Shown one piece after another: positions 1-64,000 of a stretch of DNA of 64,000 bases (its first letter is position 1; every line of letters starts with the position of its first letter). This stretch comes from Geminicoccus sp. (GTDB lineage: Bacteria; Pseudomonadota; Alphaproteobacteria; UBA7985): contig PAPT01000018.1 in NCBI GenBank assembly GCA_002708995.1, positions 56,962-120,961 on the forward strand, given 5' to 3'. The translations under genes were made by a program, and so were the position numbers. The notes under the pieces are model-generated. The model was given only the letters and a program-made list of their open reading frames with translations. It searched no databases and had not been told where the DNA came from.

Positions 1-2
1 TT

Positions 3-356
3 CCGGCCGCTCGGTCCGGGAACGCCGAAGCCGAAGAGCTGATCGGGGTCATGTACGCGCTGGGGCTGGGTGTCGAGCGAGACGACGTCCGCGCGTTCGA
101 ATGGTATTTGCGAGCTTCGCTCAAGGGACATGCGGGCGCCCAGTCCGGGATCGGTTGGTACTACGAAGTCGGCCGTGGCTTACCCGCGCCCGATCTGGTA
201 AGAGCCTACACTTGGTACGTGCTTTCCGCAATTGGGGGCGACCCCGATGCGGCAATCTCGCAGGAAGAGGTGGTCAAGAAAATGACCCGGGAAGAAATCG
301 AATACGCCCATATTCTGATCGAGGATTATCGAGGCTGGCTGTACCCGTTCCGGTGA
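3..356 (+). CDS. Sel1-repeat (TPR-like) protein, 3' end; 5' end outside window
   Basis: Open frame continues upstream of the ATG at 51; Sel1-like repeats (GNAEAEELIGVMYALGLGVERDDVRAFEWYLRAS, GHAGAQSGIGWYYEVGRGL). Confidence 0.75.
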   Translation, partial: PAARSGNAEAEELIGVMYALGLGVERDDVRAFEWYLRASLKGHAGAQSGIGWYYEVGRGLPAPDLVRAYTWYVLSAIGGDPDAAISQEEVVKKMTREEIEYAHILIEDYRGWLYPFR

Positions 357-446
357 TCTGGATCCCGAGGATTCCCGACTGGCTAATCTGCCCACCAGCC
401 CGCCAACTGACCTGTCGACCCCGGGGCTCTGCGACCCATCATGAAA

Positions 447-472
447 AAAGGGGTTCGCGAACGAACCCCTTT
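447..472 (-). terminator. Intrinsic terminator of the minus-strand TRAP operon
   Basis: Perfect 11-bp stem AAAGGGGTTCG-CGAA-CGAACCCCTTT; T-tract on minus strand (plus-strand aaaaaa at 444-449) downstream of dctP. Confidence 0.85.
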
Positions 473-540
473 GATGCCGTTGAACGGGCCGGCTCAGACT
501 TGAGTGAACCCGGCGCGTCTGTTTTGGCTGACTTCAGACC

Positions 541-1602
541 TTAGTTGAGGTCGGAAGACATGCCAGCATCGATGTCGGCTTCAGCTTCGGCTACGGCGGA
601 AACCATAGCGTCGAAGATTTCACCACCGCCCTGAACGTTGGCCTTGAACCAGTCGTAGACCGGTGCAGCGGCTTCACGGAACTCAGACTTCTCAGCTGGG
701 GTCGGTACGTAGAGCGAACCACCACCAGCAACGAAGTCAGCGTAAGCCTGGATGGACTTGCGCTTTGGCGAAGCAAAGGTTGCCTGCTGCAGGTCGCTAA
801 AGCCGTTGACGACGACACGACGCAGGTCTTCAGGCATGGACAGGAACTTTTCGTTGTTCATCCACCACAGAGCGCCCATGTACGCGTGGCCATCGAGGGT
901 CACGTACTGCAGGCCGGCATCCGGGAACTTCATGCCCATGATGTCGGTGATGCCGTTCTTGGACCCTTCGACAACGCCGGTCTGGAAGGACGTGAACAGC
1001 TCAGGCCATGGAATAGGCGTCGGGGAAGCGCCGAGGGCACGGACCAGTTCCTGCGGCAGGTCAGCAACAACGGTACGGATCTTCAGACCAGCGAGGTCAC
1101 CGGGGTTCCGCACAACACGCTTGGTGTTGGCGAAGTTCCGCCAGCCACCGGTGTTACCGATGGTCATCAGACGGATGGCACCGTCGGAATCAGCTAGCGC
1201 CATGTCGCGCATCTTGCGGGTGAAACCACCAGCCAGAACGGCTTCGGCCACGCGGTCACCGGACATCAGGTAGGGAAGGTCCAGAACCTGAACGTAAGGG
1301 AAGATACCTGCAGCACCGCCCGAGGTCGAAATGTACACGTCGATCGAGCCGTCAGCGACGCCTTGCAGACACTCTGCGCCGTTGGAACAAAGCTGGGTGC
1401 CGATGAACAGTTCAACTGCGATTGCGCCGTTGGACGCGCTTTCGACGTAGTTCTTGAAGACGATCAGACCGTCATAGTCTTCATCGTTCTCGTTGGAGTT
1501 CGCAGTGGCGCGGATGGTGTAGTCCTGCGCATTTGCCGTGAGCGCAACGCCTATCAGGGCCGCTGCAGCCATCATGGCTTTGATAGTCATTTTCAACATC
1601 AT
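541..1602 (-). CDS. TRAP transporter substrate-binding protein (DctP family)
   Basis: Signal peptide; IRATANSNENDEDYDGLIVFKNYVE..., LAGLKIRTVVADLPQELVRALGASPTPIPWPELFTSFQTGVVEG typical of DctP. Confidence 0.9.
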   Translation of the reverse strand: MMLKMTIKAMMAAAALIGVALTANAQDYTIRATANSNENDEDYDGLIVFKNYVESASNGAIAVELFIGTQLCSNGAECLQGVADGSIDVYISTSGGAAGIFPYVQVLDLPYLMSGDRVAEAVLAGGFTRKMRDMALADSDGAIRLMTIGNTGGWRNFANTKRVVRNPGDLAGLKIRTVVADLPQELVRALGASPTPIPWPELFTSFQTGVVEGSKNGITDIMGMKFPDAGLQYVTLDGHAYMGALWWMNNEKFLSMPEDLRRVVVNGFSDLQQATFASPKRKSIQAYADFVAGGGSLYVPTPAEKSEFREAAAPVYDWFKANVQGGGEIFDAMVSAVAEAEADIDAGMSSDLN

Positions 1603-1635
1603 TTCCTCCTGAGTGTGATGTTTAGCTTACGTCCT

Positions 1636-3132
1636 CTAGGCGAACCCGGTAAGGCGCGGGATCGTCATTGAGAGAGCCGGGATGAAAGTGATCAGAAAGA
1701 TCACGACAACCTCTACTGCCAGGAAAGGCAGGATGGCTCTGGATATCGTTTCAATCTTCTCTCCCGAAACAGATGACGCGACAAATAGTACCAGACCCAT
1801 GGGCGGCGTGGCGAGACCTACCGTAAGGTTCACGGACATTATTATTGCAAAATGTATGGGATCCACGCCGAGATCGATGAAAACCGGGCCCAGAATAGGC
1901 CCCAGAATGATGATCGCCGGCCCGGCATCAAGAAACATCCCGACAATGAACAGCAGGACGTTGATCAGGAACAGCAAGATCAGCGGGTTGTCGGTCAGGC
2001 TGAGCATGAAGATGGTCATCTGCTCAGGCGCCCGGCTCAGGCTGACCACGGTCTTGAAGGCAACCGCTGCACCCACGAGCAGCAGGACCGACGCCGAGGC
2101 GAAGGCCGCGCGCGCGAGAATGCGCGGCAGATCGTCCAGTCGCAGGCTTCGCAGCACGATCAGCGAGATGAACAGCGCGTAGGCGACCGCAATCGCCGAG
2201 GCCTCAGTCGGGGTGAACACGCCCAGCAGGATGCCGCCGAGGATGATGATCGGCGTTTGCAGGGGCGCGACGGCCTTCTTGCAGATCATCCTGAAATCGT
2301 TGCCGACCGTTCTGCGCATCAGCAGCAGGGTGCCGTGAGCGAGCAACACGCCGATCCCGAACACGACCCAGCCATTGACCACCAGCTTGGCGCCCGTGGC
2401 CCCAGCCTGCAGGCTGTTGACCAGGTTGAACAGCGCAAGCAGCAGGGCGGCGAGGTTGAGCCGGAGCAGAATGAAGGAAACCCAGTGTTCCACCGGCGAA
2501 ATGGTCTGGTTCGGGGTGACGATCCGCTGGGCCTTGGGCAGGTCGTAGACATCCGCCATCAGCCGAACCACGACCATCAGGCCAAGCCCCACGAGGATCC
2601 CCGGAACGATACCGGCGAGGAACAGCGCTGCAACGCTTTCGCCCATGACATAAGCGTAGATGATCATAATGCCTGAGGGCGGGATGATCGGCCCGATAAC
2701 CGAGCTCGCAGCCGTGATCGCAGCGGCAAAGCGGCGGGTGTAACCGTTCTTTTCCATCGCGGGTATCAGCGTCGATCCCAGCGCCGAGGTGTCGGCCACA
2801 GCCGAGCCGGAAAGCCCTGCGAACAGGATCGAACTCAGGATGTTGACGTGGGCGAGGCCCCCGCGCAGATGCCCCATCAGCGCCTGGCTAAACTCGACAA
2901 GGCGGATGGTAATCCCGCCCCGGTTCATCAGTTCGCCGGCGAGCACGAAGAAGGGCAGAGCCATCAGCGGAAAGCTGTCCATGCCGTTGTAGACGTTGCG
3001 GTAGAGCAGGGCGAGGTCGCGCTCCTGCCCATTGAGGGCGAGCAGGAAACCCGGCGCGAGCAGCAAGGCAAAAAATACTGGAAGGCCGACCAGCAGCAGC
3101 AACAGGAAAACGGGGAGGAAAAAGACCAGCAC
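1636..3132 (-). CDS. TRAP transporter large permease (DctM family)
   Basis: Hydrophobic; GLSGSAVADTSALGSTLIPAMEKNGY and IGPIIPPSGIMIIYAY motifs of DctM. Confidence 0.92.
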   Translation of the reverse strand: MLVFFLPVFLLLLLVGLPVFFALLLAPGFLLALNGQERDLALLYRNVYNGMDSFPLMALPFFVLAGELMNRGGITIRLVEFSQALMGHLRGGLAHVNILSSILFAGLSGSAVADTSALGSTLIPAMEKNGYTRRFAAAITAASSVIGPIIPPSGIMIIYAYVMGESVAALFLAGIVPGILVGLGLMVVVRLMADVYDLPKAQRIVTPNQTISPVEHWVSFILLRLNLAALLLALFNLVNSLQAGATGAKLVVNGWVVFGIGVLLAHGTLLLMRRTVGNDFRMICKKAVAPLQTPIIILGGILLGVFTPTEASAIAVAYALFISLIVLRSLRLDDLPRILARAAFASASVLLLVGAAVAFKTVVSLSRAPEQMTIFMLSLTDNPLILLFLINVLLFIVGMFLDAGPAIIILGPILGPVFIDLGVDPIHFAIIMSVNLTVGLATPPMGLVLFVASSVSGEKIETISRAILPFLAVEVVVIFLITFIPALSMTIPRLTGFA

Positions 3133-3717
3133 TTAGCTTGCCTCCCCTTTAGTATCGAAGGCATTGATCGCGGGCAGCCGCAGACCGGGCCGCAACAGAG
3201 ATGCGAGCGAGCGCAGCAACAGCTCGGTGTTCACCATGACCATCAGCATGACGCAGACTAGCAGCGATCCGTACATGTACCGCAGTTTGACTTTCACAAC
3301 CTCGCCGCCAACCCAGTTCAGCGGGATCCGCAGTGAGGAGCTGTCGAACTTGCCGCCAAAGCCGAAGGTATGGTTTTGGCCATGCTCGATCGCGACCACA
3401 AGCACGGCAAGGGACATCGCAAGCAGGATGCAACTCAGTGCCTTTGCGAGCCGCTTTCCGATCAGGTCCGCGAGCATGGTGATGGAAACGAAGCCACCCG
3501 TCCGGAATGCCGCGGGCGCGATCAGCGCCGTCATCCATAGCATCAGGAAGCGGGCCGCTTCATCCGGCCATGGCAGGGCATTGTTGAGAACGTAGCGGAA
3601 GAAGACCTGCGCTAGGATCACGGTCACCATCAGCGCGAGTGCAACCCACGCCAATTGTCGGCCAACCCACAGCAGAGATGAGTTCACAACAGCGATCGTT
3701 CGGAAGAACATCAGCAT
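3133..3717 (-). CDS. TRAP transporter small permease (DctQ family)
   Basis: Four predicted TM segments, WPDEAARFLMLWMTALIAPAAFRTGGFVSI; abuts DctM. Confidence 0.88.
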   Translation of the reverse strand: MLMFFRTIAVVNSSLLWVGRQLAWVALALMVTVILAQVFFRYVLNNALPWPDEAARFLMLWMTALIAPAAFRTGGFVSITMLADLIGKRLAKALSCILLAMSLAVLVVAIEHGQNHTFGFGGKFDSSSLRIPLNWVGGEVVKVKLRYMYGSLLVCVMLMVMVNTELLLRSLASLLRPGLRLPAINAFDTKGEAS

Positions 3718-3934
3718 CAGGATTCCTCACAAAGCTCATGTTTAGGCTGCTCGCCCTATGGGGGCGCTGGCCGGAAGGCCCGGACTGGTATCGCGCAGCT
3801 GGTAGCAGCGGTCAATCTGTCGCAGCCGGTTATTTGCAGTCTGACCCGCACTCGCTCGTTCTATTGGAGCCTTTCGGCGATAAGCGCTGCCATTTGCTTT
3901 GTCACAACCTCCAACATCCTATAAGGAAGATCCT

Positions 3935-4393
3935 ATGACAGACGTTGGTTTCCGCAAGACCAAGCGCTCTTTGCCCATCGCCCTGCTGCGCGCGCGTGAA
4001 CAAGTGATGGAACCCATCCGTGCCATGCTCGCCGACAGCGGTGTGACCGAGCAGAAATGGCGCGTGCTGCGGGTGCTCGAAGAGGCCGGTGAAATCGAGC
4101 CTACCGTGATTGCGCAGGAGGCCTGCCTGCACCTGCCCAGCCTGTCCCGGATCCTCAAGACCATGGAGCAGGATGGCCTCGTGCAGCGGCGCGAGGACGA
4201 GCAGGATCGGCGCAAGACGGTCATTGCTATATCCGATGCCGGGCGCGCCATTCTCGGCGAGCACGCAGCCCAGTCTGCAGCCATCCTCGTTGACATCGAG
4301 CGCCGTCTGGGCGCGGAGAAGATCGAGGCTATGCTCGACCTGCTCGAAGAACTTACCGGCGATCCTGGACACGCGGGATCGAAAGAAGCGTAG
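3935..4393 (+). CDS. hpaR: MarR-family regulator, HpaR-like
   Basis: MTDVGFRKTKRSLPIALLRAREQVMEPIRAMLADSGVTEQKWRVLRVLEE; winged helix; adjacent to 4-HPA genes. Confidence 0.75.
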   Translation: MTDVGFRKTKRSLPIALLRAREQVMEPIRAMLADSGVTEQKWRVLRVLEEAGEIEPTVIAQEACLHLPSLSRILKTMEQDGLVQRREDEQDRRKTVIAISDAGRAILGEHAAQSAAILVDIERRLGAEKIEAMLDLLEELTGDPGHAGSKEA

Positions 4394-4405
4394 TTCAAGC
4401 GACCT

Positions 4406-5758
4406 TCAAGACGACAGCGACGCCGGGTACATCCGGTCCAGCGCCGCCAGCGCCTTCGCCTGAACCTGCGCATCGCTCAGGCGTTCCAGCGCATCAGCAT
4501 CTGAGCCGCCGTGGAAGGCAACGAGGACCGGCACCCCCGTGCTGGGCACCAGGTTGACGAACTGGTTGAAGCGCCCGGCTTCGGCGTCGTGCAGGATGCG
4601 CAGCACCTTCGGGTCCCAGAACGGGCGGTCGAACCTGAGGCAAACCTTGGACAACAGCCCCATGCCCAGACGGTCGATCGCGTCCTGTTTCCAGTCGGGC
4701 AGGGCGGGGGTGAAGGCGATGCTTCCGGCCTTCAGTACCCCCAGCGGCACAGTCACCACGGTGGCTTCGAAACGCGCCGTCGAGCCATCTGCTGTGGTGA
4801 TGCTGACCCCGGCAGACCCATGGTCGATGCGGGTCACCGGCAGACCCGTGAGCAGGCGGTAGTTCCCGGCCAGCGCAGGGATCAACTGATCATAGCCGGC
4901 GGGAATGACGGCATCCGGGCCGCCGTACCAGGCACCCTCGGTATAGGCCTCGCGGCCCAGTTGGTCGGGGTCGGCGCCGAAGGCATGCTGGACCTCGGCG
5001 ATCTGATAGAGCCAGTCCGGCCCACCGTACAGCCGGCGGCGCTGGCCCCGGGCATCGCGGATCACGCCGCGATCATAGTTGGTGTTGACCCAATCCACGC
5101 CGCGAGAGCGGGCAAGCCGGCTGAGCGGATTGCCGCGCGTGCCGTGGATCCACGAGGCCCCGATGTCCAGCGGCAGCCCGAGACGGCGGTCGGTGTGAAC
5201 CCGGCCGCCCACGCGGTCGCGGGCTTCGATCACCGTCACCTGGTAGCCGGCTTGGCTCAGCGCCTGCGCAGCGCCGAGGCCGGAAAAGCCTGCGCCGATG
5301 ACGGCGACCTGTCCGCGCCGCGGCCCGTTGGTGGCGAGACGCTCGGCGGCATCCCAGCCGGACTGCAGGGCGCCGTGGACCGTCGCCGGGCAGTCGCGAT
5401 CGGTCGCTTCACCAGCGAAATAGAGCTGGTCGCCGACCGGGTCACCCAGCGCCAGCCGGTCGCGGGCCCGGGCGCTCTTGGAAATGTAGGAATAGGCACC
5501 CAGCGCCCAGGGATCGGCCCGCCAGCGGGTGAAAATCATCCCTTCAAGCCGGGCTGAAGCGGCGGGTGCCGGTGCTGCAAGCCCGGTGCGGGGCAGGGCA
5601 GCGGCGACGGCGCTCAGTCCTGCTGCCGCCACGCCAGCGCCCAGCAGGCCCCCACCACCCAGCTGGCGCAGATGCCCTCGCCGCGACGTGGTCGTCCGCG
5701 TGGATGAGGGCTCAGACTTGGGTCTATGGCTGGCTTTGGGCTTCACGGGACGGGACAC
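4406..5758 (-). CDS. Flavin amine oxidase-family protein with circularly permuted domain order and Tat-like N-terminus
   Basis: N-terminal SRRGHLRQL signal, then C-terminal-type motif RWRADPWALGAYSY...PVGDQLYFAGEATDRDCPATVHGALQSGWDAAERL, then FAD Rossmann QVAVIGAGFSGLGAAQALSQAGYQVTVIEARDRVGGRVHT. Confidence 0.85.
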   Translation of the reverse strand: MSRPVKPKASHRPKSEPSSTRTTTSRRGHLRQLGGGGLLGAGVAAAGLSAVAAALPRTGLAAPAPAASARLEGMIFTRWRADPWALGAYSYISKSARARDRLALGDPVGDQLYFAGEATDRDCPATVHGALQSGWDAAERLATNGPRRGQVAVIGAGFSGLGAAQALSQAGYQVTVIEARDRVGGRVHTDRRLGLPLDIGASWIHGTRGNPLSRLARSRGVDWVNTNYDRGVIRDARGQRRRLYGGPDWLYQIAEVQHAFGADPDQLGREAYTEGAWYGGPDAVIPAGYDQLIPALAGNYRLLTGLPVTRIDHGSAGVSITTADGSTARFEATVVTVPLGVLKAGSIAFTPALPDWKQDAIDRLGMGLLSKVCLRFDRPFWDPKVLRILHDAEAGRFNQFVNLVPSTGVPVLVAFHGGSDADALERLSDAQVQAKALAALDRMYPASLSS

Positions 5759-5884
5759 CTGTTCATCCGGGACTGTCAGACCCGAAACATGATAACCGAT
5801 GTTGCCGTTTCTGCGGCAGGGCGTAAACCGGTCACATCGAGGATGAGAGCGGCGTCTGCTTTGGCGGTTGACCTCCTCAAACGG

Positions 5885-5908
5885 ATTTGCTTACCATGTT
5901 AAGCAAAT
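5885..5908. promoter_or_regulatory. Inverted-repeat operator candidate (HpaR/MarR-type) upstream of hpaF
   Basis: ATTTGCTTA-CCATGT-TAAGCAAAT, perfect 9-bp arms, 12 nt before the hpaF ATG. Confidence 0.6.
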
Positions 5909-5919
5909 AGGGAGAAAGT

Positions 5920-6318
5920 ATGCCGCACCTGTCGATCCAGTATTCGCCACAACTCGACCAGAGCCACGATATCAAGGCCCTGTGCGAACAGCTGGGCGAA
6001 GTCATGGTCGAAACCGGCGTTTTCCCCCGCGCCGGGGTTCGGGTCCGGGCCTTTCCCGTGCATCATGAATTCGTCGCTGACGATCATCCCGAGAACGCCT
6101 TTGTCGCGATGCAGGCTTATGTCGGTGCTGGCCGCAGCCTTAAAGACAAGCAAGGGGCCGGGAGCGCGATCTATGCGGTGGCCGAAGCCTTTTTCGCCGA
6201 CCGGCTGGCTGGGGGGCATTTCCTGCTCTCGTTCGAGATATTCGAGAATGACCCGGCGCTCAGTTGGAAGCGCAACACCATTCTGCCCCGGCTCAAAGCC
6301 GCGGCGGATCCACGCTGA
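5920..6318 (+). CDS. hpaF: 5-carboxymethyl-2-hydroxymuconate delta-isomerase
   Basis: MPHLSIQYSPQLDQSHDI (catalytic Pro1 after Met removal), CHMI-family length and context. Confidence 0.88.
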   Translation: MPHLSIQYSPQLDQSHDIKALCEQLGEVMVETGVFPRAGVRVRAFPVHHEFVADDHPENAFVAMQAYVGAGRSLKDKQGAGSAIYAVAEAFFADRLAGGHFLLSFEIFENDPALSWKRNTILPRLKAAADPR

Positions 6319-6375
6319 GCCAGCACCCACAGACCATCGAAACAGTACTGAATACCACAAACAACAGGCACACCT

Positions 6376-7884
6376 ATGACTCTCGAAGACAACCTCGCCC
6401 GCGCGGCGGGCTATCTACAGCAATTCAAGGCTCAGCCGATCCTGCACCGCATCGGCGGCAAGGACGTTGCAGCCAGCGATGGCCTGACGTTTGAGAGCCT
6501 GTCACCGGTCGACCTGTCGGTGCTGGCGTCCGTTGCGCAGGGCACCGCCGCGGATATCGATGCGGCCTGTCTGGCAGCCAAGGGGGCCTTTGCGGACTGG
6601 GCCGCAACCCCCGGCGCCGAGCGCCGCGCTATCCTGCACGCCATCGCCGACGGCATCGTCGCGCGGAAGGAAGAGATCGCCTTCCTCGAATGTCTAGACA
6701 CCGGCCAGAGCCTGCGGTTCATGTCCAAGGCCGCGCTGCGGGCTGCGGACAACTTCCGCTTTTTCGCTGACCGGGCGCCGGGTGCGCGCGACGGCCAGTC
6801 GCTCTATGGTAACAACCAGATCAACATGACCAACCGCGTGCCGCTCGGCCCGGTCGGCGTGATCACGCCGTGGAACACGCCGTTCATGCTCTCCACGTGG
6901 AAGATCGCACCCGCGCTGGCCTGCGGCTGCACGGTGGTGCACAAACCCGCCGAGTTCTCGCCGCTGACCGCCCGGCTGCTGGTGGAAATCGCTGAAGAAG
7001 CGGGCCTGCCCGCCGGGGTCTGGAACACGGTCAACGGCATGGGTGAGGTCGCCGGCAAGGCACTGACCGAGCACCCCGCCATCCGCGCCATCGGCTTTGT
7101 CGGTGAGAGCCGGACGGGTTCGATGATCATGAAGCAGGCCGCCGACACCCTCAAGCGCGTGCACTTTGAGCTGGGCGGCAAGAACCCGGTTATCGTGTTC
7201 CAGGACGCCGATCTCGAGCGTGCGGCCGATGCGGCCGTATTCATGATCTACTCGCTCAACGGCGAGCGCTGCACCTCGTCCAGCCGCCTGCTGGTGCAGA
7301 ACAGCATCTACGACAAATTCATCGAAATGGTGGTAGAGCGCGCCAAGGGCATCCAGGTCGGCCATCCGCTCGACCCCAAGACTACCATCGGACCGCTGAT
7401 CCACCCTGTGCACGAAAAGAAAGTGCTGGAGTACTTCCAGATCGCCCGTGACGAGGGCGCGACCGTCGCGCTGGGCGGGGAGAAGGTTGGCGAGGCGGGC
7501 TGTTATGTCGGTCCGACCCTGTTCACCAACGCCACTAACGACATGCGTATCGCGCAGGAAGAGATTTTCGGCCCCGTGCTCACGGCCATCGGCTTCGATA
7601 CCGAAGAAGAGGCGCTGGCACTGGCCAACGACACCCAGTACGGCCTCACCGGCTATCTGTGGACCGCCAACGTGACCCGCGCGCTGCGATTTACCGACCG
7701 GCTCGACGCTGGCATGATCTGGGTCAATTCCGAGAATTTGCGCCACCTGCCCACGCCCTTCGGCGGCAACAAGGCCTCGGGCATCGGCCGTGACGGGGGC
7801 GACTGGTCCTTCGACTTCTATATGGAGACCAAGAACATTGCCTTCGCCACGTCCCAACACCGCATTCCGAAGCTCGGAGGCTGA
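6376..7884 (+). CDS. hpaE: 5-carboxymethyl-2-hydroxymuconate semialdehyde dehydrogenase
   Basis: ALDH family: VHFELGGKNPVIVFQDADLERAADA, NGERCTSSSRLLVQ; operon context. Confidence 0.9.
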   Translation: MTLEDNLARAAGYLQQFKAQPILHRIGGKDVAASDGLTFESLSPVDLSVLASVAQGTAADIDAACLAAKGAFADWAATPGAERRAILHAIADGIVARKEEIAFLECLDTGQSLRFMSKAALRAADNFRFFADRAPGARDGQSLYGNNQINMTNRVPLGPVGVITPWNTPFMLSTWKIAPALACGCTVVHKPAEFSPLTARLLVEIAEEAGLPAGVWNTVNGMGEVAGKALTEHPAIRAIGFVGESRTGSMIMKQAADTLKRVHFELGGKNPVIVFQDADLERAADAAVFMIYSLNGERCTSSSRLLVQNSIYDKFIEMVVERAKGIQVGHPLDPKTTIGPLIHPVHEKKVLEYFQIARDEGATVALGGEKVGEAGCYVGPTLFTNATNDMRIAQEEIFGPVLTAIGFDTEEEALALANDTQYGLTGYLWTANVTRALRFTDRLDAGMIWVNSENLRHLPTPFGGNKASGIGRDGGDWSFDFYMETKNIAFATSQHRIPKLGG

Positions 7885-7889
7885 GACCC

Positions 7890-8870
7890 ATGCCCTTACC
7901 TGAGTTCAATCTCTACCCCGCGTTCAACACCGTCCGGCTCAGCCACATCGAGCTTGTCGTCACCGATCTGGCCGCGAGCCGTCACTTCTATGTCGACACC
8001 CTCGGCCTGCAGGTTACCCACGAGGATTCGAGCCAGATATTTCTGCGTGCGATGGAAGAGCGCGGTCACCACTGCGTGATCCTCACCCGTGGGGAGACCC
8101 CTTGCGTGCGCTATACGGCCTACAAGGTCTGGGACGAGGCTGACCTCGACCGGGCGCAGGACTACTTTGAAGCCAAGGGTATTGAAACCAGCTGGGTCGA
8201 GCGGCCTTTTCAGGGCCGGACGCTGCGCCTTCGCGATAACCACGGCGTGCCGATCGAGTTCTACCGGGACATGGAGCGCCTGCCGACCATCACCCAGAAA
8301 TACGCACTCTATCGCGGCGTGCGACCGCTGCGCATCGACCACTTCAACGTCTTCTCGCCCAACGTCGACGAGAGCGTCGCCTTCTACAACGACTTCGGCT
8401 TCCGCACGACCGAGTTCACCGAAGACGAGGAAACCGGCGCACTCTGGGCCGCGTGGTTGCACCGCAAGGGCGGGGTCCACGATGTCGCCTTCACCAACGG
8501 AATGGGGCCGCGCATGCACCACACAGCTTTCTGGGTGCCGACCCCGCTAGCGATCATCGACCTGCTCGATATCATGGCGACCACCGGCTACGTCGACAAC
8601 ATCGAGCGCGGCCCGGGGCGGCACGGCATCTCCAATGCCTTCTTCCTCTACGTGCTCGACCCCGATGGTCACCGGACCGAGATTTACTGCTCGGACTACC
8701 AGACGCTGGACCCGGACCACGAACCGATCCGCTGGGACCTCAAGGACAAGCAGCGGCAGACGCTGTGGGGCGCGCCTGCACCGCGGTCCTGGTTCGAACA
8801 CGGCATGCCCTTCGAGGGGCAGGCGGCGCGCGAGCCCGACCTGACCGCCAGCCCGATCATCGCCCCCTGA
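7890..8870 (+). CDS. hpaD: 3,4-dihydroxyphenylacetate 2,3-dioxygenase (extradiol, VOC fold)
   Basis: Two VOC-type domains with HIELVVTDLAASRHFYVDTLGL and HHTAFWV...DPDGHRTEIY. Confidence 0.9.
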   Translation: MPLPEFNLYPAFNTVRLSHIELVVTDLAASRHFYVDTLGLQVTHEDSSQIFLRAMEERGHHCVILTRGETPCVRYTAYKVWDEADLDRAQDYFEAKGIETSWVERPFQGRTLRLRDNHGVPIEFYRDMERLPTITQKYALYRGVRPLRIDHFNVFSPNVDESVAFYNDFGFRTTEFTEDEETGALWAAWLHRKGGVHDVAFTNGMGPRMHHTAFWVPTPLAIIDLLDIMATTGYVDNIERGPGRHGISNAFFLYVLDPDGHRTEIYCSDYQTLDPDHEPIRWDLKDKQRQTLWGAPAPRSWFEHGMPFEGQAAREPDLTASPIIAP

Positions 8871-8906
8871 TACCACCCTCAGACACCCGCAAGCCGGAAA
8901 GGCCCG

Positions 8907-9773
8907 ATGACCATGCGCTACGTCTCCTTTGAAACGTCTCAAGGCCTGCCCAAGTTCGGCGCCATGGTCGGTGAAGACCAAATCTGCGACCTCAGCGAGG
9001 GCGAGTGGCTCGATCTCAGCGACGTTGCCGAAGACGTGGCCTGGGACGCGCTGGCCGCGAGCGTGGACCCGGAGCGCCGCGACTTTGCCGTGGCTGACGT
9101 GCGCATGCTGCCGCCGCTGACCCGGCCGGGTAAAATCCTGTGCGTGGGCGTCAACTACCCGGACCGCAACGCCGAATACAAGGACGGCTCGGGCGCGCCG
9201 CAATACATGTCGCTGTTCCCGCGCTTCATCGACGGCTTCAACGGGCCGGGCGAGAGCCTGATCCGCCCACCGGAGAGCGAGCAGCTGGACTATGAGGGCG
9301 AGATCGTCATCGTCATCGGGCAGGGTGGTCGCCGTATCCCGGAGGCCGAGGCCTACCACCACATCGCAGCGGTGACGCTGTGCAACGAAGGCACGATCCG
9401 AGACTGGGTGCGCCATGCCAAGTTCAACGTGACGCAGGGCAAGAACTGGGATCGCTCGGCAGCCATGGGGCCGTGGCTCATGCCCTTTACCGGCCCCGAC
9501 ATGATCCACGGGGTGACGCTGGAAACCCGCGTGAACGGCGAGGTGCGCCAGCACGATAACACCGCCAACATGATTTTCGGCTTTCCCAAGATTATCAACT
9601 ACATCTCTACCTTTACCACCCTGCACCCCGGCGACATGATCATCACCGGCACCCCGACCGGGGCCGGTGCGCGCTTTGACCCGCCGATCTGGCTGCGGCC
9701 GGGTGACGTGGTCGAGGTCGAGGTGCCGACTATCGGCATCCTGCGCAACGGCATCGAGGATGAAGCCCCATGA
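8907..9773 (+). CDS. hpaG: Fumarylacetoacetate hydrolase-family isomerase/decarboxylase (HpaG-like)
   Basis: PGKILCVGVNYPDRNAEY...LDYEGEIVIVIG...GDMIITGTPTGAG. Confidence 0.82.
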   Translation: MTMRYVSFETSQGLPKFGAMVGEDQICDLSEGEWLDLSDVAEDVAWDALAASVDPERRDFAVADVRMLPPLTRPGKILCVGVNYPDRNAEYKDGSGAPQYMSLFPRFIDGFNGPGESLIRPPESEQLDYEGEIVIVIGQGGRRIPEAEAYHHIAAVTLCNEGTIRDWVRHAKFNVTQGKNWDRSAAMGPWLMPFTGPDMIHGVTLETRVNGEVRQHDNTANMIFGFPKIINYISTFTTLHPGDMIITGTPTGAGARFDPPIWLRPGDVVEVEVPTIGILRNGIEDEAP

Positions 9774-10576
9774 GCCTGACCGACGCCCAGCGCGACGCCT
9801 TCGCCAAGGCCCTGTTCGACGCCGACCGCAGCCAGAGCCAGATCCCGGTGATCAGTCAACAGCATCCGGGGCTGGATATGGAAGACGCCTACGCCATACA
9901 GGCGGCACTGGTGCGCCGGTTCGTCGACGCCGGGCGGGTGATCCGTGGCTGGAAGATCGGCCTGACGTCAAAGGCGATGCAGTACGCGCTCGATATCGAC
10001 ATCCCAGACAGCGGCGTGCTGTTCGAAGACATGTTCTTCGACAATGGCGGCGAGGTGCCCACGGCGCGCTTCATCGCCACCCGGATCGAGGCCGAAATCT
10101 GCTTCATCATGAAAGACGACCTGCAAGGCCCGGGGGTTAAGGCCGCCGATGTCATCGCGGCGACCAAAAGTATCTGCCCGTCGCTGGAGATTCTCGACAC
10201 CCGCATCATTCCCAAAGACCCCGACACCGGTGCCATCCGCAAGGTCACCGACACCATCAGCGATAACGCCGCCAACGCCGGGATCGTGCTGGGTGACGAG
10301 CGCCACGCCATCGATGCCTTTGATCTGCGCTGGGTTGGCGCCATCGTCAGCCGCGACGGCGAGGTCGAGGAAACCGGTCTGGGCGCGGGCGTGCTCAACG
10401 ACCCGGTGGAGGGTATCGTCTGGCTGGCCAACCGGCTGGCGCAGTACGGCGACAAGATCAGCGCCGGCGACGTGGTGCTCAGCGGCTCGTTCATCCGGCC
10501 GGTGCAGGCCCCCAGAGGATCGCTGATCGAGGCTGATTTCGGCGCCTTCGGACAGGTTTCCTGCCGCTTCGTCTGA
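9770..10576 (+). CDS. hpaH: 2-oxo-hept-3-ene-1,7-dioate hydratase
   Basis: Hydratase family: AYAIQAALVRRFVDAGRVIRGWKIGLTSKAMQ; ATGA overlap with hpaG. Confidence 0.88.
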   Translation: MSLTDAQRDAFAKALFDADRSQSQIPVISQQHPGLDMEDAYAIQAALVRRFVDAGRVIRGWKIGLTSKAMQYALDIDIPDSGVLFEDMFFDNGGEVPTARFIATRIEAEICFIMKDDLQGPGVKAADVIAATKSICPSLEILDTRIIPKDPDTGAIRKVTDTISDNAANAGIVLGDERHAIDAFDLRWVGAIVSRDGEVEETGLGAGVLNDPVEGIVWLANRLAQYGDKISAGDVVLSGSFIRPVQAPRGSLIEADFGAFGQVSCRFV

Positions 10577-10644
10577 GCGACTTTTTCCCAGTTTTATCAA
10601 AGAAAACAGTTGCTTCAGGCGAAGTTTGCAATAATAGTTAACAT

Positions 10645-11142
10645 ATGAATGATTTTGACATGAACGGTATCGACATCCTGGAGCGCCCGGGCTTTGAAAC
10701 CAGCCTGCCGATGATGCTCTATCGCGTGCTCGACGCGATCATGCCCGCCTACCGTGCGCTGTTCGCAGAGTACGGGCTGACCGAGCAGCAGTGGCGGGTG
10801 CTGCGCACGCTTTGGGACAACGAAAGCCTGTCGAGCACGGACGTGGCCGCGCGCACCCTGATCCCGGCGGCGAGCTTGGTCGGCGTGCTGGACCGGCTCG
10901 AACGCAAGGGCCTGATCGCTCGGATCCGCTCGGTTGAAGACCGCCGCGTGGTCATCGCCAAACTGACCGCCGAGGGGCGCGCGCTCGAGCGACAGATTGC
11001 CCCGCGTCTCGATGATATTCAGGCCTCGGTGCGGGCCTGCGTCAGCCCCGAGCAGTGGCAGGCGCTCACGCAGATACTGAAGGAATTCGAAGCCGGGCCC
11101 CGGCCCGCCGCTTCGCAGGAGGAGGACCGACAGCATGCTTAA
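10645..11142 (+). CDS. Second MarR-family regulator, HpaR-like
   Basis: FETSLPMMLYRVLDAIMPAYRALFAEYGLTEQQWRVLRTLWDNESLSSTDVAARTLIPAASLVGVLDRLERKGLI; overlaps start of hpaB. Confidence 0.8.
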   Translation: MNDFDMNGIDILERPGFETSLPMMLYRVLDAIMPAYRALFAEYGLTEQQWRVLRTLWDNESLSSTDVAARTLIPAASLVGVLDRLERKGLIARIRSVEDRRVVIAKLTAEGRALERQIAPRLDDIQASVRACVSPEQWQALTQILKEFEAGPRPAASQEEDRQHA

Positions 11143-12622
11143 GACCAACCCGACCGGCGCCGGTAAGGGCGTCCGCACGGCCGCCGAATACCTCGCCGGG
11201 CTGCAGGATGACCGCGAGGTCTGGACCGGCGGTGAGCGCGTCAAGGACGTGACCACCCACCCGGCGACGCGGCGGGGGGCGGCGACGCTGGCCAGCTTCC
11301 TCGAACGCCAGTCCGACCCGGCGCTGCTCGACACCCTGACGTACGAGGACGAGGACGGCGACCGTTGCGCCATGGCGTTCATGCTGCCCAAATCCAAGGA
11401 AGACGTGAAGCGGCGCGGCAAGGCCTACTATGAGTGGGCTACCTGGTCGCACGGCATGTTCGGCCGGACCCCCGATTATAAGAACGCCTCGCTGATGGCC
11501 TTCGCCGGTGCTGCGCAGTGGCTCGATCTTGGCACCGAGCGCGGGATGGGGAACCCTGACTTCACCCAGAACATGCGCAACTACTACGACTACGCCCGCA
11601 AGAACGATCTGGTGCTGACCCACACGCTGCTCAACCCGCACAAGTCCCACGCCGTTGCCGGGCAAGGGCGGTTTGACGACGAGGTCGCGCTGCACGTCGT
11701 GCGCGAGACCGACGCTGGGATCATCGTCCGGGGCGCGCGCCTGCTCGCCACGCTCGGTCCGACGGCGGACGAAATCGAGGTCTTCCCTTCGACCGTGCTC
11801 AAGGGCTCGGATGAGAATATTCCCTTCGCCTTTGCCTTCGCCATCCCAATTGCCACCCCGGGGCTGAAGCTGCTGGCGCGCGATACCTACGATCTGGGCA
11901 AGAGCCACTTCGATGCGCCGCTGTCCTCGCGGTTCGAGGAAATGGACGCCGTCGTGATCTTCGACGACGTGCTGGTGCCGTGGGAGCGGCTGTTCATGTA
12001 CCGCGAGCCGGGCCTGTGCAATCAGGCCTTCGCCAAGACCAACGCGGTCGTGCACATGATGCATCAAGTCGCCTGCGGCAAGCTGGCCAAGGCCGAGTTC
12101 ATGGTCGGCCTGATGTCGGCGATCGCGCAGTCGTCTGCGCGCGACAAGGACCTGCACGTCAAGGGCATGATCGCTGAGGTAATGATGATGTGCGAGACCG
12201 TGCGGGCGCTGCTGTTCTCTGCCGAGGAGCAGGCGCAAGAGGATGAGTGGGGCAACTGGATCCCGCTGCGCTGTCCGCTGGACACCTCGCGCAACCTGTT
12301 CCCGAAGATGTACCCGCGCATGGTCGAGATCCTGCAGCTGCTGGGGTCGAGCTCGCTGATGGCGACGCCGGCAGAGGCTGATTTCTCCAACGAAATCTCC
12401 GAGGACGTGGCCCGCTACTTCCAGCTCGCCAACCTTGAATCGCGCGATCGTGTGGCGCTGTTCCGGCTGGCGCACGATGTCTGTGTCAGTGGTTTCGGCA
12501 GCCGTCAGGCGCTGTACGAGCGGTTCTTCTTCGGCCCGCCCGCACTCATGCATTCGCTGTACTACGACCTCTATGACAAGGAGCCGCTGATCGGCCGAGT
12601 CAACGATTTGATCAAGGCCTGA
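11135..12622 (+). CDS. hpaB: 4-hydroxyphenylacetate 3-monooxygenase, oxygenase component
   Basis: HpaB family: GVRTAAEYLAGLQDDREVWTGGERVKDVTTHPATRRG, LVPWERLFMY. Confidence 0.9.
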   Translation: MLKTNPTGAGKGVRTAAEYLAGLQDDREVWTGGERVKDVTTHPATRRGAATLASFLERQSDPALLDTLTYEDEDGDRCAMAFMLPKSKEDVKRRGKAYYEWATWSHGMFGRTPDYKNASLMAFAGAAQWLDLGTERGMGNPDFTQNMRNYYDYARKNDLVLTHTLLNPHKSHAVAGQGRFDDEVALHVVRETDAGIIVRGARLLATLGPTADEIEVFPSTVLKGSDENIPFAFAFAIPIATPGLKLLARDTYDLGKSHFDAPLSSRFEEMDAVVIFDDVLVPWERLFMYREPGLCNQAFAKTNAVVHMMHQVACGKLAKAEFMVGLMSAIAQSSARDKDLHVKGMIAEVMMMCETVRALLFSAEEQAQEDEWGNWIPLRCPLDTSRNLFPKMYPRMVEILQLLGSSSLMATPAEADFSNEISEDVARYFQLANLESRDRVALFRLAHDVCVSGFGSRQALYERFFFGPPALMHSLYYDLYDKEPLIGRVNDLIKA

Positions 12623-12699
12623 TAAGGCGCCGATCAAGGCTTGATGAAGGCTCCGGTCTTCCCCTAGTCTGACGCGCAGTCAGTAACGGGAAGACGCAC

Positions 12700-13926
12700 T
12701 TGAGCCTCGATCAGAATTTCCGGCCACCACGGCAGCAGCGCTACGACGTGGTTATCGTTGGCGGTGCCATGTACGGTTCGTCGATCGCCTGGTGGACGGC
12801 GAGCAACCCCGACTTTGACGGCTCGATTCTGGTGGTCGAGCGCGACCCCAGCTACGCCTTAGCCTCGACCAGCCACACCAATTCCTGCATCCGCCAGCAG
12901 TTCAGCAACGAGATCAACGTCCGCATCTCACAGTTCGGCGCTCACTTCATCCGCAACTTCCGCGACTTCATGGGCGGGGACGAGCGGGTGCCGGATATCG
13001 TGCTGCAGAGCTTCGGCTATCTCTATCTGGCCGACAATCAGGCCTTCGCCGACCTACTGAGCCAGAACCAGCAGATCCAGTCGGACCTCGGCGCGGGCAC
13101 GCGCATGCTCAGCCGCGAGCAGATCGCGGCGCAATTCCCGTTCTACCAGCTCGACGACATCATCGCCGGCAGCCACAACCCGGTCGACGAGGGCTATTTC
13201 GACGGCGCGACCATCTTTGACTGGTGGCGGCGTTCGGCGCGCGAGCGCGGGGTCGAATACTGCACCAACGAAGTCGTCGGCATGGACCTCAATCCGGCCG
13301 GGTCCGCCGTGGACGCCGTGCGGCTGGCGACCGGAGAGACCATCGCCTGCGGACAGGTGGTCAACGCCAGCGGCCCCCGGGCGGGCGAAACCGCGCGCAT
13401 GATCGGTGCGGAGCTGCCCGTGGAGCCGCGCAAGCGCTTCACGTTTATCTTTGATGCTGCTGAGCCGCTGGATCAGGACCTGCCGCTGACCATCGACCCC
13501 AGCGGGGTGCACATGCGCACCGACGGGCGCTACTACCTCGCCGGCAGTCCACCCGAAGAAGGTGACGATCCGGCAGTGGCCTACGACGACTTCGCGGCGG
13601 ATCACGGGCTGTGGGAGAACAAGGTCTGGCCGGTGCTGGCCAGCCGCGTGCCCCAGTTCGAGCGGATCAAGCTGATCAACTCGTGGGTTGGGCACTATGC
13701 CTTCAACACCCTCGATCAGAACGCCATCATCGGCCCGCACAGCCAGGTCAGCAACTTCCTGTTTTCCAATGGTTTTTCCGGGCACGGCTTCCAGCAGTCA
13801 CCGGCGCTCGGGCGCGGTCTGTCAGAGTGGCTGATGTACGGTGAATACCGCAACCTCGACCTCAGCCCCTTCGGTTTCGACCGGATCGAAGCCGGGCACC
13901 CCTTCCTCGAAAAGGCAGTAATCTGA
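12700..13926 (+). CDS. FAD-dependent oxidoreductase (DAO family)
   Basis: DVVIVGGAMYGSSIAWW; C-terminal NGFSGHGFQQSPALGRGLSEWL. Confidence 0.85.
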   Translation: MSLDQNFRPPRQQRYDVVIVGGAMYGSSIAWWTASNPDFDGSILVVERDPSYALASTSHTNSCIRQQFSNEINVRISQFGAHFIRNFRDFMGGDERVPDIVLQSFGYLYLADNQAFADLLSQNQQIQSDLGAGTRMLSREQIAAQFPFYQLDDIIAGSHNPVDEGYFDGATIFDWWRRSARERGVEYCTNEVVGMDLNPAGSAVDAVRLATGETIACGQVVNASGPRAGETARMIGAELPVEPRKRFTFIFDAAEPLDQDLPLTIDPSGVHMRTDGRYYLAGSPPEEGDDPAVAYDDFAADHGLWENKVWPVLASRVPQFERIKLINSWVGHYAFNTLDQNAIIGPHSQVSNFLFSNGFSGHGFQQSPALGRGLSEWLMYGEYRNLDLSPFGFDRIEAGHPFLEKAVI

Positions 13927-14639
13927 TGACCTCTCCCTCTGAAAAGCCCGTCGCAATGATTATCGGCGGTGGCAGCGGTATCGGTGCTGATGCCGCCAGA
14001 AAGATGAACGAGCTGGGTTACGCGGTCGCCATCCTGTCTTCCAGCGGCAAGGGCGAGGCGCTGGCGCAGTCGCTGGGCGGTTTCGGCTTCACCGGCTCCA
14101 ATCTTGAACCGGCCAATCTGAGCGCCTTTGTCGAGGGCACGATGGCCCAGTTTGGCCGCATCGACGCGCTGATCAACTGCGCGGGTCACGGCCCCAAGGG
14201 ACCGGTGCTGGAGATCAGCGACGAGGACTGGCATCTGGGGCTGGACTACTACCTGCTCAACGTCATTCGCGCGACCCGGCTGGTGGCGCCGATCATGGTG
14301 GCTCAGGGCAGCGGCGCCATCGTCAATGTCTCCACCTTTGCCGTGTTCGAGCCAGACCCGGATTTTCCAACATCGGCCGTCTTCCGCGCCGGTCTGGCGG
14401 GCTTCACCAAGCTGTTTGCGGACAAGCACGCGGGCGACGGGGTGCGGATGAACAACGTCCTGCCGGGCTTCATCGACAGCCTGCCGGAGAAGCCCGATCG
14501 CGTGGCGCGCATTCCCGCCGGTCGCTACGCTCGGGTGCGCGAGCTGTCGGAGAGCATCGCCTTTCTCGCCACCGATGCGTCGAGCTATATCACCGGGCAG
14601 AACCTGCGGGTTGACGGCGGGCTGACCCAGTCGGTCTAG
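13926..14639 (+). CDS. SDR-family oxidoreductase
   Basis: MIIGGGSGIGADAARKM; C-terminal SYITGQNLRVDGGLTQSV. Confidence 0.85.
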   Translation: MTSPSEKPVAMIIGGGSGIGADAARKMNELGYAVAILSSSGKGEALAQSLGGFGFTGSNLEPANLSAFVEGTMAQFGRIDALINCAGHGPKGPVLEISDEDWHLGLDYYLLNVIRATRLVAPIMVAQGSGAIVNVSTFAVFEPDPDFPTSAVFRAGLAGFTKLFADKHAGDGVRMNNVLPGFIDSLPEKPDRVARIPAGRYARVRELSESIAFLATDASSYITGQNLRVDGGLTQSV

Positions 14640-14656
14640 CCGACCAGCCGCGCTGT

Positions 14657-15130
14657 TCAGCCTTCGCCCAGCCCGTCTTCCGTCTGCGGCCCTTCTTCTG
14701 GCGCGAGACCGAGGCGCGGCAGTTCCACCTTGGGACAGCGATCCATGATCACCCGCAGCCCGGCTGCTTCGGCGCGGGCGGCGGCGGTTTCGTTGATTAC
14801 GCCTTCCTGCATCCAGATGGCGCGCAGACCCAGCCGCTCTCGCTGGGCGAGGGCCTCGTCGACGACCCCGTCGGCCGCTTCCGCGTTGCGGAAGATGTCG
14901 ACCATCTCCACCGGTCCCGGAACATCAGCGAGTGACGCAGAGACCGGCTGCCCGAGGATGGTCTGACCGGCCAGGCCCGGGTTGACAGGGTAGACCTGAT
15001 AGTCCTGCTCGAGCAGGTAGGCCATGACCTTGAACGAGTCCCGCTCGGGGTTGGCGCTGGCGCCCACCAAAGCGATGTGCGGGGCGCTTTGGAGCACGTC
15101 GCGGATCAGGCTGTCGTCGTAGTCGGGCAT
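14657..15130 (-). CDS. CoA-binding (YccU-like) protein
   Basis: IALVGASANPERDSFKVMAYLLEQDYQVYPVNPGLAGQTILGQPVSASLADVP. Confidence 0.85.
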   Translation of the reverse strand: MPDYDDSLIRDVLQSAPHIALVGASANPERDSFKVMAYLLEQDYQVYPVNPGLAGQTILGQPVSASLADVPGPVEMVDIFRNAEAADGVVDEALAQRERLGLRAIWMQEGVINETAAARAEAAGLRVIMDRCPKVELPRLGLAPEEGPQTEDGLGEG

Positions 15131-15307
15131 GGGGTGGTCTCCTTCTGCGGTTGGTGCAGCGGTAAACTGTGAAGGCCGACGTCGCAATCCCCTGCGTTTT
15201 CGGCGGGTTTCGACCTAGACAAGCCCTGACCGACGAAGGATGCTGACCAACTCGGAAACAGTCCGCACCAGCGCCTACGCGCGCTGACCGGACAGAAGGA
15301 GGATACC

Positions 15308-16318
15308 ATGAAAAAGCTTATTCTGGCGGCGGCAGGTCTGCTGCTGATGACCACGGCGGCGGCGGCTCAGGAAGTCACACTTCGCCTGCACCACTTCATG
15401 GGGGAGAAGGCGCCCCTACACGGCAAGATGATGGTTCCGCTCGCGGCAGCCATCGAAGAGGCCTCTGAAGGCCGGATGAAGGTCGAGGTTTTCTCAGGCA
15501 TGTCTTTGGGCGGCCGCCCCGGTGATCTCTACGACCAGGCCGCTGACGGCGCGGTCGATATCGTTGTTACCCTGCCGGGCTACACCGCCGGTCGCTTTAA
15601 CCGCTCTGAGGTCTTTGAACTGCCGTTCATGATGAAGGACCCAGTTGCGACCGCTGAAGCCTACTACGATCTGATCACGCAGGACCTGCAGGACGGCGAG
15701 TTCGAGGAAACCAAGATTCTGACCTCGTGGGTCCACGGCCCGGGCGTGCTTCACTCCAAGGAGCCGATCAGCAGCCTCGAAGACATGGTGGGGCAGGAAA
15801 TGCGCGGCCCGACCCGCGTGGTCACCGACCTGCTGGGTGAGCTGGGTGCAACCCCCGTGGGTATGCCGCTGCCGCTGATCCCGGAAAACCTGTCCAAGGG
15901 CGTGATTTCCGGCACCGTACTGCCGTGGGAAGTGACCCCATCGATCCGTCTGGCCGAGCTGGTTTCCAACCACACCGAGCTGTCGGGTGACACCTCGCTG
16001 TACACGGCCGTGTTCATCATGGCGATGAACTGGGATTCCTACGAAGGCCTGCCTGATGATCTGCGCCAGATCCTCGATGACCACACCGGCAAGGGGCTGG
16101 CTGCCTCGACCGCTCAGGTTATGCTCGACGCCGATGCCGGTGGCCGTAACGTCGCTTCGGGAAACACCTTCATCACCCTTGATGGTGCTGAAGTCGAGCG
16201 CTGGAAGGCTGCAGCCCAGCCTGTGGTCGACCGCTGGGTCACCCGCGCGGGCGAAATGGGCTTCGATGGTGAAGCCGCCATTGCACAGGCACGCGCGCTG
16301 ATCGACGCAAACCTGTAA
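15308..16318 (+). CDS. TRAP transporter substrate-binding protein (DctP family)
   Basis: Signal peptide; LRLHHFMGEKAPLHGKMMVPLAAAIEEASEGRMKVEVF. Confidence 0.9.
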   Translation: MKKLILAAAGLLLMTTAAAAQEVTLRLHHFMGEKAPLHGKMMVPLAAAIEEASEGRMKVEVFSGMSLGGRPGDLYDQAADGAVDIVVTLPGYTAGRFNRSEVFELPFMMKDPVATAEAYYDLITQDLQDGEFEETKILTSWVHGPGVLHSKEPISSLEDMVGQEMRGPTRVVTDLLGELGATPVGMPLPLIPENLSKGVISGTVLPWEVTPSIRLAELVSNHTELSGDTSLYTAVFIMAMNWDSYEGLPDDLRQILDDHTGKGLAASTAQVMLDADAGGRNVASGNTFITLDGAEVERWKAAAQPVVDRWVTRAGEMGFDGEAAIAQARALIDANL

Positions 16319-16340
16319 TCCCACGCTGACCGTGGCATTG

Positions 16341-16376
16341 ACGCTGGCGCACGCTAAAGTGTGCCAGCGTTTTTTT
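16341..16376 (+). terminator. Intrinsic terminator between dctP and dctQM
   Basis: ACGCTGGCGCAC-gctaaa-GTGTGCCAGCGT stem (one G.T) followed by seven T. Confidence 0.88.
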
Positions 16377-16413
16377 GGGGGTTATCGGCGGGTGAGAGGC
16401 GCAGGACTGACAG

Positions 16414-17070
16414 GTGTTTGCCGTACTTGATCGCTGGATGGAGCGGGGTGCCGCCGGTATTGCGCTGGTGGGCGGGTTGGGCCTGATCCTCGCCATTTCG
16501 GTAACCTGCCTGAGTGTGGTGCTGAAGCTGGTTCGGCGCAGCCTCGATGCTGTGCTCGGGCGGTACTTCGAGACCGTGCCGTGGGGTGGCATTCGCCCGG
16601 TGCTGGGTGAGGAAGAACTGGTTTCCTTCGCCGTCGGCTTCGCGCTGTTCGCCGCCTTGCCCTGGGTCATGCTGAAAAAGGGCCATATCCGCATCGACCT
16701 GCTCGAGCCTTGGTTCGGCGCCCGGTTGAACCGCTGGCTAGATCTGATCGGCGACCTCGCGCTGACGGTGATTGCCTATCTGATCATGACCCAGCAATGG
16801 TATCTGATCTTCAAGAAGGCGCGGCGCTCTCAAGATCCGTTGCTCGATCTGGTCTTTGCCGGGGACTGGGCGACGGTGCTGGAGCGGGTGCGGGTGCGCG
16901 ACGAGAGCCAGATCCTCGGTCTCAAGCTCTGGCCCCTGCACATCGTCGCTGAAGTCTGTGTGATCCTGTTCTTCATCACGGCGGTATATTGCTGCCTGCG
17001 CAGCGCGCGGGCGCTGCTGCGGCCCTCTGCTGGTAGCGGAAACGGAACCGGGGAGGGTGGTCATGTTTGA
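16414..17070 (+). CDS. TRAP transporter small permease (DctQ family)
   Basis: GTG start; FAVGFALFAALPWVMLKKGHIRIDLLEPWFG; followed by DctM. Confidence 0.85.
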   Translation: MFAVLDRWMERGAAGIALVGGLGLILAISVTCLSVVLKLVRRSLDAVLGRYFETVPWGGIRPVLGEEELVSFAVGFALFAALPWVMLKKGHIRIDLLEPWFGARLNRWLDLIGDLALTVIAYLIMTQQWYLIFKKARRSQDPLLDLVFAGDWATVLERVRVRDESQILGLKLWPLHIVAEVCVILFFITAVYCCLRSARALLRPSAGSGNGTGEGGHV

Positions 17071-18415
17071 TCTCGCTACCGGCCTATTCAGCAACTTCCA
17101 GATTGGCCTGCTGTCGTTTCCGCTGTTGATTGCGCTGATCTTTCTGCGCATTCCGCTGGCGGCGAGCATGTTCATCGTCGGTCTGCTCGGCACGTGGCTG
17201 CTGGCGGGCGATATGCGGATGATGAACAATCAGCTCAAGACCTTCGCCTTCGGCACGCTGACCAACTATTCTTTTTCGATTATCCCGCTGTTCCTACTGA
17301 TGAGCGAATTCGCCACCCGCGCGGGCATGTCCCGGGCGCTGTTCAAGGCGGCAGAAGCGTGGCTGGGGCACCGGCGCGGCGGGGTCGCCATGGCAGCGAT
17401 TGGCGCGTCGGCAGGCTTTGGCGCAGTCTGCGGTTCGTCGCTGGCGACCGCCTCCTCGATGGGTAAGGCGGCGCTGCCGGAGTTGCAGCGGGCGGGTTAC
17501 TCCGGGGCGCTGGCCACCGGCACGCTCGCCGCAGGCGGGACGCTGGGGATCCTGATCCCGCCCTCGGTGGTGCTGGTGATCTACGCCATCCTCGCGGAAG
17601 AAAACATCGCCAAGCTGTTCACCGCTGCCTTTATCCCCGGCGCGCTGGCCATGCTCGGTTACATGATCACCATCGGCGTCTATGTCCGGCTCAACCCAGG
17701 CGCCGAACGGACGCTGCCGCGCCTGGCTTACATCGAGCGCTTCAGGGCGCTGGGACCGGTGTGGCCGGTGATGCTGATCTTTGCGCTGGTGATCGGCGGC
17801 ATCTACACTGGGTTGTTTTCGCCCACGGCGGCTGCGGCGGTCGGGGCCGGGGGGACCGCGATCCTCGCCTTTTTGAATGGTGGGCTGAGCATGCAGTCCG
17901 TGCGCGAATCTCTGCTGGCCACGGCCAAGACCTCGGGCATGATCTTCTTCATTATCCTCTCTGCCGGGGTCTATAATTCGTTCTTGTCCTCGGCGCTGGT
18001 GCCGCAGACCCTTGCCGGGTTCTTCAGCGAGAGCGGGCTGAACCCGTGGCTGATCCTGATCGGCATGCTGCTGCTCTATATCGTGCTCGGGACGGTCATG
18101 GACTCGCTGGCGATGATCTTCCTCACCGTGCCGATTTTCATCCCCATCGTCGCCCAGCTCGATCTGGGGCTGAGCGCGGGCGAGGTCGGTATCTGGTTCG
18201 GGATCCTGGTGCTGATGTCGGCTGAGATCGGGCTGATCACCCCGCCGGTGGGGCTCAACCTGTTCGTGATCAACGCCATGTCGCGGGACGTGAGCATCGC
18301 CGAGACTTACCGCGGGGCGCTGCCCTTTGTGGTCTCTGACATCATCCGCATTGTCATCCTCGTGGCCTTTCCGTTCATCACGCTGTTTCTGGTGCGCCTG
18401 TTCTATCCTGGATGA
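17057..18415 (+). CDS. TRAP transporter large permease (DctM family)
   Basis: GTLAAGGTLGILIPPSVVLVIYAILAEENIAKLFTAAFIPG. Confidence 0.92.
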   Translation: MVMFDLATGLFSNFQIGLLSFPLLIALIFLRIPLAASMFIVGLLGTWLLAGDMRMMNNQLKTFAFGTLTNYSFSIIPLFLLMSEFATRAGMSRALFKAAEAWLGHRRGGVAMAAIGASAGFGAVCGSSLATASSMGKAALPELQRAGYSGALATGTLAAGGTLGILIPPSVVLVIYAILAEENIAKLFTAAFIPGALAMLGYMITIGVYVRLNPGAERTLPRLAYIERFRALGPVWPVMLIFALVIGGIYTGLFSPTAAAAVGAGGTAILAFLNGGLSMQSVRESLLATAKTSGMIFFIILSAGVYNSFLSSALVPQTLAGFFSESGLNPWLILIGMLLLYIVLGTVMDSLAMIFLTVPIFIPIVAQLDLGLSAGEVGIWFGILVLMSAEIGLITPPVGLNLFVINAMSRDVSIAETYRGALPFVVSDIIRIVILVAFPFITLFLVRLFYPG

Positions 18416-18439
18416 TTGAGCGATCGGGGCTTAGACAGC

Positions 18440-19162
18440 CTAGAGCGCCTGTGCTCCCTGCCACAGCAGGCGAAGGGCGACGACGCTGACGATAAGTCTG
18501 AACACCAGCCGGAACAACCCATCGCTGATCCGGTGGCTGACGCGCTTTCCGGCCCACGCACCGGCGAAGCCGACGGCGGTCGCAACGATGATGTGCTGGA
18601 TGTAGGGGCGGAAGTCAAAGCCCAGCGAGCCGTAGCCCAGCACCTTGAAAACGTCTGCGGTGAGCATGCAGAAGGCCAGCGTGCCGGTCAGGGCACCCTT
18701 GGTCATCGGCGTGTTGATCACCACGGCCTGCAGCAGGCCGCCCAGCCCCAGCGTCGTTGCCATGAACGTATGGACAGCCCCCAGCGGCAGGAAGGGAATC
18801 CGCCGGTCCCGCAGCCAGATCGACGGCGGCACCCAGACCATCAGCAGCAGGATCAGCGCCAGCCCGACCCGAAGCGCGGTCTCGGGCAGGGAGAAAAACA
18901 CCAGCGCCCCGGTCAGTACGCCCAGCGTGGCGCCGAGGCTGAACATCAGGCAGATGCGCCAGTTGATCTCCGCCCGGAACAGCGCGACACGGCCAACCAG
19001 TGATCCGGCCGATGCCGGCCCCATGAGTGGGATGGCGACCGAGGGCGGGAACACCAGCGTCAGCGTGGCCAGCACGATGAACACACCGCCGGTGGCGAAG
19101 GCTGCGTTGATGAAGGCCGCGATGAAGCAGCCGAAGCCAACAATAAGGATCGATGCATCCAT
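18440..19162 (-). CDS. TauE/SafE-type sulfite exporter/permease
   Basis: Hydrophobic; FINAAFATGGVFIVLATLTLVFPPSVAIPLMGPASAGSLVGRVALF. Confidence 0.78.
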   Translation of the reverse strand: MDASILIVGFGCFIAAFINAAFATGGVFIVLATLTLVFPPSVAIPLMGPASAGSLVGRVALFRAEINWRICLMFSLGATLGVLTGALVFFSLPETALRVGLALILLLMVWVPPSIWLRDRRIPFLPLGAVHTFMATTLGLGGLLQAVVINTPMTKGALTGTLAFCMLTADVFKVLGYGSLGFDFRPYIQHIIVATAVGFAGAWAGKRVSHRISDGLFRLVFRLIVSVVALRLLWQGAQAL

Positions 19163-19213
19163 GTGGGTTGTTCCGTCGCTTTGGCGGGTCGCTCAGGTCA
19201 TTGATGGTGTCGC

Positions 19214-20296
19214 TCAGAGCCGCATTGCAGCGCGCGCAGCCAATTGCAGCACACGAGACAGGATCCTTCCTGCACGCCGCTGGCTACGGCTCGCGCGACG
19301 CAGATCAGCGACAAGGTATTCGATGGCCGGCTGGGCGCCACGGTTTCTTTTGAACTGTTCAGCACCGGCACTCCAGTTGGCAAAGCGCTGACGCGATCGT
19401 GCGGTTGCATCGCTCAGGCTGACCAGCCATCGATAGAGACCCAGTTTTTGGGGCAGGTCAGTGTCGTAACCGACCACCGGACTGACGATTGTTCCGTGTT
19501 GGTCGAACTGCCCCAGAACGCCGACCATTCTCCCACCGCATTCAGGGTCGAAAAGGCCGGTGAGTTCAAAGCCGCAACGGTTCTGAAACTCTTCAAAAAA
19601 GCGACCAGTATATTGCGGGTTGAGGTGGCTGTATTTCTCGATGTAGAGCATCCGGTAGAGCCTGGCGGACTGGTCAAAATCACTTTCACCAAACGTAGTG
19701 CCAGACCGTTCGATAAACCGGCCTTTCGAACGAAGCCTAACATCTTGTTGATCATCGCGGGTTCGGTGCCAATCCTCTGGATAGGTGCGAAAAAATATTT
19801 TTCGGACGGGAAGCAGAGTCAGTCCTTCGCGGTCAAAGGCCTCAATGAGTGGACCGTGCGCTGCATCGTTTACTGAGCGCAGCACCGGAACAAAGCTCGG
19901 ATTACTATTGGACGCGGCGTCAAAAGCATCCAGCCAGGCCTCAGGCCCGACTGGTGGCAGGATATTTGTGGACACCAGCCAGTTGTTGAGTTGTATCTGA
20001 CGACCGAGTTGCATGGCCCGCACGACCGGTGAGGCTGCCCTAAGGGCTCCAGAACCAAGAGCGCGCAACAACGGATTTCGGGTAACTTGCAACAACTCGA
20101 ATTGGCCGTATTCGAGATAGGCGGTAGACGGGCAGCAGATGTAGCAGGTCGGACATCGGCCATCGTTGATCGTCGTCGGCACCTCGAAGTCCCCGACGCG
20201 TGAGATCATCATTTCAGTCTCAAGGTTGGTGACGAGCGAGCTCGTTTCAGCCTTCTGCACCATCGAGACGAATTGGCGTGTTGAAGTGTCTTGCAA
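19214..20296 (-). CDS. GNAT/FemAB-like acyltransferase, divergent from the KASIII operon
   Basis: FEVPTTINDGRCPTCYICCPSTAYLEYGQFE..., YIEKYSHLNPQYTGRFFEEF...MVGVLGQFDQHGTIVSPVVGYDT resembles FemAB-like N-acyltransferases. Confidence 0.55.
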   Translation of the reverse strand: MQDTSTRQFVSMVQKAETSSLVTNLETEMMISRVGDFEVPTTINDGRCPTCYICCPSTAYLEYGQFELLQVTRNPLLRALGSGALRAASPVVRAMQLGRQIQLNNWLVSTNILPPVGPEAWLDAFDAASNSNPSFVPVLRSVNDAAHGPLIEAFDREGLTLLPVRKIFFRTYPEDWHRTRDDQQDVRLRSKGRFIERSGTTFGESDFDQSARLYRMLYIEKYSHLNPQYTGRFFEEFQNRCGFELTGLFDPECGGRMVGVLGQFDQHGTIVSPVVGYDTDLPQKLGLYRWLVSLSDATARSRQRFANWSAGAEQFKRNRGAQPAIEYLVADLRRASRSQRRAGRILSRVLQLAARAAMRL

Positions 20297-20400
20297 CTTT
20301 TGCTCTCTATCTTTGCCTTCGCCCGGTTTGGATATTTGGACAAAGACCTTACCAAGGCTGCTAGCGCTTCGCTAAGGTTGAATGCAATATAGCTTTTACC

Positions 20401-21423
20401 GTGATTCTGCGTGGATGGTGCAAGGTGCACTCTGGTTCAAGAATATGTGGCTGGGGCCAAGCCTTACCCCGAAGGAAGCTGGCCTCGGGTCTTCTGGAAG
20501 GTCAGCATGGGCTGCCCGCTGGCTCGCTTGTGGCCTCCACCGGCGTTGAAACCCGCTACATCGCCAACCGAAGAGAGGATGAAACGCAGGTTGCACTCGG
20601 ACTTCGGGCTGGTCAGGCAGCCCTGGCATCGGCCAGCTTGCCCGCGTCATCGGTTGATTTGATAATCGCAGCCGCAGCTGTACCCCAGCAATTGATACCT
20701 GGCACTGCCGCGCTCTTTCATCGGGGGCTTGGTCTACCCGACGGCAGCTGCCGTACGATGGACGTAAACACAACTTGCCTCAGCGCCCTGTCGGCGCTCG
20801 AACTGGCCGACAGTTACATCCGGACGGGGCGAGCAAGTCGGGTCCTGATTATCAGCAGTGAGATTGCGAGTGCCGCCTTGCCCTGGAAAACCGCGCCGAA
20901 GGTTGCCGCCCTGTTTGGGGACGGAGCCGGGGCGTGGCTTATCGAAGGGGCAGATCAGCCGGGCATCCTCGGTTCGTCCTTTGCCAGCTTCCCTTCGGCT
21001 TTCGAGGCGTGCCAGATACCAGTTGGCGGGACGGCCAATACCCCGCACGATGATATTGATTTCTTTATGCAGCATGCATTTTTTGAAATGGATGGTGAGG
21101 CGCTGTACCGTTTGGTCCGGTCAGAGTTCGAAGGGTTTCTTTTTGCGTTCCTCGAACAAATTGACTGGTCTCTGGATGATGTTGACTTCTTTGTTCCGCA
21201 TCAGGCCAGCCCAGTTAGTCTAGTGCATATGGCCAGAGCATTCAGGGTGCGCCGCGAGCGATACATTGATCTGACGCGCAGTCACGGCAATCAGATCGCG
21301 GCTTCACTGCCCATTGCCTTCGCCGAAGCCCGCACAAGGGGGCAGATCAGCGATGGCTCTCGGGTCTTGCTGCTGGGAACCTCTGCGGGGGTGCAGTTTG
21401 GCGCTGCGGCATTGATCGCCTGA
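20401..21423 (+). CDS. 3-oxoacyl-ACP synthase III / OleA-like thiolase-fold enzyme
   Basis: Active-site Cys MDVNTTCLSALSALELADSYI, VPHQAS (His) and SHGNQIAASLPIAF (Asn); GTG start assumed. Confidence 0.85.
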   Translation: MILRGWCKVHSGSRICGWGQALPRRKLASGLLEGQHGLPAGSLVASTGVETRYIANRREDETQVALGLRAGQAALASASLPASSVDLIIAAAAVPQQLIPGTAALFHRGLGLPDGSCRTMDVNTTCLSALSALELADSYIRTGRASRVLIISSEIASAALPWKTAPKVAALFGDGAGAWLIEGADQPGILGSSFASFPSAFEACQIPVGGTANTPHDDIDFFMQHAFFEMDGEALYRLVRSEFEGFLFAFLEQIDWSLDDVDFFVPHQASPVSLVHMARAFRVRRERYIDLTRSHGNQIAASLPIAFAEARTRGQISDGSRVLLLGTSAGVQFGAAALIA

Positions 21424-22424
21424 TGCGGGTCCTCGTTACCGGTGGGACTGGCTTTCTCGGCGGACGTTGTCTGCAGGCCTTGGCGACGTCTGGTCGGTTC
21501 GACGCATCTGCAACAGGACGCCGTCTTTCGAGCGCGCCTGCAGGCTTCGACTTCATCGCTGCCGACCTCAGTGAGCCAGGGGCACTTGCGCGGCTTCCCG
21601 CCGTCGATGCAGTGGTCCACACGGCGGCCCTGTCATCACCTTGGGGCCGCGCGCAGGATTTTGACCAGGCAAACGTTGTTGCGACGCGCAACCTGCTTGA
21701 ATGGGCGGAGCAGGCAGGTGTGCAGCGCCTGATTCATATCTCGACTCCCGCGCTGTACTTTGCTTCCTTCGACCGGTTTGATGTCGGGGAGGAGGAGGTC
21801 TTGCCGGGCAAGCCCATCAACGACTATGCCCGGACTAAGGCACAAGCGGAAAGTCTCGTACTCCAGTCGCCTCTCAGTACGGCCATCCTGAGGCCCAGAG
21901 CTATTTACGGACCGGGCGACACGGCACTTTTACCCCGGCTCGAGGCCGCGTTGCGACGCGGGTGGCTGCCACTCATGCGTGACGGGCAGGCCGTGACAAA
22001 CCTGACCCATGTTGATGACGTATGCGATGCCATTGTTGCTGCTCTGGAAAGTTCGGCACGGGGGGTCTTCAATATTGCAGGGGGTGAGGCGATCCCGCTG
22101 AACTGGCTGGTCAACGAAATTGCCCGAGCAAACAGCTTGGCATTCCGCTGGCGACCCGTTCCTCTGTCTATAGCCATGCTCGCTGCGCGCGGCATAGAAG
22201 CCGTCTTCACTGGTTTGAAACTGCCAAGTGAGCCGCGGCTCACCCGCTACAGCCTGGGCATTTTCGCCTATAGTCTGACACTGAATACCAAGCGGGCCCA
22301 GGAGGTCTTAGGCTGGCGACCCCGAATTCCAATAGCCGATGGTTTCGAGGCGATCTTCGGCGTGCGCCCTGAGGCTTTACCCACACACGAGCGCGATGAC
22401 TATGGCAAAGAGCAGGCCTCATGA
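21423..22424 (+). CDS. NAD(P)-dependent epimerase/reductase (extended SDR, OleD-like)
   Basis: RVLVTGGTGFLGGRCLQAL; YxxxK-type NDYARTKAQAESLVL; TGATG overlap with preceding gene. Confidence 0.85.
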   Translation: MRVLVTGGTGFLGGRCLQALATSGRFDASATGRRLSSAPAGFDFIAADLSEPGALARLPAVDAVVHTAALSSPWGRAQDFDQANVVATRNLLEWAEQAGVQRLIHISTPALYFASFDRFDVGEEEVLPGKPINDYARTKAQAESLVLQSPLSTAILRPRAIYGPGDTALLPRLEAALRRGWLPLMRDGQAVTNLTHVDDVCDAIVAALESSARGVFNIAGGEAIPLNWLVNEIARANSLAFRWRPVPLSIAMLAARGIEAVFTGLKLPSEPRLTRYSLGIFAYSLTLNTKRAQEVLGWRPRIPIADGFEAIFGVRPEALPTHERDDYGKEQAS

Positions 22425-23299
22425 AATTCGAATTTTATAACAGCGCAACAATCAAGGCACCCGGCGCTTTGGTCGGGGCAGGGCCTGACTGGTCGCCGGT
22501 CACACTCAAGGTGCGCTGGGCTTTCCTCGATCACCCGACGTTCGGACCGACCCTGGTCGATACTGGTTATGGCCCGTCGACTTATCCATCGCTGGCATCG
22601 GGTGGTTCTTCACCGAGCGGCAATGGTTTACCAACTCGTAGCATCGGGCTTCGAATGTATACGAGCCTGTTCCGGGCCAGACTACGACCCGAAGGACAGA
22701 TTGACGCCGTATTGGCCGACAAGGGTCTGACCCTCGAAGACATTCAATACGTGATTGTCACCCACTTTCATGTCGATCATGTGAGCGAACTGCGCCGCTT
22801 TTCCAATGCGCGCATCCTCGCCAGCCGGCGTGGCTTCGACGCGGTTAGAAGGGCTGGCTGGCGGGCGTCCTTGCTTCACGGGACCTTTACTGAGCTTTTG
22901 CCAACGGATTTAGACCGGCGATTGGAGCCGATTGAGGCCTTGCCGCCCATCAATCTGCCGGACGGGCTTGGTACCGGCTGGTTGCTGGTGCCAGAACTGG
23001 CCTCACTGGTGCCAATGAACGGTCATGCGACGGGGCAAGTCGGAATTTATATCCATAGCGAACACTATCTCTACGCTGTCGATGCGCACTTTGTACTCGG
23101 TGCTCTTGATCGAGCCGCCGAGGGCTTGGAACCGGGTCTGACCAAGCCAAAGGTGACGCTCTCCGGTCTGCCACGCCTCATAGCCGATGATATTGCAGCG
23201 GCGGAAACCACCCTTGCGCGGCTTGCAGCCTTCAAGCGGGCCGGGGGCCGGGTCGGGCTCTGCCATGATCCTGATCGCGATCCGTTCGATGCCGGTTGA
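22421..23299 (+). CDS. MBL-fold metallo-hydrolase
   Basis: THFHVDHVSEL (HxHxDH), downstream His (NGHATGQ) and Asp (YAVDAHF); ATGA overlap. Confidence 0.85.
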   Translation: MKFEFYNSATIKAPGALVGAGPDWSPVTLKVRWAFLDHPTFGPTLVDTGYGPSTYPSLASGGSSPSGNGLPTRSIGLRMYTSLFRARLRPEGQIDAVLADKGLTLEDIQYVIVTHFHVDHVSELRRFSNARILASRRGFDAVRRAGWRASLLHGTFTELLPTDLDRRLEPIEALPPINLPDGLGTGWLLVPELASLVPMNGHATGQVGIYIHSEHYLYAVDAHFVLGALDRAAEGLEPGLTKPKVTLSGLPRLIADDIAAAETTLARLAAFKRAGGRVGLCHDPDRDPFDAG

Positions 23300-24587
23300 A
23301 GCGGGAATGGCCGTCCTGGCGGCGTTTGTGCGGGCGCGTTGGCTGGCTGCGACCTTGCGCACGCGTGAGGATGTTTTGCGCCATCAGCGCAGACAAATGG
23401 CATCGTGGCGCGCCGCGCTTACCACCCACTTTCCTCACCTTATGGCCGAGGATCTCGAAATGGACAAAGGGCAGCTGATGGCGAACTTCGCTACCTATAA
23501 CCGTGATGGTATCAGCGCGCACTTTGTTCGCAACGCGCTCGATCGAGGCGAGGCAGCCGAAGGGGGCCTGGCGCCCGGTTTGTACTGTGGTGTTTCGAGC
23601 GGGACTTCTGGCAACCGGGGGCTTTACATCATCACAGAAGCCGAGCGCTACCGCTGGCTGGGTACTATCCTCGCCAAGGGGTTACCTGACGTTTGGCGGC
23701 GGCGGCATCGCGTCGCCGTGATCCTGCCACAGAGCAGCGCACTCTACCGAGCCGGAAATCAATCCCGCTGGTTGAAGCTTGCATTCTTTGATCTCAGGCA
23801 GGGTCCGGCCTCTTGGGAAGAGGCGCTCGCTGACTTTGACCCGACCGTCATCATTGCACCGCCCAAAATTTTGCGCTGGCTCGCCGAGAATGCTGATCTC
23901 GGACGTCTCCGCCCGCAGCGGCTTTTCGCGGGGGCGGAGTCACTCGATCCACCCGATCGCTGGATCGTTGAGGCAGCCTTTTCTCTCCGTCTGGGTCAGA
24001 TTTACATGGCGACCGAAGGCCTGTTTGCCATCAGTTGTAGCGAAGGGCGGCTGCATCTGACGGAGGACTTTGTCCGGTTCGAGTTCGAGCCTGTCGGCGA
24101 TCAGCTTGTCACGCCCATTGTCACTGACTTTTCCAGACACTTTCAGCTCACATGCCGCTATCGCATGAATGATCTTCTTCGGCTGGGCGGTCGAGGCTGT
24201 CCCTGCAGGTCCCCTCTCCAGGTTGTAGATGCGGTGGAGGGCAGGCAAGACGACGTGTTCTGGTTTGGTGATCGGATGGTCACCCCCGATGTACTGCGAA
24301 ACGCTGTGCTAGACTGCAGCCCGTCGATCACGGATTTCCGCATTCAGCAGCGGCTCGATGGATCGGTGGATCTCCGCCTGCCATCAACAGTCGAACCCGC
24401 TGTCCAGAAATCAGCACTCGCTGCCCTTGAGGGTGCACTGCACACGGCGGTTCCGGTTCAGCGGTGTATGCCGGATACAAACGAACAGACCGAGGGCCCC
24501 ATCCTAGTCCGCCTAGCCAACTGGAACCTGACCCCCGACCAACTCCTGTCGCGCAAACTGCGGCGGGTCGAGCGGTTGAAGCGATGA
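23265..24587 (+). CDS. F390 synthetase-related / PaaK-like adenylate-forming enzyme
   Basis: YCGVSSGTSGNRGLYIITEAER (P-loop-like), YMATEGLFAISCSEGRLHL, TCRYRMNDLLRLGGRGCPC; start could be 23307. Confidence 0.8.
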   Translation: MILIAIRSMPVEAGMAVLAAFVRARWLAATLRTREDVLRHQRRQMASWRAALTTHFPHLMAEDLEMDKGQLMANFATYNRDGISAHFVRNALDRGEAAEGGLAPGLYCGVSSGTSGNRGLYIITEAERYRWLGTILAKGLPDVWRRRHRVAVILPQSSALYRAGNQSRWLKLAFFDLRQGPASWEEALADFDPTVIIAPPKILRWLAENADLGRLRPQRLFAGAESLDPPDRWIVEAAFSLRLGQIYMATEGLFAISCSEGRLHLTEDFVRFEFEPVGDQLVTPIVTDFSRHFQLTCRYRMNDLLRLGGRGCPCRSPLQVVDAVEGRQDDVFWFGDRMVTPDVLRNAVLDCSPSITDFRIQQRLDGSVDLRLPSTVEPAVQKSALAALEGALHTAVPVQRCMPDTNEQTEGPILVRLANWNLTPDQLLSRKLRRVERLKR

Positions 24588-25786
24588 AACGAACGGTACT
24601 CATCACGGGCCTCAGGGCGCCTGTGGCCCTGCACTGGTGCCGATTGTTCGCGGCGGCTGGCTGGCGGGTCTTCGGTGCCGACAGCCTCCGCGACCCGGTT
24701 GGTCGGTTTTCGCGTTCTATCAAAGGCTACTTGCATTTGCCTCCACCGCGATCAGAACCGGACAATTTTGCAAAAGCCATCTCCAGCGCGGTTGAAGAGA
24801 CAGACGCTGATCTTATACTCCCAACCTGCGAGGAAGTGCTTTTCTTGGCCCGGGCTGCCCTGCGCCCCGAAGCCAAAGGTTGGGCTCAGCGGCTCTTTGC
24901 CCCATCGCTCGAAGACCTGATCACACTCCACGACAAAGCCGCGTTCAATACACTGCTCGCTCGCGTGGCACCGGATTTTGCGCCGTCCTTTCAAAGCCTA
25001 GAAACTGGCGCCGACGCGGCGGCCCTCGGCGAGGGGCCGTGGGTGCTCAAGCCGAGATTTTCGCGATTTGCCACCAGCGTCTTGATCAAGCCGGACCGGG
25101 CGACGATCCTCAGGTTACCCATATCACCCGAACAGCCCTGGTTGGCGCAGGCTTATTTGCCCGGCGAGGAGATCTGTCTGTCTGCCGTCGCTGTAGGGGG
25201 GCAGCTCTTGGCCTTACAAGCCTATGAACCGCTATTACGGTTGCGTCAGGGGCGAGGTGCCAGTGTCGCCTTTGCTGCCAGTGAGGATTGGGTCGGCTCC
25301 CAGCTTCGTCATATGGTCGAGGCAGTTGCCAAGGCTTTGAACGTCACCGGGCAGCTCTCCTTTGATTTGCGTCGGGATGCTGAAGGGCAATGGCGCGCCC
25401 TGGAGTGTAATCCGCGTGCGACCAGTGGTTTTCATTTCTTCGGCCCTGATGATGGTCTGGTGGAAGCCGTGGCCGAGGGGCGGAGCGCGCTTACGGGCCG
25501 GACCCGCCCGACAGGAGAAGTTCTGGGTGAGGCCGTTCCAGCGCTGCTCGCCGGGGGGATCAGGGGGCTGTCACTCTGCCTTGGTCTCATGCGGTCAAAG
25601 GCCGGAGCGACCCGGCGCTTGCGTCCTTTGAGTGCATGGCCCGGAGATACGATTTCTCCGCTTGAACAATCTCGGGCCTTTTTCGAACTTTGGCTTCGCT
25701 CCCGCGCGCACCGATGTTCACTGGAGGAGGCTTCCACCCTCGACATCTGCTGGAATGGACCGTCTGATCGATCGCCGCTGCCTTGA
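24584..25786 (+). CDS. ATP-grasp ligase
   Basis: GPWVLKPRFSRFATSVLIK, WLAQAYLPGEEICLSAVAVGGQLLALQAY, QLSFDLRRDAEGQWRALECNPRATSG; ATGA overlap. Confidence 0.82.
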   Translation: MKRTVLITGLRAPVALHWCRLFAAAGWRVFGADSLRDPVGRFSRSIKGYLHLPPPRSEPDNFAKAISSAVEETDADLILPTCEEVLFLARAALRPEAKGWAQRLFAPSLEDLITLHDKAAFNTLLARVAPDFAPSFQSLETGADAAALGEGPWVLKPRFSRFATSVLIKPDRATILRLPISPEQPWLAQAYLPGEEICLSAVAVGGQLLALQAYEPLLRLRQGRGASVAFAASEDWVGSQLRHMVEAVAKALNVTGQLSFDLRRDAEGQWRALECNPRATSGFHFFGPDDGLVEAVAEGRSALTGRTRPTGEVLGEAVPALLAGGIRGLSLCLGLMRSKAGATRRLRPLSAWPGDTISPLEQSRAFFELWLRSRAHRCSLEEASTLDICWNGPSDRSPLP

Positions 25787-25819
25787 GGCGCCCTTGCCGA
25801 GCATGAGTGGTTGAATAAC

Positions 25820-27004
25820 TCAGCCTCGGTTGATGGTGGCGTCGTGCTCCTCGGCCCAGGCCTCGACCCGCGGGTTGAGAACCCGGAACCACAGCGGCGG
25901 GATCAGCGCCAGCAGGAAGGTCCCCGGATAGCCGGTGGGCAGATGCGGGACGTCGTCGAAGGTACGGAGCACCTGATAATCCCGCCAGGCGTGGGCATGG
26001 TGATCACTGTGGCGCTGGAGGTTGAACAGCAGCGCGTTGGACAGCCACTGGTCGGCGTTCCAGGAATGGATCGGGCGCACTGGCTCGTAGCGGCCCTTGT
26101 CGTTGAGTGCCCGGCCCAACCCGTAGTGTTCGACGTAGTTGGCCTGGGTCAGCATGAGCCAGCAGATCAGGTGGTGCAGGGCCAGCAGCGGCAGCATGAT
26201 CCAGCCAAAGGCGAGGATCAGCGGCGCGGCGAGCAGGGCGCTCAGCCCCCAGATCTGCAGCAACTGGTTGGTGGGGTGCCAGAACCCGCGCTGCTTGGCC
26301 TTGAGGCGGCGAGCCTCGATCTGCACTGCCCCGATGATGGCCCCGGGGACTTCGCGCAGGGCAAAGGCGTAGAAGCCCTCGCCGAAGCGGGCACTGGCGC
26401 AGTCCTCGGGCGTGGCGACGCGGCTGTGATGGCCGGTGTTGTGCTCGAGGGTGAAGTGGCCGTAACCGACCAGCGCGTTGGCGATCTTGGCCGCGCGCCG
26501 GTCGAGCTTCTTGCCCGAATGGCCCAGTTCGTGGCCGACGTTGATCAACGTGCCGTGGAACAGTGCCGCGCCCGCCACCAGCACGAGCGTTGCCAGCGGT
26601 CCGCCATAGCCCGCCGACGACGGCTCGCTGGCCCAGGCGTTGATCCAAAGCCCGGCCGTGATCAGTACGGCGTAGATGCTCGCCGCGTAGATCGGAACGG
26701 TCAGATACAGCAGCGCCTTGAAAAACGGGTCACGCCCGGCGCGTTGCTCCTGCTCGGGGCTGAGGTTGAACCCATCACGCCCGCAGGCGAGGTCCAGCAG
26801 CGGGATCAGGCCGTAGAGGATCACCGGCAGGCTCAGCGCCAGCCAGGGCTGGTCCCAGACCCAGATCAGCGTCAGTACCCCCGGCGCGATCAGCGCGGTG
26901 ACAAAGCCGACCAGCCAGCGGACCCGGAAGGCGCGGGGCAGGAGGACTTGCGACGGGGGCTTGGTCGCCGGGCTCGTCGCTGGGTTGGTCGCGGGCTTGG
27001 TCAT
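25820..27004 (-). CDS. alkB: Alkane 1-monooxygenase (membrane di-iron)
   Basis: Histidine boxes HELGHSGKK, HNTGHHSRVATPEDCASARFGE, LQRHSDHHAHAWRDYQVL; start at 27004. Confidence 0.9.
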   Translation of the reverse strand: MTKPATNPATSPATKPPSQVLLPRAFRVRWLVGFVTALIAPGVLTLIWVWDQPWLALSLPVILYGLIPLLDLACGRDGFNLSPEQEQRAGRDPFFKALLYLTVPIYAASIYAVLITAGLWINAWASEPSSAGYGGPLATLVLVAGAALFHGTLINVGHELGHSGKKLDRRAAKIANALVGYGHFTLEHNTGHHSRVATPEDCASARFGEGFYAFALREVPGAIIGAVQIEARRLKAKQRGFWHPTNQLLQIWGLSALLAAPLILAFGWIMLPLLALHHLICWLMLTQANYVEHYGLGRALNDKGRYEPVRPIHSWNADQWLSNALLFNLQRHSDHHAHAWRDYQVLRTFDDVPHLPTGYPGTFLLALIPPLWFRVLNPRVEAWAEEHDATINRG

Positions 27005-27397
27005 AGCCTGACTGTGCGAAACCAGCCTGCGGGCGTCAAGCTTAGGGCGGCAGGCGCGACAATGCGCAAGGGCTGCGCGCGGCGCGGCGTTCACCGTGGC
27101 GGTACTGGTGAACAAGCCTCTAGCTGGTCAATATCACCCAAAACGAGAAATAAAAAATCCTGACGACACCTATAATGGTCAGATTATTTCACCGCTGACA
27201 TCGCTGAAATACCGGGAAAACAGCCGTTTCCTTTGTTCAAGCGGCGGACAAGCGGGCGTTACGGAAGCCTGCGAAAACCCTCCTCGTCAACCACGACGTC
27301 CTTTCCACTCTCCTAACCATGCAACCTCCCTTCCTCCCTTCCTCCCGTCTCTTCTTCTCCACCACACAGTCCAAGACCCCATCAAAGGAACAAACCC

Positions 27398-27850
27398 ATG
27401 CTTCTCAAATCTGCCCTCAAAGTCGCTGCTGCTTCTGCTGCTGTCCTCGTGGCTTCGACCACCGTCGCGACCAGTGCACAGGCCTTCTGGTTCAATACCG
27501 TCAACATCAACCAGTATGGCTTCGACAACGCCATTGCCGGATCGCAGACCGGCCTCTTCAACCACATCGAATTCTGGCAGGACGGTGCCTGGAACACCGC
27601 CGTCACAGCACAGGACGGCGCGGGCAACGTCATTGCCATCGGCCAATCCGGCTTTGGTAATCAGGCCTATGGCGACCAGTTCGGCGACTGCAATGTCTCC
27701 GGGATCGGTCAGTTCGGCGGCGGTCACTACGCCGAGACCAACCAGAGCGGCGACTGCAACGCTGTTGCGGTTCTGCAGTTCGGTTCCGGTCAGTCGACCA
27801 CGGCCAACCAGGTCGGCTCCGGCAACTCAGCCGTGATCATCCAGTATTAA
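27398..27850 (+). CDS. Curlin-repeat (CsgA/CsgB-like) secreted protein
   Basis: Signal peptide, then GNVIAIGQSGFGNQAYGDQFGDCNVSGIGQFGGGHYAETNQSGDCNAVAVLQFGSGQSTTANQVGSGNSAVIIQY. Confidence 0.82.
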   Translation: MLLKSALKVAAASAAVLVASTTVATSAQAFWFNTVNINQYGFDNAIAGSQTGLFNHIEFWQDGAWNTAVTAQDGAGNVIAIGQSGFGNQAYGDQFGDCNVSGIGQFGGGHYAETNQSGDCNAVAVLQFGSGQSTTANQVGSGNSAVIIQY

Positions 27851-27907
27851 GCGCCCCCTGCGCCCGGGGACGGGGCGGGGCTGGTCCGTTGTAAATGTGC
27901 GGCCGAC

Positions 27908-27984
27908 TGGCCCCACCTCCCTCTCTATCACTTTTTCTCTCTGCCTCTTCCTCCTCCTCTCTTTCTCTCTCTCTCTCTCTCTTT
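27908..27984 (+). repeat. Polypyrimidine leader with (TC)9T microsatellite at 27964-27982
   Basis: Uninterrupted tctctctctctctctctct immediately 5' of AAGGA and the curlin ATG at 28002. Confidence 0.85.
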
Positions 27985-28001
27985 GCTCAAGGAACCCCGC
28001 C

Positions 28002-28436
28002 ATGTCTTTCTCGCTCAAAACCCTCAAAATCGCCGGCGCTGCAGCCGTTGCTTCTCTCTCGCTCGCCGGGATGAACACAGCTGCCCAGGCCGACGCCCAA
28101 CTCTCTGGTCAACTCTCCATCGGTATCCAGGGCTCGAACGCCGAAGAAAACGCGGCCATCGCCAACGGCCTGTTTCTCTACGCCCTGTTTCAGGGGTTGA
28201 ATGGTGATACCGCCATGCTGCAGCAGCTTGGCAACGGCAACGCCGCGAGCCTGTCACAGGGCGGCTTCGGCAACTTTGCTATCGTCGAACAGAATGGCGA
28301 TGGTCATACGGCGAACCTGGATCAATCCGGCAACCAGAATGCCTTCGGCCTGTTCCAGTTCGGTGAAGGTACCACCGGCCACGTCAGCCAGTCGGGCAAC
28401 GGCCAGTCTGGCCTGCTGTTCCAGCTTGGGTTCTGA
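28002..28436 (+). CDS. Curlin-repeat secreted protein, second paralogue
   Basis: Signal peptide; LQQLGNGNAASLSQGGFGNFAIVEQNGDGHTANLDQSGNQNAFGLFQFGEGTTGHVSQSGNGQSGLLFQLGF. Confidence 0.82.
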   Translation: MSFSLKTLKIAGAAAVASLSLAGMNTAAQADAQLSGQLSIGIQGSNAEENAAIANGLFLYALFQGLNGDTAMLQQLGNGNAASLSQGGFGNFAIVEQNGDGHTANLDQSGNQNAFGLFQFGEGTTGHVSQSGNGQSGLLFQLGF

Positions 28437-28472
28437 TCCCAAGTTCCAGCCCCAGCCCCACCTTGGTCTATG

Positions 28473-28702
28473 GTTGCGTGCTCGATTTGACGCCGCTTCG
28501 CGGCTTACAAATCTCCTGCGCGCAGTTAAACGGACAGGCCGCGTTACATTCGGCCTGACGTCTTTTTGCATTTTCTAAAAAAATGCGCGCGGGAGGGCCG
28601 AAGGCTGCGAAGCGGTCGAGACAAGGTCGGCGCAACTTCTTTCAGTAGACACTCAAGACGCTTCGCTTTGAGTGTTGCTGCATCGAGGAACTCCAACGCG
28701 CT
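28473..28702 (+). repeat. Dispersed intergenic repeat, copy A
   Basis: ggttgcgtgctcgatttgacgccgcttcgcggcttacaaatctcctgcgcgcagttaaacggacaggccgcg..., highly similar to 49264-49510. Confidence 0.85.
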
Positions 28703-28858
28703 CACAGCGCAGCGTTTTGAGCGCAAAGAAAATACGCCGCACACAGCGCAGCGTTTTGAGCGCAAGGAAAATACGTCGCTCACAGCGCAGCGTTTTGAGC
28801 GCAAGGAAAATACGTCGCTCACAGCGCAGCGTTTTGAGCGCAACGGAAAGACGCCTTT
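28703..28858. repeat. Tandem repeat, 4 units of 39 bp
   Basis: CACAGCGCAGCGTTTTGAGCGCAAGGAAAATACGTCGCT units starting 28703, 28742, 28781, 28820. Confidence 0.92.
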
Positions 28859-28930
28859 CTGTCAAAGACGACGCCAGCCACGCCGGTTTCAGACGTGCTC
28901 CCACCGGGACTTTGGTCTATTGCACGCCCT

Positions 28931-29875
28931 ATGACGCTCAACCCAACCCAGTCCGTGCTGCGCGCCGACATCCTCTGGGGTGCCGGACTGATGGTAATTT
29001 TCAGCCTACTCGCCCCGGTCCAGGATACGCTGGTCAAACTGGCCACAGATCATGTCTCCAGTGGCGTCATCGCTTTTTCACGGTTTTTCATCCAAGCGCT
29101 GATCCTCGTGCCGCTGGTTGCGCTGCGCTGGGGCCCCTCACGCCTGTGGCCACAGCGCGCGCCGCATCTTCATGCGCTGCGTGGCGTGCTGATGGCGACT
29201 CTGACGGTTATGTTCACCACTGCACTTGAGAGCATGTACGTCGCCGATGCCATCGCGATTTTCTTCGTCGAGCCGATGATCGTCACCCTGCTGGGCGGGT
29301 TGATACTGCGTGAGCAAGTTGGCTGGCGGCGCTACGTGGCCTGTGCGGTCGGCTTCGTCGGCGCGCTGCTGGTGATCCAGCCCAGCTTCGAGGAGCTTGG
29401 CTGGGTGGCGTTCCTGCCGCTGGGGGTGGCGTTGCTGTTCTCGATCTACCTGATCCTGACCCGACAGCTGGCGCAACATGAAGAACCCGTGGCAATGCAG
29501 GCCTACACCGGCGTCACGGGACTGGTGTTTCTCGGCGCGATCCTCATGGTGCTGGATCCGCTGGGCTCAACGACCTTTGCCCTGACCCCGCCCAGCCGCT
29601 ACGCGCTGATGCTACTCGGAGGCATGGGATTGATTGCGACCTTCAACCACCTTCTGCTGGTGCAGGCCTTCCGTCGTGCGCCGGCGTCGGTGCTGGCGCC
29701 GATCCAGTATCTGGAGATTGTCACGGGCGTGCTGCTGGGGTGGATGATCTGGGCTTACGTGCCCAATGCCCTGAAGTGGGCTGGGATCGCCATTATCGTG
29801 GCTTCGGGGCTCTATATCGTCTGGCGCGAGAGCCGCCGCAGTCAGGCGGCAACTAAGCCGCCAGCCCGGCACTAA
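28931..29875 (+). CDS. EamA/DMT-family transporter
   Basis: Ten TM-type segments; FFVEPMIVTLLGGLILREQVGWRRYVACAVGFVGALLVIQP. Confidence 0.85.
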   Translation: MTLNPTQSVLRADILWGAGLMVIFSLLAPVQDTLVKLATDHVSSGVIAFSRFFIQALILVPLVALRWGPSRLWPQRAPHLHALRGVLMATLTVMFTTALESMYVADAIAIFFVEPMIVTLLGGLILREQVGWRRYVACAVGFVGALLVIQPSFEELGWVAFLPLGVALLFSIYLILTRQLAQHEEPVAMQAYTGVTGLVFLGAILMVLDPLGSTTFALTPPSRYALMLLGGMGLIATFNHLLLVQAFRRAPASVLAPIQYLEIVTGVLLGWMIWAYVPNALKWAGIAIIVASGLYIVWRESRRSQAATKPPARH

Positions 29876-30060
29876 GCCCCACCGCACTCACCAACAGGCC
29901 CACCAGCAGGTCCGCCATCTGGCTTGCTTTTTCGGGCCGCCGAGCAAAGTTGCGTTTCAGGGGTTCCATCTAAAGCCGAAGACCGGCACAGTCCGGTCCT
30001 GAGATAATCTGCTGGCCACACCAGCCAGCCGGCCAATACAGACCTAAGGGAGAGACGGTC

Positions 30061-31560
30061 ATGCGTCAGGTCCAGCATTTCATCAACGGCGCCCACGTGG
30101 CGGGAGCCGGTAAGCGCAAGGGGGACATCTACAACCCCAACACCGGCGAAATTCAGGCGCAGGTCGATCTGGCCGACGCCAGCGTGTTGCAGCAGGCCAT
30201 CGCCGCCGCCGCTGCCGCCCAGCCGGAGTGGGCCGCCGTGAACCCTCAGCGTCGTGCGCGGGTGATGTTCAAGCTCAAGGAACTGGTCGAGGCCAATGCG
30301 AATGAGCTGGCCGAACTGCTCTCCTCGGAGCACGGCAAGGTCATCGCGGACGCCCACGGCGACATCCAGCGTGGACTCGAGGTGGTCGAACTCGCCTGTG
30401 GCATCCCGCAGATGTCCAAGGGCGAATACACCAACGCCGCTGGCCCGGGAATCGACGTCTACTCCATGCGCCAGCCGCTGGGTGTGACGGCAGGGATCAC
30501 CCCGTTCAACTTTCCGGCCATGATCCCGATGTGGATGTTCTCGCTGTCGATCGCCATGGGCAACACCTTCATCCTCAAGCCTTCGGAAAAGGTCCCCTCC
30601 GTGCCGGTCCGGCTCGCCGAGCTGTTCATGGAAGCGGGCGGCCCGGCCGGCGTGCTCAACGTCGTCCACGGCGACAAGGAAGCAGTCGATGGCCTGCTGC
30701 AGGCGCCCGAAGTCCGCGCCATCTCCTTCGTCGGCTCTTCGGACATCGCCCACTATGTCTACATGAACGGCACCGCCAACGGCAAGCGGATGCAGTGCAT
30801 GGGCGGGGCCAAGAACCATGGCATCATCATGCCCGACGCCAATATGGATCAGGCGGTCAAGGATATCGTCGGCGCGGCCTACGGCTCGGCTGGCGAGCGC
30901 TGCATGGCGCTGCCGGTGGCTGTCACTGTCGGCGACCGCACCGGTGACGAATTCGTCGAGCGTATGATCGATGCCGCCCGCGGGCTCAAAGTCGGTGTTT
31001 CGACCGACCCCGAGGCCCACTACGGCCCCGTGATCTCGGAAGTGCACAAGAACAAGGTCGAAGGCATGATCCAGATGGGCGTGGACGAAGGCGCCGACCT
31101 GCTGCTCGACGGCCGTGGCCTTAAGCTGCAGGGCAACGAGGGCGGCTACTTCATCGGCCCGAGCCTGTTCGACAACGTCAAGCCAGGGATGGAAACCTAT
31201 CACGAGGAGATCTTCGGCCCAGTGCTGCAGGTCATGCGCGTGGGTACGCTCGAAGAAGCTGCAGCGCTGCCCAGTCAGCACCAATACGGTAACGGTGTCG
31301 CCATCTTTACCCAGGACGGCCGGGCTGCGCGCGAATTCGCCAGCCAGGTCAACGTCGGCATGGTTGGGATCAACGTACCGATCCCGGTGCCAGTCTCCTA
31401 CCACTCCTTCGGCGGCTGGAAGCGCTCAGCCTTCGGCGACCATAACCAGTACGGGATGGAGGGCATCCGGTTCTGGAGCCAGGTCAAGACCGTTACCCAG
31501 CGCTGGCCGGGCACCGAGAACATCGGCGACCAGGCCTTCATCATCCCGACCATGAGCTAG
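30061..31560 (+). CDS. mmsA: Methylmalonate-semialdehyde dehydrogenase (CoA acylating)
   Basis: ITPFNFPAMIPMWMFSLSIAMGNTFILKPSEKVPS; MQCMGGAKNHGIIMPDANMDQ; GSAGERCMALPVAV. Confidence 0.93.
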   Translation: MRQVQHFINGAHVAGAGKRKGDIYNPNTGEIQAQVDLADASVLQQAIAAAAAAQPEWAAVNPQRRARVMFKLKELVEANANELAELLSSEHGKVIADAHGDIQRGLEVVELACGIPQMSKGEYTNAAGPGIDVYSMRQPLGVTAGITPFNFPAMIPMWMFSLSIAMGNTFILKPSEKVPSVPVRLAELFMEAGGPAGVLNVVHGDKEAVDGLLQAPEVRAISFVGSSDIAHYVYMNGTANGKRMQCMGGAKNHGIIMPDANMDQAVKDIVGAAYGSAGERCMALPVAVTVGDRTGDEFVERMIDAARGLKVGVSTDPEAHYGPVISEVHKNKVEGMIQMGVDEGADLLLDGRGLKLQGNEGGYFIGPSLFDNVKPGMETYHEEIFGPVLQVMRVGTLEEAAALPSQHQYGNGVAIFTQDGRAAREFASQVNVGMVGINVPIPVPVSYHSFGGWKRSAFGDHNQYGMEGIRFWSQVKTVTQRWPGTENIGDQAFIIPTMS

Positions 31561-31601
31561 GCCTGCACTGGGCAGGCGGGACAGGCGAGGCAGGCGGCAT
31601 A

Positions 31602-32804
31602 GTGTCCGGGGATGACGTTGCAAAGGCGGCGGCCGAGGGACTATTCCCCCTGAGCGACGAACAGCGGCTGGTGGTCGACACCGCCGCCGCTGTCACCCAC
31701 GAGCGCCTGCGACCGCACGCCCGGGACTGGGACCGCCAACGACACCTGGACCGACCGACGCTGGAGGCGCTTTGCGCGCTTGGCTTCGGCGGCATCTACA
31801 CCCGGCCTGAATTCGGCGGCTCTGGCATGGGGCGGCTGGATGCCGTGCTGGTGTTCGAGCAACTGGCTGGGGGCTGCGTTTCGCACGCGGCCTTTCTCTC
31901 GATCCACAATATGGTCGCTTGGATGATCGATCGCTTCGGCGACGACGACCAGCGCGCGCGTTTCGTCCCCGACCTGACGGCGGGTCGGCGCATCGGCTCC
32001 TACGGCCTGACCGAGCCCGACCACGGCTCGGACGCGGCCAACCTGACCACCCGCGCTCGGCAGGATGGCGCACATTTTGTACTCGACGGCGCCAAGGTGT
32101 TCATCTCCGGGGCCGGCTTTTCCGACCTCTACGTGGTGATGGCCCGGTCCGAGGGGCCGGGGTCCGGCGCCGCCGGGATTTCCGCCTTCGTGGTCGAGGC
32201 GGACACCGCCGGGCTCAGTTTCGGGCCCAACGAGCTCAAGATGGGCTGGAATGCCCAACCTACGGCAATGGTTCGCTTCGAGGGCTGCCGGATCCCGGCC
32301 GCCAATCGCATCGGTGGCCCGGGGCAGGGCTTCCGCTTTGCCATGGAGGGGCTCAACGGCGGACGGCTGAACATCGCCGCCTGCTCGCTGGGCGGGGCGC
32401 AGGAAGCCTTCGAGCGGGCGCTGCGCTACAGCCGCGAGCGAGAGCAGTTCGGGCAGGCCATTGGTGACTTCCAGAACACGGCTTTCAAGCTCGCCGACAT
32501 GGACACACAGCTCGACGCCTCGCGCCTGCTGCTGTACTCGGCCGCGCGGGCCTTTGATGCCGCGGGCGAGGGCAGCAGCACCGACCCCGGCCTGATCGCC
32601 CACGCCGCCAAGGCCAAACGCTTCGTCACCGACGCCTGCTTCGACGTCGCCAACCAGGCGCTGCAGATCCACGGCGGCTATGGTTATCTCGCAGACTATG
32701 AAATCGAGCGCATCGTGCGCGACCTGCGCGTGCACCAGATCCTCGAGGGCACCAATGAAATCATGCGGCTGATCATCGCCCGCGCGCTCGATGACCGCTT
32801 TTGA
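31602..32804 (+). CDS. Acyl-CoA dehydrogenase (isobutyryl-CoA dehydrogenase-like)
   Basis: GSYGLTEPDHGSDAANLTTRA; C-terminal QIHGGYGYLADYEIERIVRDLRVHQILEGTNEIMR; between mmsA and mmsB. Confidence 0.88.
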   Translation: MSGDDVAKAAAEGLFPLSDEQRLVVDTAAAVTHERLRPHARDWDRQRHLDRPTLEALCALGFGGIYTRPEFGGSGMGRLDAVLVFEQLAGGCVSHAAFLSIHNMVAWMIDRFGDDDQRARFVPDLTAGRRIGSYGLTEPDHGSDAANLTTRARQDGAHFVLDGAKVFISGAGFSDLYVVMARSEGPGSGAAGISAFVVEADTAGLSFGPNELKMGWNAQPTAMVRFEGCRIPAANRIGGPGQGFRFAMEGLNGGRLNIAACSLGGAQEAFERALRYSREREQFGQAIGDFQNTAFKLADMDTQLDASRLLLYSAARAFDAAGEGSSTDPGLIAHAAKAKRFVTDACFDVANQALQIHGGYGYLADYEIERIVRDLRVHQILEGTNEIMRLIIARALDDRF

Positions 32805-32892
32805 GGCTGGACCCGGCGTCTCAGTCGGAGCAGGCGAAGGTGCAGGCGCGAGGCCAGCCAGATACGAGCAACTGCTTGAAGGAGACCATTCC

Positions 32893-33801
32893 ATGACACG
32901 CATCGCCTTCATCGGCCTGGGCAACATGGGCTCAGGCATGTGCGCCAACCTCTGCCGGGCAGGCTTCGAGGTCTGTGCCTATGACCTGGTGCCCGAAGCC
33001 CTCGAGCGTGCAGTGCAGGCGGGGGCTCAGACGGCGGGACGTGCGGCCGAGGCCGCCGCCGGTGCTGATGTGGTGATCTCCATGCTGCCCGCCGGCGAGC
33101 ACGTGCTCGACCTGTACTTTGGTGCTGGTGGGGTTGCAGCGGCGGTCGCAGCCCAGTCGGAAACCCGGTCCGAGGCACTGCTGATTGACTGTTCCACCAT
33201 CGCGGTGGCGCAGGCGCGGGAAGCGATCGAGCGCGCAGCAGCCATGGGGCTGACCATGCTCGACGCCCCGGTTTCGGGCGGGGTGGCGGCGGCGGCGGTG
33301 GGCGGCCTGACCTTCATGGTCGGCGGTTCGACCGACGGCTTCGCTCGCGCTCAGCCCGTGCTCGCGCCCATGGCGGGCAACATCTTCCACGCCGGTGAAG
33401 CCGGCAACGGGCAGGCGGCCAAAATCGCCAACAACATGCTGCTCGGGATCTCGATGATCGCTACCTGCGAGGCTTTCAATCTGGCTGAATCGCTGGGGCT
33501 GGATGCCCAGACCTTCTTCGATATCTCCAGCAAGGCCTCGGGGCAGTGCTGGTCGATGACTACCTATTGTCCGGCACCGGGGCCGGTGCCGACCGCACCA
33601 TCGAACCAGGACTACCAGCCGGGGTTCTCTGTCGCCATGATGCTCAAGGATCTGCAGCTGGCCACAGCTGCCGCTGCGGCCAATGACGCGCCGGTCGATT
33701 TCGGCCGCGCTGCGGAGCAGGCCTACGCCGCGCTCGCCGCCGATGGCCACGATCAGCGTGATTTTTCGGTGCCGATGCTGGCGCTCAAGGGCGTGCTCTG
33801 A
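32893..33801 (+). CDS. mmsB: 3-hydroxyisobutyrate dehydrogenase
   Basis: MTRIAFIGLGNMGSGMCANL; DAPVSGGVAAAAVGGLTFMVGG; GNGQAAKIANNMLLG. Confidence 0.92.
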   Translation: MTRIAFIGLGNMGSGMCANLCRAGFEVCAYDLVPEALERAVQAGAQTAGRAAEAAAGADVVISMLPAGEHVLDLYFGAGGVAAAVAAQSETRSEALLIDCSTIAVAQAREAIERAAAMGLTMLDAPVSGGVAAAAVGGLTFMVGGSTDGFARAQPVLAPMAGNIFHAGEAGNGQAAKIANNMLLGISMIATCEAFNLAESLGLDAQTFFDISSKASGQCWSMTTYCPAPGPVPTAPSNQDYQPGFSVAMMLKDLQLATAAAAANDAPVDFGRAAEQAYAALAADGHDQRDFSVPMLALKGVL

Positions 33802-33887
33802 CCTGGCGCGGGGGGCTTCGATGCTCGAGAGGCGCTCGGCCCTCGCGCTTGCCGTCGGCGCGATGGGGGGACAGGCTCCGGATTGTC

Positions 33888-33965
33888 TGCGACTGCGACT
33901 GCGACTGTGACTGCGACTGCGACTGAGACTTTGAATGCTACTGCTACTGCGACTTTGACTGCGAC
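33888..33965. repeat. Degenerate hexanucleotide array, about 13 TGCGAC-like units
   Basis: TGCGAC x3, TGTGAC, TGCGAC x2, TGAGAC, TTTGAA, TGCTAC x2, TGCGAC, TTTGAC, TGCGAC. Confidence 0.9.
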
Positions 33966-34101
33966 AGTGGCGCAGTGCTGATCACTGTCCTTGCCAGCGC
34001 CAGCGCCATCGCCATTGCCAGCGGGTGCAGGCTTTGCCAGTGTGTTGCGACGCCGCCAATACCCCGATTTCCGGCCCCAACTTCCCGAGGAGGACGCGTC
34101 C

Positions 34102-35310
34102 ATGCTCATGGCGCTTTCAGACAAAGCCAAAGACTTGCAGGAACGCCTTCAGGCCTTCATGGACGACGTCATCTACCCTGCCGAAGCCACCTTCCGGGAG
34201 CAGCACGCCGCTCAGAGTGATCGCTGGGTCACCCCGCCAATCATGGGAGAGCTCAAGGCCAAGGCGCGCGAGCGCGGGCTCTGGAACCTGTGGTTGCCGG
34301 AGAGCGAGTTCGGCGCCGGGCTGAGCAACTTCGAATACGCCCACCTGTGCGAGGAAATGGGCCGCTCCAACCTCGCGCCCGAGGCCTGCAACTGTTCGGC
34401 CCCGGACACGGGCAATATGGAGGTGCTGGTGCGCTACGGCACGCCCGAACAGCAGGCGCAGTGGCTGACTCCGCTGCTGGCTGGGGAGATCCGCTCGGCC
34501 TTCGCGATGACCGAGCCGGAGGTGGCCTCGGCCGATGCCACCAACATCCAGTCCGACATTCGCCGTGAGGGTGACGAATACGTCATCAATGGCCGCAAAT
34601 GGTGGACCTCCGGCGCGCCTGACCCGCGCTGCAAGATTTTTATTTTCATGGGCAAGACCGACGTGACCGCGGAGCGTCATCAGCAGCAGTCGATGATTCT
34701 GGTGCCGCGCGACGCCCCGGGGGTGACGGTCAAGCGCGCCTTGCACGTCTTCGGCTACGATGACGCCCCCCACGGTCACGCCGAGGTGCTGTTCGAGAAC
34801 GTGCGCGTGCCCGCGTCGAACATTCTGCTGGGCGAAGGGCGTGGCTTCGAGATTGCACAGGGCCGCCTCGGCCCCGGCCGCATCCACCACTGCATGCGCA
34901 CCATCGGCCGAGCCGAGCGCGCCTTCGAGGACACGGTCGCTCGCGCCAAGCAGCGAGTCAACTTCGGCAGCGCCATCGCCGACAAGGGCTCGTTCCGGGA
35001 AAAGCTGGCGGAGATGCGCATCGACATCGACCAGTCCCGACTGCTGACGCTCCACGCGGCTGCGAAGATGGATGCCGTCGGCAACAAGGCTGCGCGCAAG
35101 GAAATTGCCATGATCAAGGTCGCTGCGCCTCGCATGGCCCAGCGCGTGATCGATTTCGCCATTCAGGTTCACGGCGGCGGCGGGGTCAGCCAGGACTTCC
35201 ACCTCGCCGAGAGCTATGCCCAGCTGCGGACGCTGCGGCTGGCCGATGGCCCGGACGAAGTGCACCTTGAGTCTGTTGCTAAGATGGAACTGCGCAAGCA
35301 GGGTCGATAG
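34102..35310 (+). CDS. Acyl-CoA dehydrogenase
   Basis: [59 protein letters not shown]. Confidence 0.88.
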
Positions 35311-35379
35311 GGTCGTTAGGGCTGATTGGGCTGATAGGACGGAGAGGACCAGGAGCGCGTGACCCAAAGGATTTCCCGC

Positions 35380-36033
35380 ATGACTTTGCACCCTCTTTGG
35401 ATCCCTGCTGGTGAGCCTAGCCGGTCAGCAAAACCTGCCCGAATGCGTGGTTTGGTGCGGGCTGCGATGGCAGCTGCCCTTGCGATGCTGATGCTGCTCG
35501 TGGGTCCTTTGGCGCGCGGGCACCCGGCTGAGCTGAACAACCGGGTGATGTTCATCGTCACCAGCCTCGAGATCACCGAGGTGCTGGGGGAGGAAGCGCT
35601 GGTGGTCGGGGCGGTTCTCGACAATGGATTGCGAAAACGCCTGACCCTGCGCGGGCTGTCATCGACCGCTGGGACCAAGACGCGGCTCTATTCGACCAAG
35701 AAGGTCTACGGCCAGGACAATCTTAACGAACGCCGGACCTTTGCCCTGCGCAGCGGTCAGGGGCGGGCGCTGGAGGCGCCTGATTTTGTGCTGGCGGTCA
35801 CTGGCCTGACCGACGCGGTGCGGGACAGGGAAGCTTTCGAGATAACCCTGACCTTCAACCGCGCGGTGGGGGAACTGACCCTGCCGGTCAGCTTCGAGGT
35901 TGATGAGACCGGGGTTTATGGGTTCGCTGAAATCAACATGGGCGCGCCCAAGGCGCTGTCGCAGGACTACGAATGGATCAGACCGGAAGGCGAGAGCGGC
36001 CGAGCCTCTGACCCGGCTTCAAACGGTGGTTGA
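35380..36033 (+). CDS. Hypothetical exported protein
   Basis: Signal-like hydrophobic N-terminus, no recognised domain. Confidence 0.5.
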   Translation: MTLHPLWIPAGEPSRSAKPARMRGLVRAAMAAALAMLMLLVGPLARGHPAELNNRVMFIVTSLEITEVLGEEALVVGAVLDNGLRKRLTLRGLSSTAGTKTRLYSTKKVYGQDNLNERRTFALRSGQGRALEAPDFVLAVTGLTDAVRDREAFEITLTFNRAVGELTLPVSFEVDETGVYGFAEINMGAPKALSQDYEWIRPEGESGRASDPASNGG

Positions 36034-36202
36034 GGAAGGTCAAAGTAGAGCATTTAGACCGTGGACGTGTCCCGTGGGCGCGGTAAATTGAGCTGGCTTA
36101 GCTGAGTTCCAGACGGCTGCCTGCTGGTCTTTGCTGAGGAGCCTCACCTCGTTAACAGCCTCGCCAACAAGCCTGCCGACACCCCTTTAAAAAGGACTGC
36201 CC

Positions 36203-36964
36203 ATGCTCCCCGATCCCGCCACACTCTTCGACCTCAGCGGTAAGACTGCGCTGGTGACCGGTGCCGGGCGTGGGATCGGCAAGGCCGCCGCCGAAGCCCT
36301 TGCCGGTGCTGGTGCCGACGTAACGCTGGTCTCCCGTACCGCAGCCGAAGTCGAGGCTGTGGCGGGCGAAATCCGGGAACAGGGTGGCAAGGCCCGGGCT
36401 GTCCCCGCCGACCTCAGTGATCTCGAGGCGGTGGCGGGGCTGGCCGCGCACGGGCCGTTCAACATCCTGTTCAACAACGCCGGGATCAATCGCCCCCAGA
36501 CCTTCGCCGAGGTCAGTGAAGAGAACTTCGACACCATTTTCGGGCTGAACGTGCGCTCCGCGTTCTTCCTCGCGCAAATGGTGGTGCAGGGGCTGCTCGA
36601 CGCTGGTCAGGGTGGGTCGATGATCAATGTTTCGAGCCAGATGGGGCACGTGGGTGGCCGCAACCGCTCGGTTTACTGTGCCTCCAAGCACGCGATGGAG
36701 GGCTTCACCAAGGCGATGGCGCTGGACCTCGCCGACAAGGGCATCCGGGCAAACACGCTGTGCCCGACGTTCATCCGCACGCCGCTGACCGCGCCGTTTC
36801 TGGAAGACCCGGCCTTTATGGCTGATACGCTCAGCCGTATTCCCATGGGGCGGGTGGGCGAGACGGGTGATCTGATCGGTGCCATGCTGTTTCTCGCCTC
36901 TGATGCATCGTCGCTGGTGACTGGGACGGCGATCAAAGTCGATGGGGGCTGGACGGCGCAATAG
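36203..36964 (+). CDS. SDR-family oxidoreductase
   Basis: GKTALVTGAGRGIGKAAAEAL; NNAGIN; YCASKHAMEGFTKAMALDLA. Confidence 0.88.
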   Translation: MLPDPATLFDLSGKTALVTGAGRGIGKAAAEALAGAGADVTLVSRTAAEVEAVAGEIREQGGKARAVPADLSDLEAVAGLAAHGPFNILFNNAGINRPQTFAEVSEENFDTIFGLNVRSAFFLAQMVVQGLLDAGQGGSMINVSSQMGHVGGRNRSVYCASKHAMEGFTKAMALDLADKGIRANTLCPTFIRTPLTAPFLEDPAFMADTLSRIPMGRVGETGDLIGAMLFLASDASSLVTGTAIKVDGGWTAQ

Positions 36965-37020
36965 TGGTGCGTGCTCGATTTGACGCCGCTTCGCGACCTT
37001 GAAGTCTCGCCTGCGCAAAC
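36965..37020 (+). repeat. Dispersed intergenic repeat, partial/diverged copy C
   Basis: ggtgcgtgctcgatttgacgccgcttcgcg matches copy A start, then degenerates. Confidence 0.65.
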
Positions 37021-37132
37021 GACCGATCGACGCAGCCTAGGTGACTTCCGCGCGCAGTCGTGGCACACCCTTGATCCCGCGCGGCGGTCACCGCTGCCCT
37101 CGCGGCTTTTCCTCAGTTTCAGGGACCTTCGC

Positions 37133-37369
37133 ATGCAGCCCCTCACCTTCATTCTGATCTGGGTTATCGTCTGGTGGCTGATCTGGTTCGCGGTTCTGTC
37201 CGTGGGCCTGCGACCGGGCACAGCCGACCCCGAGACCGGTGCCCCCGAGCAGCCCGCCCTTTGGCGGAAAGCGATCTGGGTGACGCTCGGCTCGCTGGCG
37301 TTTACGGCGGTATTCGTGTGGTTGCTGGGGCTGTTCGGGCCACAGCTGCGGGCGATGCTCGAAGGCTGA
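37133..37369 (+). CDS. DUF1467-like small membrane protein
   Basis: Two TM segments; MQPLTFILIWVIVWWLIWFAVLSVGLR; adjacent to proS as in many alphaproteobacteria. Confidence 0.75.
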   Translation: MQPLTFILIWVIVWWLIWFAVLSVGLRPGTADPETGAPEQPALWRKAIWVTLGSLAFTAVFVWLLGLFGPQLRAMLEG

Positions 37370-37941
37370 GGCGCGGTGGGGCGCTGCCCTTTGTCCAAAA
37401 ATAAAGGCGAGCGGATCGAAATCCACTCGCCCTTAAGGAGACAAAGGAACCTAGAACCCAGTTCGATGGAAGGCTCTGGCCACCACACCAAAGCGTCAAA
37501 CCTGGTCCTTAACAGCCTGTTTAGCGCCTGCTGAGCAGGCGCTGAAACCCTCTGTTCGGTACATCAGCCGGTTGGTCCTGCCTTCCTCCCCACAAGCAAT
37601 GAGCAGAACCCGGCGCACTGTCTGCCCTAAGGGCGCGGTCCTGTGTGACCATCCAGTGCGCAGCCATCCAATTGATGCCCGTCTCCTATGCCTGAGGCAC
37701 GCATCAGGCGCAAGTCCAAATATGAAGCTTTTGTGACCAGCCTTGACTTGACCTGCCAAAGTTGTGGGCATTGCGCGGCGGGTGGCGGAGACCAAAACGG
37801 CTTGCCGCCCCCACGTGCGGGACTCTCTTCCATGGCTGACACAAAAGCCAAGGCCGAGAATGGCGACAAAGCACTGGCCCCGCGCCCCAAGCCCGCCTAA
37901 AACGGCCCGGCAACAATCACGCCCCAACGGAGTCCCGGAGC

Positions 37942-39261
37942 ATGCGCTGGTCCCGCACCTTTCTGCCGACGATGAAAGACACCCCCGCCGAGGCGCAGAT
38001 CGCGTCTCACCGCTACATGCTGCGCGCTGGCATGGTCCGGCAGAACGCAGCCGGAATCTACACTTGGCTGCCGCTGGGCCTCAGGGTGCTGACCAAGATC
38101 GCTGACATTGTTCGTGACGAGCAGGCGCGCGCCGGGGCCAATGAAGTGCTCATGCCGACCATCCAGTCCGCCGACCTGTGGCAGGAAAGCGGCCGCTTCG
38201 ACGCCTACGGTCCGGAAATGCTGCGCTTTGAAGACCGGCACGGGCGGACCATGCTCTACGGCCCGACCAACGAGGAGATGATCACCGACATCTTCCGCCG
38301 CGAGGTGCAGTCTTACAAGAACCTGCCGCTCAACCTCTACCACATCCAGTGGAAGTTCCGGGACGAGGTCCGGCCGCGCTTCGGGGTCATGCGCGGGCGC
38401 GAGTTCCTGATGAAGGACGGTTACAGCTTCGACGTCGACGAGGCTTCGGCTGCGCTGGCCTACAAGAAGGTGTTCATCTCCTACCTGCGCACCTTCCGCC
38501 GACTGGGGCTGTCGGCCATCCCGATGCAGGCCGATACCGGCCCGATCGGCGGTGACCTCAGCCACGAATTCCTGATCCAGGCGGAAACCGGCGAGTCCGA
38601 GGTGTTCTTTGACAGCGCCATTTCTTCCGACCCAGCCTTTACCGAAGACCTCACTGGCGACGCCGAGCTGGAGGCAGCCTTTGACCGGCTGACCTCGGCC
38701 TACGCGCGGACAGACGAAACCCACGATGCGGCCCTGTTCGACCAGCAGGTGCCGACTGACCGGCGCGTGGTGTCACGGGGGGTCGAAGTCGGCCACATCT
38801 TCTACTTCGGCACCAAATACTCCGACGCGCTGGGCGCGACCGTGCAAAACGCCGAGGGCAAGGATGTTGCCGTGCACATGGGCTCCTATGGTATCGGGGT
38901 GTCGCGGCTGGTCGGCGGGATCATCGAGGCATGCCACGACGAGAACGGCATCATCTGGCCCACGGAAATCGCCCCCTTCGGCGTCGGCATTCTCAACCTC
39001 AAGGTCGACGACGCCGACTGCACCGCAGCCTGTGATCGGCTCTACGCGCAGGCGCAGGCCGCCGGGCTCGACCCGCTGCTTGACGACCGCGACATGCGCC
39101 CGGGCGGCAAGTTCGCCGACATGGAACTGATCGGCCTGCCGTGGGTGATCACCATCGGACCGCGCGGGCTCAATGACGGTATGGCCGAGCTGAAAAACCG
39201 CAAGACCGGGGAGAAACACGACGTCGCCATCCACGCTGTTCTCGCCAAAATTACCGGCTAA
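37942..39261 (+). CDS. proS: Prolyl-tRNA synthetase
   Basis: [68 protein letters not shown]. Confidence 0.95.
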
Positions 39262-39311
39262 GGCGGATCTGAACCCAAGGCTGAGCCGCCCGACATCCGA
39301 CTGGAGCTAAG

Positions 39312-40649
39312 ATGGGGACCACCCTGACCATTGCCCTGCGTTACCTGACCGCCCGCCGCGAGGGTGCAGGGCTGTCGCTGGTGCCGTTGCTCTCCGGGCT
39401 GGGGATCATGATCGGCGTGGCGACGCTGGTGGTGGTGATGGCGGTGTTCGAGGGCTACCGCACGGCCGTGCTCGACCGTCTTCTGGCCCAGACCGGTCAT
39501 TTGGTCATCACCAAACCCGGCTTCCGCAGTTTTAACCCCACGCCCGCGCAGGCGGTGGTCGCCGCCCAGACGGGCGTGGCGCGCAGCCAGCCGGTGCTGA
39601 TCACCGAGGGGCTGATCCTGCGCGGTGAAAAGGGTGCGGGCGTGGTTGTGCAGGCCATGGAGCTCAGCGACATGCGCGCCGACCCCGTTCTCGCCGAAGC
39701 GGCCGGGCACTTCTACGCGCTGTCCCCATCCCATGCCTCGGCGGGCGGGGCCGACGCAGCAGGCGGGCTCTCGCCCGTGGTGCTGGGCGCCGGCCTCGCT
39801 GCCGAACTGGGCCTGACCCGAGGCGACAGCCTGCGGCTGGTGCTCTCCGCCGACAGCAGCGACCGGGCACAGGGCACCACCGCTGCACGCAGCTTCGGCC
39901 TGGTCTATGCCGGGGCGTTTTCTGCCGGACTGTTCGAGGTTGACCAGTCAGGCGCGCTGGCCCTGCTTGCCGATGCGCAAGGGTGGCAGACCCGCGCCGG
40001 AGAGAGCTACGGCAGCGGCTCCGGCAGCGGCACTGGCAGCGACACGGACCAGACCCCCGGCGAGGTCAGCGAAATCCGGCTCATGCTCAACGACCTTAGC
40101 CAGCGCCGTCAGGTGCTGCCGCGCATCCGCTCGCGCCTGCCTGAGACGCTCCTGATCAGCGACCGGGCCAGCGACCTGTTCCGCGACTACGACTGGGTCC
40201 GGGCGCAGGGCAACGCCGCCACCCTGATCGTCCTCGTCATCCTGATTGTTGCTGCTTTCGGGGTTGCCTCGGGGCAGCTGATGATGGTGCAGGAGCGGCG
40301 CGCCGATATCGCCATCCTGCGCGGCTTCGGGGTGCAGCCCGGCGGAGTGCTGCGGGTGTTCCTGCTCGCGGGGCTGCTGGTAGCAGTGATCGGGCTGGGA
40401 CTGGGGCTGGCACTGGGCTGGTATATCTCGGTCTCGCTCAACCAAATCCGGCTGGCGCTGGAGGCGATGATCGGCCGCCCGCTGTTTAACGCCGCCTTCT
40501 ACCAGATCGATGAAATCCGCGGCGATGTCCGCGCCTCGGGTCTGGTGTTCGTGTCGGCGGTGACCCTGTGCGTCTCATTCCTCGCCACGCTCTATCCGGC
40601 GTGGCGGGCCTCGCGGGTGCCGCCTGCGCTGGCGCTGAAGGAGGTCTGA
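39312..40649 (+). CDS. Lipoprotein-releasing ABC transporter permease (LolC/E family)
   Basis: IALRYLTARR...GIMIGVATLVVVMAVFEGYR; C-terminal FLATLYPAWRASRVPPALALK. Confidence 0.85.
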   Translation: MGTTLTIALRYLTARREGAGLSLVPLLSGLGIMIGVATLVVVMAVFEGYRTAVLDRLLAQTGHLVITKPGFRSFNPTPAQAVVAAQTGVARSQPVLITEGLILRGEKGAGVVVQAMELSDMRADPVLAEAAGHFYALSPSHASAGGADAAGGLSPVVLGAGLAAELGLTRGDSLRLVLSADSSDRAQGTTAARSFGLVYAGAFSAGLFEVDQSGALALLADAQGWQTRAGESYGSGSGSGTGSDTDQTPGEVSEIRLMLNDLSQRRQVLPRIRSRLPETLLISDRASDLFRDYDWVRAQGNAATLIVLVILIVAAFGVASGQLMMVQERRADIAILRGFGVQPGGVLRVFLLAGLLVAVIGLGLGLALGWYISVSLNQIRLALEAMIGRPLFNAAFYQIDEIRGDVRASGLVFVSAVTLCVSFLATLYPAWRASRVPPALALKEV

Positions 40650-40652
40650 GCC

Positions 40653-42020
40653 GTGCTGAAATCTTTCGAGCGCCAGGCCTCGCGCAAATATCTCAGCGGC
40701 CGTAACAGTCGCTTCCTGTCGCTGTCGGCGCTGTTCTCTCTGGCCGGGATCGCCATCGGCGTGGCGGCGCTGATCATCGCCAGCGCCTTCCTCAACGGCC
40801 AGCGCGACAGCCTGCTCGAGGCGCTTCAGGGCCGCAGCCCCCACGTCACCCTGACGGCCGTGGAGCCACCACCACCCACGCCCGTATGCGTGCCGGAAAC
40901 CGACGCGCTCAACATCGCGCTGGGGATTCTGGAGACCTGCGAGACCCCGCCCGCCGGGCTCAAAGGCTTCGAGCCGACTGACCCCCGCATTGCCGCTGTC
41001 CTTGACCGGCCCGAGGTGCAGGCCGCGTTCTTCGAGGTCGCCGGACAGGGTATGGTCGTCCTGCCCTCGAGCGGGGCGGTCAGTGGCACCTTCATCCGCG
41101 GGCTGGCCCCCGAGGCGCTCGATCAGCGTCTGACGGGCCATCCGTCGGCCTTCGCGCTTTCCGGGTCGATGGATCTGGCGCGGGGCGAAGTGGCACTCGG
41201 CTATGGTGTCGCCGCCAACCTCAACGCCGACGGACGGGCCAGTCTGGCGCTGCTGGGCCAGACCCTCGATCTGGTGTCCCCGGATGGCTCCACGACCGTC
41301 ATCGGCTGGACCCCGCGGCGGCGGGACGGACGTGTGAACATCATCTTCGGTGGTTTTGCCGAGCGCAACGAGACCTACATGGACATCGGCTCGGCGGCGA
41401 CCTTCCTCGGCTTCGAGCCCGGGCGCTTCAACAATCTTCAGCTGTTCCTCAGCGCGCCCGCCGATGCTGCTGCCTTCGCCAGCAGCCTTGAAGCAGACTT
41501 GGCCGTTGATCCGGCTGACGCCCGTAGCTTCCGAACCTCGACGTGGGAGGACCGGAACCGCGCGCTGGTCTCGACACTGGGAATCCAGCGTGTGGTGCTG
41601 ATCCTCGTCCTCGCCCTGATTGTCGTGGTCGCGGCCTTCAACATCCTCGCCAGCCAGATCATGCTGGTACGGGAGAAGCGGCGCGGGATCGCCCTGCTGC
41701 GAACGCTGGGGGCGGGGCAGGGCTCCGTCGCCCGGGTGTTCATCGGCATGGGACTGTTCCTCGCCGGCGCAGGCTGCCTGCTGGGGCTGGGGATCGGTTT
41801 GGGCGTGGTGCTCAATTTTGATGCCATCGTCGCCTTCTTCGCTACCATCCCCGCCATGGCCGGGGCGGCGGCCTTCCTCGGGTCGGTGCAAGTCAGTCTC
41901 AGCCTCGGCGACAGTCTGCTCGCCGTCGGTCTGGCGCTGGTGATCACCGTGCTCGCCACGCTTTACCCGGCCTGGCAGGCCGCCCGAACCGAACCCGCAG
42001 AGGTCCTTCGCTATGTCTGA
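40653..42020 (+). CDS. Lipoprotein-releasing ABC transporter permease (LolC/E family)
   Basis: SRFLSLSALFSLAGIAIGVAALIIASAFLNGQR; ILASQIMLVREKRRGIALLRTLGAGQGSV. Confidence 0.83.
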   Translation: MLKSFERQASRKYLSGRNSRFLSLSALFSLAGIAIGVAALIIASAFLNGQRDSLLEALQGRSPHVTLTAVEPPPPTPVCVPETDALNIALGILETCETPPAGLKGFEPTDPRIAAVLDRPEVQAAFFEVAGQGMVVLPSSGAVSGTFIRGLAPEALDQRLTGHPSAFALSGSMDLARGEVALGYGVAANLNADGRASLALLGQTLDLVSPDGSTTVIGWTPRRRDGRVNIIFGGFAERNETYMDIGSAATFLGFEPGRFNNLQLFLSAPADAAAFASSLEADLAVDPADARSFRTSTWEDRNRALVSTLGIQRVVLILVLALIVVVAAFNILASQIMLVREKRRGIALLRTLGAGQGSVARVFIGMGLFLAGAGCLLGLGIGLGVVLNFDAIVAFFATIPAMAGAAAFLGSVQVSLSLGDSLLAVGLALVITVLATLYPAWQAARTEPAEVLRYV

Positions 42021-42762
42021 TCCCCGCCAAACCGTCAGAGCGGCCACAGCCCACAGCCCCGCGTCCGGCGATGCCGCACCGTCTGCCGCCCGGCCCAATC
42101 TGGTACTCAGCGATATCCGCCGTGCCTTCCCTCAGCCCGATGGCGCGCTGGAGGTGCTGCGGGGCTGTGATGCCACCATTCTGCCCGGTGAGCTGGTGGC
42201 CATGGTCGGCACGTCGGGCAGCGGCAAATCCACCCTGCTGCAGATTTGCGGCCTGCTGGATAACCCCAGCAGCGGCACGCTGGAGATAGCCGGGCAGGCG
42301 GTCGAAACCCTCGGCGACCACGCCCGGACCCGGCTGCGTCGCGGGACTGTCGGCTTCATCTACCAGTTCCATCACCTGCTCCCCGAATTCACCGCGCTGG
42401 AGAATGTCATTCTGCCCCAGTCGATCGCCGGCGTGCCAGCGGGCGAGGCGCGGGAGCGGGCCAGAATGCTGCTCGAACGCGTGGGTCTGGGGCACCGGCT
42501 CGGCCATCGTCCGGGTAAGCTCTCCGGCGGGGAGAAGCAGCGGGTTGCCGTTGCCCGCGCCATCGCCAACCGGCCCGCCCTGCTGCTGGCTGATGAGCCG
42601 ACTGGCAACCTTGACCCCGACACGGCGGAGCAGGTTTTCACCCTGTTCGTCGAGCTGACACGGGAAGAGGGGCTGTCGGTTCTCATGGCGACCCACAACG
42701 AAGCGCTGGCTGCCCGCATGGATCGGGTGCTGCGGCTCGAAGGCGGACAGGTGATCGGTTAA
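42013..42762 (+). CDS. lolD: Lipoprotein-releasing ABC transporter ATPase
   Basis: VGTSGSGKSTLLQICGLLDNP; LSGGEKQRVAVARAI; LLADEPTGNLD. Confidence 0.9.
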   Translation: MSDPRQTVRAATAHSPASGDAAPSAARPNLVLSDIRRAFPQPDGALEVLRGCDATILPGELVAMVGTSGSGKSTLLQICGLLDNPSSGTLEIAGQAVETLGDHARTRLRRGTVGFIYQFHHLLPEFTALENVILPQSIAGVPAGEARERARMLLERVGLGHRLGHRPGKLSGGEKQRVAVARAIANRPALLLADEPTGNLDPDTAEQVFTLFVELTREEGLSVLMATHNEALAARMDRVLRLEGGQVIG

Positions 42763-42778
42763 TTCGGCGGCGGCGGCC

Positions 42779-43417
42779 TTAGCCGTCCAGCGTCGCGGCG
42801 CCGTAGTAGTGCCAGAGGAACATCGCCATCGGTCCACGGTGCGGCGCCCAGTGGGAGGTTAGCTCGCGCAGCACCTTGGGGGTAGGCTTGTCATCAAGGC
42901 CGAACAGCATCTGATAGCCCTTCTGCACGGCCAGATCGTCGGCCGGGAACATGTCGGAGCGGCCCTCGGCGAACAAAAGATAGATTTCCGCGCTCCATGT
43001 GCCGAAGCCCTTGAGCGCGGTAATGTGAGCCAGTGCCTCGGCGTCTTCCATGCCGGGTAGCTCGTCGGGCCGGAAACTGCCCTCGACCAGCGCGTTGGCC
43101 AGCCCGTAGATATAGCGCGTCTTCTGCCCCGACAGCCCCAGCTTGCGCCAGCCTTCGGGCTCGAGGTCGAGCAGGCGCATGGGGGCAAAGTCACCCTCGA
43201 AGTGGGCTTCAACCCGCGCCCAGATCGACGCAGCCGCCTTGACCGACAGCTGCTGTCCGCAGATCACACGCAGGAAGGTGCCGATCCCCTGGGTCTGCGC
43301 ACGGGTTTCCGGCAGGCCCACGCGCTCGATTCCAGCGGCTGTCGTGGGGCAGGTCTCGGCCACCCGACAGATCATACTCTGCACCTGCTCGGTGGTCAGT
43401 GGCTGTCGCAGTGTCAT
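42779..43417 (-). CDS. DNA-3-methyladenine glycosylase (HhH-GPD, AlkA-type)
   Basis: ICGQQLSVKAAASIWARV; LKGFGTWSAEIYLLFAEGRSDMFPADDLAVQKGY. Confidence 0.88.
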   Translation of the reverse strand: MTLRQPLTTEQVQSMICRVAETCPTTAAGIERVGLPETRAQTQGIGTFLRVICGQQLSVKAAASIWARVEAHFEGDFAPMRLLDLEPEGWRKLGLSGQKTRYIYGLANALVEGSFRPDELPGMEDAEALAHITALKGFGTWSAEIYLLFAEGRSDMFPADDLAVQKGYQMLFGLDDKPTPKVLRELTSHWAPHRGPMAMFLWHYYGAATLDG

Positions 43418-43451
43418 CGGGTGTCCTTTCTGCAAAGGGCTGTGCGCCGGA

Positions 43452-43868
43452 TCAATCGCAGGACTTCCAGGGACCGAGGTCGAAGTGGAAGTGATCCCGA
43501 TGGGCGGCGTCGGAGTTGGGGTTGAGCACCAGCTGGAAGTAGTCGCAGGCGCCATCATTGATGCGGGCAAACCAGTTGGCGGTCAAATCCCCCATGGCCG
43601 TGCTGTTGGGCCGCCAGCCGTCCTCGATGTTCACCCGGCGTCCATCTTCGAAGTGAAAGGTGCCGATGTCGACGGCGTTGGCAAAACCGTGTTCGGAGAT
43701 ATAGCCCCCGGAGCGCATCCGGCACGAATAGCCGTTGACGTTGGAGAGGCCTACCGCACGGGCGCCAAAGGTCTCCAGCGCCTCGGTCTGGACCACATTG
43801 CGCAGCCACAGCGCCGTCGCCTCCGCCACGGGGCAGGGCGGCGGTCCAGCGGCCCCACGGAGACTCAC
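43452..43868 (-). CDS. Extensin-like C-terminal domain protein
   Basis: CPVAEATALWLRN...NGYSCRMRSGGYISEHGFANAVDIGTFHFEDGR...AHRDHFHFDLGPWKSC; GTG start. Confidence 0.78.
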   Translation of the reverse strand: MSLRGAAGPPPCPVAEATALWLRNVVQTEALETFGARAVGLSNVNGYSCRMRSGGYISEHGFANAVDIGTFHFEDGRRVNIEDGWRPNSTAMGDLTANWFARINDGACDYFQLVLNPNSDAAHRDHFHFDLGPWKSCD

Positions 43869-43999
43869 TCACCGCTGCGGATCCTCATATCCTGAATACG
43901 CTGGAAAAACCCAGATTGCTCACTGGCAGAGCGGTCGATCAGCAGTGACGACACCAGCAGAAGCGCGATCGACAGCACCAAAACACCCAACAGCCTCAT
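43865..43999 (-). CDS. 44-aa single-TM peptide overlapping the extensin-like ORF
   Basis: MRLLGVLVLSIALLLVSSLLIDRSASEQSGFFQRIQDMRIRSGE*; stop overlaps next GTG (GTGA). Confidence 0.5.
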   Translation of the reverse strand: MRLLGVLVLSIALLLVSSLLIDRSASEQSGFFQRIQDMRIRSGE

Positions 44000-44442
44000 G
44001 AGCCGACCAATCCTCCTGCGTCTCGCCGATGGAATTTGATAGCAAACATATTGGTGCCATTCGAGGGCTGGATTGTGACCAATTTGACCTGTCAGTCAGA
44101 GGCGGCGGAACGTGGTCGAGGGCAAAAGCCAGGGCTTTTCCTGAAATTGCCGATCCGACCAGTCGAAATTCACTGGGATAAGGTCAGGTCTCGAAACAAC
44201 CCACAACCAGCTGGGGAAAACCACCCCAGAAACCCACAGACTTTTTCGCTTCCGGCGCTGCGCGAGGCTTCGCGTAATGGTACGCCATCCGATCACACAA
44301 GAAGTCAGTGGGTAATCCCACATAAAAATATTATACGACTTGCAATGAGGGGAAGCACAGGAAATTCGCCCCACTTTTGGTGGTAGATGACAAATCAGCC
44401 TGTGTTCACAAAGCATTGTAAAGTTCGCAAGGGGAACACTGG

Positions 44443-46206
44443 ATGACACATCCAGCGGTTTCGCGGTTAAAGGCGGTCATGAAGGCCGCCGCTCGGGTCA
44501 ATCAAACGACTGGTGCCGCGGAAGGAGATGGGGAACAGGCTCAGGTGGCGGACGCTGCCCGTGTCCGCTCGGGCGTATTCGGCCTGCGCGACCGTCTTCT
44601 TGTTGACCAGCACAGCGGCGGTCGCCCGGTCCTGATCCGGGCATGGCAGCAGGCTGCGGCCGTCGGCGCCGCCGCGGCGCTGGCGCTGGCCAGCGTCCTC
44701 GCGCTCGGCCTGGGCCTCTATGCAGCCAAGCGGGCCGACGTTCGCGCGCTCGAAGCTCGCGAAAGGGCGCTGGTGACCGCACTCGAATTGGCGAGCGACC
44801 ACGTGCTCGACCGCCAGATCGAGCTGCTGGACGCTACAACGGCTTTGTCTGGGTTCATCTTCGTCGACAATGCCAACGTCAGCATCGAAGCTCTGATGGC
44901 GGACAATGAGCGTCTGCTCTCGACCCTTGAAGCAGCGCTGGAACCCGTCGACAGCGCGCATGCGGACGGGGCGCTGGCGGCAAAATCAGCGGGTGCGGCT
45001 CCCGATGGCGCAGCCGCAGATACTCAGTTGCATCGGCTCGAGTACGAGCTCGCGCTCAGCCAGACCCAGCAGGACATGCTGGCCGCCGAATTGAACCTCG
45101 AGCGTCAGACCATCGAAACGCTGTCCGATGCCCTCGCGTCGGTGCGCGTTGATGTCAGCGTGCTGGAGCGGAAGTCGCTGCGCCTGGCGCAGACGGTGGA
45201 TCGCCGCGATGAGCTGATCGCCGTGCTCAAGCGTGACCTCGCAACGGTCCAGTCTGACCGCGCGGAGGGGCAGGATGCGCGGCGGGGCACCATTGACCTG
45301 CTCAATACCCAGAACGACGAGCTAATATCGGAGCTTCGCCTGCTGCGGAGCCAGCTCAATGGTAATGCAGAAACGCTCCGTTCGCTGCAGGAACAACTGG
45401 TTCGCAGCGAGAGCGAACAAGCCCGGCTGGCGGAACTGGTCGAGCAGCGGGATGCGCAGATCACTATCCTGACCGACACCCAGTCCGGGATCCTCGAGCA
45501 GTTGGAAGCGCAGGTTGAGCAGCAGATGGCCGCGCTGCGGTCGGCCATCGATATGACCGGCGTGGACCACGATACTTCTCTGCAGCTCGATGCCCTGCTG
45601 GAAAGCGTGCAGGATCCGTTCTGGAACGGCATGGGTGGCGCCAACGATGGCGTAAGCGCGTCTGCGGAAGCCGGCCTTGAAGAGATTTACGGTGGTGATT
45701 TTGCCTCTGTACTGGTGTCAGATGTCCTCGACCGTGTTGATGCGCTTGCACGCCGCCATGCGGAATTGACCCTGCGGCGTAACCACTTTGATGCTTTGCC
45801 AACCAGTCCCCCGGTGGAGGGGCTGCGGCTGTCGTCCGGCTTTGGCATGCGCAAGCACCCGGTTACCGGCAAAAATCGCATGCACAAAGGCCTCGACTTC
45901 GCTGGCCCCAGCGGTACGCCCGTGATGGCCGCTGCGGCCGGGCGTGTTGTCTATGCAGCCCGCAAAGGGTCCTACGGCAACCTGATTGAGCTCGATCACG
46001 GCAACGGTGTGACGACCCGCTACGCTCATCTTCGCGATATCGAAGTCCGTGAGGGCGATACTGTCGATATGGCTGAAATCATCGGAACCGTTGGGTCGAC
46101 CGGTGCTTCCACTGGGCCGCATCTGCACTGGGAAGTGCGGGTGTTTGAGCGGGTGAAAAACCCGCAATTGTTCCTCGACGCCGGGCGTGCAGTCCGCAAC
46201 TATTGA
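44443..46206 (+). CDS. M23-family murein peptidase with TM and coiled-coil region
   Basis: SGFGMRKHPVTGKNRMHKGLDFAGPSGTPVMAAAAGRVVYA...HLHWEVRV. Confidence 0.92.
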   Translation: MTHPAVSRLKAVMKAAARVNQTTGAAEGDGEQAQVADAARVRSGVFGLRDRLLVDQHSGGRPVLIRAWQQAAAVGAAAALALASVLALGLGLYAAKRADVRALEARERALVTALELASDHVLDRQIELLDATTALSGFIFVDNANVSIEALMADNERLLSTLEAALEPVDSAHADGALAAKSAGAAPDGAAADTQLHRLEYELALSQTQQDMLAAELNLERQTIETLSDALASVRVDVSVLERKSLRLAQTVDRRDELIAVLKRDLATVQSDRAEGQDARRGTIDLLNTQNDELISELRLLRSQLNGNAETLRSLQEQLVRSESEQARLAELVEQRDAQITILTDTQSGILEQLEAQVEQQMAALRSAIDMTGVDHDTSLQLDALLESVQDPFWNGMGGANDGVSASAEAGLEEIYGGDFASVLVSDVLDRVDALARRHAELTLRRNHFDALPTSPPVEGLRLSSGFGMRKHPVTGKNRMHKGLDFAGPSGTPVMAAAAGRVVYAARKGSYGNLIELDHGNGVTTRYAHLRDIEVREGDTVDMAEIIGTVGSTGASTGPHLHWEVRVFERVKNPQLFLDAGRAVRNY

Positions 46207-46310
46207 TTCAAAATGCCCGCAATAATTGCAGCAAACTGATCCTGCACGCAAAAAGACATTTTTCCTGACCTGTCTTCTTTGACTTGCGTCTCCTGGCCTG
46301 TCTTTCCGGT

Positions 46311-47318
46311 CTAGCCGCCGGTGACGCTCATGTGTCGGGAAACCGCCGCGGCAGCACCCGGGCCAACCTGGAAATCATGCCCCTTGGGCTTAAGCGCAAT
46401 GGCCCGATCTATCGCATCGGATAGTGGTTTATCACTCTCGCTCTCTCGCAGAACAGCGCGCAGGTCGGCGCTGTCGTCCTGCCCCAGACACATGTACAGC
46501 ATGCCGGTGCAGGTCAGCCGGACCCGGTTGCACAGCTCGCAGAAGTTATGGCTCAGCGGGGTGATGAAGCCGAGACGCTGACCGGTTTCCCCGACGCTGA
46601 AATAGCGGGCGGGGCCCGCGCTGCGGAAGGACGTTTCGGCCAGTGTCCAGCGCGCCGAAAGCTGCTCGCGCACGGTTTCCAGTGAAATAAACTGGCCCGC
46701 GCGGCCGCTGTCATCAGCGCCGCTGTCGTCCATGATCGTCCCCATGGGCATGACCTCGATGAAAGTCAGGTCAAAGCCTTCATCCGCGCACCAGGCCACC
46801 ATGGTTTCCAGCTCATCATCGTTGATACCCTTGAGCGCGACCGTGTTGATCTTGATCGCGAGCCCGGCGCTCTTGGCGGCCTGCAGGCCTTCGAGCACCT
46901 GAGGCAGGCGTCCCCAGCGGGTGATGTCGGCGAATTTCTGTGGTTTGAGCGTATCCAGCGACACGTTGATCCGGCGCACGCCAGCCCGGGCGAGGTTCGG
47001 CGCGAAGCGGCTAAGCTGGGAGCCGTTGGTGGTCAGGGTCAACTCATCGAGCGCACCGGTTTCCAGATGGCGTCCCAAGCGCTCGATCAGCCACATGATG
47101 TTCTTGCGCACCAGCGGCTCGCCCCCGGTCAGGCGCAGCTTGCGCACGCCCTTGTCGACGAAGGCGCTGCACAGCCGGTCCATCTCCTCGAGCGTCAGCA
47201 AGTCCTGCTTGGGCAGGAACGTCATGTCTTCGGACATGCAATAGACGCAGCGGAAGTCACAGCGATCCGTCACGGAAACGCGGAGGTAGTCGACAGTGCG
47301 GCCAAAGGGGTCTCTCAT
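46311..47318 (-). CDS. moaA: GTP 3',8-cyclase (molybdenum cofactor)
   Basis: [28 protein letters not shown] radical-SAM motif; [22 protein letters not shown]. Confidence 0.93.
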
Positions 47319-47549
47319 GGACCTGATATTGGCGTCTTCGTGCCACAAAGAAAAGCGGTGCTGTGATCATAACTCGGGTAGCCGCTATGCCCGGCGCTGA
47401 CGCCTCCACCGACAAAAGCTGTCGTGGTGTCGGGCCCAGCCTCTGCTATAGGGCGGCAGCGAGGCCGGCAGCGACGCCGATAACGACGCTTAGACCTGCG
47501 CCGACACGGACTTTGATAACGACACCAAGCTGGACCCTTCATCCCCATC

Positions 47550-48326
47550 ATGCGCGCCTTTGAAAACCGATTTTTCCGCTTGGAACCCGTGCGGCCGGGC
47601 TTGTGGCTGCTGGTCGAAAAAACCGTGCGCTCGCTGGTACGGGCCAATGTCTGGGTGATCGAGGGCGAGGATGCGGTGCTGGTCGTTGACGGCGGCTGGG
47701 GGCTTGTTGACTGGCCCCTGGATGAGATCTTCGCTGGTCTGGACCGGCCGCTGTGGTTCTTCACCACCCACGCGCACTGCGACCACATTGCTCAGGCGTT
47801 CCAGTTTACGGGACGCCGGTTCGGGCACGCGCTGTCGGATGCGGTGATGCGGGCGCCTGATCAGGAAAACACCAATGCCCAGCCCTGGACGCCATACTTG
47901 CAGATTTTGGCCGAAGGCTTCGAGGATCTTGGTTTTGTGCCGGAGGACTACGGCACGGCCTTTCGTCCGGCGCCGCTGACTGACGTGCTGGCGCAGGGTG
48001 ACAGCGTCGATCTCGGTGGGCGACGGCTCGAGGTTCACGAGACGCCCGGGCATTCGTGGCACAGCCTGACGCTGTTCGAGGCCGAGCAAGGCTGGCTGTT
48101 CCCCGGTGACGTCATGATCGCCACCTATATCGTCGATATGCTGCCTGATTCCGACAAAACCGAAGTTCTGCGCACGCATCAGCGCTTGCTTGAGCTCCCG
48201 TTTCAGTGGAGTTTCGGCGGACACGGCGCGCCGCTGGACCGGCGTAAGGCCGAGGGCATTATTGAGCGCTACGCCGAGCGCAAAGCTGAGGAAGGTTTGC
48301 GCGCCTCGGGGCTTTCATCACGGTGA
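47550..48326 (+). CDS. MBL-fold metallo-hydrolase
   Basis: TTHAHCDHIAQ, TPGHSWHS, FPGDVM. Confidence 0.85.
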   Translation: MRAFENRFFRLEPVRPGLWLLVEKTVRSLVRANVWVIEGEDAVLVVDGGWGLVDWPLDEIFAGLDRPLWFFTTHAHCDHIAQAFQFTGRRFGHALSDAVMRAPDQENTNAQPWTPYLQILAEGFEDLGFVPEDYGTAFRPAPLTDVLAQGDSVDLGGRRLEVHETPGHSWHSLTLFEAEQGWLFPGDVMIATYIVDMLPDSDKTEVLRTHQRLLELPFQWSFGGHGAPLDRRKAEGIIERYAERKAEEGLRASGLSSR

Positions 48327-48452
48327 CGGCTCGACAATTGCTGATGGGGTTCCAGTTCAGGTCTGTGATCCGAACCGAAACGCTTTATCAGGCTGGCACG
48401 CAATCGAAAGCCAGCACGTAAGCGTCAAAGACGACATTAGGGAGAGAAGCGC

Positions 48453-49232
48453 ATGTCAGACTACGAGACCATTATCGCCAGCCGCGAGGGCCGGGTACAG
48501 GTCATCCAGCTCAACCGTCCCAAGGCGCTGAACGCGCTCAATGCCAAGCTGATCGCCGAAGTGCTGGAGGTTTGCCGGGCCGCGGATGCCGATGAGAGCG
48601 TTGGTTGCATCCTGATCAAGGGCTCGGAAAAGGCCTTCGCCGCTGGCGCGGACATCTCGGAGATGGCGGACAAGGACTATGATCACATTTACGGCGTTAA
48701 CCCCTTCGGCGAGTGGGACAAGATCGCGGCGACCCGGACGCCGATGATCGCCGCCGTGTCTGGCTTTGCGCTGGGCGGCGGCTGCGAGCTGGCGATGATG
48801 TGCGACATCATCATGGCGTCGACGACGGCCCGCTTTGGTCAGCCGGAAATCAAGCTGGGGATCATCCCCGGCGCTGGTGGCACGCAGCGGCTGACCCAGG
48901 CGGTGGGCAAGGCCAAGGCGATGGATCTGTGCTTAACCGGGCGGATGATGGATGCTGAAGAGGCTGAGCGCGCGGGGTTGGTCGCGCGGGTGGTGGAGCC
49001 CGAAACGCTGGACGAGGAAGCGATGAAGGCAGCGGCCACGATTGCTGGCTATTCCAAACTCAGCACCATTATCGCCAAAGATGCGGTGGGACGCGCGCAG
49101 GATATGGGCGTCACCGAGGGCGTCCAGGCTGAGCGTCGGCTGTTCGCGGGGTTGTTCGCGACTGCAGATCAGAAAGAAGGCATGGCTGCGTTCATGGAGA
49201 AGCGTGCTCCGGTGTGGAAGCGCGATCGCTGA
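48453..49232 (+). CDS. Enoyl-CoA hydratase
   Basis: FALGGGCELAMMCDIIMAS; KLGIIPGAGGTQRL. Confidence 0.92.
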   Translation: MSDYETIIASREGRVQVIQLNRPKALNALNAKLIAEVLEVCRAADADESVGCILIKGSEKAFAAGADISEMADKDYDHIYGVNPFGEWDKIAATRTPMIAAVSGFALGGGCELAMMCDIIMASTTARFGQPEIKLGIIPGAGGTQRLTQAVGKAKAMDLCLTGRMMDAEEAERAGLVARVVEPETLDEEAMKAAATIAGYSKLSTIIAKDAVGRAQDMGVTEGVQAERRLFAGLFATADQKEGMAAFMEKRAPVWKRDR

Positions 49233-49263
49233 GGTATTGGCTTCGGTTCTGTGGCGGGGAATG

Positions 49264-49540
49264 GGTTGCGGGCTCAATTTGACGCCGCTTCGCTGCTTAC
49301 AAATCTCCCCCGCGCAGTTAAACGGACAGGCCGCGCTGCATGCGGCCTGACATTTTTTCGCACTTTCTATGAAAATGCGCGACGCTTGGCTCCGCCGCGC
49401 GAAGCGCGGCCGACGGCAAGTCGACGCAACTTCTTTCAGTTGACACTCAACACTCAACTCGGTCCACTTTGAGTGTCGTTCAATAAATGATCCCCAATTC
49501 GCTCACAGCCCGTTCAACGGGCTCAGAGTAAACGCCGCGT
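49264..49540 (+). repeat. Dispersed intergenic repeat, copy B
   Basis: gggttgcgggctcaatttgacgccgcttcgctgcttacaaatctcccccgcgcagttaaacggacaggccgcg...; includes hairpin CAGGCCGC-gctgcat-GCGGCCTG. Confidence 0.85.
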
Positions 49541-49720
49541 GGTGAGCGCGGGGGTGAAATGCGCGCCGCCCTCAGGCTTAACGATTGCGCTGCTGAGGTT
49601 CCGGCGTCGCTCGACACACCCTTCGCCGCAGCCTAGGGTTCGTCCTGATGGTCCGACTGGCCTGCGCGCTGCACCATCAGTCTACCGACCGACCGAACCA
49701 TTGAAGCCATTCCATCTGAC

Positions 49721-50953
49721 ATGACCAAGCCGCCCTCGTCTGCCCCCGCTGATCAATACCGCATCGTCGATGATCCCTTCGTCCTGCACCATCGAATTAA
49801 CGGTGCAGGGCAGGGCCCGCTGACGGGGCTGCGGCTCGCGGTCAAGGATCTGTTCGACGTCGAGTGCCTGCCCACGGCTTGCGGAACGCTCGACTGGCCG
49901 GGCCGCAACCAGCCCGCTGTGCGGACGGCACCAACCGTGCAGGCGCTCATCGACGCCGGCGCCAGCTTGGTCGGCAAGACCATCACTGACGAGCTCGCCT
50001 GTTCGCTCGTTGGAACCAATCTGCACTACGGCACCCCCCGCAACCCGATCACGCCAGACCGGGTTCCCGGCGGGTCTTCGAGCGGGTCTGCCGCCGCCGT
50101 CGCTGGGGGGCTGGCTGATCTGGGCCTGGGCACGGACACGGGCGGGTCGATCCGCATTCCCAGCCTCTACAATCGTCTGTTTGGGCTGCGGCCGACCCAC
50201 GGACGGGTCAGCGTCGAGGGCTGCATGGAGCTCTGCGCGCCCTTCGACACGGTCGGGCTGATGACCCGGGACGCGGACACCCTGGCCGCCGGGATGGCCG
50301 TACTCATGGGTGAAAACACGCCGCCCACGCAGTTGCCCGAGGCAGAAATCCTGATGGCCTCCAGCCTGTTTGCGGGGCTCGAGCCGCGGATGGCCGAGCT
50401 GGCGCAGGCTGCCATCGACCACTTTGGCGCCATGTGCGACCTGTCATCCCTGCCGACAGATGCGGTTCCTGCGCTTTCCACCGCCTGCTACGAGGCCTAC
50501 GGCGTGCTGCAGGGAAGGCCGATCTGGCAGGCCCACGGCCCCTGGATCGAGCGCGAACGGCCCCGCCTTGCCCCCGAGATCGAAGCCCGCTTCCGCCTTG
50601 GTGGGACGCGCAGCGCCGAGGACGAGGCTCATCACCGACAGGCCGCTGAAGGCCACCTCCGGCCCATTTCTGAAGCGCTGGAAGGCGGCGTCTTCATCGT
50701 CATGCCAACCGGGCCAACGGCCGCGCCGAGCTTCGCCATGATGCAGGACGCAGGCGCTCTGGAAGAACGCGAGGCCGTGCGCCGTCAACTGCTCGGGCTG
50801 ACGGCCATGGCGCCCATCCTCGGGGTGCCGCAAATCCACGTTCCCATGCCCGATGAAGACGGCATTCCGCGCGGGTTGTCGGTCATGGGGCCGCGCGGCA
50901 GCGATCTGGCGCTGCTGGGCCTCGCAAGAGCCTGGGCGGCAAAACGGCCCTAG
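49721..50953 (+). CDS. Amidase (amidase signature family)
   Basis: VPGGSSSGSAAAVAGGLADLGLGTDTGGSIRIPS. Confidence 0.9.
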   Translation: MTKPPSSAPADQYRIVDDPFVLHHRINGAGQGPLTGLRLAVKDLFDVECLPTACGTLDWPGRNQPAVRTAPTVQALIDAGASLVGKTITDELACSLVGTNLHYGTPRNPITPDRVPGGSSSGSAAAVAGGLADLGLGTDTGGSIRIPSLYNRLFGLRPTHGRVSVEGCMELCAPFDTVGLMTRDADTLAAGMAVLMGENTPPTQLPEAEILMASSLFAGLEPRMAELAQAAIDHFGAMCDLSSLPTDAVPALSTACYEAYGVLQGRPIWQAHGPWIERERPRLAPEIEARFRLGGTRSAEDEAHHRQAAEGHLRPISEALEGGVFIVMPTGPTAAPSFAMMQDAGALEEREAVRRQLLGLTAMAPILGVPQIHVPMPDEDGIPRGLSVMGPRGSDLALLGLARAWAAKRP

Positions 50954-50959
50954 GCCGCG

Positions 50960-51721
50960 CTAAACTGCGCTCAGCCCGCCGTCGATCGGCAAAGCCTGCC
51001 CGTTCATGAAGCTGTTCTCATCCGAGCAGGCCCAGATCATCGCCTGCACAATCTCGTCGACATCGGCGATCCGGCGCATGGGAACCCGGCTGGAAACCTT
51101 GGCAAAGGCTTCTTCCTTGGGTAGGCCCAGATGCCCGACGACACCATCCATGATCGGCGTGTCGGCAAAGGCCGGGCAGATGGCGTTCACCCGCAGGCCC
51201 TTACGTGCGTACTCGTCTGCCGCCGCCCGGGTTAGACCGACCACGGCGTGCTTGGCAGCGGCGTAAGCGCCGAGGAAAGGCGCGCCCAGGATCCCGGCCA
51301 CCGAGCTGGTGTTGAGGATCACGCCCGAACCCGCCTGCAGCATCACCGGGATCTGCGCCTTCATGCCGTAGAAGACCCCGTAGGTGTTGACGCGCAGGGT
51401 GAGGTCGAACTCCTCGTGCGTGACTTCGTGCAGGGGTTTGGGCCCATGACCGCCCATGCCGGCGTTGTTGTAAGCCACGTCCAGCCCGCCATAGGCCTCG
51501 ACCCCGGCAGCAACCAGCGCCTGGCAGTCACCTTCCTTGCTGACATCGCAACGCAGCAGCGTCACCGGCCCGGTGCACAGCGCATTCGTCGCCTCCAGCC
51601 CCGCTTCGTTGATATCCCCCAGCACCAGCCGGGCGCCCATGCCGCTGAGGCGTTCGGCCAGCCGCTGGCCAAAGCCGCTGCCAGCACCTGTGATCAGGAC
51701 TGATTTGTTCTCGTAGCCCAT
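50960..51721 (-). CDS. SDR-family oxidoreductase
   Basis: KSVLITGAGSGFGQRLAERL; YAAAKHAVVGLTRAAADEYA. Confidence 0.88.
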   Translation of the reverse strand: MGYENKSVLITGAGSGFGQRLAERLSGMGARLVLGDINEAGLEATNALCTGPVTLLRCDVSKEGDCQALVAAGVEAYGGLDVAYNNAGMGGHGPKPLHEVTHEEFDLTLRVNTYGVFYGMKAQIPVMLQAGSGVILNTSSVAGILGAPFLGAYAAAKHAVVGLTRAAADEYARKGLRVNAICPAFADTPIMDGVVGHLGLPKEEAFAKVSSRVPMRRIADVDEIVQAMIWACSDENSFMNGQALPIDGGLSAV

Positions 51722-51801
51722 TTTCGTCCCTTCCGTGATCGATTAGCTATAGGGGGCGGGTCGGGGGCCGTTCCTCCGACTAGAAAAACAGAGGAAAGCC
51801 C

Positions 51802-52503
51802 GTGTCGCGCACTGCCTTACCCGAGCCACTAGCCGAAGGCTATAGCCGTTTCGTCAACCAGAGGGCACCCGCCGAACAAGCGCTGTATCAGCAACTCGGT
51901 CAGGGCCAGTCACCCCACACGCTGGTGCTGTCCTGCGCTGATAGTCGCGTCGACCCGGCCACGATTTTCGGTGCGGCGCCGGGCGAGTTGTTCGTCCTGC
52001 GCAACGTCGCCAACCTCGTCCCGGCCTTCGACCGCTACAGCGACGACGGCCATGAAGGCAGCGAAGTCGGGGGGCAGGGGCCGCTGACCGCGACCGCCGC
52101 CGGGCTTGAATTTGCCGTCGGACACCTTCGGGTGAGCTGTATTCTGGTCATGGGCCACGCCCGCTGCGGCGGGGTCGCGGCGGCGCTGCACCAGTGCCAC
52201 CACCCTGAAATTGCCGAGGACAAAGGCAGCGGGCGTTACTTCATCGACCGCTGGGTCGGGCAGATGACCGACGATGGCCGTCAGGTGCTGGCCGATCACC
52301 CCGGAGCCGACGCCGATACACTGCAGCAGCAACTGGAGTTCCGCAACGTGCGGCAATCCGTGGAGCGGCTGCGGTCCTATCCTTTCATCGCCAGCGCCGA
52401 AGCCGAGGGCCGCTTGAGCCTGCACGGGGGCTGGTTCTCGATTACGGATGCGGCGCTGTGGTGGATGCAGGACGACGGCAGTTTCAGCTCCGTTGAGGCC
52501 TGA
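51802..52503 (+). CDS. Beta-class carbonic anhydrase
   Basis: LSCADSRVDP ... ILVMGHARCGGVAAAL. Confidence 0.9.
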   Translation: MSRTALPEPLAEGYSRFVNQRAPAEQALYQQLGQGQSPHTLVLSCADSRVDPATIFGAAPGELFVLRNVANLVPAFDRYSDDGHEGSEVGGQGPLTATAAGLEFAVGHLRVSCILVMGHARCGGVAAALHQCHHPEIAEDKGSGRYFIDRWVGQMTDDGRQVLADHPGADADTLQQQLEFRNVRQSVERLRSYPFIASAEAEGRLSLHGGWFSITDAALWWMQDDGSFSSVEA

Positions 52504-52632
52504 ACCCGAAGCCTGTAAGCCTGCAGGCTGCAGTGTCGGCTGGCTTTTGCCAGGAACCGCCGTCGTTTATCACATCACGACTGCCACCAACACCGGCCCG
52601 CGTGGGCCATCCAGACCGGAAAGAACCTTACT

Positions 52633-53814
52633 ATGGTAGAAAGCGTCGTCATCACCAGCGCAGCCCGCACCGCCATCGGCGCCTTTGGCGGCACGCTCAA
52701 AGACGTGTCAGCGATCGATCTGGGCACCATCGCCGCGCGCGCCGCCATCGAGCGGTCCGGGCTGGATGGGGAAGCCATCGGCCATAGCGTCATCGGCAAC
52801 GTTATCCACGGCGAAGCGCGGGATATGTACATCAGCCGGGTGATCTCAGTGAACGCCGGGGTCTCCCGCTTTGCCCCCGCACTAACGGTCAACCGCCTCT
52901 GTGGCTCCGGCCTGCAGGCGATTGTCTCCGCAGCCCAGACCCTGATGCTCGGGGATTGCGATGCCGTGCTCGCGGGCGGTGCCGAGAGCATGTCCAACGG
53001 CGGCTACCTGATGCCGCGCCTGCGCTTTGGCGCGCGCATGGGTGAGACGGCCGTGGTCGATATGATGCAGGGCGCGCTCTACGACCCCTTCGGTCACGGG
53101 CTGATGGGCATCACCGCAGAGAACATCGCTGACCGCTATGGCATCGACCGCGAAACCCAGGACGCCTTCGCGCTGGAAAGCCAGCGCCGGGCCGCCGTCG
53201 CAATCAAGGCAGGTTATTTCGAGGATCAGATCGTGCCGGTGCCGGTCACCCAGCGCCGCGAAACCCTCGACTTTCTGGTCGACGAGCACCCGCGCGCGGT
53301 CACGGCTGAGAAGCTCGCGGGCATGCGGCCTGTGTTCAAGCAGGATGGCAGCGTCACGGCGGGCAACGCCTCTGGCATCAACGACGGCGCGGCCGCCCTG
53401 ACCATGGTTGCCGAAAGCGCTGTCGGGCGCCTGGGCGTGACCCCACTGGCGCGGATCATGGCCTACGGCCACGCCGCTGTAGAACCCGACGAGATGGGTG
53501 TCGGTCCCGTGCCTGCGGTCCGCATCGCGCTCGAGCGCGCCGGGATCAAGGCCTCGGACCTGAGTGTGATCGAAAGCAACGAGGCCTTTGCCGCCCAGGC
53601 GTGCTATGTCTCGCGCGAGCTCGATCTGGACCCAGCGAAGGTCAACCCCAACGGTGGTGCCATCGCGCTCGGGCACCCGGTCGGTGCAACCGGCGCCATT
53701 CTGGCGACCAAGGCAGTCTACGAGCTGCAGCGGGTGCAGGGGCGCTACGGCCTGATGACCATGTGCATCGGCGGCGGTCAGGGTATTGCCGTGGTGATTG
53801 AAAGTATGCTCTAG
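52633..53814 (+). CDS. Acetyl-CoA acetyltransferase (thiolase)
   Basis: [45 protein letters not shown]. Confidence 0.93.
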
Positions 53815-53869
53815 GGGGCGGACGGTGCCTCCCGGCCATCCCTTTGGTTTGTGATCGAAAGTTCTTGTT

Positions 53870-55456
53870 TTGACGGAAAATACGCCAGCCCGGCCCGAAC
53901 TTCAGGCCTCGCCGCTGACCCACAACGACTACGACTTCCATGCACGGCCGACGGCGTCGCTTCGCAATCTTGCGCTGGTTGCCCTGCTCGGGGGGTTCAT
54001 CCCCGACGAGCGCCTGCTCTATCCCAGCAGTGATGATAATCTCAGCGTCGTCGATATTGGCGCGGGGCCGGGTTTTGCCGCCAATGCCTTTGCGTTCATG
54101 TATCCCGGGGCGCACTTCAACAGCGTGGATCATAACCCCGAACTGGCCGCATCAGCGGAAACGCTGAAGTCAACCATGGGGAATGAGAACATCAACGTTC
54201 ACCACTGCAGCCTGAATGACTTCAATCAGGCACAGGCTGGCAAGCAGTGGGACGTGGTGCTTAGTATGGACACATACGGCCAGATGGTCCCCGAGGACCG
54301 CCCCGGCGTGTTCGACACCTTTGAGCAGGTCAAGGACGGCGGGCTGGTGCTGTTCACCTACAACTGTTCGGTGTTTAACACCCAGCACGACCCCTTCCGT
54401 GAATTCCTCAAGCTGTTCATCGACACCATGGGGCAGGAGCCGATCGAGCAGACCAAGAGCGCCATGCACCTGATGGAAGAGCTGGTGGGTGAGCAGGCCG
54501 GTTACTTCTCTCAAAATCTGATTTCCGACCGTTTCCGCCGGTCCGCCCGCGCTGGCGCGCGCAAGGTCTATCAGGAGTTCATGAACATCGAGTGGGAACA
54601 TTACTTCGCCCATGAAATCATGCCGATGTTCCTGCGACGCGGCTTCAAGCTCTGCGGGGATGCCGCCCATCTGAACAACGCCAAGGCCCAGGCCTTGCCC
54701 GTCTCCATGGTTGAGCGTTTGAACCGCTACCCCAACCGCATCATCAGCGAAACCCTCTACGATTTTTCGGTCAACCGCAGCCACCGATCCGACCTCTATA
54801 TCAAGAACGCTGAAAAGGTATCGCACGCCGAAATCATCGACTTCTGGGCCGATGCGCGTCTGATGCTGCGGGTCAGGCATGACCAGCTGGAGATGAACCG
54901 GACCTTTCGGCTCAACGAAGACCTGCGGCTTAATCCGGCCAAGTTCGGGCCGGTGTTCAGCGCTCTAGCCTCAGGCCCGGAGAAATTTGGTCAGCTGCGG
55001 CGGTTCTTCCCCGATGGCCCTGAGGGCGATACCGAGATGATGGATATCATCCGTATCGGGCACGCGCTGGGATATCTCAACCTGTACTACGGCGAGGATC
55101 TGTTCGAGGACCATGATCAGTCGGTGCTCGACTTCGACGCCGGACTGACCGCGTGGATCCGGGAGACCAAAGCCCCGGCCTATCACCTGTTCCTGCCCAA
55201 TCTGGGCGAATTCCGAGCGGTGCCACCGGCCCTCTATGCTCTCGCGGTCAGCGCCCGCGGCGGCGGCAACGACGGCCTTGTCGATCGTGCGGCAGATGTG
55301 CTGCGCGACAGCATGAAGGTGCAGGCGCAGGCCGGTGTGATCGGCGCCGATAACGCCATCGAAAACGCCGAAGAGATCATCGAAGGCTTCGTGGAGCGCT
55401 TTAACCGCGGGCTGCGTCCGGTCCTCGACCGCGGCGGCTATTTCCGGGCCTGGTAA
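53870..55456 (+). CDS. Class I SAM methyltransferase with regulatory C-terminal domain
   Basis: VVDIGAGPGFAANAFAFMYPGAHFNSVDHNPE; TTG start. Confidence 0.8.
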   Translation: MTENTPARPELQASPLTHNDYDFHARPTASLRNLALVALLGGFIPDERLLYPSSDDNLSVVDIGAGPGFAANAFAFMYPGAHFNSVDHNPELAASAETLKSTMGNENINVHHCSLNDFNQAQAGKQWDVVLSMDTYGQMVPEDRPGVFDTFEQVKDGGLVLFTYNCSVFNTQHDPFREFLKLFIDTMGQEPIEQTKSAMHLMEELVGEQAGYFSQNLISDRFRRSARAGARKVYQEFMNIEWEHYFAHEIMPMFLRRGFKLCGDAAHLNNAKAQALPVSMVERLNRYPNRIISETLYDFSVNRSHRSDLYIKNAEKVSHAEIIDFWADARLMLRVRHDQLEMNRTFRLNEDLRLNPAKFGPVFSALASGPEKFGQLRRFFPDGPEGDTEMMDIIRIGHALGYLNLYYGEDLFEDHDQSVLDFDAGLTAWIRETKAPAYHLFLPNLGEFRAVPPALYALAVSARGGGNDGLVDRAADVLRDSMKVQAQAGVIGADNAIENAEEIIEGFVERFNRGLRPVLDRGGYFRAW

Positions 55457-55519
55457 GCGCTGCCTGCCCCCGATCCCCCGACGTACGCGGGGGCCGGGCC
55501 AACAGCGCCTGACCGGGGA

Positions 55520-57340
55520 TCAGAAGTTGGTGGCCTTCGCGACGGCGAAGCTGTCTTCGGGCTGGCGCAGGCGTCTGCACAGCTCGGCCACGCGTGAGAG
55601 TTCGTGGCGGTAGAAATACCTGGCTGACAGGACCTTACCCTCAACATAGTCAGCACTGAGCGCGTCGTTTGATTTGGCCGCCGCCACCATCTTCGCGTGC
55701 GTCCACGCCATAACCAGCACGCCGAAGGCATCGAGGTAGAGTGTCGCCTGCGACAGCCCCTCTCGTGGCCCGCTCTGCTGGAACACGGCGCCCAGCGCGG
55801 TGGTTGCCCCGGCCAGTTCCTGCATCGCGGCCTGCAGTTGTCCGGCGAGATCGGCGGAGAAACCACCGGCGACGGCTGCCTCCATATCTGCCTGAACCAG
55901 CGCTGAGAAGGCCGCCAGTCCCTTGCCACCATCGCGCATGACCTTGCGACCCAGCAGGTCGAGGCCCTGAATGCCGTTGGTGCCCTCGTGGATCGGATTG
56001 AGGCGGTTGTCGCGGTAGATCTGTTCGACCTGAAAATCGCGGGTGTAGCCGTAGCCGCCGTGGATCTGGATGGCCTCGTGATTGGCACGCAGGGTCGCGT
56101 CGCTGATCCAGCCTTTGACCACAGGGGTGAGCAGGTCGAGGATCTGGTGTGCCTGCGCCCTGCGCTCGGGGTCGGCGTCGTATTTCTCCACGTCCACCAG
56201 ATGGGCGGCGTAGAAGCACAAAGCCAGCGCGGGTTCGCAAAGCGCCTTCTGCACCATCAGCATGCGCCGCACGTCGGCATGCTCGATGATCATCACTGGC
56301 TTGGAGGTCGGATCGCGCTCGTCAGCGTGGCGGCCCTGCTGGCGCTCCCCGGCATAGCGCAGGCTTTCCGCGTAGCCCGCCAACCCCAAACAGGCCGAGC
56401 TGAGGCCGACACCAATCCGCGCCTCGTTCATCATGTGGAACATGTAGGCCAGCCCCTGTCCCGCTTCCCCGATCAGCTCACCTTCGCAGCTGTCATCCTC
56501 ACCGAATGCGAGGATGGTGTTGGTGGTGCCGCGGTAGCCCATTTTGTGGTTCAGGCTGACCAGCCGCACATCGTTGGGGGGGCCGACCTGTCCGGCGGCA
56601 TCGGTGCGCCGCTTGGGCACGATGAAGATCGAGATGCCCTTGGTGCCTACCGGTGCGCCTGCGATGCGGGCGAGCACGAGGTGGACGATGTTGTCGCTGA
56701 GTTCGTGATCGCCGGCAGAGATCCACATCTTCTGACCGCGCAGCTTGTAGCGTCCAGGCTGATCCGGGATCGGGGTCGCCGTGGTGCGGATATCGGCCAG
56801 ACCCGATCCTGCGTGCGGTTCGGAGAGGCACATGGTGCCAAAGAACCGACCTTCGAGCATGAACGGCAGCCAGTGCGCCTGCTGCTCGGGGGATGCATGA
56901 GCTTTGATCAGGTTGGCTGCACCAACCGTCAGGAAGGGGTAGCCTGCAGTAGCGATGTTGGCGGACTGGAAAAACGCTGAAGCCCCCTGCGCCACAGCCC
57001 AGGGCAGGGCCAGCCCACCGTCTTCCTCGTCATGGTGGGCAGCGAAAAAGCCGGCTTCGCGGTAAGCATCCATGGCCTCCGCGACCTCCGGGATCAGCTC
57101 GACCATGCCATTGATCACCCGGGGTTCATTCAGGTCGCCCTTGCGGTTGTGCGGGGCAAAATAGTCGTCAGCGATCTTGCGTGCGGTTTCCAGCACCGCT
57201 TCGTAGGTCTCCCGGTTGTGCGCTTCAAAGCGCGATAAGGTGGAGAGGTCTTCCACGCCCACCACGTCAAACAGGGCGAAGGCGACTTCGCGTGCCATGA
57301 GGTCGGAGATCTGCACGGTTGAGGGTCCTTGTTCTGTCAT
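55520..57340 (-). CDS. Acyl-CoA dehydrogenase (long, DmdC-like subfamily)
   Basis: FGTMCLSEPHAGSGLADIRTTATP; IQIHGGYGYTRDFQVEQIYRDNRLNPIHEGTNGIQGLDLLGRK. Confidence 0.88.
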   Translation of the reverse strand: MTEQGPSTVQISDLMAREVAFALFDVVGVEDLSTLSRFEAHNRETYEAVLETARKIADDYFAPHNRKGDLNEPRVINGMVELIPEVAEAMDAYREAGFFAAHHDEEDGGLALPWAVAQGASAFFQSANIATAGYPFLTVGAANLIKAHASPEQQAHWLPFMLEGRFFGTMCLSEPHAGSGLADIRTTATPIPDQPGRYKLRGQKMWISAGDHELSDNIVHLVLARIAGAPVGTKGISIFIVPKRRTDAAGQVGPPNDVRLVSLNHKMGYRGTTNTILAFGEDDSCEGELIGEAGQGLAYMFHMMNEARIGVGLSSACLGLAGYAESLRYAGERQQGRHADERDPTSKPVMIIEHADVRRMLMVQKALCEPALALCFYAAHLVDVEKYDADPERRAQAHQILDLLTPVVKGWISDATLRANHEAIQIHGGYGYTRDFQVEQIYRDNRLNPIHEGTNGIQGLDLLGRKVMRDGGKGLAAFSALVQADMEAAVAGGFSADLAGQLQAAMQELAGATTALGAVFQQSGPREGLSQATLYLDAFGVLVMAWTHAKMVAAAKSNDALSADYVEGKVLSARYFYRHELSRVAELCRRLRQPEDSFAVAKATNF

Positions 57341-57482
57341 GTCGTGGCGCAAGCGGCGCACGGGGGCGGACTTTACCGGCGCAAGGGCAGGGTGCAACGG
57401 TAAACCGGTGGACCGTAATCTTTGCCGCAGACCCGATTATGGTGAGCACCTTCAGCACAGAATAAGCGCATGACGCGAATTT

Positions 57483-57528
57483 ACATAATATATTTCATTA
57501 TTATGTCGGAGATTTGGATTCTCTCCGA
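57483..57528. promoter_or_regulatory. Two adjacent inverted repeats in an AT-rich intergenic region
   Basis: ACATAATA-tatttcat-TATTATGT and TCGGAGA-tttggattc-TCTCCGA, both perfect. Confidence 0.5.
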
Positions 57529-57611
57529 TATTGGCCCGGATCGATCTGTGCCGGATTGGCAAAACGCGGGGCGGCAGAATTTCATACGTTATCTAATTGA
57601 GGAAATTTTGT

Positions 57612-58179
57612 ATGGCGAAGAACGCACTCCGTCTTGGTTTTGCAGCCTTTGGAATTGTGCTGTTGGCTGGTATCGCCGCCGCTCCTCCAAGCCCTTCCGC
57701 GTCCAAGCCGATTGTCTATGCCACGAGCCCGGTGGTTGTCGCGGCGTTCGTAGTCAGCGGCCATGCCCACGCCCATGCCCATAACCATAACCATAACCAC
57801 GGCTTCGGGCGGGTACATGTCCACGCCCATGGCTTGGTCCACCATTGTCGCAGCGCGCTTTACCGCAGGCCCCTACGACTGCGTCTGCGCGCGCAGCGCT
57901 TCGGGCGCCAAGGTGCCGGTCTACCTGACCGCCAGCCGCTGGCACGGTCCGGCGAAGGCCTATGTTGGTGGCGGCAAGCGCTTGGTCGACGTCACCGGCT
58001 ACCACCAGGGTCACTGGCGGGTTGGCTACTACCCCAAGGGTGAAGACAGCATTCAGTACGGCTGGGTCCGCGAGAGCGACCTAGTTCGCAAGGAATATGG
58101 TAGCGGCGCTCAGGCTGTCACCGATCCGGCGCACGTGCACGAGCCAGAGACCATCGAAGCCCCGCTCTACGTGAAGTAG
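57612..58179 (+). pseudogene. Exported His-rich protein split by an apparent frameshift
   Basis: Frame 1: MAKNALRLGFAAFGIVLLAGIAAA...GHAHAHAHNHNHNHGFG; frame 2 (57763-58179): FTAGPYDCVCARSASGAKVPVYLTASRWHG...GYYPKGEDSIQYGWVRESDLVRKEYG. Confidence 0.5.
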
Positions 58180-58276
58180 GCTGGCGGGTCAGTCTCTGTC
58201 CTTCCTGTGATCACGGGGATCTAGTTCCAGTGCGTTTGCGCTGTGGCGAGGCCCCTGTGTTTTTCCGCGATTGATG

Positions 58277-58421
58277 GCCCGCTTCCTTACGGCCCTGCGG
58301 CCAGCGTGGACGCGGGCTTTCGATTGGAAGTTTTCCCCCGCACCAAAGTGTTGAAAACTCCGGTTCTGCGTGGTGTAACCGGTAGGTTTGCTGGTGCTGT
58401 TCCCCGGGGGAAAGTTTGTCT
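58277..58421 (+). promoter_or_regulatory. Structured metK leader, candidate cis-regulatory RNA
   Basis: TTTCCCCCG (58332-58340) complementary to CGGGGGAAA (58405-58413) containing the SD; GTTTTC/GAAAAC and CCGGTT/AACCGG stems. Confidence 0.5.
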
Positions 58422-59582
58422 ATGTCGTCCTACGTTTTTACTTCGGAGTCCGTGTCCGAGGGTCATCCTGACAAGGTCTGCGATCAGATTTCCGACGCCG
58501 TAGTCGACCTGTTCCTCTCCCGCAATCCCGAGGCCCGGGTCGGGGTGGAGACCCTGACCACCACCAATCGGGTTGTGCTGGCCGGGGAAGTGCGCGGCGA
58601 TGTCAGCGGCAATGAGATGATCGCCGCCGCCCGCGATGTGATCCGCCGGATCGGTTACGAGCAGGACGGCTTCCACTGGCAGAACGCCGCCATCGATTGC
58701 TACGTCCACGGCCAGTCTGCGGACATCGCGCAGGGTGTGGACGAGGGCGAAGGCCTGTTCACCGAAGAAGGTGCGGGCGACCAGGGCATCATGTTCGGCT
58801 ACGCCTGTACTGAGACCCCGGCCCTGATGCCGGCGCCGATCCAGTACGCTCATGAAATTCTGCAGCGGCTCTCAGCGCTGCGTAAGGGCGGTGAAGACCG
58901 CCTCGGCCCCGACGCCAAGTCACAGGTGACGCTGGTCTATGAAAACGGCGTTCCGGTGGCGACGACCAACGTGGTGGTCTCGACCCAGCACAGCGCATCG
59001 GCGACGCAGGACCAGATCCGGGATATCGTCCGAGGCGTGGTTTGCGAGGTGCTGCCCGAGGGCTGGATGCCGGGCGAAGACAGCTTTTACTGCAACCCGA
59101 CCGGACAGTTCATCATCGGCGGCCCCGATGGCGATGCCGGCCTGACCGGGCGCAAGATCATCGTCGACACCTACGGCGGCGCAGCGCCACACGGCGGCGG
59201 TGCTTTCTCTGGCAAGGACCCGACCAAGGTCGACCGCTCGGCGGCCTACGCCGCGCGCTACCTGGCCAAGAACGTGGTCGCAGCCGGGCTGGCGGAACGC
59301 TGCACGATCCAGCTGTCCTACGCCATCGGCGTGGCCCAGCCGCTGTCGATCTTCGTCAACACCGACGGGACAGGCACGGTCGATGATGCCCGCATCGGCG
59401 AGGTGGTCGGCCGGGTCATGGACCTGCGCCCCAAGGGCATCCGCACCCGCCTCGGCCTGAACCGGCCGATCTACGAGCGCACGGCAGCCTACGGGCACTT
59501 TGGCCGGACCCCGGATGACGCCGGCGGCTTCTCGTGGGAGCGCACCGACCTGATCGACGCCATCAAGGCTGAGCTATCCTGA
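58422..59582 (+). CDS. metK: S-adenosylmethionine synthetase
   Basis: [56 protein letters not shown]. Confidence 0.95.
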
Positions 59583-60598
59583 TGCAGGACCGCGGAAAGC
59601 CGGAAACGGCGCGCTATGACGTGACGTCGATGGGTAACGCCATCGTCGACGTTCTTTGGCAGGCACCGGAAAGCGCGATCGCCGACTACAGCCTTAACCG
59701 GGGCAGCATGACCCTGATCGACGAGGACAGGGCTGAGTTCCTGACCAGCGTCATGGGTGAGGATTGCTTGATGGAATCCGGCGGCTCGGCAGGCAACACC
59801 GCCGTTGGCATCGCGGCGCTGGGCGGGCGGTCGGCGTACGTCGGCAAGGTCAAGGACGACGAACTCGGCCGCGCGTTCCGGTCTAGCCTGACCGGGACCG
59901 GCACGCTCTATGACACGCCGTTCAGCACCGACGGCCCGGCGACGGCACGGTGCCTGATCTTTGTCACTCCCGATGGTCAGCGGACCATGAACACCTTTCT
60001 CGGTGCCAGCACCCGTTTGGCGCCGCAGGACATCGATGCGGCGGTGATCGGCGCTTCGGCCGTGACGTACATGGAGGGGTATCTCTGGGACCAGCCCGAG
60101 GCCAAGGATGCCTTGCGCCTCGCCGTTGAGGTTGCCCATGTTCAGGGGCGCCTGACGTCGCTCTCGCTCTCCGATCCCTTCTGCGTCGACCGCTGGCGCG
60201 ACGAGTTCGTGGAGATGATCGACGCTGGCATGATCGATATCGTCTTCGCCAATCAGGATGAGCTCAAGAGCCTCTACCAGACCGATGACCTCTCGCAGGC
60301 TCGGGACCGAGGGCTGGCGGCCAACGTGAAGCTGATTGCGCTGACCAAGGGTTATGAGGGCTCAGAGCTGCTGGTGCCGGGGCAGGGCGCGGTCGACATT
60401 CCCGTCGTGGAAGTTGTCAAGCGGATCGATACCACCGGCGCAGGGGATCTGTACGCCGCTGGTTTCCTCCATGGCTTCACGCAGGGGCAGTCGCTGGAAA
60501 CCTGCGGCCTGTGGGGTGCGCGGGCAGCCGCAGCGGTGATCCAGCGTGTGGGTGCTCGGCTGACGGCGACTGAGTTGGCAGCGGTTACAGCCGCATAA
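59582..60598 (+). CDS. Adenosine kinase-like PfkB-family kinase
   Basis: MGNAIVDVLWQAPE...GGSAGNTAVGIAALGGRSAYVGKVKDDELG; DTTGAGDLYAAGFLHG. Confidence 0.88.
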   Translation: MQDRGKPETARYDVTSMGNAIVDVLWQAPESAIADYSLNRGSMTLIDEDRAEFLTSVMGEDCLMESGGSAGNTAVGIAALGGRSAYVGKVKDDELGRAFRSSLTGTGTLYDTPFSTDGPATARCLIFVTPDGQRTMNTFLGASTRLAPQDIDAAVIGASAVTYMEGYLWDQPEAKDALRLAVEVAHVQGRLTSLSLSDPFCVDRWRDEFVEMIDAGMIDIVFANQDELKSLYQTDDLSQARDRGLAANVKLIALTKGYEGSELLVPGQGAVDIPVVEVVKRIDTTGAGDLYAAGFLHGFTQGQSLETCGLWGARAAAAVIQRVGARLTATELAAVTAA

Positions 60599-60643
60599 GA
60601 TTGTCTAAAAATTCTCGATTTTTCTACTTTTTGGCCGCGTGTG

Positions 60644-60943
60644 CTATAACAGGGCGCTCGCATAAGGCTGCGGCCATGGGTCGGAAACAGCCAGCTCATC
60701 AAAGTGCGCCTGCTGCACCCGCAGATGGCGGTGCGCCCGCCGCAAGGCTTCCACGTCGAGGTCGTAGGGCCCGCCCATGACGGCGCCGACCGTCTGGATC
60801 TGATGCTCGATCAGGCCCTCCATATTCACGCCGTCAAAGTAAGGGGAGAGGGCCGCCGAAACCAGCACGGAATCGTAGAAGTCACGAACGGTTCGGGCAA
60901 CAAAGCTATAGCCACCATATCGGTCCCAGATAGTCTCTGGCAT
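60644..60943 (-). CDS. Group I truncated haemoglobin-like protein, short C-terminus
   Basis: TIWDRYGGYSFVARTVRDFYDSVLVSAALSPYFDGVNMEGLIEHQIQTVGAVMGGPYDLDVEALRRAHRHLRVQQAHFDEL. Confidence 0.72.
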   Translation of the reverse strand: MPETIWDRYGGYSFVARTVRDFYDSVLVSAALSPYFDGVNMEGLIEHQIQTVGAVMGGPYDLDVEALRRAHRHLRVQQAHFDELAVSDPWPQPYASALL

Positions 60944-61172
60944 GGGTTCTCATCCTGTCCGCCTCGGTTACACTGCCGACGCTTGCACAATTGACGCCAG
61001 TCCGGTTTAGGCCCGAAGGGCTTGGGTCGGCTGTATAAAGTGATATGTTACATAGATTTACGATCTTTAGGTGTAGTCGCTTGAGGGGCATCGATCTGGG
61101 GAGTTGCCCTTGAAAACCCAATTTGACAAAAACCCGTCATTTAGACGGTCAAATTGATAGAAGGTAGATACT

Positions 61173-62528
61173 TTGGACCGCAGAATGTTCAAGGCGTACG
61201 ACGTGCGAGGTATTGTCCCGGACCAGCTCAATCCTGGCGTTGCGGCGCGGATTGCCGGCGGGGTGATGGCGGCGACCGGTGGCCGGACCTTTGTGGTCGG
61301 CCACGATGTCCGGCTGCACAGCCGGGGGCTGGTCGAGGCCATGATCGAGGCCTTGGTCGACGCTGGTGGAGACGTGATTGATCTGGGGTTGTGCGGGACC
61401 GAAGAAGTCTATTTCTGGACCGGCCACGAGGATGCCGATGCCGGTCTGATGGTGACCGCGAGCCACAACCCGGCCGAATACAATGGCGTGAAATTCGTCG
61501 GTAAGGCCGCCGCGCCACTGAGCCCTGACGGGATGGGTGCCGTGCGCGACTGGGCGGCCTCTGAAGCGCTCCTGACGACTGCGGCGCAGCCCGGGCGCGT
61601 GCGCGCGCCGGCGCACCCGGAGGCCTATATCGACCGTTTGATGGGCTTCGCCAGTCTTGAGAAGGTGCGGCCGCTCCATATCGTGCTCAACGCCGGCAAC
61701 GGCTGCGCGGGCCCTGTGGTCGAAGCGCTGGCTGAGCGGATGCCGCCGCAGGTGCGGCTAAGCCTCGTGCACGGCGAGCCGGACGGGAGCTTTCCCCATG
61801 GCATTCCCAACCCACTGCTCCCCGATCGGCGGCAGGCAACGACCGACGTGGTGCGGGCGCTTGGCGCCGATTTCGGGGTCGCCTTCGACGGCGACTTCGA
61901 CCGCTGCTTTTTCTTCGACGGCGAAGGCCGTTTCGTGGAGGGATACTACATCGTCGGGTTGCTGGCGCGGGCCGTTCTCGGCCGCTCCGCTCCCGGGACG
62001 CCGATCGTCTACGACAATCGCATGACATGGGCGACCGAGGCTGCCATCGCCGCTGCTGGTGGCCGGGCGGTGGTCTCGCGCACCGGGCACGTGTTCCTGA
62101 AGCGGGCGCTGCGCGAGCACGGCGCGGCCTATGGCGGGGAAATGAGCGCCCACCACTACTTTCATGAATTCTACAGCTGCGACAGCGGCATGATCCCCTG
62201 GTTGCTGATCGCGCAGTTGGTGGGCGAGGGGGACCGGTCACTGTACGAGCACGTTGCGGCGGCGCAGGCAGCCTTTCCCTGTTCGGGCGAGATCAACTTC
62301 CGGCTCGATAACACCGCAGCGGCGCTCACGCGGGTCGAAGCCGCCTTTGCCGGAACGGGTCAGCGGGAGGATATCGACGGAGTCAGTTACAGCTTTGCCG
62401 ACTGGCGCTTCAATGTCCGTCTGTCCAACACCGAACCGCTCCTGCGGCTCAACGTCGAGACACGGGGCGACACAGCCCTTCTGGCGGAGAAGACCGACCA
62501 GCTGCGGACGTTGATCGAGGCGGGCTAG
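61173..62528 (+). CDS. Phosphomannomutase/phosphoglucomutase
   Basis: MFKAYDVRGIVPDQLN; MVTASHNPAEYNGVKFVG; DGDFDRCFFFDGEGRFV; GEMSAHHYF. Confidence 0.92.
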   Translation: MDRRMFKAYDVRGIVPDQLNPGVAARIAGGVMAATGGRTFVVGHDVRLHSRGLVEAMIEALVDAGGDVIDLGLCGTEEVYFWTGHEDADAGLMVTASHNPAEYNGVKFVGKAAAPLSPDGMGAVRDWAASEALLTTAAQPGRVRAPAHPEAYIDRLMGFASLEKVRPLHIVLNAGNGCAGPVVEALAERMPPQVRLSLVHGEPDGSFPHGIPNPLLPDRRQATTDVVRALGADFGVAFDGDFDRCFFFDGEGRFVEGYYIVGLLARAVLGRSAPGTPIVYDNRMTWATEAAIAAAGGRAVVSRTGHVFLKRALREHGAAYGGEMSAHHYFHEFYSCDSGMIPWLLIAQLVGEGDRSLYEHVAAAQAAFPCSGEINFRLDNTAAALTRVEAAFAGTGQREDIDGVSYSFADWRFNVRLSNTEPLLRLNVETRGDTALLAEKTDQLRTLIEAG

Positions 62529-63400
62529 GCGCCAGCCGCTGCGGCTTTGCCTACCTTCTCAGCAGCTTTCACGGCGTTCCAGGCGGCGTGCAATTCGTCG
62601 ATGTGGCGGTCGTCCCAGTGGAATTCCAGCACACGCTCGACCGCATTGAAACGGCGGGTGAATTTGGCGTTGGCCCGGTGCAAGGCGTTTTCCGGGTCGA
62701 TGTTCAGCCGCCGCGCCACGGCCGCTGCGACGAACAGCAGATCGCCAACTTCCAGCTCCAGCGCATCGCGGTCCGGTGGGTCGCGCTCGGCCTCTTCCTT
62801 CACCTCGGCCAGCTCCTCGTCGACCTTGCCGTAGATTTCGTGCATCTCCGGGTGGTCGAAGCCGACCCGCGCTGCATTGCGCTGGATCTTGTCGGTCGCG
62901 AGCAGGGCCGGGAAGATGCTGGGAATGTCCTGCAGCGTGGCGCGGGGGTCGACGTCCGGGGTCGTGAGGCCGGCAGCGGCCTTTGCAGCCTGCTTGGCGC
63001 GCTTTTCTTCGGTCTTGATCCGGTCCCAGTCGGCCTTCTGCGCGGCCTCGTCGGGATAGGCCGTGTCTTCGAAAACGTGCGGGTGGCGGTGCACCATCTT
63101 GTCGGCGATGCTGTGGGCGACGTCGTCGAAGTCGAACAGCCCGGCTTCCTGCGCCATCTGCGCGTGAAACACCACCTGCAGCAGCAGGTCGCCCAGTTCT
63201 TCCTTCAGATCGACCCAGTCGTCGCGTTCGATAGCGTCGGCAACTTCGTAGGCTTCCTCGACCGTATAGGGGGCGATAGTGGCAAAGCTCTGCTTCACGT
63301 CCCAGGGGCAGCCGTCCTCAGGGTCGCGCAGCTGCTTCATCACGCTGAGGATCCGCTTCAGGCCATTGCCCACTTGCGGGGTAGGGATATCTTGCTTCAT
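62525..63400 (-). CDS. mazG: Nucleoside triphosphate pyrophosphohydrolase
   Basis: LRDPEDGCPWDVKQSFATIAPYTVEEAYEVADAIERDDWVDLKEELGDLLLQVVFHAQMA. Confidence 0.93.
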   Translation of the reverse strand: MKQDIPTPQVGNGLKRILSVMKQLRDPEDGCPWDVKQSFATIAPYTVEEAYEVADAIERDDWVDLKEELGDLLLQVVFHAQMAQEAGLFDFDDVAHSIADKMVHRHPHVFEDTAYPDEAAQKADWDRIKTEEKRAKQAAKAAAGLTTPDVDPRATLQDIPSIFPALLATDKIQRNAARVGFDHPEMHEIYGKVDEELAEVKEEAERDPPDRDALELEVGDLLFVAAAVARRLNIDPENALHRANAKFTRRFNAVERVLEFHWDDRHIDELHAAWNAVKAAEKVGKAAAAGA

Positions 63401-63485
63401 GGCGCGGGCTGTTCCTGGCTTTGATTCGCTGATGGTCGGGGTCGGCTCACGGGAGGGCCGAGGGGGCGGCGATGGCGGGCGCTTG

Positions 63486-64000
63486 TCACCGCCAGCGTAC
63501 GTCCTGCCGGGTGAGTTCGGCCTGCACCGCCGTCATATCGGGCTGCTCCATGGCTGTGCCCGCCTTGACCGACAGCGCCGCGGCGATGCCGGCGCCCTGT
63601 CCGCTTACCGCGCAGCAGGCCATGTTGCGCGTTGCGGCGTGGGCTACCTTGTCACCGCCGGTCGAGCGACCGACAACCAGCAGGTTTTCGATGCCCTTGG
63701 GCACCATGGAGCGGAAGGGTACATGCATATACCGCCCCGTGGTGGGCAGGATCAGGATGCCGTAGCCGTCGATGAATTCGGGATAGATACCAACGCTGTC
63801 CTCAAACCGGCCCTGCTCGCGCACGTCGGTTTCCGTCATGTTGTAGACCGCATCGATTTTGCGGGTGTCGCGGATGCCGATGCTCATGCCGAAGTTGCGC
63901 AGGCGCACGCCTTCGCAGCCGGGTGTGTAGGCGCGCAGTGCGTCGATGGCGAGCATGGCCTGCCGCCGCCCCTCGATCTCGAATTCGGTCAGGCTGTCCG
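63486..64000 (-). CDS. FAD-dependent oxidoreductase, C-terminal part; N-terminus outside window
   Basis: GIENLLVVGRSTGGDKVAHAATRNMACCAVSGQGAGIAAALSVK; frame open to window end. Confidence 0.78.
   Translation of the reverse strand, partial: DSLTEFEIEGRRQAMLAIDALRAYTPGCEGVRLRNFGMSIGIRDTRKIDAVYNMTETDVREQGRFEDSVGIYPEFIDGYGILILPTTGRYMHVPFRSMVPKGIENLLVVGRSTGGDKVAHAATRNMACCAVSGQGAGIAAALSVKAGTAMEQPDMTAVQAELTRQDVRWR

Follow-up and report, generated by a model that had tools for sequence, protein, structure and literature searches.

What a compact group of six open reading frames in a 64-kb stretch of DNA from Geminicoccus sp., a marine alphaproteobacterium (the stretch is hereafter the window), is built to make, and whether its genes belong to a single pathway, are the questions raised by this locus. 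The six ORFs were recovered between positions 19214 and 25786 (Table 1). The initial annotation described a biosynthetic operon without a carrier protein, and both parts of that description stood, with family matches for the named enzyme classes and no room within the cluster for an ORF encoding a carrier protein. Of the gene overlaps listed there, TGATG (KASIII/SDR) and ATGA (SDR/MBL and ligase/ATP-grasp) are as reported; the overlap of about 34 nt between the MBL and ligase genes is 35 nt if the ligase starts at its first ATG, 23265, and because alignment with relatives favours a later in-frame ATG, 23289 or 23307, which may be the true start, it is perhaps 11 nt or absent. The KASIII start could also be a later in-frame codon. 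A scan of the 104-bp intergenic region (20297-20400) gave no sigma-70-like site, and a terminator scan was uninformative for the cluster. The AlkB-like gene that follows (25820-27115) was left out of the cluster, since it adjoins it in only three genus genomes and lies on other contigs in two others. An anti-phage defence role was also set aside, PADLOC models matching none of the six proteins.

Table 1. Features of the cluster, in window coordinates.
Feature	Position	Strand	Remarks
Dual-GNAT acyl/aminoacyl-transferase-like protein, probable tailoring enzyme	19214-20296	-	360 aa, TTG start
Intergenic region between divergent GNAT gene and operon	20297-20400		104 bp; both promoters presumed, from position only
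KASIII condensing enzyme, core gene 1	20401-21423	+	PF08545/PF08541
Extended SDR/3beta-HSD-type reductase, core gene 2	21423-22424	+	PF01370/PF01073
Metallo-beta-lactamase-fold (MBL) hydrolase, core gene 3	22421-23299	+	PF00753
F390-synthetase-related/PaaK-like adenylate-forming ligase, core gene 4	23265-24587	+	TIGR02304-like
ATP-grasp ligase, variable end-group position	24584-25786	+	sub-threshold PF02655/PF15632

Comparison with other genomes showed that the arrangement recurs widely. The ligase has at least 585 species-level relatives, and all four core genes (KASIII, SDR, MBL, and F390/PaaK-like ligase) were found in 97 of the 102 loci examined, with identical order and strand in 81 and the ligase gene alone inverted in 12 more. 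The core gene trees have 39-47 of 92 splits in common (0.1-0.2 expected), and their distance correlations are 0.87-0.93; by these sequence comparisons the four genes are shown to be one co-inherited unit with a single common history. Carriers belong to the Alpha-, Beta-, and Gammaproteobacteria, Bacillota, and Fusobacteriota, together with one Eremiobacterota MAG, and include many rhizobia, roseobacters, sphingomonads, and bacilli, with tractable strains of Mesorhizobium, Rhizobium, Maricaulis, and Brevibacillus among them; Mesorhizobium amorphae CCNWGS0123, Maricaulis maris, and Brevibacillus reuszeri are examples of natural carriers. A variant occurs in 674 of 5,426 complete E. coli genomes (~12%, about one in eight). 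Because the gene order recurs across phyla, the clustering exceeds chance, the opposite of the failure to co-occur elsewhere that the initial annotation had named as grounds for abandoning its proposal. In the window, the KASIII, SDR, MBL, and F390-like genes are adjacent and their catalytic residues intact, which places the cluster in this family. Gene sets on Pseudomonas megaplasmids are incomplete or scattered. Loci with weaker F390-like matches (L042-L047; best E about 1e-11 to 1e-18) lack the core genes and were kept out as other PaaK-like families. TetR regulators flank several loci.

The window cluster also differs from its surroundings in base composition, as the initial annotation had judged by eye: GC is 59.3% in the 6.6-kb cluster segment versus 63.7% in the rest of the window, a value matched in only 1 of 230 window segments of the same length, and GC3 is 0.60-0.68 in the cluster genes versus 0.85-0.88 in four flanking genes. 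In genus-mates whose overall GC is lower, this contrast is absent.

The first core enzyme bears on two alternative readings of the pathway. Its Cys126-His267-Asn297 triad, previously read as intact, is invariant in both 13 and 45 aligned KASIII sequences. By profile, the nearest solved relatives are MxnB (4v2p, 318 bits) and CorB (4yuc, 310 bits), followed by FabH (270 bits), PqsD (169 bits), and OleA (about 124 bits). Pocket position 99 is Ile or Leu in the cluster KASIII proteins versus Phe in the FabH-type protein of the same genome; FabH accepts longer acyl chains when a smaller residue occupies this site. Ile99 of the window protein lies at the general-base position of OleA Glu117 and PpyS E105, and all 58 KASIII sequences compared have Ile or Leu instead of this catalytic Glu. 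The initial annotation had likened the operon to an Ole (olefin/beta-lactone) pathway, an analogy that fails at this first step, given the missing Glu and a KASIII that scores far lower against OleA than against MxnB. The four reaction classes of the Ole pathway do lie together in this one operon, and the SDR, described earlier as OleD-like, does have OleD as its best named family, with a score of only 164 bits against a 580-bit cut-off. However, the ligase, for which TIGR02304 is the nearest family, scores just 16 bits with the Pfam model for AMP-binding enzymes, OleB and OleC are absent, and an olefin pathway has no place for the end-group enzymes described below. Membership in the Ole pathway was therefore rejected, and an Ole-type product is improbable.

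Alternatively, the KASIII could join two chains, one of them a beta-ketoacyl thioester, into an alpha-pyrone-type product, as MxnB and CorB do, with the lactonase-like MBL protein then opening a lactone. Besides the profile ranking, window I99 corresponds to V94 of CorB/MxnB, which replaces the Glu found as E105 in PpyS (PMC4578411), and Gln at window position 97 is common to the window KASIII and MxnB/CorB. However, the SDR and the ligase have no known role in pyrone systems, and the likeness to MxnB/CorB may reflect common FabH ancestry, since these enzymes were placed inside the FabH clade (PMC4578411). An alpha-pyrone-type product is very improbable.

Conservation extends to the other core enzymes, with Tyr135xxxLys139 and the nucleotide-binding Gly motif in the SDR, an invariant HxHxDH motif with His202, Asp221, and His282 in the MBL protein, and SSGTSG, TEG, and GRxDD motifs, Lys431, and a Cys/His set in the ligase. 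The window ligase is, by profile score, a diverged relative of TIGR02304 and not a strict member, since that family is its best match by far and the score of 224 bits falls below the curated cut-off of 251.9 (an E. coli relative scores 755 bits). Among solved structures, it is closest to PaaK-like aryl-CoA ligases and AjiA1. A PQS-like or aryl-polyketide signal or antibiotic would fit this: the ligase would make an aryl-CoA starter, the KASIII would extend it with malonyl, the MBL protein would act as thioesterase (as in PqsA-PqsD-PqsE), the SDR would reduce the ketone, and the ATP-grasp and GNAT enzymes would add an amino acid, giving a small secreted molecule instead of a lipid. Ligase, KASIII, and MBL hydrolase make up the PQS enzyme set, the similarity of the KASIII to PqsD is significant, and the TetR regulators noted above would suit such a product. 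However, PqsD ranks behind both MxnB/CorB and FabH among the relatives of the KASIII, the nearest solved relatives of the MBL protein by profile are lactonases, with PqsE absent from these relatives at E<=1e-6, and the BtaA-like, OlsE-like, and desaturase modules of other loci suit a lipid better. A PQS-like product is rather unlikely, though it carries more weight than the two preceding readings.

The position after the core is variable. In place of the ATP-grasp gene, other loci have a glycosyltransferase (GT), a BtaA-like DUF3419 protein, a sulfotransferase, or a PAP2 phosphatase with hydroxylase and desaturase; the E. coli version encodes an OlsE-like fatty-acid hydroxylase, desaturases, and PAP2. 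ATP-grasp alone, as in the window, was found in 70 loci, and GT, DUF3419, sulfotransferase, or PAP2 alone in 20, with both in none and neither found in 5; the main scan, of 80 loci, is weighted towards Alphaproteobacteria. Four further loci (L149, L151-L153) have the core and an alternative module without ATP-grasp. Among 12 phylogenetically independent contrasts, 8-9 were opposite and none the same (sign p about 0.008, for a pattern noticed after inspection, with gene families named from the same loci), and well-supported branches require ATP-grasp to have been gained or lost 12 times or more. The end-group enzyme is shown by these gene contents to change between lineages, no sampled locus having more than one type, and ATP-grasp belongs to the system as one of the mutually exclusive types. 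Overall, the best reading of the sequence data is that the window cluster represents one version of a widespread and laterally mobile biosynthetic gene cluster family with a fixed core and exchangeable end-group enzymes.

For the ATP-grasp and GNAT proteins, curated families gave only sub-threshold matches (PF02655/PF15632 and, for PRK06849, 233 of 406 bits; PF13480 for GNAT) and sequence relatives in the PDB were none or remote, so that their folds are predicted. The AlphaFold2 model of the ATP-grasp protein (pLDDT 92) is nearest to the L-amino-acid ligases 3vot and 4wd3. That of the GNAT protein (pLDDT 95) has the aminoacyl transferases MprF/aPGS, FemX, and Sbb17 among its nearest PDB folds, with Foldseek E values of about 1e-6 to 1e-5 and probability 1.00 for MprF/FemX-type folds at a TM of only 0.42-0.55. 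These models are consistent with the peptide-bond-type chemistry suggested at the outset. The divergent GNAT gene, already listed with the operon in the initial annotation, does belong to the system, because the GNAT gene that relatives carry inside the operon falls into one family with it (62 loci); it adjoins the core in 6 of 6 genus genomes and encodes a probable tailoring enzyme.

The favoured reading, given a probability of roughly 0.55, is that the core builds a hydroxylated long-chain scaffold to which the variable enzyme adds a polar end, yielding a lipid-like amphiphile. The KASIII would be loaded with a thioester whose acyl chain exceeds acetyl in length, and the second substrate of the condensation would be a malonyl or beta-ketoacyl thioester. 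The SDR would turn the resulting ketone into a hydroxyl, the MBL hydrolase would open the thioester or a lactone, and the F390-like ligase would adenylate either the acid so released or a partner acid, which would then pass to CoA, OH, or NH2. In the window version, the product would receive an amino-acid-like group from the ATP-grasp enzyme and an acyl or aminoacyl group from the dual-GNAT enzyme; in other lineages, a sugar, sulfate, or 3-amino-3-carboxypropyl group would replace the ATP-grasp product. The resulting metabolite would be membrane-held or secreted. A lipid-type product is suggested because the alternative enzymes are lipid-type or OH-modifying (DUF3419, OlsE-like hydroxylase, desaturases, PAP2); Ile/Leu at KASIII pocket position 99 and the predicted folds of the ATP-grasp and GNAT proteins also count in favour of the reading as a whole. 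As a counterpoint, an aromatic starter is possible, since PaaK-like ligases often activate aromatic acids, and the modest TM-scores of the GNAT model and the incomplete or scattered Pseudomonas megaplasmid sets likewise weigh against this reading.

Going further, and only tentatively, the products might constitute an unrecognised class of bacterial polar lipids. Four enzymes, with no carrier protein of their own, would make a lipid backbone other than glycerol, and different lineages would independently equip it with an end group (amino acid, sugar, sulfate, or homoserine-type), in the way that phospholipids vary in their head groups. A fixed core with end-group exchange predicts that the products share one core mass and differ by shifts particular to each lineage. 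A membrane lipid would add a lipid class, and a secreted product a new signal or antibiotic family. The pathway occurs in hundreds of species across phyla; the open-access papers searched for it under several names yielded neither a description of the cluster nor a product assignment.

Among known systems, OleABCD, like the lipstatin-type LstABCD, also combines a KASIII, an OleD-like SDR, an ANL ligase, and a hydrolase in one operon. However, the cluster KASIII is of another lineage without the catalytic Glu, an MBL protein stands in place of the alpha/beta-hydrolase OleB and an F390-like ligase in place of OleC, and the end-group enzymes are exchangeable. MxnB and CorB, of the myxopyronin and corallopyronin pathways, are the closest solved KASIII relatives by profile and likewise have a hydrophobic amino acid where OleA has its Glu, as well as the common Gln; these interconnecting ketosynthases work at the terminus of multimodular PKS assembly lines, whereas the cluster has neither PKS nor carrier protein. 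The PQS system (PqsA, PqsD, PqsE) has the same combination of ANL ligase, KASIII, and MBL hydrolase, to which the cluster adds the SDR, ATP-grasp, and dual-GNAT proteins, its MBL and KASIII having closer relatives than PqsE and PqsD. Family members or fold relatives of BtaA/DUF3419, OlsE, and MprF appear as variable or tailoring parts of the cluster, where they are tied to the KASIII-SDR-MBL-ligase core, unlike the known enzymes, which act on glycerolipids (diacylglycerol for the BtaA family; PMC6642084, PMC10685587) or ornithine lipids. Finally, in the anammox bacterium Kuenenia and in D. psychrophila, a PaaK/F390-like ligase likewise lies beside fatty-acid-type genes and was proposed to start glycerol attachment (PMC2649909); those are FASII gene sets, in contrast to the four-gene, carrier-protein-free core of the present family.

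The six genes of the cluster lie where the initial annotation had placed them, with the overlapping junctions TGATG (KASIII/SDR), ATGA (SDR/MBL), and ATGA (ligase/ATP-grasp) also as described there; the overlap of ~34 nt between the MBL and ligase genes holds with a ligase start at 23265 (35 nt), but not with the starts at 23289 or 23307 preferred by homologue alignment. The lower GC content was likewise borne out, with only 1 of 230 same-sized window segments equally low in GC, and with a GC3 of 0.60–0.68 in the cluster vs 0.85–0.88 in four flanking genes. Genus-mates with lower overall GC show no such contrast at the cluster, and the signal may therefore point to recent acquisition by, or lag in, the window's lineage instead of to foreign ancestry for the family as a whole. 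An AlkB-like gene beyond the ATP-grasp gene, present in 5 of the 6 genus genomes, was rejected as an operon member because it is unlinked to the cluster in two of them.

Coordinates of the cluster, its neighbours, and features in two relatives (window positions unless a record is named)
Feature	Position	Strand	Remarks
Dual-GNAT-like	19214-20296	-	divergent
KASIII	20401-21423	+	core
SDR	21423-22424	+	core
MBL	22421-23299	+	core
F390/PaaK-like ligase	ends 24587	+	core
ATP-grasp	24584-25786	+	variable position
AlkB-like membrane hydroxylase/desaturase	25820-27115	-	
Curlin-type secreted protein	27398-27850	+	Curlin_rpt and curli subunit models CsgB/CsgA
Second curlin-type secreted protein	27897-28436	+	similar N/Q/G-rich repeats (by eye)
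Tandem repeat just past curlin genes	28699-28855		39-bp unit, four copies, 93% match
E. coli EC958 version	NZ_HG941718.1 1403700-1410581		between narI and tRNA-Tyr/purU; core plus PAP2, OlsE-like hydroxylase, desaturase
Phosphatidylserine decarboxylase and pssA	Paracoccus sp. MA plasmid 10472-11895		3-5 kb after sulfotransferase-type cluster

The source genome, an assembly of 2.6 Mb, comes from a probably marine alphaproteobacterium in a small order. The ligase and ATP-grasp genes were found in all six genus genomes and neither in the order's other five, and the gene order from the minus-strand GNAT to ATP-grasp is identical in the five other genus genomes. The wider spread is patchy: among evenly drawn genomes, matches at E ≤ 1e-10 occur in 6/385 from the class and 15/399 from the phylum, some being weak matches to other PaaK-like families. 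A scan with one genome per species yielded at least 585 ligase relatives, the best 80 of which were read and run from members of the Rhizobiales through to Brevibacillus, Streptococcus, and Eremiobacterota. The cluster also occurs on annotated plasmid records of Rhizobium, Shinella, Paenibacillus, Pontibacillus, Paraburkholderia, Paracoccus, and Ketogulonicigenium and on one E. coli record. Among complete E. coli genomes, 674 of 5,426 carry a seven-gene version; no published description of it was found, and the open-access papers searched include none about the cluster.

The core is conserved and inherited as one unit. Profile searches detected all four genes in 97 of 102 loci, with identical order and strand in 81 and an inverted ligase gene as the sole difference in 12 more. 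The four gene trees have 39–47 of 92 splits in common (0.1–0.2 expected), and their pairwise distances correlate at 0.87–0.93. The active sites are intact: the KASIII Cys-His-Asn triad (58 sequences, two alignments), the complete MBL metal ligand set, and the SDR YxxxK motif are invariant, and the ligase keeps its main adenylation motifs and C-terminal Lys. A separate FabH-type KASIII is encoded elsewhere in the source genome. In Streptococcus parasanguinis and Fusobacterium vincentii the core is rearranged to SDR-MBL-ligase-KASIII, preceded in the former by a glycosyltransferase. Two Pseudomonas megaplasmids (pMPPla107 and pBASL58) carry scattered or partial sets (ligase and ATP-grasp; SDR, MBL, ligase, and ATP-grasp), with KASIII not detected within the stretch examined.

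Around this fixed core, the end-group enzyme is exchanged. Clustering of neighbouring ORFs gave, after the four core families, ATP-grasp (71 loci), GNAT (62; this family takes in both the window's divergent gene and the one that relatives carry within the operon), and Rieske (58), the remaining families being much rarer or reflecting local synteny. The alternatives, found in loci without ATP-grasp, are a GT28/MGT-type glycosyltransferase (8), DUF3419 (5), a sulfotransferase (3), or PAP2 with a fatty-acid hydroxylase and desaturase (4), and the variable gene is often the one immediately downstream of the ligase gene. Among 95 loci, 70 have ATP-grasp only, 20 an alternative only, 5 neither, and none both (Fisher p 3e-16, relatedness ignored); in 12 phylogenetically independent contrasts, 8–9 were opposite and 0 the same (sign p ~0.008). 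On the tree, the presence of ATP-grasp must have changed at least 12 times, and DUF3419 has five separate placements. The modules are thus mutually exclusive in this sample, and four loci fetched later (L149, L151–L153) obey the rule; as the data tested also served to recognise the families, an independent repeat is needed.

Hydroxyls are common targets of sulfotransferases and glycosyltransferases. DUF3419 is the family of BtaA, an enzyme that converts diacylglycerol to its O-homoserine ether using S-adenosylmethionine (PMC6642084, PMC10685587). Because of these substrates, a hydroxyl-bearing lipid scaffold is proposed, to which the variable enzyme would add a polar end group; the product would be a lipid. 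The nearest folds of the ATP-grasp model (pLDDT 92) are L-amino-acid ligases, and the GNAT model (pLDDT 95) has aminoacyl-phosphatidylglycerol synthases (MprF), FemX, and Sbb17 as near neighbours at modest TM-scores, in keeping with a putative attachment of an amino acid. The GNAT and Rieske genes also accompany DUF3419, and therefore probably serve to modify the scaffold or acyl part, not to provide the exchanged end group.

All reactions assigned to the pathway are putative, including the condensation for which an Ole-like scheme had initially been suggested. KASIII profile scores were 318 bits for MxnB, 310 for CorB, 270 for FabH, 169 for PqsD, and ~124 for OleA, with two FabH entries slightly outscoring MxnB and CorB when the window sequence was used alone. 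In the source genome's own FabH-type protein, Phe was read by eye at the position equivalent to Ile99 of the window KASIII; in FabH, a smaller side chain there permits longer acyl chains. The general-base Glu of OleA/PpyS is replaced by Val94 in MxnB and CorB (PMC4578411), which aligns with Ile99 (phmmer). This site is Ile or Leu, and never Glu, in all 58 KASIII sequences, which argues against an Ole-type first step: judging from sequence, two unactivated acyl chains are unlikely to be condensed in the OleA manner, and the nucleophile would be malonyl or β-ketoacyl. MxnB and CorB thus likewise bear a hydrophobic residue at the OleA Glu site, Val in their case and Ile in the window KASIII.
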